From an uncultured Verrucomicrobiota bacterium (GTDB lineage: Bacteria; Verrucomicrobiota; Kiritimatiellia; RFP12; UBA3636), in assembly GCA_949285835.1 (NCBI GenBank), contig CASEAR010000121.1, forward strand, positions 1 through 32,163: 32,163 bases of DNA, read 5' to 3'. The notes under the pieces were generated by a model that saw nothing but the letters and a program-made list of their open reading frames with translations, ran no database searches and was not told the origin of the DNA. Numbering within the stretch: position 1 is the stretch's first letter; each line of letters opens with the position of its first letter. Of the stretch, positions 1-32,163 are shown in pieces. The position numbers and the translations under genes are program-made.

Positions 1-2
1 CG

Positions 3-614
3 CACAGCCGTGCTTCGGTGTGGATGCGCCTTCGCGGCGGCGGTGTGAGAGCCGCCGCTGAGCGGCTTGAGCGCACCGGTGCGCATGAGGTGTATTCTTC
101 TGATTTCGAGATAAACGGCGGACGCGGCGTCATTTCGGTATACGGGTTTGCTCCGGGGGCATCGTGGCGCGCGGCGGCGTCCGCACTCGGTGTACAGGCC
201 GGTGCGGGCGGGGCAGCTGCGGCACTCCCGGATGATCCGGGCACGTATCTGGTGGCGTCCGGCGGCGCGCCGGGGAGCGGCGGTTTTGCCGTATTGACGG
301 ATGCGGCGGACGGCGGAGGCTCTGCGGAATGGCCGTTTGACGATTTTTCCATGCCGCCGGGCATGACGCCGGGCTTCACTGCTTCGGACTCCTGTACGGG
401 ATCCGTTGCGTGCATGGTCTATACGGACGTGGAGCCCGACGCCGCCGTTTCTGCGGTGTCGGGTGCGGCGCGTACGGCGGGGTGGTCTGTTGTTTCGCCG
501 TCTGTGCCGTGCTCAACGTGCATTTTTCTCGGCAGGGGCGATGAGGTTCTCGTGATCAGTGCGTGCCGTCTGGCTTCGGGAGCCGGGACCGGTGTGCTTG
601 TAATGCGGTACTGA
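3..614 (+). CDS. Hypothetical protein, 5'-truncated by window edge
   Basis: The reading frame is open from the first complete codon at position 3 to a TGA at 612-614, so the gene probably begins outside the window. The in-frame GTG at 18 and ATG at 24 have no Shine-Dalgarno sequence in front of them. The visible part is about 200 residues, rich in Gly, Ala and Ser, with a few Cys residues and no membrane segment or motif I recognise. It ends 25 nt before lnt on the same strand and probably shares its transcript. I cannot assign a function. The strong third-position GC bias matches neighbouring genes, which supports real coding. Confidence 0.6.
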   Translation, partial: HSRASVWMRLRGGGVRAAAERLERTGAHEVYSSDFEINGGRGVISVYGFAPGASWRAAASALGVQAGAGGAAAALPDDPGTYLVASGGAPGSGGFAVLTDAADGGGSAEWPFDDFSMPPGMTPGFTASDSCTGSVACMVYTDVEPDAAVSAVSGAARTAGWSVVSPSVPCSTCIFLGRGDEVLVISACRLASGAGTGVLVMRY

Positions 615-639
615 CGGGCGGAGGGATTACGGAGTTCCA

Positions 640-2310
640 ATGAATTCGGAGGAAGAAAAAGAAGGAAGCGCCGGTTTCGGGCACGGCAGGAGTCGGCTGA
701 ACGGTGTGCTGCTGTACGCTGCTGCGGTGGGCAGTGGAGCCGTGCTGTCACTGGCGTTTCCGCCGTGTGCAGAGGCGGGGGCGGCATGGTTTGCAGTGGC
801 TCCGCTTATGGTCATGTGCGGGGTATCGGGGTTTAAGAGGGCCTTTCGCCTTGGGTTCGTCTTCGGACTTGGTTTCTGGATTCCGTCGCTGATGTGGATG
901 GGGCGGCTCTCGGAAAACGGAGGGCCGGCCGCGCTGGTTTTCCTCGGCGTGATCGGGCTGTCCGCATGGTGTTCCGTTTTTACCGGGCTGTTCGGATGCC
1001 TGGAGTCCGGGGTGTGGAGGTTCTGGCCTCGCAAAGAGGGAGGTCTGCGAGATGTGGCGTGCGCCGTGATTTCCGCAGTGTTCTGGTGCGGGCTGGAGTA
1101 TTTGCGGTCGGTTCTGTTTACCGGATTCGGGTGGAATTGCATCGGGGCGTCCCAGTTCGAAAATCTCCCTTTGATGCAGCTCGCATGTGCGGGAGGAGTT
1201 TATGCGGTATCTTTTCCTGTCGCTCTGATGAATGCGGCGGTCGCGGGCACGTCGGTACGTCTGTGGAGGAAACTTCGTACCGGGGGCGTCCGGGGGCGCG
1301 GCTTCAATGCGGATCTCACGGTCGCGCTTGTTCTGCTGCTTGTGTGTCTGGCATGGGGTTTTCGCAATGTTTCACGAATGCGGGCGGAGGATGCGGGCAG
1401 CGATTCATTTGTGCGGATTGCGGTTGTGGATCCTTCCGGATCATGCTCCATTGAAGGACTCGATATTTCCGAATGGATTAAAAACTACGAGGACATGGAG
1501 GACAAGTCGCGCACAGCCGGACTGTTCAAACCGGATTTGACGGTTTGGCCCGAAACCTCGCTGTTCTATGCGATGCCGGATGCCGAACTGGCCGCTGCCA
1601 CGTGCGGATTCGCGGCGGAGATCGGATCTCCGATACTTGCTGGAACGACGGAGCTGGCCGCAAACGGAAGTGAAAATGGGATGTTTCTCTGCTACAATTC
1701 ATCGTTTCTGTTCCAGACGAACGGTGTCGTATCCGTCGCGTACAGGAAGCGGCATCTTGTGCCGTTCGGGGAGTACATCCCGCTGGACAAGGTGTTCAGG
1801 GGGCTGTCGAAGCTGATGCCCGGCGGATACAGCTGCGTCTCCGGCGGGACGGCATCCACGTTTACATTTGCGGGCGGTGTTTTGGGAGCCGTGCTGATAT
1901 GTTTTGAGGACACGTTTCCCAATCTGGCCCGTGACTCCGTGCGGGCGGGGGCGCAGATTCTATTTTCCCAGAGCAACGACGCCTGGTTCTGGGGCTCATC
2001 CGAGCCTGCTGTTCACCATGTTAACGCGGTGATGAGGGCGGTTGAGACCGGTACGCCGCTTGTCAGGTGCTCAAACAAAGGGATTTCGGCGGTCGTGCTT
2101 CCGTGGGGAGAGACGCGCGGCGCGATAGAGGGCGGGTTCTTTGCGCAGACGGTTTCTCCGCGTCCCGTGGACTCGCAGCCGACTCCGTATGTTAAATTCG
2201 GCGACTGGATATTCGGCATTCCGGCGGCCGCCGCGGCTGTGGTTTTCGGATTGGCGGCCGCTGTGGCCGGGAAACGGCGGCGCAGAGTGGAGGATGCAGA
2301 TGAAGTCTGA
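640..2310 (+). CDS. lnt: Apolipoprotein N-acyltransferase
   Basis: Lnt transfers a third acyl chain from phospholipid to the N-terminal Cys of diacylated lipoproteins in the inner membrane, the last step of lipoprotein maturation in Gram-negative bacteria. The 556-residue protein has a multi-span hydrophobic N-terminal half (about residues 22-245) and a C-terminal nitrilase-fold domain (about 258-520). It closes with a further hydrophobic segment and a basic tail. The catalytic triad can be read as Glu305 in VWPETS, Lys370 in YRKRHLVPFGEY and Cys421 in LICFED. These align with E267, K335 and C387 of the E. coli enzyme from family knowledge. The ATG at 640 is preceded by GGAG at 631-634 with a 5-nt spacer. 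It overlaps the next gene by 11 nt. Confidence 0.97.
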   Translation: MNSEEEKEGSAGFGHGRSRLNGVLLYAAAVGSGAVLSLAFPPCAEAGAAWFAVAPLMVMCGVSGFKRAFRLGFVFGLGFWIPSLMWMGRLSENGGPAALVFLGVIGLSAWCSVFTGLFGCLESGVWRFWPRKEGGLRDVACAVISAVFWCGLEYLRSVLFTGFGWNCIGASQFENLPLMQLACAGGVYAVSFPVALMNAAVAGTSVRLWRKLRTGGVRGRGFNADLTVALVLLLVCLAWGFRNVSRMRAEDAGSDSFVRIAVVDPSGSCSIEGLDISEWIKNYEDMEDKSRTAGLFKPDLTVWPETSLFYAMPDAELAAATCGFAAEIGSPILAGTTELAANGSENGMFLCYNSSFLFQTNGVVSVAYRKRHLVPFGEYIPLDKVFRGLSKLMPGGYSCVSGGTASTFTFAGGVLGAVLICFEDTFPNLARDSVRAGAQILFSQSNDAWFWGSSEPAVHHVNAVMRAVETGTPLVRCSNKGISAVVLPWGETRGAIEGGFFAQTVSPRPVDSQPTPYVKFGDWIFGIPAAAAAVVFGLAAAVAGKRRRRVEDADEV

Positions 2311-3793
2311 CGGGAAACGTTCTTTTCTATCAGCCGCGGCAAGCCGCGTCTCTGAAGTTCTTTCCAATGCAAGGACAGCTGTTTACGATTTCTTCACGGT
2401 CAAAATGTGGAGTACAGAACTGCACAAAATGAACGGCTTGCGCAAGCGGGCGGTCAAAGTTGTGCGGGTAATGGCGCTTGTGTTTGTGGGATTTCAGAAA
2501 GACGAGTGTTCTCTTCATGCATCGTCGCTGACTTTTATTTCAATGCTTTCGCTCGTACCTGTTTTGGCGCTGGGGCTGTCGCTTGCGAGGGTGTCGGGGT
2601 ACTCCGAAACAATGCGTACGGAGGCAAAAGCGTTTGTGAGGGACATGGTCGCGGATGTGTCTGTTCCCGCTGCGGCTGGAGATGCGGAGCGGACTGCGGT
2701 TCAAGCCCCCCCCGCGGGGGTAATAACCGTCGAGAGGGTTGAGAAGCTCATCGATACTGTATTTGACAGGATCAATTCGTTTAACTACGGAGCGCTTGGC
2801 GGATTGGGCCTTATATTCCTGTTCTGGACGGTGATAGAGATGATAGGCAAGGTGGAATCCACTTTCAACAAAGTTTGGGGGGTGGATGAGGACAGGCCGC
2901 TTTTTCGAAAATTTACCGATTATCTGTGCGTGATAATTATCGTGCCTACGCTTGTGTTTGCTGCGGCTTCGATCCCGGTTGTGAATGTGCTCAGGACGCA
3001 TGTGGCGTCTTTCGGCAACGATCTGCTTATCTCGCGCCTGATGGGGGTTAACGTTTTCAGGGCCGCGTGGTCTTTGCTGCTGTTCAGTCTGGCTTTTTGC
3101 TTTCTTTTGAGGTTTACACCCAATACGCGCGTCAAATTTTCTGCCGGCATGTACGGTGGATTTATTACCGCGATCGGGTTTGCCGTGTGGATGAAGATAT
3201 GTATGGCGGCGCAGATCGGCGTGGCGAAGTACAGCGCGTTTTTCGGGAGTTTCGCATTGCTTCCGATAATGCTTTTCTGGGTGTACATAAGCTGGCAGAT
3301 ACTTCTGGTCGGTGCAGAGGTCTCATATGCGGTGCAGAACGCCGATTCCTACGGAAGGGAATCCGGATGGAGCAATGCCAGCATGAGATCCCGCGTGATG
3401 CTTGCGGTGGCGATGCTTCACGAGCTTTCAAATATGATTTCACGGGGACAGGGGATTCTCGACTTATCGGAGTTTAATCGCAAATATGGAATTTCGTTCA
3501 GGCTTTTGCGTTCGGTAGCCGCGGATCTGGTTTCGGCAGGAATTGTGGTGGAAGCTGCGCAGCGCCCCGACTGCTTTGCCGCCTGCAGAAATGTGGGAGA
3601 TATGCGTGTGAGCGATGTGGCGGGGATTTTTATGGAGCACGGAACTGGTCCGGAAGCCCTCGGAATACATTCTCTGCCGACGTCCTCGGCGGTTGGGGAT
3701 GCCGCGGATTGCGGAAATGTTGGAGTTCTGGGGAGAAGAATTGCGGATATTCCGGAGAATGCACGGAGCTGTGCGGAGGCGGCAGATGCGTGA
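2300..3793 (+). CDS. YihY/BrkB-family inner-membrane protein
   Basis: This is a YihY/virulence-factor-BrkB family membrane protein, often misnamed ribonuclease BN; its biochemical role is not established. The family core is seen from the region with ECSLHASSLTFISMLSLVP, followed by about six membrane helices. A long extracytoplasmic loop after helix 1 carries an Ala/Pro stretch. The last 120 or so residues look like a cytoplasmic winged-helix-like tail (LSEFNRKYGISFRLLRSVAADLV), as in other family members. The frame is open further upstream inside lnt, but ATG 2300 has GGAGG at 2289-2293 with a 6-nt spacer, giving 497 residues. It overlaps lnt by 11 nt and the 3D-domain gene by 8 nt, so translation is probably coupled. 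A C8 tract at 2706-2713 lies inside the gene. Confidence 0.92.
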   Translation: MKSDGKRSFLSAAASRVSEVLSNARTAVYDFFTVKMWSTELHKMNGLRKRAVKVVRVMALVFVGFQKDECSLHASSLTFISMLSLVPVLALGLSLARVSGYSETMRTEAKAFVRDMVADVSVPAAAGDAERTAVQAPPAGVITVERVEKLIDTVFDRINSFNYGALGGLGLIFLFWTVIEMIGKVESTFNKVWGVDEDRPLFRKFTDYLCVIIIVPTLVFAAASIPVVNVLRTHVASFGNDLLISRLMGVNVFRAAWSLLLFSLAFCFLLRFTPNTRVKFSAGMYGGFITAIGFAVWMKICMAAQIGVAKYSAFFGSFALLPIMLFWVYISWQILLVGAEVSYAVQNADSYGRESGWSNASMRSRVMLAVAMLHELSNMISRGQGILDLSEFNRKYGISFRLLRSVAADLVSAGIVVEAAQRPDCFAACRNVGDMRVSDVAGIFMEHGTGPEALGIHSLPTSSAVGDAADCGNVGVLGRRIADIPENARSCAEAADA

Positions 3794-4313
3794 AGGCATA
3801 ACATTTCTCGGTATGGCGGCAGCCGTGAAGGCTTTCCTCGGGAAAGTTTTTACGGTTCTGGTGATTGTGTCCGTAATCCCGGCATTTTTTTTTCTGGAGG
3901 GCTGCAGGACTATTTCAATAAAGCCCGAGCGGAACGCTAGAGTCTCAGTTCGCACTTTTATAGCTACCGGGTATGACAACGGTCCGAAGTCGTGCGGATG
4001 GAAACGCAACTGGCTCGGGCAGCCGGTTTACGCGTACGGCCCAAATAAGGGCAAGCCCAAAGCTGTTGGAATCACCGCCAGCGGGAGGAGGGCAAAAAAA
4101 GGTACCATAGCCGCAGATACCCGATATTATCCGTTCGGCACGGTTATGTACGTTCCTGGATATGGTTACGGACGCGTGGAGGATACAGGCGGAGCCATCA
4201 AGGGGGCGGACAGGATAGACTTGTGGTTCCCGTCGGAAAATGAAGCCTTGAATTGGGGAAAACGCAAAATCAGTGTAAAAGTATGGATACCGGAAAAGAA
4301 GCGGCAGAAATGA
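3786..4313 (+). CDS. 3D-domain (MltA C-terminal-like) probable lipoprotein
   Basis: The 175-residue protein has a hydrophobic N-terminal segment ending in FFFLEGC, with Cys40 as a possible lipidation site. The Glu at -2 is unusual for a lipobox, so a plain signal anchor is also possible. The rest matches the 3D domain, named for three conserved Asp. They are read here as Asp111 (IAADTRYYPFGT), Asp132 (RVEDTGGAIKG) and Asp144 (DRIDLWF). In MltA and related enzymes this fold is linked to peptidoglycan cleavage, so a cell-wall role in the envelope is inferred. ATG 3786 has GGAGG at 3775-3779 with a 6-nt spacer. It overlaps the YihY gene by 8 nt and the downstream gene by the ATGA tetranucleotide. 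Confidence 0.9.
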   Translation: MREGITFLGMAAAVKAFLGKVFTVLVIVSVIPAFFFLEGCRTISIKPERNARVSVRTFIATGYDNGPKSCGWKRNWLGQPVYAYGPNKGKPKAVGITASGRRAKKGTIAADTRYYPFGTVMYVPGYGYGRVEDTGGAIKGADRIDLWFPSENEALNWGKRKISVKVWIPEKKRQK

Positions 4314-5398
4314 CAGACTGGGCCGTGAAGCGCAGCCATATGCTGCTTGAATATGCCGGGAGCAGATACCCGCGCGGGGAGTGCCCTGCAATTTATGCAC
4401 AGACAGACGAATGGATTCAAACGTCTCCACTTCGCGGATGCCGTGTTCTTGACGCAACTCCGGTGTTTTTCAATACGCTGATGAAACATGCGGCTCTGCT
4501 TGCGGGAGGCGCTTCGCTTACGGTGGAGTATGGAGGAATGCCGTTCGATCCGGAGGCCGTCAGCGTCCTGCGGGATGCCGGCGTGCGCACCGTGTCCCCG
4601 AAGGAAGCCGCGGATATGGATTTTGACGCGGTACTGGATTGCGGCGGAATAAACGCTTCGGTCCGCTCACGTTACGGTTATGCTGAGCTTACCCGTTCCG
4701 GCGTATACAAATATGCCGGACACAGATGTCCGGTCATTCTTGTCGACTCCGGCGTGATAAAGACGATAGAGACGGGACTTGGGACGGGGGACGGCTTCGT
4801 CAGGGCTCTGCGTGAGATTGGTCTCGGAGACCTGTCAGGCAGGAATATCGTTGTTTTCGGGTGCGGGAAGGTTGGTCGCGGAGTGGCTGTGCGCTGCATA
4901 ATGGAAAATGCGGGACATGTTACCGTCGTCGATGATATGCGCAGTATAAAGCCTCCCGCGGGTGCGCATCTAATCGACATGCGCGACGCTGAGGGCATAT
5001 CGGACGCTCTCCGCGGGGCGTGGTGTGCTGTTGCCGCCACGGGAATACGTTGCGCACTGGAGCGCAACGTGAATATCCGGGAACTTGCGGACTCCGGCAT
5101 CCTGGTGGCAAATATGGGTGTGGAGGATGAATTCGGTCCGGATATGCCTGCGGAGAGGGTGCTGAACGGCAAATCACCGCTGAACTTTATCCTTCGGGAA
5201 CCTACGCGTATGAGATACATAGACCCCACGATGGCCCTTGATAATTTCGCTGCCGTGAAATTGTGTTCCGGCGGATGTGTCGAGGGGGTGAGTCTGCCGG
5301 ATCCGGATCTGGAACAGCGCATCCTTGAGAATGTCCGCAGCGGCGCTGTGGGTCCGGAATTGGAGCGTTTCGGTCGTGCTCTGGGATTCGCGGAATAG
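4310..5398 (+). CDS. S-adenosylhomocysteine hydrolase-like NAD-binding protein
   Basis: The protein of 362 residues resembles S-adenosyl-L-homocysteine hydrolase but is shorter (canonical enzymes are about 430 or more) and divergent. A Rossmann glycine motif GCGKVGRG lies at residues 184-191 and an acidic residue, Asp208, follows at the end of the second strand (VTVVDD), typical for NAD binding. Before it, VDSGVIKTIETGLGTGDG (Asp146, Lys151) recalls the NDSVTK...YGTG segment of true SAHases. I do not see the usual GCNPxSTQDD segment or the C-terminal NLxxxxGHPSxVM block, so SAH hydrolysis is doubtful. ATG 4310 overlaps the stop of the preceding gene by 4 nt (ATGA); a longer start at 4283 is less likely. 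Function is unknown; a related redox step on another substrate is possible. Confidence 0.75.
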   Translation: MTDWAVKRSHMLLEYAGSRYPRGECPAIYAQTDEWIQTSPLRGCRVLDATPVFFNTLMKHAALLAGGASLTVEYGGMPFDPEAVSVLRDAGVRTVSPKEAADMDFDAVLDCGGINASVRSRYGYAELTRSGVYKYAGHRCPVILVDSGVIKTIETGLGTGDGFVRALREIGLGDLSGRNIVVFGCGKVGRGVAVRCIMENAGHVTVVDDMRSIKPPAGAHLIDMRDAEGISDALRGAWCAVAATGIRCALERNVNIRELADSGILVANMGVEDEFGPDMPAERVLNGKSPLNFILREPTRMRYIDPTMALDNFAAVKLCSGGCVEGVSLPDPDLEQRILENVRSGAVGPELERFGRALGFAE

Positions 5399-5410
5399 GC
5401 GTCGCTGTCT

Positions 5411-5426
5411 AACGCGGTCGCGTTTT
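5411..5426 (+). terminator. Weak stem-loop terminator candidate
   Basis: Thirteen bases after the stop of the SAHase-like gene, AACGC pairs with GCGTT around a GGTC loop and runs into four T residues. The stem is only 5 bp and part of the T run lies in the stem, so this is a weak candidate for the end of the lnt-YihY-3D-SAHase-like transcript. Confidence 0.3.
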
Positions 5427-5723
5427 CGGATCTCTGAACTGATTCGCGTGTCCATGGGATTGAGCGGAGCGTTTTTTCCCCTGAGAGTTTCACGGTTTGC
5501 AGTTTTCAGCACATCCGGCCCGCCGGAATACAGGTTCGTTTACGTTCGGTGGCCTTTGCTTTGCGCCGGCTTCCGTAATTGATGACGGCGTGGCGTTGCG
5601 CAATATCCGATGACTCCGCAGCCGCTGATGCGCAGATTTGCCTTCTTAGGAGACTATTAAGCATTTCAATCTTTCCAGAGCATCATCGCCCGAATTAACG
5701 TACCTGCGGCGCCCGCGTGCGTT

Positions 5724-5738
5724 GTGTGAATTCGGAAC
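5724..5738. repeat. 15-bp direct repeat, copy 1
   Basis: The 15-mer GTGTGAATTCGGAAC is repeated with one mismatch at 5793-5807, offset by 69 bp. The core contains the palindrome GAATTC. Whether it is a protein-binding site or chance is unknown. Confidence 0.4.
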
Positions 5739-5792
5739 CCGATCTTGTCAAGATTAAGACGGATATTTGAATCCGCAATGACTGTGCGCGCC

Positions 5793-5807
5793 GTGTGAAT
5801 TCAGAAC
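5793..5807. repeat. 15-bp direct repeat, copy 2
   Basis: GTGTGAATTCAGAAC, one mismatch from the copy at 5724-5738. Both copies lie in the non-coding interval upstream of the discoidin-protein promoter. Confidence 0.4.
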
Positions 5808-6143
5808 TGCGGCAACGAAATGGGTGGCCCGGATCATTTCGAAGCAATTAGTTCCAGCATTCAATTTGCTGCTGTTCCGAGCGCAAGGCGCTGCTGCTGC
5901 GTACGAGAAAATTCCGGGTATCCGCCATGATGTTTCGTTCCATGATTCGGGCGTTGTCCGGTTTTTACGCTTTCGAAACATTATTTATTTACTCTTGTGC
6001 CTTCAATGAGGGTTGCGGTGTGCCGTCTGTTTTGAATTCTTCTGCCCATTGCGTTTTGTCTTTGAAGGTATGACCTATGCATTATGCAGACATCAAATTC
6101 TTCCGTTCTTGCCGATTTTTCCGGTGTTGTGTGGTATATCGGC

Positions 6144-6172
6144 TTGACGTTCCTCCGTATGCTGGATAGAAT
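6144..6172 (+). promoter_or_regulatory. Sigma-70-type promoter of the discoidin gene
   Basis: TTGACG at 6144-6149 and TAGAAT at 6167-6172 are separated by exactly 17 bp, and each matches the consensus at five of six positions. Transcription would begin near 6179, about 37 nt before ATG 6216. This argues against the upstream in-frame ATG at 6084, which would precede the promoter. Confidence 0.75.
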
Positions 6173-6215
6173 AAAAAGTTCATCGCGCGGGGATCCGGCG
6201 GTGCAAGGGGGACTG

Positions 6216-7982
6216 ATGAGAGACGGATTATTTGCATGTGGAGCTGTTTTTTTATCGTTGGCTGCCGGCGCTGTTATTTTAACACAAACTTCGGCACGGT
6301 GTGACGACTACTGGCAGATTGACCTTACGGAGCCCGGCGGAAATATTACATACAACGATTGTCTCAGCGGGTATATGGGCTCGAATGCCTTCGATAACGG
6401 TCCGGTGGGAAATTCTTCCAGATGGCTTTCCACGCGGATTACGGACGCTTGGGTGTGCTACGAGTTCGAGGAGCCTGCAACGGTCTGCAGTTATGCCGTT
6501 ACCGGGTTCCCATCTGATAACAACGGACTTGCTCGGGATCCCAGAGCCTGGGTTGTTGAGGCGCTGTCTGATTCCGGAGAATGGACTGTTCTCGATACGC
6601 AGACTAACCAGACAGACTGGAACGCTGTTGAGAAACGCGTATTCCAGTTCGCCAATAGAACAGCTTTCAAGACGTACCGTTTCAGGATTACGGAAAATAA
6701 CGGAGCAACCGACTATACAGGGTGCGTTGAATTGGAATTCTACTCCACTACCGTCGGACGTTTTGACTCGACCGGTGCAGATGGGAACATTTCGTTCAGC
6801 GACAGCCTGATAGATTACCCGGGAACAAAGGCTTTTGACGACGGGTTGCTGGCGTCCGAATCAAGATGGCTGGCCAGCGTTCCTTCGAATGCCTGGATCC
6901 GTTATGACTTTAACGGGCCCGTTGTTGTGTTGGGGTACTCGGTTACCGGCCTGCTGTCGGATAATATGGGTCCTGAACGAAATCCCAAGTCCTGGCTGCT
7001 TGAGGGATCGCGTGATGGGGACATATGGGAGACGCTGGACATCCGTACAGACCAGACGGATTGGAATTCTGCAGAGAAGCGCGTATTCAGAATTGAAAAT
7101 GACCGTTCTTTCTCAGCGTACCGTCTTACCATAACAGAAAACAACGGAGCGAGCGACTATACCGGTTGTCTGGAGATCGAGCTGTACACAGATCCATTGT
7201 TTTCTGGTGTTCCTTGTGTGAAGATGATCACGAGTGATTCGTCATTCCCCGAGTCGGGCAGCGTGAGTCTCGATGCGACACTGTTGAGCGGAGATTCTGC
7301 AGTTTTAACTTTCATGTGGGGAACTTCGCCGGATGAGATGAATGAGTCGGTGTCCGTTCGTTCGATCGCTCCTGAAATTTCTCATGTGGATATTACCGAC
7401 CTGCCGATGGGCAAAACATACTACTGGACAGTATTTGCGCAGAATGACTACGGAGTTGGATCCGCGGATGAAGTAAGGCCATTCCTGCCGTCCACCGGCG
7501 AGGATTTAACCAGTCCTGACGGTGGAATTATCTCGGGAACACCCGGGCACAGTGATTTCCCTCCGAAGAACGTGTTCGACGACGGAGGAAAGACTTCGAG
7601 CTCCAGATGGCTGTCAGATGCCTCTGCATTGCCTGATGTATGGGTTCAATACGAGTTTATGGGCGGAGCTCGCATAGTGATGGCATATTCCATAACGTGT
7701 CTTGGTTCAAACAATTTCGACCGCAGGTCTCCCAAGTCGTGGACGCTGTCCGGATCAAATAACGGGACAGACTGGACCGTGCTTGACACGCGTACGGAAC
7801 AGAGCTCGTGGCTTACTGAGTATGAAGTCCGGACGTATGCCGTGGATAACCGCAAAGCGTTCAGTATGTACAGACTGACGATTACTGCCAATGACGGAGC
7901 GACGGATTATGCGGGTATTTCGGAGTTGGAGCTGTTCGGCCGCGTGTCTGACTATGATATCACGGTTATAACATTCAGGTAA
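6216..7982 (+). CDS. Secreted protein with three F5/8-type C (discoidin-like) domains
   Basis: The 588-residue protein begins with a signal peptide (hydrophobic residues about 5-24, cleavage near TSA-RC). Three related beta-sandwich modules follow at about 41-176, 190-327 and 440-580. Each has the order SRWL, WV/IxYEF, DPRAWV or NPKSWL, W-VLDT, and ITENNGAxDYTGCxExEFY or a variant, which fits the F5/8 type C (discoidin, CBM32-like) fold used to bind glycans. Between modules 2 and 3 a fibronectin-III-like stretch contains GKTYYWTVFAQNDYG. No catalytic domain is visible, so it is probably a surface or secreted glycan-binding protein. ATG 6216 follows AGGGGG at 6206-6211, and the promoter just upstream supports this start. 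It stands alone, converging on the anti-sigma gene. Confidence 0.85.
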   Translation: MRDGLFACGAVFLSLAAGAVILTQTSARCDDYWQIDLTEPGGNITYNDCLSGYMGSNAFDNGPVGNSSRWLSTRITDAWVCYEFEEPATVCSYAVTGFPSDNNGLARDPRAWVVEALSDSGEWTVLDTQTNQTDWNAVEKRVFQFANRTAFKTYRFRITENNGATDYTGCVELEFYSTTVGRFDSTGADGNISFSDSLIDYPGTKAFDDGLLASESRWLASVPSNAWIRYDFNGPVVVLGYSVTGLLSDNMGPERNPKSWLLEGSRDGDIWETLDIRTDQTDWNSAEKRVFRIENDRSFSAYRLTITENNGASDYTGCLEIELYTDPLFSGVPCVKMITSDSSFPESGSVSLDATLLSGDSAVLTFMWGTSPDEMNESVSVRSIAPEISHVDITDLPMGKTYYWTVFAQNDYGVGSADEVRPFLPSTGEDLTSPDGGIISGTPGHSDFPPKNVFDDGGKTSSSRWLSDASALPDVWVQYEFMGGARIVMAYSITCLGSNNFDRRSPKSWTLSGSNNGTDWTVLDTRTEQSSWLTEYEVRTYAVDNRKAFSMYRLTITANDGATDYAGISELELFGRVSDYDITVITFR

Positions 7983-8153
7983 CGCGAGCCTGATACGGGA
8001 GGTCTGCCGATCATCGTGAATTGGCGGCTGTTTGGGCTGTGCCATGCAGACGGTATGCGTTGCTGCGGCATGATCCCATACGGCATTGACGGCGATCAGG
8101 CGTCAGGGCAGATTTTTCATTCCGCAAGTTCGCATTGCAGCGCAGGTACTGGT

Positions 8154-8173
8154 CGGCGTTTTGCAAAACGCCG
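8154..8173. repeat. Perfect 20-bp palindrome between convergent genes
   Basis: CGGCGTTTTG is followed immediately by its exact reverse complement, CAAAACGCCG. It lies in the 276-nt gap between the convergent discoidin and anti-sigma genes, which otherwise holds no gene I can support. It could form an RNA hairpin with a small loop and act as a bidirectional terminator, but no T run follows on either strand. A dimeric regulator site is the alternative. Confidence 0.6.
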
Positions 8174-8224
8174 GATGACGGATATCGGGAGGATTGCCTT
8201 CACGGCGGTGTTTTGCGGAAGGAT

Positions 8225-8241
8225 GCGGGTTAATCACCCGC
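8225..8241 (-). terminator. Stem-loop after the anti-sigma gene
   Basis: GCGGGT (8225-8230) pairs with ACCCGC (8236-8241) around a 5-nt loop, 17 nt beyond the stop of the anti-sigma-like gene on the minus strand. No T run follows, so if it ends transcription it is not a classical intrinsic terminator. Confidence 0.35.
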
Positions 8242-8258
8242 CTGGCCGCAGAATCTGT

Positions 8259-8762
8259 TCACAGTGTCTGCAGTTTGATTGGCGATTCCTGCATGGATAT
8301 AAGATCTGAGACAAAATCGTCTTGAGGAATTTCTGAAAAGCCTCCGCCGGGGAAGAAATCGGACTCGGCGAAGAAATCAGAGACCGCCACGGAATATATG
8401 GCGTCGCCGTCAGAATCTGGATTGATGACAGCGTCCGCATCTGCGGCGGCGATGTTCCCGGAGACTGTCTCCGCAGTGGTCAGATGGAGTATCGCGGAAT
8501 GAAACGCGCCGCGTCCGCTGGACGGGCGCTGAATCAGCGCTGCTGCGATCGTTAAAAAACAGGCCGCTGCGGTCGTGAGAGCGGACATTGCTATCCGCCT
8601 CCGGTGTCTGATCCTCAGGATTCGGGCATTTGTTCTGGCGGCATCTAATACTGTCTCGGCCGTTCTGGCGGACGGGGTTGCGGCTGCAAGTTCGAGCAGC
8701 CCTTTTCTTGCGGCCTCCTCGACTTCTTTCGGGAGCGTTGTTCCTCTATCGTCTTTAGTCAT
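8259..8762 (-). CDS. Single-span membrane protein, probable anti-sigma factor
   Basis: This 167-residue protein is encoded 14 nt downstream of the ECF sigma gene, the usual place for its anti-sigma factor. An N-terminal cytoplasmic region of about 55 residues with helical, charged segments is followed by one membrane span at about 58-77, then a periplasmic tail rich in Asp, Ser and Phe. I see no zinc-binding His-x3-Cys-x2-Cys motif, so it is not a classical ZAS-type anti-sigma. The role rests on position and topology, not on a recognised domain. The start at 8762 has GGAG eight bases ahead; a TTG at 8780 overlapping the sigma stop is less likely. The C-terminal FFPGGGF patch may interact with a periplasmic partner. 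Confidence 0.65.
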   Translation of the reverse strand: MTKDDRGTTLPKEVEEAARKGLLELAAATPSARTAETVLDAARTNARILRIRHRRRIAMSALTTAAACFLTIAAALIQRPSSGRGAFHSAILHLTTAETVSGNIAAADADAVINPDSDGDAIYSVAVSDFFAESDFFPGGGFSEIPQDDFVSDLISMQESPIKLQTL

Positions 8763-8776
8763 ATGAACGTCTCCGG

Positions 8777-9379
8777 TCAATGTGACAATTGTTCTCTGTA
8801 TGCGTTCAGCTCGCTGCGCAGTCTGCCGACTGCGTAGTGCATCCGCCCCAGTGCGGTGTTGAGCGGAATCCCAATAGCTCCGGCTATGTCTTTAAAGCTC
8901 ATTTCGTCGAATATTCTCATAACAAAGACCTCTCGCAGATCGTGCGGCAGCCGCATAACGCATCCGGTTATGAATTCAGACAAATCCAAACCGGCGTACG
9001 CGATGTCCGGCGCGGGGATGTGCGGGTGAAGGCCGTGCAGAGGTTCTGAAGCGATATCCAGCTCAGAAGTGTCTCCAAAACTTGTTTCGTACTTTCTTTC
9101 CCTTATCACATCCACCACGGTGTTATGTGCGATGCACATGATCCATGGCCTGAACCTGCCGCCTTCCCACCGAACTTTGTGGTCCGCCGCCTTAAGCCAT
9201 ACTCTCTGATAAACATCATCCGCATCCGGGGAGCGGATACCTATCATGCTTCCAATGTACGCCATGAGGATCGGGGTAAGCCGTTTGACAAGAGTTTCGA
9301 ACGCAACTTCGTCTCCTTTGTTCCTGTAGCGTTCATAAAGCTCTGTCTCGTTGCACTTATCGTAATCAAATCTTGTCAT
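8777..9379 (-). CDS. ECF-type RNA polymerase sigma factor
   Basis: The protein (about 200 residues) has region 2 near the N-terminus (ETLVKRLTPILMAYI, SPDADDVYQRVWLKAAD, FRPWIMCIAHNTVVDVIRE). Region 4 is near the C-terminus (LPHDLREVFVMRIFDEMSFK followed by DIAGAIGIPLNTALGRMHYA, the helix-turn-helix that reads the -35 element). This is the ECF sigma-70 layout. ECF factors redirect RNA polymerase to stress or surface regulons, and the partner membrane gene directly downstream suggests signalling from the envelope. I chose ATG 9379 because conserved sequence starts right after it; an in-frame ATG at 9436 would add 19 residues without homology-like character. Neither start has a strong Shine-Dalgarno sequence. 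Confidence 0.9.
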   Translation of the reverse strand: MTRFDYDKCNETELYERYRNKGDEVAFETLVKRLTPILMAYIGSMIGIRSPDADDVYQRVWLKAADHKVRWEGGRFRPWIMCIAHNTVVDVIRERKYETSFGDTSELDIASEPLHGLHPHIPAPDIAYAGLDLSEFITGCVMRLPHDLREVFVMRIFDEMSFKDIAGAIGIPLNTALGRMHYAVGRLRSELNAYREQLSH

Positions 9380-9481
9380 TGCGAAACCGGAAAGAGAAAG
9401 AACCACGCCCGTGCCGGGCGAACCGGCGGCAGACATCCTCGGAAGTAAACGTATCCTATATCCGGGATATTGTGTGGAAAA

Positions 9482-10906
9482 TTATTTATTTCTTTTTTCT
9501 GCAGATCCGGTTTGCGGTCTGTTTGCCCCGGCGGCCTGCGGGCGCGCTCTGAATTGCAGGTAGACAACGACGCCTTCAAGTCCGAATTTTTCCCTGATTT
9601 TTCCTATGAGGTAGGCTTTGTAGTTTTCCGGTGCGCGAAGAGGGTCGTTTACAAAGATGCGTATGCCTATGGGGTTCCTGCCCACCTGTACGGCGTAGTA
9701 TATCCGCAGCCGGCGCCCGTTTTTTGACGGAGGGGGCGATTGTTCGCAAGCTTCCGATATCACCCTGTTGAGTACAGCGGTCGGCAGGGCGGATCGGCTT
9801 TGCACAGCCACGTGATCGACAGCGCCTATCAGGCTTTTTATGTTGAATCCGGTCTTTGCCGATATGAATACGACTGGACAATACGACATAAATGGGATTT
9901 CACGGCGCAGTTTATCGATATATTCGCGCTGTTTGACTGTTGACAGATCCCATTTGTTTACGGCGACGACGCAGCCCTTGCCCTGTTCCGTGATCTCTCC
10001 GGCGAGTTGTTTGTCCAGAAGGCCGGCGCCGCGTTCTGCGTCGAGCATCAGCACACAAATGTCCGCGCGCAGCACGCTCTCCTGCATGCGGTAGCGGCTG
10101 TATCTCTCCACAGCTGTATCGACCCTTGCCTCGCGTCTGGCGCCTGCCGTGTCAATGAGGACATACCTGCGTCCGTCCACGGCGAACGGGATATCGATGC
10201 TGTCGCGCGTTGTACCCGGGGTGTCGGAGACAATGACACGTTCTGTCCTGAGAAGTTTGTTTATGAAGGAAGATTTGCCCGCGTTCGGCCTTCCCACTAT
10301 TGCGACGCAGAGAGGAGGCTCTTCTTCCTGCTCGCCGGTTTGTTCCGGCGGCGGAAGGGTTTTCATTACGGCGTCCATGAGATCTTCGAAGCCTCGTCCG
10401 TGCAGGGCCGATACGGGATAGACCGGGAAGCCCCACCGCGAGAAGTCCGCGGCGGCCTGGTCTTTTTCCGGGGTATCGGCCTTGTTTGCCGCGACAAAGA
10501 CCTTGATGCCGGACTTCCGCAGTACGGAAGCCGCCTCCTCGTCGAGGGGAGTGGCTCCGCTTATTATGTCGGTAACGAGTATGGCGGCGGATGCGCCGGC
10601 AAGCGCGGCTTCAGCCTGCATTCGAATGCCTGAGTCGATCCTGTCGTGTATGGTTTCGCGGTCGATGTTCATTATTCCGCCGGTATAGATGAGCGTAAAC
10701 GGCCCGGACGGAGATGCGATTTCCCTTGATAAACGGTCTCTGGTAACCCCGGATTCGTTGTGCACTATTGCGATGCGTTTGCCGGCGATGCGGTTGAAAA
10801 CCGCGGACTTCCCGACATTGGGTCTGCCGACTATTGCGACGGTTCTGCCGGGCCGGCGGCAGTCGCCGGTATCTTGTTCGGAATTGTCCATGCGGGTTTT
10901 TTCCAT
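9482..10906 (-). CDS. der: Ribosome-assembly GTPase Der (EngA), divergent first G domain
   Basis: Der has two GTPase domains in tandem and a KH-like C-terminal domain, and acts in assembly of the 50S subunit. With the start at 10906 the protein has 474 residues. P-loops GRPNVGKS and GRPNAGKS occur at 27-34 and 205-212. The G4 motifs are NKAD (141-144) and NKWD. The second domain has an intact G3, DTAG, with Asp252. In the first domain the G3 DTGG motif reads YTGG with Tyr74 where Asp is expected, which would affect Mg/GTP handling. A Pro/Glu-rich linker (about 185-198) joins the domains and a basic tail ends the protein. It lies 24 nt after gltX and is probably cotranscribed. ATG 10891 is an alternative start; neither has a clear Shine-Dalgarno sequence. 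Confidence 0.95.
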   Translation of the reverse strand: MEKTRMDNSEQDTGDCRRPGRTVAIVGRPNVGKSAVFNRIAGKRIAIVHNESGVTRDRLSREIASPSGPFTLIYTGGIMNIDRETIHDRIDSGIRMQAEAALAGASAAILVTDIISGATPLDEEAASVLRKSGIKVFVAANKADTPEKDQAAADFSRWGFPVYPVSALHGRGFEDLMDAVMKTLPPPEQTGEQEEEPPLCVAIVGRPNAGKSSFINKLLRTERVIVSDTPGTTRDSIDIPFAVDGRRYVLIDTAGARREARVDTAVERYSRYRMQESVLRADICVLMLDAERGAGLLDKQLAGEITEQGKGCVVAVNKWDLSTVKQREYIDKLRREIPFMSYCPVVFISAKTGFNIKSLIGAVDHVAVQSRSALPTAVLNRVISEACEQSPPPSKNGRRLRIYYAVQVGRNPIGIRIFVNDPLRAPENYKAYLIGKIREKFGLEGVVVYLQFRARPQAAGANRPQTGSAEKRNK

Positions 10907-10930
10907 TGAGTCGTAATTTGCGTATCAGCG

Positions 10931-12244
10931 TCAGAGGGCGGTTTGTGGTATAGCCCTGCGGAGTCTGGCTATGGTTCGTTCCTTTCCGATAAGCCGGAGC
11001 ATTTCAAACAAGCCGGGACCTTCGGAAACTCCGGAAACAGCCACTCTGACAGGGTGAACAACGGCGCCCATCCCTCCGTATTTTTCAGCGAGTTCCTTGA
11101 TGACGTCTTCGGCGGCTTCCTCTGTGAAATCGTGTATCGATTCAAAACGCGAGGCCGTCTCTTCAAGAATGCGTCCGGCCTCAGGCTGTTTGAGACGTTT
11201 GGCGACTGCCGCTTCGGAGAACGGATAGTCCTCCGTGAAGAAATATATGCAGTTGGCCGGAATGTCTCCGAAAGTTTTTGTTCTTGGCTGTACCGGCACG
11301 ATGACGTCGTCCACCGTGCATCCGAGCGGTTCTGTCGGGATTCCGGCGTCGGAAACCCGTCTGAGAAACTCTTTTTTGAACTCGTCTTTCGGCATGGCGG
11401 CGATGTATTCCCCGTTCATCCAGCGCAGTTTTTTGAGGTCAAATCTCGCTGCGCTGGCCTTGCATCTGTCCAGAGAAAATGCTTTGATCATTTCTTCGCG
11501 CGACATAATTTCGCGGTCGTCTCCCGGAGCCCAGCCGAGGAGAAGCAGGAAGTTGAACAGGGCGTCCGGGAGATACCCCTGTTCGCGGAATTCTCCGACG
11601 AATGCCGATCCGTCGCGTTTGGAGTACGGTTTGCCCATATTGTTGACAATCATCGGCAGATGCGCATAAGCCGGCGGCTGAGCCCCGAGCGCTTTGAACA
11701 GCTCGATGTGTTTAAAGGTGTTTTCCACATGGTCGTCGCCACGTATTACATGTGTGATGCCCTGCAGAATATCGTCAACCACGTTGGCCAGATGGAAAAC
11801 CGGAGATCCGTCGGATCTGACAATTACAAAATCCTGCGTATCTTCAGCCTTTTTCCTCATCCGCCCTTTGACCAGATCGTTATACTCGAGCCGTCCCTCG
11901 GACGGCATTTTGAATATGATGCACTCGCCTTTGCCGCCCTTATCGGACTTGTAAGCGTGTCCGGAATCGAGCAGTTTCCGGGCGGCTTTGAGATGCTCAT
12001 TGACGTTTGCCGTCTGATAGACCACGGGTTCATCATAGTCAAGCTTCAGCCATTCCATGCTTTCCAGCAGCGTTTTTATTGCTTCAGGCGTGGATCTTTC
12101 CAAGTCGGTATCTTCCACCCGAAGCAGGAATTTTCCTCCGGTATGCCGGGCGAAAAGCCAGTTGAAGATAGCCGCTCTGATGTTCCCGATGTGAACATTG
12201 CCGGTGGGGCTTGGTGCAAATCTTACTCTGATGTTATTACACAT
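10931..12244 (-). CDS. gltX: Glutamate-tRNA ligase, form without the zinc insertion
   Basis: GluRS charges tRNA with glutamate in the cytoplasm. The class I signatures are visible: PSPTGNVHIGN (HIGH-like, 18-21) and KPYSKRDG (KMSKS-like, 206-210). FLLRVEDTDLERST and THVIRGDDHVENT are also conserved. The protein is short (437 residues, family usually about 460-500). Much of the shortening lies after GHAY98, where the usual roughly 45-residue CxC...CxH zinc-binding insertion is replaced by about nine residues before the IIFKMP strand. Whether it is discriminating or also charges tRNA-Gln cannot be read. ATG 12244 follows AGGA with a 7-nt spacer. A near-consensus promoter lies about 105 nt upstream and der follows, so the two form an operon. 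Confidence 0.96.
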   Translation of the reverse strand: MCNNIRVRFAPSPTGNVHIGNIRAAIFNWLFARHTGGKFLLRVEDTDLERSTPEAIKTLLESMEWLKLDYDEPVVYQTANVNEHLKAARKLLDSGHAYKSDKGGKGECIIFKMPSEGRLEYNDLVKGRMRKKAEDTQDFVIVRSDGSPVFHLANVVDDILQGITHVIRGDDHVENTFKHIELFKALGAQPPAYAHLPMIVNNMGKPYSKRDGSAFVGEFREQGYLPDALFNFLLLLGWAPGDDREIMSREEMIKAFSLDRCKASAARFDLKKLRWMNGEYIAAMPKDEFKKEFLRRVSDAGIPTEPLGCTVDDVIVPVQPRTKTFGDIPANCIYFFTEDYPFSEAAVAKRLKQPEAGRILEETASRFESIHDFTEEAAEDVIKELAEKYGGMGAVVHPVRVAVSGVSEGPGLFEMLRLIGKERTIARLRRAIPQTAL

Positions 12245-12245
12245 G

Positions 12246-12314
12246 TCATTTTCCTGCTTCTTCGGGTATGCCTTTATGCGTCAGGGCATGTGCTTCATGC
12301 TGCTGCCGTCGCAT
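12246..12314 (-). CDS. Possible 22-codon upstream ORF in the gltX leader
   Basis: Within the roughly 105-nt gltX leader an ATG at 12314 opens a frame encoding MRRQQHEAHALTHKGIPEEA plus two residues. It ends in TGA one base before the gltX ATG. It has no strong Shine-Dalgarno sequence. It may be chance, or may couple translation to gltX. Confidence 0.2.
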   Translation of the reverse strand: MRRQQHEAHALTHKGIPEEAGK

Positions 12315-12356
12315 CCGCCGCTTTGAGAGTCACCCTGTTTGAAAATACGTCCGCCG

Positions 12357-12385
12357 ATTGTATTGCATTTTGACGTTTTTTTCAA
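12357..12385 (-). promoter_or_regulatory. Sigma-70-type promoter of gltX-der
   Basis: On the minus strand TTGAAA (12385-12380) and TACAAT (12362-12357) are separated by exactly 17 bp. Transcription would start near 12350, giving a leader of about 105 nt before gltX. Confidence 0.75.
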
Positions 12386-12421
12386 TTCCAATGAGCCGGA
12401 GCAATTGATCTTTCCGGGCGC

Positions 12422-12706
12422 TCATGCCGTGCGGAGCTTCAACCTGTGCAAATACGCATACATTTCCCGAAGAGCACCGTGCCTCAGCGGCCCTCTGTGT
12501 TTCAGAACTGCGACTGCGCCGTGCAGATGAGCATTATAAGGACTGGAATACGCGTGATTTGATGCCGTTCTCCTAATGTCCGGCAGCGACTCGCGGTCTC
12601 CGCAATACGGTTCGGTGAAGGCAGGGGCGTCAAGCTGATTCCGGAGATGGGCTGATATTTCAGTGTTTTCACAGACTGCGCCCGCCGGAATCCAATGACT
12701 GATGAT
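12422..12706 (-). pseudogene. Start-less 94-codon open frame, possible gene remnant
   Basis: On the minus strand, between a TAA at 12709 and a TGA at 12424, there are 94 uninterrupted codons without ATG, GTG or TTG near the 5' end. The predicted peptide has protein-like composition, with segments such as EPYCGDRESLPDIRRTASNH, AYSSPYNAHLHGAVAVLKHR and ALREMYAYLHRLKL. Just upstream, in another minus-strand frame, a 32-codon ORF begins at ATG (about 12833) and ends in TAG. This could be the 3' part of a frameshifted, decaying gene. I do not recognise the family, and an open frame of this length can occur by chance. Confidence 0.25.
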
Positions 12707-13359
12707 TTAGCCTGGTCTACGCCGTCTGGAGAGGCCTATGTCATGCCGCAGAGCCCGACGAAATAATAAAACTCAGCGAGGCGCTGCTGCTGGAGGACGG
12801 GATTGATTTTTAGAATGCCGTCAATACTGAACATCTTTTGAATAAAGGGCGCAGTTTGCGTGCGGCGGCTCCGCTGTTTTATGCCTCCACGCGCATGAGA
12901 AACTGCTTGCGGCAAGGCCGGACGGTCAAGTGTCCCTCAGGTCTTTATTTCCCGGCATCAGGGATGGACAGGAGGAGGGAATGCATGAGTCCCGCTTCAG
13001 CTTTCCGGCCTTTCAACATTGCGCTGCGCTTCCCGCCGTGCTGCGAAAAATTTGTGTGCAGATAATTTTTTGTAAGGCGAATGGCGATCGTGGAAGAGTA
13101 CAGCGGAGGAAATCTGCGAGCCGGATTGATGTGAAAATGCAGTATTCATATTTGAGGCATTCGCGTCCGGGTGGCCCTGAATGGAATTACCTGCTGCGAA
13201 GCGCGGCAACGTTCAGGTGTGGCTGCTGCAGTTTTTTGCAGGCATGCGTTTTACGATGCAGGGGGGCAATGTGACCGGTAAACGATTTGATGCGGTTGAT
13301 GCGATTCGCGGGACAGGGACCGGACTTTGCGTTTTTGTGAAATGTTTTCAGTTTGATAC
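12707..13359. other. Gene-poor interval upstream of infA
   Basis: About 650 nt without a reading frame I can support. Short open stretches occur on both strands, several interrupted by stops. No tRNA, terminator with a T run or mobile-element end was seen. It may be degenerated coding DNA continuous with the start-less frame at 12422-12706. Confidence 0.45.
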
Positions 13360-13388
13360 TTGTCAAAGAACGGTTTCGTGGGTAGTAT
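13360..13388 (+). promoter_or_regulatory. Sigma-70-type promoter of infA
   Basis: TTGTCA at 13360-13365 and TAGTAT at 13383-13388 are separated by exactly 17 bp. Transcription would begin near 13395, giving a leader of about 60 nt before the infA ATG. The same TTGTCA -35 box occurs in the dapL promoter. Confidence 0.7.
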
Positions 13389-13457
13389 ATCGGCTGTTTC
13401 GGTTATGTTAGACGGGTGCGGCGCCCGCATGTGTGACTGTGGAGATCGTTAATTCTT

Positions 13458-13697
13458 ATGTCAAAAGATGATTCAATAGAGGTAACCGGCACCGTTGTGA
13501 AGGTCCTCCCTGCGACTATGTACAGGGTTCGTTTGGACAACGGGCACGAAGTTCTCGCCCATATTTCAGGCAAGATGCGCAAGTTTTTCATAAGGATCAC
13601 TACGGGGGACAAAGTTACGATAGAGATGTCTCCTTATGATCTTGAGAAGGGCCGCATCATTTACAGACACAAGACTCCTGCAGGTCCGGCTCAGTAA
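13458..13697 (+). CDS. infA: Translation initiation factor IF-1
   Basis: IF-1 binds the A site of the 30S subunit and assists IF-2 and IF-3 in initiation. The 79-residue protein is a single OB (S1-like) fold with the family pattern [53 protein letters not shown] and a short Pro/Ala tail. Length is slightly above the usual 72 residues because of the tail. GGAG at 13441-13444 lies 13 nt from the ATG, longer than normal. It is a single gene with its own promoter and converges on dnaG with 98 nt between the stops. No clear terminator is visible in that gap. Confidence 0.97.
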
Positions 13698-13795
13698 AGG
13701 CCGCTTCACTGGAAGCAAATCGTACAGCGTTCAGCTCTGCGGGCCGGCTCTATTACGGCGTTGGGGTCGTTGTTTGTTTGCGATGCCGGTTTCAT

Positions 13796-15757
13796 TCAGT
13801 TCTCTCCGGCTTCCGGCCCGGGGCTGCCTACCTCGGATCGGAGCTGGGGCATGTATTTTGAAACTATCTTTTCCCCGTCTTCCCAGTTGGAAAGTTTTTT
13901 CATATCTACCAGGATGGCGAAGCGGCTACCATCGCTGCCGTCCTCGACGGATTTTGCGATATCGCCGAGTTTGTTTTTCCACGCGGACAAAACAAGTTCG
14001 TGCGCGATGTCGCGGAGAGTGAAGGACTCTTTGTCCGAAACTTTGTCGGGAGACAGGGCTATCTGTCCGAGGACTTCGGCGGCGCGCGGATCTGACTGCT
14101 GCAGTCCGAGCACGTGGTCCGTGCTGTCTGCCGCAGAGTCGTAGTATGCTTTTATTATGGCGGCGTAAAGTGGATCGTCGATTACTTCAGGCGGCAGATA
14201 GCGGGCCATAAACGGCACGAGTTTTTCTTCGGAATCGGCATTGTGGGCTAGGAGTCCGCAAATGTCCCTGTAAAGTTTGATTCTGGCGCTGTGGCCGCCG
14301 GATTCCGCTTCGGCGGCGATTTTCCTGAAGCGGGCGGCTTCCGGTGTATCAGTGTATTGGATACGCGTTTCTTTGAAAGGGGCGGGAGAGTGTGCGGTCT
14401 GGCCTGTTTTTTCGATGGTTCTGCGCTTTTCCTGTTTGCTCTCGATTGTTTCGAGTCTCATAGCGAGCGCCTGCTCAGGAATTTGCAGCAGGGAGGCTGT
14501 TTCCTGAAGCATTTTCGCCTTGTGTACTGGATTTTTGCATCTTGCGGCGATTTCGAGAGTGTTGTCGGCGATTCTGCCTATTGCGCCTTCAGAATCAGGG
14601 AAAGGTTCCGCCGCGTGGAAATACTTAACGGCGAAATTAATGACATTTTCTGATGCGTTGAGTATTTTTTCGAACTCCTCAGGGGCTTTTGACAGCAGAA
14701 AGCTGTCTGGATCTTCGCCCTCCGGGAGGTGTGCGATACGCACCGGGATTTCCTCGGCCACCAGAATGCCGGCTGTCCTTACCGCGGCTTTCTGGCCTGC
14801 GGGGTCGCTGTCGAACAGTAGGACTGCGCTGTCGGCGTATCTTTTCAGGAGCGAGGCATGCTCAGGGGTGAATGCAGTTCCCTGAGAGGCGACCGCTCTG
14901 GGAAAACCGCACACGTGGCAACGGATCACGTCGATTTGTCCCTCGCAAATGACGGCTTCCCGGTTCTTTGATGAGACAATGCCGCGCTGCGCCTTGTCAA
15001 GGGCGTAAAGAACGCGGCTCTTTGTGAAGATCGGGGTTTCAGGGCTGTTTACATATTTTGCGTTCGATGCAGATGAATCCAGGATGCGCCCGCTGAACGC
15101 GATTACACGTCCCTGAGTATCGCATATGGGGAACATCAGGCGGTTTCGGAATCTGAAGATATAGGGGCCGTTCCCTGAGGACTGCGGTGCGTCTGATTCC
15201 GAAACAATGCCGGCGTCGCGCAATTCGTTCATGGAGAAATGATAGTCTCTGGCGAATTGTTCAATCGCTCTGAATGTACCCGGGGCGTATCCAATGCCGA
15301 ATCTCTCGGCGGCCTCGCCGTCAAGTTTGCGCGAAACGAGGTATTCGCGCGCGGTTTCGGCCTCCGGACTTTCCAGAAGGTATTTTCTGAAAAAAGACGC
15401 AAGGTCTGAGTGAAGCGCGAGCAGACGCTTTACTTTGACGTATTCATCAGAATCTCCGGTCCATTCAATTTTTACTCCGCACTTGCCGGCAAGCGTCCTG
15501 ACGGCGTCGGTGAAGCTCATGCCGTTGTATTTCATGAGGAATGAGAAAACATCGCCCGCCTCGCCGCATCCGAAGCACTTAAAAGTTTGCCTTAGCGGAT
15601 TTACCGTGAATGACGGCGTCTTCTCGTTGTGAAACGGGCAGCACGCCTTGAAAAGGCTTCCGGCGCGCTTCAGCGCCACCTGAGACGATATGACCTCGAC
15701 TATATCGCTTTTGGCGCGGATTTCTTCAATGATCTGTTCTGAGATGCCGAAGGACAT
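13796..15757 (-). CDS. dnaG: DNA primase
   Basis: DnaG makes RNA primers at the replication fork and is recruited by DnaB helicase. The 653-residue protein starts with a CHC2 zinc finger (Cys40, His43, Cys61, Cys64). The RNA-polymerase/TOPRIM core follows, with FRNRLMFPICDTQGRVIAFS, the acidic motif EGQIDVI and LLFDSDPAGQKAAVR. The usual GFGGR of the core reads AFSGR here. The last 200 or so residues (helical, low conservation) correspond to the DnaB-binding region. The frame is open 34 codons further upstream, but conserved sequence begins at MSFGISEQ (ATG 15757), 11 nt after the stop of the upstream gene. The extension would overlap that gene in another frame. No strong Shine-Dalgarno sequence, consistent with translational coupling. 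Confidence 0.96.
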   Translation of the reverse strand: MSFGISEQIIEEIRAKSDIVEVISSQVALKRAGSLFKACCPFHNEKTPSFTVNPLRQTFKCFGCGEAGDVFSFLMKYNGMSFTDAVRTLAGKCGVKIEWTGDSDEYVKVKRLLALHSDLASFFRKYLLESPEAETAREYLVSRKLDGEAAERFGIGYAPGTFRAIEQFARDYHFSMNELRDAGIVSESDAPQSSGNGPYIFRFRNRLMFPICDTQGRVIAFSGRILDSSASNAKYVNSPETPIFTKSRVLYALDKAQRGIVSSKNREAVICEGQIDVIRCHVCGFPRAVASQGTAFTPEHASLLKRYADSAVLLFDSDPAGQKAAVRTAGILVAEEIPVRIAHLPEGEDPDSFLLSKAPEEFEKILNASENVINFAVKYFHAAEPFPDSEGAIGRIADNTLEIAARCKNPVHKAKMLQETASLLQIPEQALAMRLETIESKQEKRRTIEKTGQTAHSPAPFKETRIQYTDTPEAARFRKIAAEAESGGHSARIKLYRDICGLLAHNADSEEKLVPFMARYLPPEVIDDPLYAAIIKAYYDSAADSTDHVLGLQQSDPRAAEVLGQIALSPDKVSDKESFTLRDIAHELVLSAWKNKLGDIAKSVEDGSDGSRFAILVDMKKLSNWEDGEKIVSKYMPQLRSEVGSPGPEAGEN

Positions 15758-15768
15758 TGTCTGCGCTT

Positions 15769-17073
15769 TTATTTTTCCGTGTTTTGAGCCTTTGCTGCGC
15801 CGGCGTCCGAACGCGTGAGCTCTGTGCTTTGGAACATTGCGTTTTCGGCTTTCTGCCACATGGCCCGCAAGCTGTCGCGGTCAGAGCCTTCCGCCCATTT
15901 TGCGAACAGCTCGGAAAACATGGCGGCAGCCTCTCTGAACTTGTCCCCGCGTCCGGCCGAGGAGATGCCTATGAATTCTATCTTTGCGGCGGCAGTTTGC
16001 CGTGCCCATCCGGAGCCTGAGAATTCCGCCCATTTGTTTACTGGGAGCGGGCGGTACTTGAGGTTGCCGTTCAAGTCGGGCGTCCCATCGAATCCAGGTG
16101 AAACATACATCCGCCGCAGAGTCCTGAGGATAAAATCGGGATAGGTGACGCCAGTGGTAAGTATTGCGAACCTTCGTCCGCACATCCACTCATCGAAAGC
16201 CCTGTCGAAGAGGTATGCTGAACCCTTGCCGGAGGAAGTGCTGTCGAAAACGGAAGAGGACCAGCTGTCTCCTCCGGCAATCAGGCTGCATATCCGGTCA
16301 AGACGCGCGGCGGGATCGGGGAACTGAAGCCAGAAGGCTGCCAGCTGCGCGGCTACGCACGGATATGCGGAGGCGTACACGGAGTTGGGAGCGGCGAGTT
16401 CCCAGGCCGGGGGGAGATGTCCGCTTTCCCATAGTTTGAGGGTCTCCTCGGCGTACCTCTGCCTGCGGTCCGGATCCATGGCTCTGGCAAGTCCTGTGGT
16501 GAACCACTGCGGCAGGCGGCGCACCTCGGATAGATTCGGCGTTTTGCCTCCGGCGCGCCCTGCGAGATATATTTTGAGCATAAACAGGGCTTCGGAGACG
16601 GCGTCCGCGAGCTCTCGAGAGTCCATGTTTTCCGGATTTTCCACATTGATCCGTATTGTCGCCATATTCGGGAATTTGAGGGCTCCCGGGACAAGCGCAA
16701 TGTTGTATGCGCTTGAGCTGAGCGTGTCGCCTTTTTCTCCGATTATCCAGACGCGGTATTCGGAAAGCGGGAAGTCTACTCCGGTTACGGCGGAGAGCCG
16801 CGACCGTATGTCGGTGATGAATCCGCGTATCACCTGCTGGTCCGCGGAATTGAATGCGGAACCCGAAACCCTTGCAAAGCCATCCGCGCTTACAGTGCCG
16901 GCTTTTGACGCGAGTTCTTCAGCCTTTTTTATTATGCTCTCAGTTGTAGGCGCAGCGGGGCGACTGTCCGCTGCGGCTTCTTTTGCTGCCTTTTGCGTGA
17001 TCTCTGCGGCCGGCAGCGCCGATACGGCTGCGGCGATCGCTGCGGTAAAGATTGAACGGTATCTACGAGTCAT
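15769..17073 (-). CDS. Secreted protein of unknown function upstream of dnaG
   Basis: The 434-residue protein has an N-terminal signal peptide (MTRRYRSIFTAAIAAAVSAL, cleavage after LPA-A). The mature part is rich in Ala and Ser, with segments such as LSEYRVWIIGEKGD, RLPQWFTTGLARAMDPDRRQ and WMCGRRFAILTTGVTYPDFI. The arrangement around LPQWFTTGLA is reminiscent of peptidase-MA-like proteins, but the HExxH zinc motif is absent (SEALF at the nearest position), so I do not assign a protease. The frame is open 70 codons upstream, but ATG 17073 gives the signal peptide and sits about 18 nt after the predicted transcription start. It is cotranscribed with dnaG (11-nt gap), yet nothing in the protein suggests a replication role. 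Confidence 0.8.
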   Translation of the reverse strand: MTRRYRSIFTAAIAAAVSALPAAEITQKAAKEAAADSRPAAPTTESIIKKAEELASKAGTVSADGFARVSGSAFNSADQQVIRGFITDIRSRLSAVTGVDFPLSEYRVWIIGEKGDTLSSSAYNIALVPGALKFPNMATIRINVENPENMDSRELADAVSEALFMLKIYLAGRAGGKTPNLSEVRRLPQWFTTGLARAMDPDRRQRYAEETLKLWESGHLPPAWELAAPNSVYASAYPCVAAQLAAFWLQFPDPAARLDRICSLIAGGDSWSSSVFDSTSSGKGSAYLFDRAFDEWMCGRRFAILTTGVTYPDFILRTLRRMYVSPGFDGTPDLNGNLKYRPLPVNKWAEFSGSGWARQTAAAKIEFIGISSAGRGDKFREAAAMFSELFAKWAEGSDRDSLRAMWQKAENAMFQSTELTRSDAGAAKAQNTEK

Positions 17074-17097
17074 GGCTGAATTTGTCTGCTGCGCCTG

Positions 17098-17126
17098 ATT
17101 ATACACCCGGAACGGGGGAAAGCCAG
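17098..17126 (-). promoter_or_regulatory. Promoter of the secreted protein-dnaG operon
   Basis: On the minus strand a perfect TATAAT lies at 17103-17098. At 17-bp spacing the -35 position reads CTGGCT (17126-17121), only three matches to consensus. The initiation point near 17091 would leave a short leader before ATG 17073. Confidence 0.55.
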
Positions 17127-17602
17127 GCAGTTTTCTTTGGGAATACCCTTGCGCGGCGCAACTGCCTTGCAGGGCTGAAAAACGATACGCAATCCGACTT
17201 TTCCGGGGCATTCCCGTCTGAATCCGGCGCCGTCTTCCTCCGGGCGGGGCGGCTGCCCGTTTCTTCGTTATTTGATCCGACATCTGACGTTCGGGCGGAG
17301 CGTCCGGACGTCACTGTTCCCGCGGTACCCGGAGCATGCGGAATGCGTACGATCCGCAGTCCCCGGGTTTTTCTCCGGCAGTTCGCTGTTTCTGTTCTGT
17401 GAGCACGTCACCTCACCGCGTATAACGCGGCATGCAAATTCTGACCGGATTTTCAGAAAGCGGCGCCGGTACGCGTCTGCATTCGCTCTTCACGAGTCCC
17501 GCCCTCCGGTCAGGCTGCGGCGCTGAGGGCTTTGCGCGCCGCTTCACAGAATGGGCAGAACGGCCGGCAAGAGCTGGTGAACCGCGGAAGAAGATTCTGC
17601 GT
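17127..17602. other. Non-coding GC-rich interval
   Basis: About 475 nt between a minus-strand stop at 17603 and the promoter at 17126. No convincing gene was found. A small dyad, CCGCGT-ATA-ACGCGG, lies at 17416-17430 without a T run. Directly beyond the stop of the 297-residue gene the same frame stays open for 30 codons (17602 down to the next TGA at 17512-17510). Confidence 0.45.
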
Positions 17603-18496
17603 TCATCTGTTGTATGTGTCCTCCTCGTGCGTATACGGAAGCGCAAAAGTATTAGACATGGGCAACAACATGGCGAGCACCTGGAATCTTGTAAGAACAA
17701 GTACAGTGTCCATCTCGTCCAGATTCTTCGTGGCTGCGGCAGATTTGAGGTTTTTTTCCAGCATGTCCATAGCTGTCATGAGCTGCGTTTTGCGGCTCGG
17801 GTCCATTCCCTTCAACTGTGCGGCAACTTTTGAGGCGTAATAGCTTACTTCGTCCATTTTTGCATCCGCGATATTTTTGAGGATCCATGCCGTCCCCTCT
17901 TTTTTCAGATAGATATCTTCCTGATAACCATCCGCTTTGTTCAACCTTATTTCAGCTTCGGTTCCGTTGTTTTCAGTATTTACGCTGTAGTTGTTCCGGG
18001 TCACCGACTTCGGAAATCCTGCGCCTACTGAAATTTTACGGAAAAGGCTCGAAACCGGTTTATCCATAGTGGCGATCAGTTTATCAGTCGGGAGAGAGGA
18101 CACTTTGTCATATGTGAGTCCTCCGAGCATATTTGAAAACAACCGTGCGTTGTCCTTGCAGTCCTGTACGGGAATAACGCCGCCGGTAATCATTTTTCCC
18201 ATTTCACTCTCGTAAAAAACGTCGTTGTCAAAGAGCTTTGTCACGGAGGACAGGACGGAGATAGTCTTATTCCAGATGTCCTTGTCCACAGCCGAGACGA
18301 GCTCTTTTTTTATCTTGTCTATGTTATCTCGGTATGGGGACTGCGGGAGAGTCCCGTATACGTGTTCAAGCACGGAGTCGTTGTTGTAGGCATTAAACAG
18401 AGCGGCGGCCGCAGCGCCGGCTTCATCTTCCGTTGCTGCGCCTGCGGCGGCCATAGAGATGGCCGAAATAACAATTGCAGACAAATATTTTTTCAT
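17603..18496 (-). CDS. Periplasmic or secreted protein of unknown function
   Basis: This 297-residue protein begins with a signal peptide (MKKYLSAIVISAISMAAAGA, cleavage near AGA-AT). The mature part is mainly helical and charged, with a central segment (about residues 165-215) that looks like a small beta-rich module: YSVNTENNGTEAEIRLNKAD, then EDIYLKKEGTAWILKNI. I do not recognise the family; the pattern is like DUF3887/DUF4878-type small lumenal domains but this is a guess. The start has GAGGT 9 nt upstream. It follows the symporter gene on the same strand (63-nt gap with a small stem-loop) and may be partly cotranscribed. Its stop is followed in frame by a Cys-rich open stretch. Confidence 0.75.
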   Translation of the reverse strand: MKKYLSAIVISAISMAAAGAATEDEAGAAAAALFNAYNNDSVLEHVYGTLPQSPYRDNIDKIKKELVSAVDKDIWNKTISVLSSVTKLFDNDVFYESEMGKMITGGVIPVQDCKDNARLFSNMLGGLTYDKVSSLPTDKLIATMDKPVSSLFRKISVGAGFPKSVTRNNYSVNTENNGTEAEIRLNKADGYQEDIYLKKEGTAWILKNIADAKMDEVSYYASKVAAQLKGMDPSRKTQLMTAMDMLEKNLKSAAATKNLDEMDTVLVLTRFQVLAMLLPMSNTFALPYTHEEDTYNR

Positions 18497-18536
18497 AGTT
18501 TACTTACCTCGTTGTTGGTGACAATAAAATGCTGCT

Positions 18537-18551
18537 TCGGATCATATCCGA
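18537..18551 (-). terminator. Small stem-loop between symporter and periplasmic-protein genes
   Basis: TCGGAT and ATCCGA form a 6-bp stem with a 3-nt loop, 8 nt after the symporter stop. On the minus strand it is followed about 8 nt later by TTTTATTG. Possible weak terminator or mRNA-stability element. Confidence 0.35.
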
Positions 18552-18559
18552 GATTGGCG

Positions 18560-20056
18560 TCAATTTGCACCGGATTCTCCGGCGGTATGTACGGCGAATG
18601 CCCGTTCTATGGTGGCCTGCGACACTTTCCGCGTGAAAAGGCTTACTATCGGAACCACGGCGAACGGAACGAGCATTCCGATACAGGCTCCGGTGGAGGC
18701 CAGAGACTTGTCCATCGTAAAAAACAGGACAATTGAAGTCGCCAGTCCTGATATCATTCCGGCGAACACCCCCGGTCCGGTTGTCCTCTTCCAGAACAGC
18801 CCGTATATGTAAGGGGCAAGGAAAGCGCCGGCGACGGCTCCCCACGAAAGGGACATAAGTGTGTCGATGAAAGTGATGCGGTGTGTGGAGATGAAATAGG
18901 AAATGGCGATGAACAGGGCAGAGAGGAAGCGCATAAGCGTTATAGATGTGCGGTGCGTCACTTCCGGATCCACCACCCCTTTATAAAGGTCAATGGTTAC
19001 AGCTGACGACGACACAAGGACAATCCCAGAAAGCGTGGACATGGATGCTGAGAGCAGAAGGACCAGAATGAGTCCCAGCAGCGGTTCCGGGAGATATCGC
19101 ACAAGGATTTCCGGTATGATGGTGTCCTCCGGCGCTCCGCTGGGCACTTCCGGCAGACGGTCTATAAACAGATGCGACATGGCGCCGGAAAAGTACGCCG
19201 CGCAGCCGATGACAAGCGCGAACAAAGTGCACACTACTGCTCCGCGCACGACCATGCGTTCGTTCTTCAAAGCATAGAATTTGTGCACCATCTGCGGCAT
19301 TGCCCAGCATCCGAACGACGTCATGGCAACAAGGCTTGGGAGAAGATACCACGGGCCCGGCACGGCGACGCCGGCGCTTTTGTGCTCGGAATACTTTTGC
19401 GCGGCGAGGCTCACCGCTTCAGGCAAGCCTCCGGCGGGGGATACTTTCGCCAGAACGTACACGAGCGCCAGAGAGCCGCCAAGCATCACCACGCCCTGTA
19501 TGCAATCCGTCACGGCCACAGCGAAATAGCCACCAAGTATGAGGTACAGTCCGGTAAGCGCGGCCATTATCAGGATGGCGGTCTCAAAAGGGACGGAGGG
19601 GAATACCTGAACCATGAGCTCTGCCAGACCCTTGTAAACGCCGGCGGAATAGGGGAGCAGGAATATAAATATGACCATTGCGGAAAACGGTTTCAGAGAA
19701 TACGTCTCAAACCTGCGGCAGAAGAATTCCGGCATAGTCATAACGTCGAGATTGTGCGTCATTCTGCGCGTTCTTCGCCCCAGCACGAACCACGACAGCA
19801 GTGCTCCGAGCACGGCGTTGCCTATGCCTATGGACAGCGCCGAGAGACCCTGATGCCAGCCGAAGCGGCCTGCGAAACCGATAAACACGACGGCGGAAAA
19901 GTAGCTCGTGCCGTAGGCAAATGCCGTCACCCAAGCTCCGAAGCTGCGGTTCCCGAGAAAGAAATCGCCGAGCGTTTTTGTACGTTTAAGGCCCCAAACT
20001 CCTACGGAAATCATCAGCGTTACGTAGAGCAGGACGAATACAAGCGCAAATTTCAT
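18560..20056 (-). CDS. Sodium:solute symporter (SSS/PutP family)
   Basis: The 498-residue protein is hydrophobic throughout, with about 13 predicted membrane segments, the length and topology of the SSS family of Na+-coupled importers. Family features seen are the N-terminal LKRTKTLGDFFLGNRSFGAW followed by AFAYGTSYFSAVVFIGFAGR. LYLILGGYFAVAVTDCIQG and LLLSASMSTLSGIVLVSSSA are also present. The substrate cannot be read; proline, sugar and carboxylate carriers all exist in the family. ATG 20056 has GGAGG with a 4-nt spacer. A tract of nine A and six T bases lies upstream at 20092-20106, and on the minus strand TTCCAA and TAAAGT flank it at 17-bp spacing, a weak promoter candidate. It is 72 nt after rluA on the same strand. 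Confidence 0.93.
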   Translation of the reverse strand: MKFALVFVLLYVTLMISVGVWGLKRTKTLGDFFLGNRSFGAWVTAFAYGTSYFSAVVFIGFAGRFGWHQGLSALSIGIGNAVLGALLSWFVLGRRTRRMTHNLDVMTMPEFFCRRFETYSLKPFSAMVIFIFLLPYSAGVYKGLAELMVQVFPSVPFETAILIMAALTGLYLILGGYFAVAVTDCIQGVVMLGGSLALVYVLAKVSPAGGLPEAVSLAAQKYSEHKSAGVAVPGPWYLLPSLVAMTSFGCWAMPQMVHKFYALKNERMVVRGAVVCTLFALVIGCAAYFSGAMSHLFIDRLPEVPSGAPEDTIIPEILVRYLPEPLLGLILVLLLSASMSTLSGIVLVSSSAVTIDLYKGVVDPEVTHRTSITLMRFLSALFIAISYFISTHRITFIDTLMSLSWGAVAGAFLAPYIYGLFWKRTTGPGVFAGMISGLATSIVLFFTMDKSLASTGACIGMLVPFAVVPIVSLFTRKVSQATIERAFAVHTAGESGAN

Positions 20057-20128
20057 TTGTCCTCCGAATCGTTGCCCGCTGACTTTAGCACAAAAAAAAA
20101 TTTTTTGGAAGCGTTTAGCGTTCGCACG

Positions 20129-21076
20129 TTATTTGTACGGGCATTTTGTAAAATCGCCGTCCCGGTACGTCATTTCCGATGAGATCCGGATTCTTTTGCC
20201 GGTTCCGGGATGGATAAATTCCATTGCGGCGGAATGCAGCAGGTGCCTTGGTATGCCGGCGTAGGATACGACGGCGGACTTCGCCCCGTACAGCATGTCT
20301 CCGCAAATGGGAAATCCTGCGTATGCGAGCTGGCACCTTATTTGATGCGTCACTCCCGTGTAGATGGTGATCTCCAGCAGAGTGCCGAACCGATCCTCCG
20401 ACAAAGGCCTGTAGAAGGTCTCGGCGAAAAGAGGTTTTTCTCCACGTGCGGTTCCGTGTGCGGAGACGACTCTCATTTTGCCGCGGGAAGGCGAGGTGTG
20501 CGCAAGGTATCCGCTGACGCCGCCGGGCTGCTTTACCTTGCCTTCGACGACGGCGAAATACGTTTTTCTGACGGTGTGGGCGGAGAATTGCCTGCGCACT
20601 TCGCGAAAGGCTTTTTCCGTTCGTGCGGCGAGGACAAGGCCTGAAGTGCCGTTGTCGATGCGGTGCAGGATTCCCCCCATCATTGGGTCGGGTCCGGCCA
20701 CGGCAACTTCCGGGAATGCGCGGACGATTCTGCCGGCCAGCGTTCCGGTTTCGCGGGGACGCTGCGGGCAGCAGTCCTGTCCGGCGGGCTTGTCGGCCGC
20801 CGCGAACATGTCGTCTGCGAAGACGGCATGCACGGGCGCATCATCGGGAAAAATCCGGCAGTCGGATTTCTCGAATAGCTCTGTCACATGCACTTCGTCG
20901 CCCTGTGAGACCCGGTCCGATCCGGATGCGCGTCTGCCGCATACGGACACGGCTCCGGAGTCGAATGCCAGCCCTGCAAGCGACCGCGTGGTTGTCCGGA
21001 ACATCTCTGCGATTACGGCGTCCAGTCTTTTCGAGGCGTGTCCGGCATCTGCGCGGAAAGTGATATCCCGTAGCAT
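20129..21076 (-). CDS. RluA-family RNA pseudouridine synthase
   Basis: Pseudouridine synthases of the RluA family isomerise specific uridines in rRNA or tRNA. The 315-residue protein has an N-terminal S4-like RNA-binding region (about 14-66: SKRLDAVIAEMF...AGLAFDSGAVSVCGR) and a catalytic domain with the motif HRIDNGTSGLVL. Asp141 is the predicted catalytic residue. Later motifs KTYFAVVEG, GVTHQIRCQLAYAG and GDMLYGAK are typical. The target site cannot be assigned from sequence alone, so I give no RluA/C/D symbol. It lies 19 nt after the aminotransferase gene as the last tightly spaced member of the dapL operon. Confidence 0.93.
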   Translation of the reverse strand: MLRDITFRADAGHASKRLDAVIAEMFRTTTRSLAGLAFDSGAVSVCGRRASGSDRVSQGDEVHVTELFEKSDCRIFPDDAPVHAVFADDMFAAADKPAGQDCCPQRPRETGTLAGRIVRAFPEVAVAGPDPMMGGILHRIDNGTSGLVLAARTEKAFREVRRQFSAHTVRKTYFAVVEGKVKQPGGVSGYLAHTSPSRGKMRVVSAHGTARGEKPLFAETFYRPLSEDRFGTLLEITIYTGVTHQIRCQLAYAGFPICGDMLYGAKSAVVSYAGIPRHLLHSAAMEFIHPGTGKRIRISSEMTYRDGDFTKCPYK

Positions 21077-21095
21077 TACGCGTCCAGTCCGGCCG

Positions 21096-22403
21096 TCAGG
21101 CGCCGGTATAGCGTCGGATGGATGCGCCGATGCGTTCCAGTATTTCGGCTCTTTCCTTGTCGTCGGGCCTGAGTGTTGTCAGCCTGAACCCGTTCAGATC
21201 TGTGTGGAATCCTGTGAGAGGCGTAACGCAAACCCCTTCGTAAGCCATCATGTAGTGTACGAAGCGCTTGTCCGGGGGGGCGCCTTCGACGGATTTCTCC
21301 ACAAATGCGCGGATTTCCGGGTTTGATATCGGCAGAGTCTGCCGGGAATCTATGGCGCCGTCTTCAAAAACGGGCGAGAAATAGAACGCTCCCTGCGTGG
21401 GGCGGACGAACACGCCCGGGATCGTCTTGAAGAAGTCGTACACCTGATTAGCGCGCCGCTCGAACATTTTTGCGCGTTTTTCCTTGAGCACGGCGTACCT
21501 CGGATCTGCATAGATTTTGGGAATCGCCAATTGCGGCAGGGTGGTGGAACAGACCTCCATCATCTTGCTCTTTACAAGAGCGTCGCAGTATTCCCGGAAC
21601 TCAGGCGTGGCGTCGGCGTTGAGCATTTCTATCCACCCGCATCTTGATCCGGGCCACGGTACGTCTTTGGAGATGCCGCGCAGAGCCAGTCCGGGCACGT
21701 CTCCCAGCATTTGTGAAAGGTGCAGCGTCTGCGCTCCGTTGTAGCAGATATGCGCGTAGATTTCATCGCAGATTACGAATATGCCGTATTTTCTGGCTAT
21801 GGCTACTATCCCTTCCAGAGTCTCGCGCCGGTATACGGATCCTGTAGGGTTGTCCGGGTTTACAAGAGCAATGGCTACTACCTGCGGATTGTATTTGACT
21901 TTGTTTTCGATGTCGTCCAGATCCGGCTGCCAGTCATTTTTAGGATCAAGCCTGAACTGGAGGTGGACGTAGTCCCCGCGTTTGCCTTCGTTTGACGTAT
22001 GCGTGGGGTAGGAGGGAGACGGCATCAGGACCCTGTTGTCCTTTTTTATTAGGTCGTATATTTTGTCTACGGCGTCGGCTATACCGTTGAAAAATAGAAT
22101 ATCGTCCGGTCCGATTTTAACGCTGTTTTCGCGATTCGAAACGAGGTCGGCGAGGTATTCACGGGTGGAGAGCACGCCGCGGCTCGGACAGTAGGCCCAG
22201 GAAGAGTCGGAGGCCATGAGTTCCGTCACAATTTCCTTGATCCACGGTTCTATTTTTTCTCCTGCGGCTACCGGGTCGCCTATGTTTTCCCAGGTTATGG
22301 GGCGGCCCATGGCACGCAGTTTGTAGCCGAAGTCAACGATTTCGCGGATTTCGTAGTGCAGGTTTTTTATGCCGCTGTGGGCTATTTTTATTTGAGAGTG
22401 CAT
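21096..22403 (-). CDS. PLP-dependent class I aminotransferase
   Basis: The 435-residue fold-type I enzyme shows ALVNPDNPTGSVY for the cofactor/substrate pocket, VICDEIYAHICY with the Asp that contacts the pyridine nitrogen, and RGISKDVPWPGSRCGW carrying the Schiff-base Lys. GFRLTTLRPDD near the C-terminus holds the expected substrate-carboxylate Arg. It resembles alanine/aspartate-type aminotransferases, but the unusual DVPWPGSR segment after the Lys sets it apart and substrate specificity cannot be given. It lies between folD (31 nt) and rluA (19 nt) in the dapL operon, which makes an amino-acid biosynthetic role plausible. No strong Shine-Dalgarno sequence precedes ATG 22403. Confidence 0.9.
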   Translation of the reverse strand: MHSQIKIAHSGIKNLHYEIREIVDFGYKLRAMGRPITWENIGDPVAAGEKIEPWIKEIVTELMASDSSWAYCPSRGVLSTREYLADLVSNRENSVKIGPDDILFFNGIADAVDKIYDLIKKDNRVLMPSPSYPTHTSNEGKRGDYVHLQFRLDPKNDWQPDLDDIENKVKYNPQVVAIALVNPDNPTGSVYRRETLEGIVAIARKYGIFVICDEIYAHICYNGAQTLHLSQMLGDVPGLALRGISKDVPWPGSRCGWIEMLNADATPEFREYCDALVKSKMMEVCSTTLPQLAIPKIYADPRYAVLKEKRAKMFERRANQVYDFFKTIPGVFVRPTQGAFYFSPVFEDGAIDSRQTLPISNPEIRAFVEKSVEGAPPDKRFVHYMMAYEGVCVTPLTGFHTDLNGFRLTTLRPDDKERAEILERIGASIRRYTGA

Positions 22404-22434
22404 TTGTTTTGTACGCGCCTGTTTATTTTCGGGT

Positions 22435-23316
22435 TCAGTTGAGGCGGGCGGCGCGCTCCGCCGACTTTACGGTATTGTCCATCAGCATGGCGATGGTCAT
22501 CGGGCCTACGCCTCCCGGTACCGGCGTTATCAGTGAAGCCTTTGGAGCAACTGATTGGAAATCAACGTCTCCGACGAGTCTGAAGCCGGATTTTCTGGAC
22601 TGATCGGGGATACGGTTTACGCCCACGTCGATTACGACTGCGCCGTCCTTGATCATATCGGCGGTGACAGTGCCGGGTCTGCCTGCCGCGGCGATTACGA
22701 TGTCGGCGCAGCGTGTGTATTCGGCGAGGTTTTTCGTCCCGGTGTGGCACACGGTCACAGTGGCGTTAGGGCCTGGCTTCCTGCGCATAAGCAGACATGC
22801 CACGGGCTTGCCGACGATATTGCTTCTGCCGATCACGACGGCGTGTTTTCCGGAAGTCTCCACACCGCACCGCACGAGGAGTTCGATTATTCCGTGCGGG
22901 GTGCAGGGCAGCGGGGCGTCCTCGCCGAGAAGCATTTTTCCGACGTTTGCCGGATGAAATCCGTCCACGTCTTTTTCCGGCGATATCGCGCTTATGACAG
23001 CAGATTCATCTATGTGTTCCGGCAGGGGCAGCTGAACCAGTATGCCGTGAACATCTGGATTGCTGTTGAATGCGCTGATATGCCCGAGCAGTTCCTCCTG
23101 CGATGCCTCACGGGGCAGCCTGACCGGGAACGAACGTATGCCAACTTCCGCACAGGCCTTTTCTTTGGCCGTGACGTACGAAATGGATGCCGGATTGTCC
23201 CCGACGAGGATTACGGCCAGTCCGGGAATAACGCCCCTGCCGGCAAGAAGAGAGGCCTTTTTCGCGGCCTCGGCGCGAATTTCGGAAGAAATTTTTTTGC
23301 CGTCGATAATATTCAT
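22435..23316 (-). CDS. folD: Methylenetetrahydrofolate dehydrogenase/cyclohydrolase
   Basis: FolD interconverts 5,10-methylene-, methenyl- and 10-formyl-tetrahydrofolate with NADP in cytoplasmic one-carbon metabolism. The 293-residue protein has usual length. Visible signatures are [15 protein letters not shown] with the catalytic Lys, [27 protein letters not shown], the Rossmann segment [18 protein letters not shown], and [15 protein letters not shown] near the C-terminus. The frame stays open upstream through the end of dapL, but ATG 23316 begins the family's N-terminus and is preceded by GGGAGAGGA about 5 nt away. It sits 17 nt after dapL and is probably cotranscribed. Confidence 0.97.
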
Positions 23317-23333
23317 GGCGTCCTCTCCCGGAA

Positions 23334-24554
23334 TCAGATTATTCTGTCGATGCGTTCCATGGCTTCGAGCACATTTTCCATGGAATTGAACGCGCTTATG
23401 CGCGCATATCCGTTGCCGCATCTGCCGAAACCGGATCCCGGCGTGACGACGACCTGCGCCTCGTTGAGGAGCCGGTCGAAAAACTCCCACGAGTCCATGC
23501 CTGTGTCGAACCATACGTACGGGGAGTTGTCTCCGCCCGTCGGGCTGAACCCTTTTGCGCGGAGTTTGTCGCGGATGACCGCTGCGTTGGCGAGATATCC
23601 GTCTACGAGCATTTTTGTCTGCTCTTTGCCTTCTTCGGAGTAGACGGCTTCCGCTGCGCGCTGAACAGGATATGAGACGCCGTTGAACTTCGTACTCATC
23701 CTCCTTGCCCACATTGGCTGAAGCATTATTTCAGACCCGTTCTCAGCGAATACGCGGCAATCTGCGGGGACTACCGTGTAACCGCACCTTGTGCCTGTGA
23801 ATCCAGCCGTTTTCGAAAAGCTCCTGAACTCCACTGCCACCTCCCTCGCGCCCGGGATCTCATAGATAGAGTGAGGGATGTCCTTGTCGCGTATAAACGC
23901 TTCGTACGCGGCGTCGAACAGTATGAGCGCCTTGTTTTCTCTGGCGTATTCCACCCATTTTTTCAGCCGGTCGGCGGAGGCTACGGCGCCCGTGGGGTTG
24001 TTTGGGAAGCAGAGGTATATGAGATCGGCATGCGTATCCGGCACATCGGGTACAAAACCGTTTTCAGCCGTCGAGTCGAGATATATAAGGCCTTCATAGC
24101 GTCCATTGATGTTCCCGCCGGTACGGCCGGCCATGACATTCGTATCTACGTAAACGGGATAAACGGGGTCGGGAACTGCAATGCGTACGTCCTGTGCAAA
24201 AAGTTCCTGAAAGTTGCCTGTATCGCATTTAGCCCCGTCGGAGATAAAGATTTCGTCTGGAGAGATGTCAGCGCCGCGGGAGCGGAAGTCGTTTTGCGCT
24301 ATGGCTTCGCGCAGAAATCCGTATCCGTGATCGGGTCCGTATCCGTGAAATGTGGCATCGACACCCATTTCCTCTGTTGCTTTTGCCATTGCTTTTACGC
24401 AGGCGCTCGGGAGTGCTCTGGTGACGTCGCCAATACCCATCCTGATGAGTTTTGCATCAGGATTCTTCTTTGAAAAATCTGCGACGCGTCTGGCAATGTC
24501 AGAGAAAAGGTAGGATGCCTGAATTTTTGCGAAATTAGGGTTGGCTTTAATCAT
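23334..24554 (-). CDS. dapL: LL-diaminopimelate aminotransferase
   Basis: DapL converts tetrahydrodipicolinate directly to LL-diaminopimelate, bypassing the DapD/C/E route to meso-DAP and lysine. It is typical of Chlamydiae, other PVC bacteria, plants and some anaerobes. The 406-residue protein shows the DapL N-terminus ([20 protein letters not shown]), [24 protein letters not shown] and [26 protein letters not shown] and [17 protein letters not shown] with the PLP-binding Lys follow. ATG 24554 has GGAG 7 nt upstream and lies about 28 nt after a predicted transcription start; an upstream ATG at 24617 would fall inside the promoter. First gene of the dapL-folD-aminotransferase-rluA operon. Confidence 0.96.
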
Positions 24555-24588
24555 TGTGAATCTCCGGTGGATAAAAACATTTCGCTGG

Positions 24589-24617
24589 ATTATCTCACTT
24601 CCTGATGATTTTGACAA
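24589..24617 (-). promoter_or_regulatory. Sigma-70-type promoter of the dapL operon
   Basis: On the minus strand TTGTCA (24617-24612) and GATAAT (24594-24589) are separated by exactly 17 bp, five of six consensus matches each. The initiation point near 24582 leaves a short leader before ATG 24554 and fixes the dapL start. Confidence 0.75.
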
Positions 24618-25308
24618 TGCCGCCGGATTTTAACGTGTGGTTTTGAAAAGTGCAGAATGTAACGTCCATATTCAAAGGAAGGATTGGCATCGTGAAAAGA
24701 AACGTCCGAAAGAGCTGCATTCCAATTGCCGCCATGCGGGCAGATTTTTCCGGAAAACAGAGATGTTCCGCTTTCTGCTGAAATGGAACCCGCGACACAA
24801 TCCGCGCAGAAAATATCATGGGAGGGTATACCAAATATCCCCATTCTTGTTCACATTCTCATCCTCGTGCAGATTCTCATCTTTGTGAACGTCTTAAGCT
24901 TAAAGACCGTAAACGGGAAGACTGCGAATGATGTGCGGTTTGGGATGCTGCAGCGTCCATACGCGGCAAAAGCAAAACCTGTGGTGAAACACGAACATTT
25001 TCTGTTTCGGGCAACCTCTTATTTACCGGGCACTAATCCCCGAAAGTGATATTCTGAGAGTTTTTTTAAGCCGGCAAGATTCACTGGTATGGTATTCAAA
25101 AGCCTGTTTGTTGTATGCCGCCGGAGCAAAAATCGGAAAAATTTACCGCGCATTTATGTATGCTGTGCAATATGGCGGCGCGTGCCAAAACTCCGGCGGC
25201 GTTCTCGTTTGCGGGTTATTGAGCAGAATTTTTTTTGCTCCGCTCTAATAAACCGGGCGACCGCGCACGTATATAGGTTGTATGAAGCGTTTAGGTAGGA
25301 ATTGAAAC
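24618..25308. other. AT-richer interval between divergent genes
   Basis: About 690 nt between the dapL promoter and the + strand membrane-protein gene. It contains an imperfect tandem duplication of about 18 bp around 24850-24890 (ATTCTCATC twice) and a near-palindrome GTCTT...AAGAC at 24891-24907. A + frame through 24820-25049 encodes a hydrophobic stretch (ILVHILILVQILIFVNVL) followed by a basic tail, but it has no good start or Shine-Dalgarno sequence and I do not call a gene. Confidence 0.45.
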
Positions 25309-25350
25309 ATGAGATACATACATCGCGGCGGATGCGCGTGGTGTTTTTGA
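25309..25350 (+). CDS. Possible 13-codon leader ORF with strong ribosome site
   Basis: ATG 25309 is preceded by TAGGTAGGA, a better ribosome-binding site than that of the downstream gene, and encodes MRYIHRGGCAWCF before TGA at 25348-25350. The downstream gene's own frame is open from 25313 with a coding-like peptide (DTYIAADARGVFEAAKAGRQ) but no start codon. One base removed between 25309 and 25313 would join this start to the main frame. It may be a leader peptide, a programmed frameshift or a sequencing error. Confidence 0.3.
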   Translation: MRYIHRGGCAWCF

Positions 25351-25372
25351 AGCAGCAAAGGCGGGCAGACAA

Positions 25373-27016
25373 ATGAGCGAGGAAGAAAAAGGCGGCGGCG
25401 TGCCGGATAATTTCGGTTTTTCCGATGGGCTTGCGCGTAGGGAGATGGAACGGCTTTTTGAGAAGATGTCGTTCTTTGAGAGGATGAAAAGGACTGCAAA
25501 CGGGCTTGGAAAGCCGCATGATTCCGGCGAGTACAAGTTCGCAAAGCTGCAGGTGCAGCGCATGTCGGGGCCGTTTTTTGCGGTTCTGATTCCGCTTGTG
25601 TTCGTAATTTTCCTTCTGACGTTGGAACAGGATATGTCGACGGCCAAGCACAATGTGGCGGTGGAAATCATAGAGCAGACTGAAATTGAGTTGGAGGAAG
25701 AGCCTCCTCCGCCCCCGGAGCAGGTGGAGTTTGAGCCGATAGATACGGAGTTTGACGGACCAGTGAGCGATTTTGCTCCGATGGAAGTTTCAGAGGCGTC
25801 TTTGTCCAATGAGCCCCTTTCTCCGAAACCTGCGGAGATGAACGCAGTTGCGATAATCAAGAGTCCGATAATAATGCGCGGTATTCTCGGTTCCCGCAAC
25901 TCAGGCGCGCGAGGGCAGGCTCTTAAGGCGTACGGAGGATCGCAGGCCGGCGAAGCAACGGTTCTCCGTGCTTTGCGCTGGCTTAAGATGAAGCAGAATC
26001 CGGATGGGTCATGGCCCGGTCAGAAGGTGGCAATGACAGGCCTTGCAGTGCTGACATATCTTGCGCATGGTGAGACTCCGAGGTCGGAATGCGTGGAATT
26101 CGGACCAACGGTCGAGAAAGGAATCCGGTACCTTGCAGACAACGTAAAAGCAGATGGGTTCTTTACGAACAAGGATGGCAACAACTATGCTCATCTGATA
26201 GGAACATACGCGCTTTGCGAAGCGTATTCGCTGACGCGTGTCCCGAAAGTGAAGGAGGCCGCCGAACGAGCCCTCGCTCACATTATCAAGGGGCAGCATC
26301 CTGACGGCACGTGGGACTACAACATGAAGCAGACAGAAAGGCACGACACTTCCTATATGGCTTGGGCTTCACAGGCTATAAAAGCGGCGCAAATGGCCGG
26401 AGACCTGGAGGTGGAAGGTCTGGAGGAGTGCTACAAGATGGCGTCCGAGGGGTTCAAGGTAAACGCCAACTACGACTATGGCGGATTCGGGTACACGGAC
26501 CGGCGTTCCACAGGCCTTTCCGGAGCTGGTACGCTCTGCATGCAGCTTCTGGGGCAGGCGAATTCCAAGGAAGTGAAGAATGCTCTGAATTACCTTTCGG
26601 GGTGCACGTATTCGTTCGACGACTGGGAGAATCAGCCGTATAAGGGCGGCAGCCCTGTGTATTACTGGTACTACATAACGCAGGCGAAGTTCCACGCCGG
26701 CGGCAGCACGTGGACCTCGTGGAACAAGCAGTTCAGCCCGGAGCTCCAGAAGCAGCAGAAGATAATGGAGAAGGCGATAGCGGATCCGGACGGGATCATG
26801 CAGGACGTGGGCTGGTGGGAGAGTCCTTCGGAGTCTGAGCATCATGCCGGAGGCGAGGATGCCGGCAGGGTGCAGGATACCTGCCTTTGCGCGCTGCAGC
26901 TGATGGTGTACTACAGGTATCTTCCTACGTTCAAGACGCCGGAAGCGGTCGACTCTGATGTGATGGATTCCGATGACGACGAGAACGAGGTTGGCATAAC
27001 CATACGGCGCGGGTGA
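25373..27016 (+). CDS. Membrane-anchored, TonB-like N-terminus with terpenoid-cyclase-like toroid
   Basis: The 547-residue protein has a cytoplasmic N-terminus (1-65) and one membrane span at about 67-84. An acidic/proline-rich stretch (EEEPPPPPEQVEFEPI, about 107-125) reminiscent of TonB or energy-transducing proteins follows. The large C-terminal domain (about 185-520) has repeats of the prenyltransferase/squalene-cyclase alpha/alpha toroid: LKMKQNPDGSW, AERALAHIIKGQHPDGTWDY and RRSTGLSGAGTLCMQLLG. I see no DxDD cyclase motif, so terpene cyclisation is unlikely; a periplasmic binding or structural role is inferred. ATG 25373 has only a weak ribosome site (AAGGCGGG). Similar proteins occur in Lentisphaerae, Verrucomicrobia and Planctomycetes, but no exbB/exbD partner is next to it here. 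Confidence 0.85.
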   Translation: MSEEEKGGGVPDNFGFSDGLARREMERLFEKMSFFERMKRTANGLGKPHDSGEYKFAKLQVQRMSGPFFAVLIPLVFVIFLLTLEQDMSTAKHNVAVEIIEQTEIELEEEPPPPPEQVEFEPIDTEFDGPVSDFAPMEVSEASLSNEPLSPKPAEMNAVAIIKSPIIMRGILGSRNSGARGQALKAYGGSQAGEATVLRALRWLKMKQNPDGSWPGQKVAMTGLAVLTYLAHGETPRSECVEFGPTVEKGIRYLADNVKADGFFTNKDGNNYAHLIGTYALCEAYSLTRVPKVKEAAERALAHIIKGQHPDGTWDYNMKQTERHDTSYMAWASQAIKAAQMAGDLEVEGLEECYKMASEGFKVNANYDYGGFGYTDRRSTGLSGAGTLCMQLLGQANSKEVKNALNYLSGCTYSFDDWENQPYKGGSPVYYWYYITQAKFHAGGSTWTSWNKQFSPELQKQQKIMEKAIADPDGIMQDVGWWESPSESEHHAGGEDAGRVQDTCLCALQLMVYYRYLPTFKTPEAVDSDVMDSDDDENEVGITIRRG

Positions 27017-27037
27017 GTCCCGGTGCCGGCCGGTTTC

Positions 27038-27077
27038 GGTGCGGACGCCGCATGCTTGTGCGTCCGCGCCGTTTTTT
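27038..27077 (+). terminator. Rho-independent terminator upstream of obg
   Basis: GCGGACGC (27041-27048) pairs with GCGTCCGC (27060-27067). The stem extends by three further pairs including one G-U, with an 11-nt loop and a run of six T at 27072-27077. It lies 22 nt after the toroid-protein stop and only 26 nt before the obg ATG, so obg needs readthrough or a promoter overlapping this region. Confidence 0.8.
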
Positions 27078-27103
27078 GTGCAGAGCAGACATTTTGACGA
27101 GAG

Positions 27104-28360
27104 ATGAAGACCAGACAATTTGTCGATTCCACAGTGATAGAGGTGCGCGCCGGGAGAGGAGGCGACGGATCGGCGAGTTTCAGACGTGAGAAATTCGTTC
27201 CGAAAGGAGGCCCCGACGGCGGCGATGGCGGCCGGGGCGGAAACGTCGTCCTCGTGGGAGACGAGGACGCAGATTCACTCGTTGCGCTTTTTTTTGACCC
27301 AAGAAAGGTCGCTGAGGACGGCGGAGCCGGGAGCGGGCGTGGCAAGCACGGGAAGAATGGGGCAGATTTGTTTGTGAGAGTTCCGCTCGGGACAGCTGTA
27401 AAGGACGAATACAGCGGGATGTTTGTCGGGGAGATTGTTGAACACGGGCAGACGCTTGTGGTCGCGCGCGGTGGCCGGGGCGGGCTGGGAAATATACACT
27501 GGAAGCGTCCCGACCATCAGGCGCCCAGGGAGTTTACGCCGGGTGCGGACGGAGAAGAGTTTACTCTCAGGCTTGATCTGAACATTATGGCCGATGCGGG
27601 CCTGGTCGGATTTCCAAGCGCCGGGAAGTCGTCTTTGCTGCGGTGCGTCACAGCCGCGAAGCCCAAGGTGGCTGCATATCATTTCACGACGCTTCGCCCT
27701 ATTGTGGGGACAGTTGTTTTCCCTGAAAAGTTTACTTCGTTCCGTATAGCGGACATTCCGGGGCTTATAGAAAATGCTCACGAAGGCGCAGGCCTTGGCC
27801 TGGGCTTTCTGCGTCACATAGAGCGTACCAGAGTGCTTGTCTTCGTAATAGACATGGCCGGGACTGACGGCCGGGATCCTGCGGACGACTACAGGACTCT
27901 CCTTCATGAGCTGGAGATGCGGGATCCGGAGCTTCTCACACGCAGCCGTGTCGTCGTGGCGAATAAGATGGACATTCCGGAAGCGGCGGAGAATCTCGAA
28001 GAATTCAGGAGGGACACCGGCGTGGATCCGATTTGCATATCGGCTGCAACCGGGGCCGGTATACCTGAGTTTTTGTCGGTGCTTGAGCGGATTATAAAGC
28101 CGCAGCCGAAGACTTCCGGCAGAAATACTGCGGTTCTAGCGGACGGAGGCAAGTTTAAGGTCCGGGTTATGGGGAAGACTGGGGAGCCGGTTGTCAAGCG
28201 GACTGCAAAAAAAGAGTCAAAGCCTGCCAAAACCGGCCGGGAACCGCGGCGCGGGTATACTCCGCCGCGTGAACTCGATGGCCGCGGAGAGCATCCGAAC
28301 GCCGGCGATGTCGTTTCTGAAGATTACGTCAGGAGCGCGGCTCCGTTTTTGAAGCTCTGA
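27104..28360 (+). CDS. obg: GTPase Obg/CgtA
   Basis: Obg is a conserved GTPase tied to late 50S assembly and stress responses. The 418-residue protein has the glycine-rich Obg fold at the N-terminus (about 1-160: VRAGRGGDGSASFRREKFVP, GGPDGGDGGRGGNV, GGRGGLGN) and a G domain. G1 is GFPSAGKSS, G3 DIPGLIENAHEGAGLG and G4 NKMD; a G5-like SAA follows. The C-terminal OCT domain is absent, replaced by a Lys/Arg-rich tail, which is common in the family. The Shine-Dalgarno match before ATG 27104 is weak. The downstream nuclease-fusion gene starts 10 nt after its stop. Confidence 0.97.
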   Translation: MKTRQFVDSTVIEVRAGRGGDGSASFRREKFVPKGGPDGGDGGRGGNVVLVGDEDADSLVALFFDPRKVAEDGGAGSGRGKHGKNGADLFVRVPLGTAVKDEYSGMFVGEIVEHGQTLVVARGGRGGLGNIHWKRPDHQAPREFTPGADGEEFTLRLDLNIMADAGLVGFPSAGKSSLLRCVTAAKPKVAAYHFTTLRPIVGTVVFPEKFTSFRIADIPGLIENAHEGAGLGLGFLRHIERTRVLVFVIDMAGTDGRDPADDYRTLLHELEMRDPELLTRSRVVVANKMDIPEAAENLEEFRRDTGVDPICISAATGAGIPEFLSVLERIIKPQPKTSGRNTAVLADGGKFKVRVMGKTGEPVVKRTAKKESKPAKTGREPRRGYTPPRELDGRGEHPNAGDVVSEDYVRSAAPFLKL

Positions 28361-28370
28361 GGGAACCGGA

Positions 28371-30137
28371 GTGGGTGCTACGGTTGTCATATGCGGGGTT
28401 GAGCTCAGCGGGGCGCTTGCCGAGGAGGCGCGCAGGACGGTTCTTGAGCTGTCGTATGACGATATCATGGAATTGTTCAAATCCAAGGTGCTCCCTGTCA
28501 GGGCGTATGGTGCCGTGCGCATTATACCGCGCAATCTGGAGCTTATTCGGGAAGCGCTTGCGGCGTGGCTCATGTCCGGTGGGCGGGATCGGGAGCTTCT
28601 TTTCGTGCTTCGCAGCGCCGGTTTCACGATGCGCTTCACATGCGTTTTGTCGGTCGCTGCGCTCACGGACGGGTTCAAGTCCCTGACCTCGGCGTTCGGC
28701 GAGGCCAGGATGCTGCTGTCGATGCTCGCGGATCCCAGAGAGGAAGTGAGCGCGTTCGCAAAGAAGGAGATAGTTTCCCGCGGTGACAGGGGTTTTGCTC
28801 CGCCGCCGGGCAGCCGCTTCGAGGCGAGGTTATGTTTTGAAGAGGTGTTTCTGCCGTTTTCGCGGGTTATCCGGAATCTGTTTCCGGATGCGGATGAGAT
28901 TGCCAAGAAGCATGCCGGGAAGATGGAAGCGGAACTGCGCCGGGAAATCGCGAAGCTTAACGGGCAATTGGAAAAGAGAAAATCAGTCGGAGAGAAGCTT
29001 TCTGAGGTCAGGCGGAATCTGGCCGCTGCAGAAAGGGAACTCTCGGGACTGCGCATGTCTCTGAAAAATGCCGAATCGCGCATTAAGGAGGCGTCGGATC
29101 TTCAGGAGAAACTTTATGAGCAAATCCGCGCTGAGCAGAGGCGCGCGGATGACGCGGAGCGCAGGGCGGAAGATCTTTTTAATAAGAGGTTTGAGGATTT
29201 TGTGGCGAGGACGGAGCCGTCCCGGTCTCCTGAAGCGAAGCGCACATATGACGGCAGCGTGCGTGACAGTTCGGATAATTGGGTTTCCGCAGAGGATGCG
29301 TTATGCTCGATCTGTCCATCCTCCTCTGGACCAGTAAGTCCCTCCAAGGATGATAGTCCGCCTGTAGAGAAAGCGCACCGCGCGGCGCAGATGATGGCCC
29401 GCAAGCCGCCGGAGCAAATACATTCCGGCGGCCGCAGTACCGGCAGACAAAGCAATTTCGAATACAGGATCGGGGAAATATGGGACGGGGGCGGCAATGT
29501 CCGTGAAGAAGATCGGGCCAGCGGCTCCGCGGGAGAGGAGGAGGCGCGGCCACAGGACGCTGCGCCGGCGGAGAAGGACGGCGTTCGCGGCAATGAACTG
29601 AGGGAATGGCTCGATTCGAACATGCCGGAAAGCGGCGGTAGCGGGCTGAATGACGTTTTATTCAAGCTCATTACGGACAAAGACCCGGGTTTTTGCGCTC
29701 TTGCCCGCCGTTTCGGGTATACCATGCTTGTGGATGGACACAATCTGATAGAGCAGAAACCTTCGCGGTATTCCGACGTTTCACTTTCCCATGAGGACAA
29801 GCGCAGTCTGCTGGCCAGCGACATGGAGACTCTCGGGAAACGTATAGGAAATGTTGAGATAAGGTTGTATTTTGACGGGATGGATACACGGGAATTCATC
29901 TATTCGAGCGGGCTCCGAGTGCTGTTTTCCGGCGGCATGGGCGAACACAGAGCGGACGCAAGGATTACCGGCGATTTTTGTTTCCGCGTGAAGGAATTTC
30001 CAGAATCTCCTTTAATGGTCGTATCTTCGGATGCCGGCATACGAAACGAATGCCGGGAGGGCGTGTATGCGCTGATCCGCGCTGAGGACATGGCTGCTTT
30101 CATTTCAAAACACATCAGACGCCGCGGTCATGTGTGA
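28371..30137 (+). CDS. Large protein with coiled coil and C-terminal YacP-type NYN (PIN) nuclease domain
   Basis: The 588-residue protein has a helical N-terminal region (about 1-165) of unknown family and a long coiled coil (about 182-270, rich in Glu, Lys and Arg). A low-complexity Ser/Pro/Glu linker (about 278-420) precedes the C-terminal YacP/Rae1-like NYN domain (about 450-585). Predicted metal-binding Asp residues are Asp455 (MLVDGHNLI), Asp502 (YFDGMD), Asp529 (RADARITGD) and Asp554 (SSDAGIRNEC). SGGMGEHRADARI matches the FSGGxxxxADxxI segment of YacP proteins. Stand-alone YacP is about 170 residues and cleaves mRNA in Bacillus (Rae1), so an RNA-processing role is inferred. The GTG start at 28371 has GAGGG 7 nt upstream, 10 nt after obg. 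Confidence 0.85.
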   Translation: MGATVVICGVELSGALAEEARRTVLELSYDDIMELFKSKVLPVRAYGAVRIIPRNLELIREALAAWLMSGGRDRELLFVLRSAGFTMRFTCVLSVAALTDGFKSLTSAFGEARMLLSMLADPREEVSAFAKKEIVSRGDRGFAPPPGSRFEARLCFEEVFLPFSRVIRNLFPDADEIAKKHAGKMEAELRREIAKLNGQLEKRKSVGEKLSEVRRNLAAAERELSGLRMSLKNAESRIKEASDLQEKLYEQIRAEQRRADDAERRAEDLFNKRFEDFVARTEPSRSPEAKRTYDGSVRDSSDNWVSAEDALCSICPSSSGPVSPSKDDSPPVEKAHRAAQMMARKPPEQIHSGGRSTGRQSNFEYRIGEIWDGGGNVREEDRASGSAGEEEARPQDAAPAEKDGVRGNELREWLDSNMPESGGSGLNDVLFKLITDKDPGFCALARRFGYTMLVDGHNLIEQKPSRYSDVSLSHEDKRSLLASDMETLGKRIGNVEIRLYFDGMDTREFIYSSGLRVLFSGGMGEHRADARITGDFCFRVKEFPESPLMVVSSDAGIRNECREGVYALIRAEDMAAFISKHIRRRGHV

Positions 30138-30157
30138 GCGCGGCACCAGGTTTTATC

Positions 30158-30631
30158 ATGGACGGGAAGAAGAGAATAGTATTTGTGTGTCTGGGCAATA
30201 TATGCCGTTCGCCCATGGCTGAGTCTGTTTTTACGTATATTGCGGCGGCGAGGGGCGAGCTCGGCCGGTACGTGATTGCCTCCGCCGGAACCAGTGGTGA
30301 AGAGGCCGGCAATCCCGTTCACAGGGGAACGGTGTCCAAGCTGACGTCTTGCGGGATTCCGGTCGTACCCCATCGAGCGGTGCAGCTCACCGGGGACGAT
30401 TGCCGCAGATTTGACTATGTGGTGTGCATGGAGCGCGCGAACGTGCGCGCGGTGCATCATATTTTTGGGGGACGCAGCCACGGCGCTGCTGTATGCCGCC
30501 TGCTGGATTTTACAGATAATCCGCGCGACATTGCGGATCCGTGGTTTACGGGAGATTTCGACACCACATACCGCGACGTTTGGGAAGGATGCACCGCCAT
30601 GGCGGAAAAGCTGTCTAGCGTAAATGTCTGA
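30158..30631 (+). CDS. Low-molecular-weight protein-tyrosine phosphatase
   Basis: The 157-residue protein has the family P-loop right after the start: VFVCLGNICRSPMAE, with nucleophile Cys11 and Arg17 of the CX5R motif. The general-acid Asp lies in RDIADPWFTGDF near the C-terminus, and SAGTSGEEAGNPV is also typical. Such enzymes dephosphorylate tyrosine on proteins, often for exopolysaccharide export, or arginine in Gram-positives; no partner kinase is nearby. I chose ATG 30158 because family members begin close to the P-loop and CAGG lies about 8 nt upstream. A GTG at 30134 that overlaps the previous stop by 4 nt would add eight residues. It probably belongs to the obg transcript. Confidence 0.93.
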   Translation: MDGKKRIVFVCLGNICRSPMAESVFTYIAAARGELGRYVIASAGTSGEEAGNPVHRGTVSKLTSCGIPVVPHRAVQLTGDDCRRFDYVVCMERANVRAVHHIFGGRSHGAAVCRLLDFTDNPRDIADPWFTGDFDTTYRDVWEGCTAMAEKLSSVNV

Positions 30632-30718
30632 CGCGGTTACGGCCCGCGGGAGCGCACCGGCGTATGTACGGCGATACCGCCGCGGGAATGCGACGGTTTC
30701 ATCCGGCGTAAGGCGAAA

Positions 30719-30752
30719 CGTGTCCGTACGGGCATATCCCGGCACGGACACG
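30719..30752. terminator. Bidirectional hairpin between convergent genes
   Basis: CGTGTCCGT (30719-30727) pairs with ACGGACACG (30744-30752), and inside it CGGG pairs with CCCG around a CATAT loop. It lies between the phosphatase stop (30631) and the convergent SGNH-hydrolase stop (30770). T runs are short (TTT on the minus side only), so termination may be inefficient or act on RNA stability. Confidence 0.5.
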
Positions 30753-30769
30753 CGGCATGGGAGGGTCTG

Positions 30770-31849
30770 TCAGTTGCCTTGCAGTGCGCGGCGGAGAACA
30801 GGGAGTACGGTCTTGTACATCCGCTGAAATCCGAGATCGTTCGGATGGCATCCGTCGACGGAGCATTCACATCTGTCTTCTTCTCCGAAGAGCGATTCTC
30901 CATCCACGAAGTAAACGTGCCTGTCTCCAGCGGATATTGCGCGTTCATATGTCGCGCGGACGGCGGAGCGCCGTCTGACGCAGAGTACATGCGTATCGGA
31001 TCCGGGGTCGTACGACCAGAAATCAGGTCTGGAGAGCATTATCACAGGGAGTTCGGGTTTGGCTTCGCGTATAATCCTGAAGAAAGGTTCGTGGGTGTTC
31101 AGCAGGTGCTCCGGGGTCGGGGCATTGTGGTCGTAGTCCATGACAAATGCGGATAGGTCGAGTGAGGCGATAAGTTTTGCGATCGCGGGCTCGCCGCGTG
31201 CCGACCCGGAGAACCCGAGGTTGATCTGTTCGGCGTCCAGAGCACGGCATAGACGCGCCGAATAAGAGAGTCCCGGCCTTGACGCACTGGCCCCCTGGGT
31301 TATGGAAGAGCCGTAAAACAGTACAGGCTTTGCCGTGTGGGGAACCGGAGGCTCTACGGCGGCCTCAGGAGCAAATCCGATTTCAAGGGATGACACGTTT
31401 CCGTAGTTGGGAAGGTTAAGCGTCCAGTCATACATCTTTCCGGGTTGCCCGCTTGCTGTTATCCGGCATTCGACCTCGAATTTTCCGGGCACGGGTACTG
31501 CGGTGCCGACGTGTATCGCTGTCGGATTACGCCCTCTGTAGAGGTCAAAACCGGCACTCGTTACATAGTCCGTGTTGGACATATGATCCACGTTGTACAG
31601 GAAGGCCTTTACCGCTATGCGGCCGGAGTCTGTGCGGAACCTTACCGCACCGCCGGACGACTGCTGTGCGTGATGCATAATGCCGGCGTTTGTTTCTTCC
31701 TCGCTTATCGATTCCGGGAGCCTTCGGATGGGGCCGTCGGCGGCTTTCCACGGGAACCCTTCGAGAACAAACGGGCGGGCAAACGCATTTGCGAATTTGT
31801 ATTCCTCGCCTTCCACCTGAGCCGTCCTATAGTCGTATTTTTCGCTCAT
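30770..31849 (-). CDS. SGNH/GDSL-type hydrolase with N-terminal beta-sandwich
   Basis: The 359-residue protein has an N-terminal region (about 1-165) with jelly-roll-like strands and a C-terminal SGNH hydrolase domain. The catalytic Ser182 lies in FYGSSITQGAS, the oxyanion Gly/Asn region in INLGFSGSARGE, and Asp332 and His335 in SVDGCHPND (the DxxH pair). This layout fits carbohydrate esterases that deacetylate sugars or oligosaccharides. I see no signal peptide, so it may act in the cytoplasm on imported sugars. ATG 31849 has AGGA 6 nt upstream. The next 300 nt upstream hold paired operators and a + strand promoter, so it may share regulation with a gene beyond the window. Confidence 0.88.
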   Translation of the reverse strand: MSEKYDYRTAQVEGEEYKFANAFARPFVLEGFPWKAADGPIRRLPESISEEETNAGIMHHAQQSSGGAVRFRTDSGRIAVKAFLYNVDHMSNTDYVTSAGFDLYRGRNPTAIHVGTAVPVPGKFEVECRITASGQPGKMYDWTLNLPNYGNVSSLEIGFAPEAAVEPPVPHTAKPVLFYGSSITQGASASRPGLSYSARLCRALDAEQINLGFSGSARGEPAIAKLIASLDLSAFVMDYDHNAPTPEHLLNTHEPFFRIIREAKPELPVIMLSRPDFWSYDPGSDTHVLCVRRRSAVRATYERAISAGDRHVYFVDGESLFGEEDRCECSVDGCHPNDLGFQRMYKTVLPVLRRALQGN

Positions 31850-31985
31850 TTTGAATCCTTATGTGTATGAACAAACTGTCCGACGCTGCACTCCCCGGCG
31901 TTCAGACGCGGTTCTGCGCAAGTCAGCTATCCTGAAAGTTTACTGCTGTGCGGCAGTTTTTTCAACTGGTAACGAGACGCGCAGT

Positions 31986-32003
31986 TGTTCATAGTTATGG
32001 ACA
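31986..32003. promoter_or_regulatory. 18-bp dyad operator, copy 1
   Basis: TGTTCAT-AGTT-ATGGACA is an inverted repeat with 7-bp arms (one mismatch) and a 4-bp spacer. The same arms occur at 32076-32093 with a different spacer, exactly 90 bp away. Conserved arms with a variable spacer indicate a dimeric repressor or activator site. It lies about 78 to 61 bp upstream of the predicted + strand transcription start. Confidence 0.65.
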
Positions 32004-32029
32004 CCAAGCCCAAAAATGGAAAACGCAGT

Positions 32030-32057
32030 TTGTCAAATAGAAAAGACACCGTAGCAT
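32030..32057 (+). promoter_or_regulatory. Promoter candidate between the two operators
   Basis: TTGTCA at 32030-32035 and TAGCAT at 32052-32057 are separated by 16 bp. The -35 box is identical to that of infA and dapL. Transcription would begin near 32064 and run to the right out of the window. Confidence 0.5.
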
Positions 32058-32075
32058 TCAGAGACCGTTTTCTAT

Positions 32076-32093
32076 TGTTCATTTGCATGGACA
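32076..32093. promoter_or_regulatory. 18-bp dyad operator, copy 2
   Basis: TGTTCAT-TTGC-ATGGACA, the same arms as the copy at 31986-32003. It lies about 12 to 29 bp downstream of the predicted + strand transcription start, a position where a bound protein would block or loop the promoter. Confidence 0.65.
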
Positions 32094-32163
32094 CCGAATG
32101 AAATGAGTGATGTGGACGGAAATCGGTTGTTCCGATTACAGGATTGCTGACGAGTAACGATTG

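Follow-up and report, generated by a model that had tools for sequence, protein, structure and literature searches.

The gene at positions 25373 to 27016 (+ strand) of the window raises the question of what a bacterial protein might do that joins a TonB-like membrane anchor to a ring-shaped domain like that of the squalene cyclases; the window is the whole stretch of 32,163 nucleotides analysed, from an uncultured Verrucomicrobiota bacterium (contig CASEAR010000121.1). TonB and TolA transmit the force of an ion-driven motor to the cell envelope, and their targets are bound by beta-strand addition. For this toroid force-transducer-like gene the ORF list gives an ATG start and a length of 547 aa, and labels read from the same list place an aminotransferase-like gene on one side and an obgE-like gene on the other. 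Another gene of the window, at 6084-7982, encodes a protein of 632 aa that looks secreted and contains three similar repeats, which by eye are discoidin-like. Since matches to the toroid protein at E <= 1e-20 were found in 52 of 59 genomes, its own included, the ORF is not a chance one, and of 387 genomes sampled across the phylum, 188 have a family member by profile search at E <= 1e-40.

When the single protein was used as the query against the genome contigs, no relative was found; alignment A1 as the query then gave 79 loci. These come from the best 80 of 448 matches and are therefore the closest relatives; 78 of the 79 hold a toroid gene, and the named ones among these near loci are mostly from Kiritimatiellae, Lentisphaerae and Verrucomicrobia. 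The 57 distant loci were the best-scoring among the matches listed in a phylum-wide profile search, with L230, L234 and L235 left out (wrong place, or 10-base stubs), and a third set comprised nine loci from weaker-matching genomes. Motifs in the near group were counted in 76 proteins, namely the window protein and the 75 of 78 toroid proteins with at least 480 aa; alignment A2 holds 67 of these 76. Genes were called with our own scripts at a gap limit of 600 or 700 bases and labelled by BLAST against exemplar proteins; a LolD label in L107 and LolD/LolE labels in L114, which are upstream and outside the counts used, were judged spurious. Not all loci are independent of each other, as one genome contributed several (L142, L151), L152/L166 and L163/L169/L173 are near-duplicates, and L242 and L243 in the distant set repeat the near loci L134 and L117. 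Adjacent duplicate copies of the toroid gene were seen at L090, L103, L142, L233, L237, L267 and L281. At L060:4567-10206 (G031:C4), a TPR gene is followed by a gene for an 1879-aa protein with the order PD40 (TolB-like) repeats, toroid, PD40, SAILH span and second toroid.

The earlier note had described a TonB-like anchor, and hydropathy and composition bear this out. There is a single hydrophobic span, at residues 65-86 (25565-25630), with conserved prolines P67 and P74; the best 19-residue segment starts at residue 66, and no segment starting outside residues 56-79 scored above 1.3. The span falls inside a predicted helix at 52-83. It is preceded by an N-terminal segment (residues 1-64, 25373-25564) that we take to be cytoplasmic, in which the model places two helices (16-31 and 34-45) and the beginning of the long one, and whose motif in the alignments is GL..P+.SGEYK.A..Q.QR. 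The span is followed by an acidic, disordered linker (residues 87-176, 25631-25900) that contains 19 D+E, 5 K+R and 12 P, with the PPPPP of the earlier note at 111-115 and conserved residues S164, P165 and R175. Then come the alpha/alpha toroid (residues 177-520, 25901-26932) and an acidic, disordered tail that ends in the strand EVGITI (residues 539-544, 26987-27004). Given the long charged N terminus ahead of the span and the family resemblance, the topology is predicted to be N-in/C-out, with the span uncleaved.

The toroid, which the earlier note had read from the repeats NPDGSW (209-214) and HPDGTW (309-314), was indeed present in the AlphaFold2 model built from a 67-sequence alignment. 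Mean pLDDT was 82; most toroid blocks were above 90, and most of the linker (residues 96-108 and 120-174) and of the tail were below 50. The model contains one toroid only, and a second predicted model, of the relative L132, had an identical layout. In VIA-align, the toroid gave a Z of 24.7 to squalene-hopene cyclase 2sqc_A over 280 aligned residues (rmsd 3.0), and the values for cellobiose epimerases and GH76 mannanases were Z 22-23. The first rows in Foldseek were AprG, a GH76 mannanase and 2sqc, with E values of 3.6e-5 to 3.8e-5. A common fold shows no function. With inner and outer helices assigned from helix order, the mean frequency of the top residue in 135 sequences was 0.74 (218-232), 0.74 (272-288), 0.69 (326-342), 0.71 (383-392), 0.69 (428-442) and 0.57 (495-513) for the inner helices and 0.70 (191-206), 0.60, 0.54, 0.48, 0.42 and 0.47 for the outer ones. 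Conservation is generally higher in the inner helices, apart from two exceptions, outer helix 191-206 and inner helix 495-513, and near-invariant residues of the toroid include Y272, Y279, E283, S327, W331, Q334, K337, Y430, Y433, Y434, Q437 and T503. Judged from sequence, the conserved inner residues suggest a ligand or catalytic site.

A connection to a motor emerged from the gene neighborhoods of the relatives. Neighbor clustering and a labelled recount gave one recurrent gene order: two TPR genes, the first for a protein of about 1000 aa and the second for one of about 264 aa, then TolQ/ExbB, TolR/ExbD, a second TolR/ExbD and the toroid gene. In raw counts over the 78 near loci (best 80 of 448 matches), 40 have an ExbD gene upstream, at most 2 genes away from the toroid gene, and 38 have none at this place; ExbB plus ExbD were found in 37, ExbB plus two ExbD in 36, and ExbB and ExbD together with both TPR genes in 35. 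Among the 57 distant loci (from the matches listed), ExbD lies at most 3 genes upstream in 43 and is absent there in 14, ExbB plus ExbD occur in 42, and the full operon occurs in 31. In the loci from weaker-matching genomes, ExbD was upstream in four of nine (L319-L322) and absent in five. The co-occurrence with motor genes that the earlier note had proposed as a check takes the form of linkage in many relatives, though not in the window's own genome or the 17 named loci of its clade. For one exemplar operon, L098, the labels are supported by Pfam and NCBIfam: Pfam returned MotA_ExbB (4.3e-26), ExbD (4.6e-22 and 9.4e-20) and TPR, and the closest NCBIfam models were TolQ and TolR, both of them below cut-off, as were the lolCE and LolD models. 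Downstream of the toroid gene, a LolCE-like permease is encoded in 15 of the 78 near loci, with a LolD-like gene next in 11 of these. Toroid copies with a span, without SxxxH and without a motor neighbor were also seen (L316-L318).

TonB and TolA dock via a Ser-3X-His motif, according to the available text of PMC12905483. We found SxxxH in 57 of the 61 toroid proteins of the distant set, compared with a mean of 2.3 and a maximum of 8 when these 57 spans were shuffled; of the four proteins without it, two (L242 and L243) belong to the near group. In the weaker-matching set, 4 of 12 toroid proteins have the motif. It is absent from the span of the window protein, which has Ala70 and Pro74 instead. 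The column of the histidine is Pro in 71 of the 76 near proteins, the window protein included, and His in one, L157, whose SxxxH histidine shares the column of P74. A midpoint-rooted FastTree of 135 toroid domains split the His and Pro states with three misplacements, from which we infer that the histidine was lost in the window's lineage.

The second docking feature, the D-box, is an alternation of hydrophobic and polar residues, as defined in the accessible part of PMC10907165. A strict D-box pattern follows the span in 19 of the 76 near proteins and is lacking in 57; 200 shuffles gave a mean of 1.67 and a maximum of 6. When the 76 proteins were scanned over their whole length, 19 matches had their start in the column of window residue 95; of the 14 others, 4 lie in the tail near residue 540. 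The distant proteins behaved alike (19 of 57; shuffle mean of 2.0, maximum of 6). In the window protein, the D-box-like strand VAVEIIE (residues 95-101, 25655-25675) matches only leniently, when Ala is counted as a polar position. In the predicted model, 11 residues lie between the end of the helix (83) and the start of this strand (95), which is within the range of 10 to 15 given for TonB and TolA in PMC12905483, as far as its text was available. Within the final 14 residues, an alternation typical of a strand was seen in 56 of 76 near and 45 of 61 distant-set proteins (preceding segment, 1 and 2; shuffle means, 6.3 and 5.8), although this pattern was formulated post hoc, once the tails had been inspected. 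Docking of the tail in the toroid was considered and found unsupported, the tail being of low confidence in both models (window and L132).

The window's lineage is derived. In its clade of 18 sequences, none of the 17 named loci has a linked ExbD (L112 starts at a contig edge), the docking histidine is replaced by Pro, and the D-box is approximate. Beside the toroid gene in the window, no motor genes are present. The genome itself has seven ExbD and six ExbB matches at E <= 0.1, with four and five, respectively, above the cut-offs; the two TPR proteins of the operon were not found there with single-sequence L098 queries, a weak test run without a positive control. Contig C84 (L055) encodes ExbB, ExbD, TPR and VWA proteins, the last with an SLLFH span, and this unit looks like the vWA force transducers proposed in 2025. 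C38 encodes a TonB_C protein with SLVFH, and C60 encodes a receptor, ExbB, ExbD and a TonB-resembling N-terminal fragment cut by the contig end. On C15 (L056:3767-6316), an 849-aa protein with an SFLLH span, a long region that is coiled-coil-like by eye and no Pfam match adjoins ExbB/ExbD and is perhaps another type of transducer. C123 encodes TPR, ExbB and two ExbD-like frames (one a weak Pfam match, the other seen by eye) without a transducer. A counterpart of its TPR-ExbB pair lies two genes behind a toroid gene in the relative G008, and the C123-type ExbB occurs in 12 of 19 family genomes, the window's own included; the C123 unit would therefore be the best candidate motor for the window copy. 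A second toroid protein is encoded on C29 (L007:10812-12410, - strand); it is 37% identical, no longer has many of the residues that are conserved in the toroid, and has a CCPVR motif in common with L105. That the toroid protein replaces TonB was unsupported, with TonB_C over the cut-off in 45 of 59 genomes and a TonB-dependent receptor plug in 43 of 59, the window's genome being positive for both.

Taken together, the findings make it probable that this is a TonB/TolA-type force transducer, one that is driven by a motor and works in the periplasm but bears an alpha/alpha toroid in place of the C-terminal hook. The membrane helix would dock on a TolQ/ExbB pentamer, and the beta-strand just past the membrane would be captured by a TolR/ExbD dimer. 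The disordered, proline-rich linker could then transmit pulling or conformational work to the toroid, whose conserved inner side may grip an envelope partner; a peptide, a glycan or part of a lipoprotein are candidates. Gripping would probably be a joint task with the TPR proteins of the operon, and the process served would be upkeep of the outer membrane. The architecture, the predicted fold, the operon of many relatives, the SxxxH of distant members, the D-box-like strand and the conserved inner helices are observed; location, motor binding, force, partner and process are inferred. Motor coupling of the window copy would call for a motor acting in trans, presumably the C123 unit. The earlier note had suggested a binding or envelope-structural device. 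This reading is supported in outline, and the many family members encoded behind TolQ/ExbB and two TolR/ExbD genes point further, to a motor-coupled force transducer rather than a passive device.

The strongest competitor is a passively tethered periplasmic enzyme or binding protein, in which the span would be an anchor only and the toroid would act through its conserved inner side, be it on a glycan, a lipid or a peptide. This would fit the concentration of conservation in the inner helices, fold neighbors that include epimerases, GH76 mannanases, AprG and terpene cyclases, the lack of linked ExbD and the loss of the SxxxH histidine in the window's clade, and the motor-free copies elsewhere. 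It leaves the TolQ/TolR-like motor operon of many relatives, the frequent SxxxH of the distant set and a D-box-like strand at a fixed column unaccounted for, and we regard it as unlikely. Another alternative turns on the strand motifs, one behind the span and one at the C terminus: these might clamp the two different ExbD-type subunits, with the toroid holding a TPR partner, so that the protein would regulate or scaffold the motor and exert no outward force. The presence of ExbB and a pair of ExbD genes upstream in 36 of the 78 near loci (best 80 of 448 matches), the excess of the (post hoc) C-terminal strand pattern over its shuffle means and the 4 of 76 proteins in which a strict D-box pattern lies near window residue 540 are in line with this. 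However, the long disordered linker and the TonB/TolA-like layout favor reach across the periplasm, and binding of the tail to ExbD is putative; this alternative is quite improbable.

A terpene cyclase or hopanoid-pathway enzyme was suggested by the profile search, in which Pfam SQHop_cyclase_C (PF13243) scored 35.8 bits against a cut-off of 26.1 (E 6e-9), and by the best Z, to 2sqc. As the earlier note had stated, there is no DxDD motif in the toroid (residues 177-520) of the window protein; the one literal match in that protein, DSDD, is at 532-535 and belongs to the disordered tail. At the toroid site, D325 is kept in 133 and S327 in all 135 sequences, but position 324 varies (D in 49, W in 26, R in 20, S in 14 and N in 12 of 135), and a literal DxDD ends at this site in a few relatives. 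TIGR01507 reached 37.5 bits against a cut-off of 431.1, and the cyclase equivalog and subfamily models of NCBIfam were far below their cut-offs. With the DxDD test and these cut-offs against it, and a single toroid in the model, we rejected cyclase identity as highly improbable. A PL10 pectate lyase was rejected on score (TIGR02474, E 0.01, 15.5 bits against a cut-off of 189.8), the similarity to these lyases being weak and confined to one stretch of the window protein.

Whether the family amounts to a third class of envelope force transducer that is driven by a motor, spread across the phylum, is evenly poised in our view. In such a class, an enzyme-like ring with a conserved ligand cavity would replace the TonB/TolA hook. 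Together with two TolR-type subunits and the TPR partners, it would help to maintain the outer membrane, its gene lying in some genomes next to LolCE/LolD-like genes for lipoprotein export; the window's lineage would have exchanged His for Pro in the docking helix and carry an extra cytoplasmic helical segment. If so, the module of motor, helix and strand would be a general power take-off fitted with different hands, a function would be gained for proteins that are matched chiefly to the squalene cyclase family, and the toroid's ligand would point to an envelope process of bacteria largely known from metagenomes. Our literature search, with most subscription papers and preprints outside its scope, found no report joining ExbB/ExbD/TonB-type motors with a squalene-cyclase-like toroid.

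With the squalene-hopene cyclase family (2sqc, PF13243), the protein shares the alpha/alpha toroid fold and the PDGSW-type repeats; it differs in the missing DxDD, the single toroid, the membrane anchor and disordered linker, and the motor synteny of its relatives. A 2025 survey proposes a further transducer class with a vWA domain, which in the PVC group has the same kind of gene neighbors as the toroid genes here (PMC12204202, available text); the main text, as far as available, makes no mention of toroid, squalene, terpen- or prenyl-. Like these vWA transducers as described there, the toroid family combines an SxxxH span (in its distant members) and a disordered linker with a C-terminal domain unlike that of TonB or TolA. 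Unlike in them, a toroid takes the place of the vWA domain: the Pfam scan of the window protein returned no VWA family, and a separate VWA protein with motor neighbors is encoded in the same genome. Compared with TonB and TolA, the Pfam scan gave no TonB_C match, the C-terminal domain is a toroid, and the window's lineage has Pro for His and a gene unlinked to the motor. Like TonB and TolA, however, the protein has a single N-terminal membrane helix, a strand that leniently resembles the D-box and a proline-rich disordered linker, and its relatives add SxxxH (distant members) and genes beside ExbB/TolQ and ExbD/TolR (many of them).
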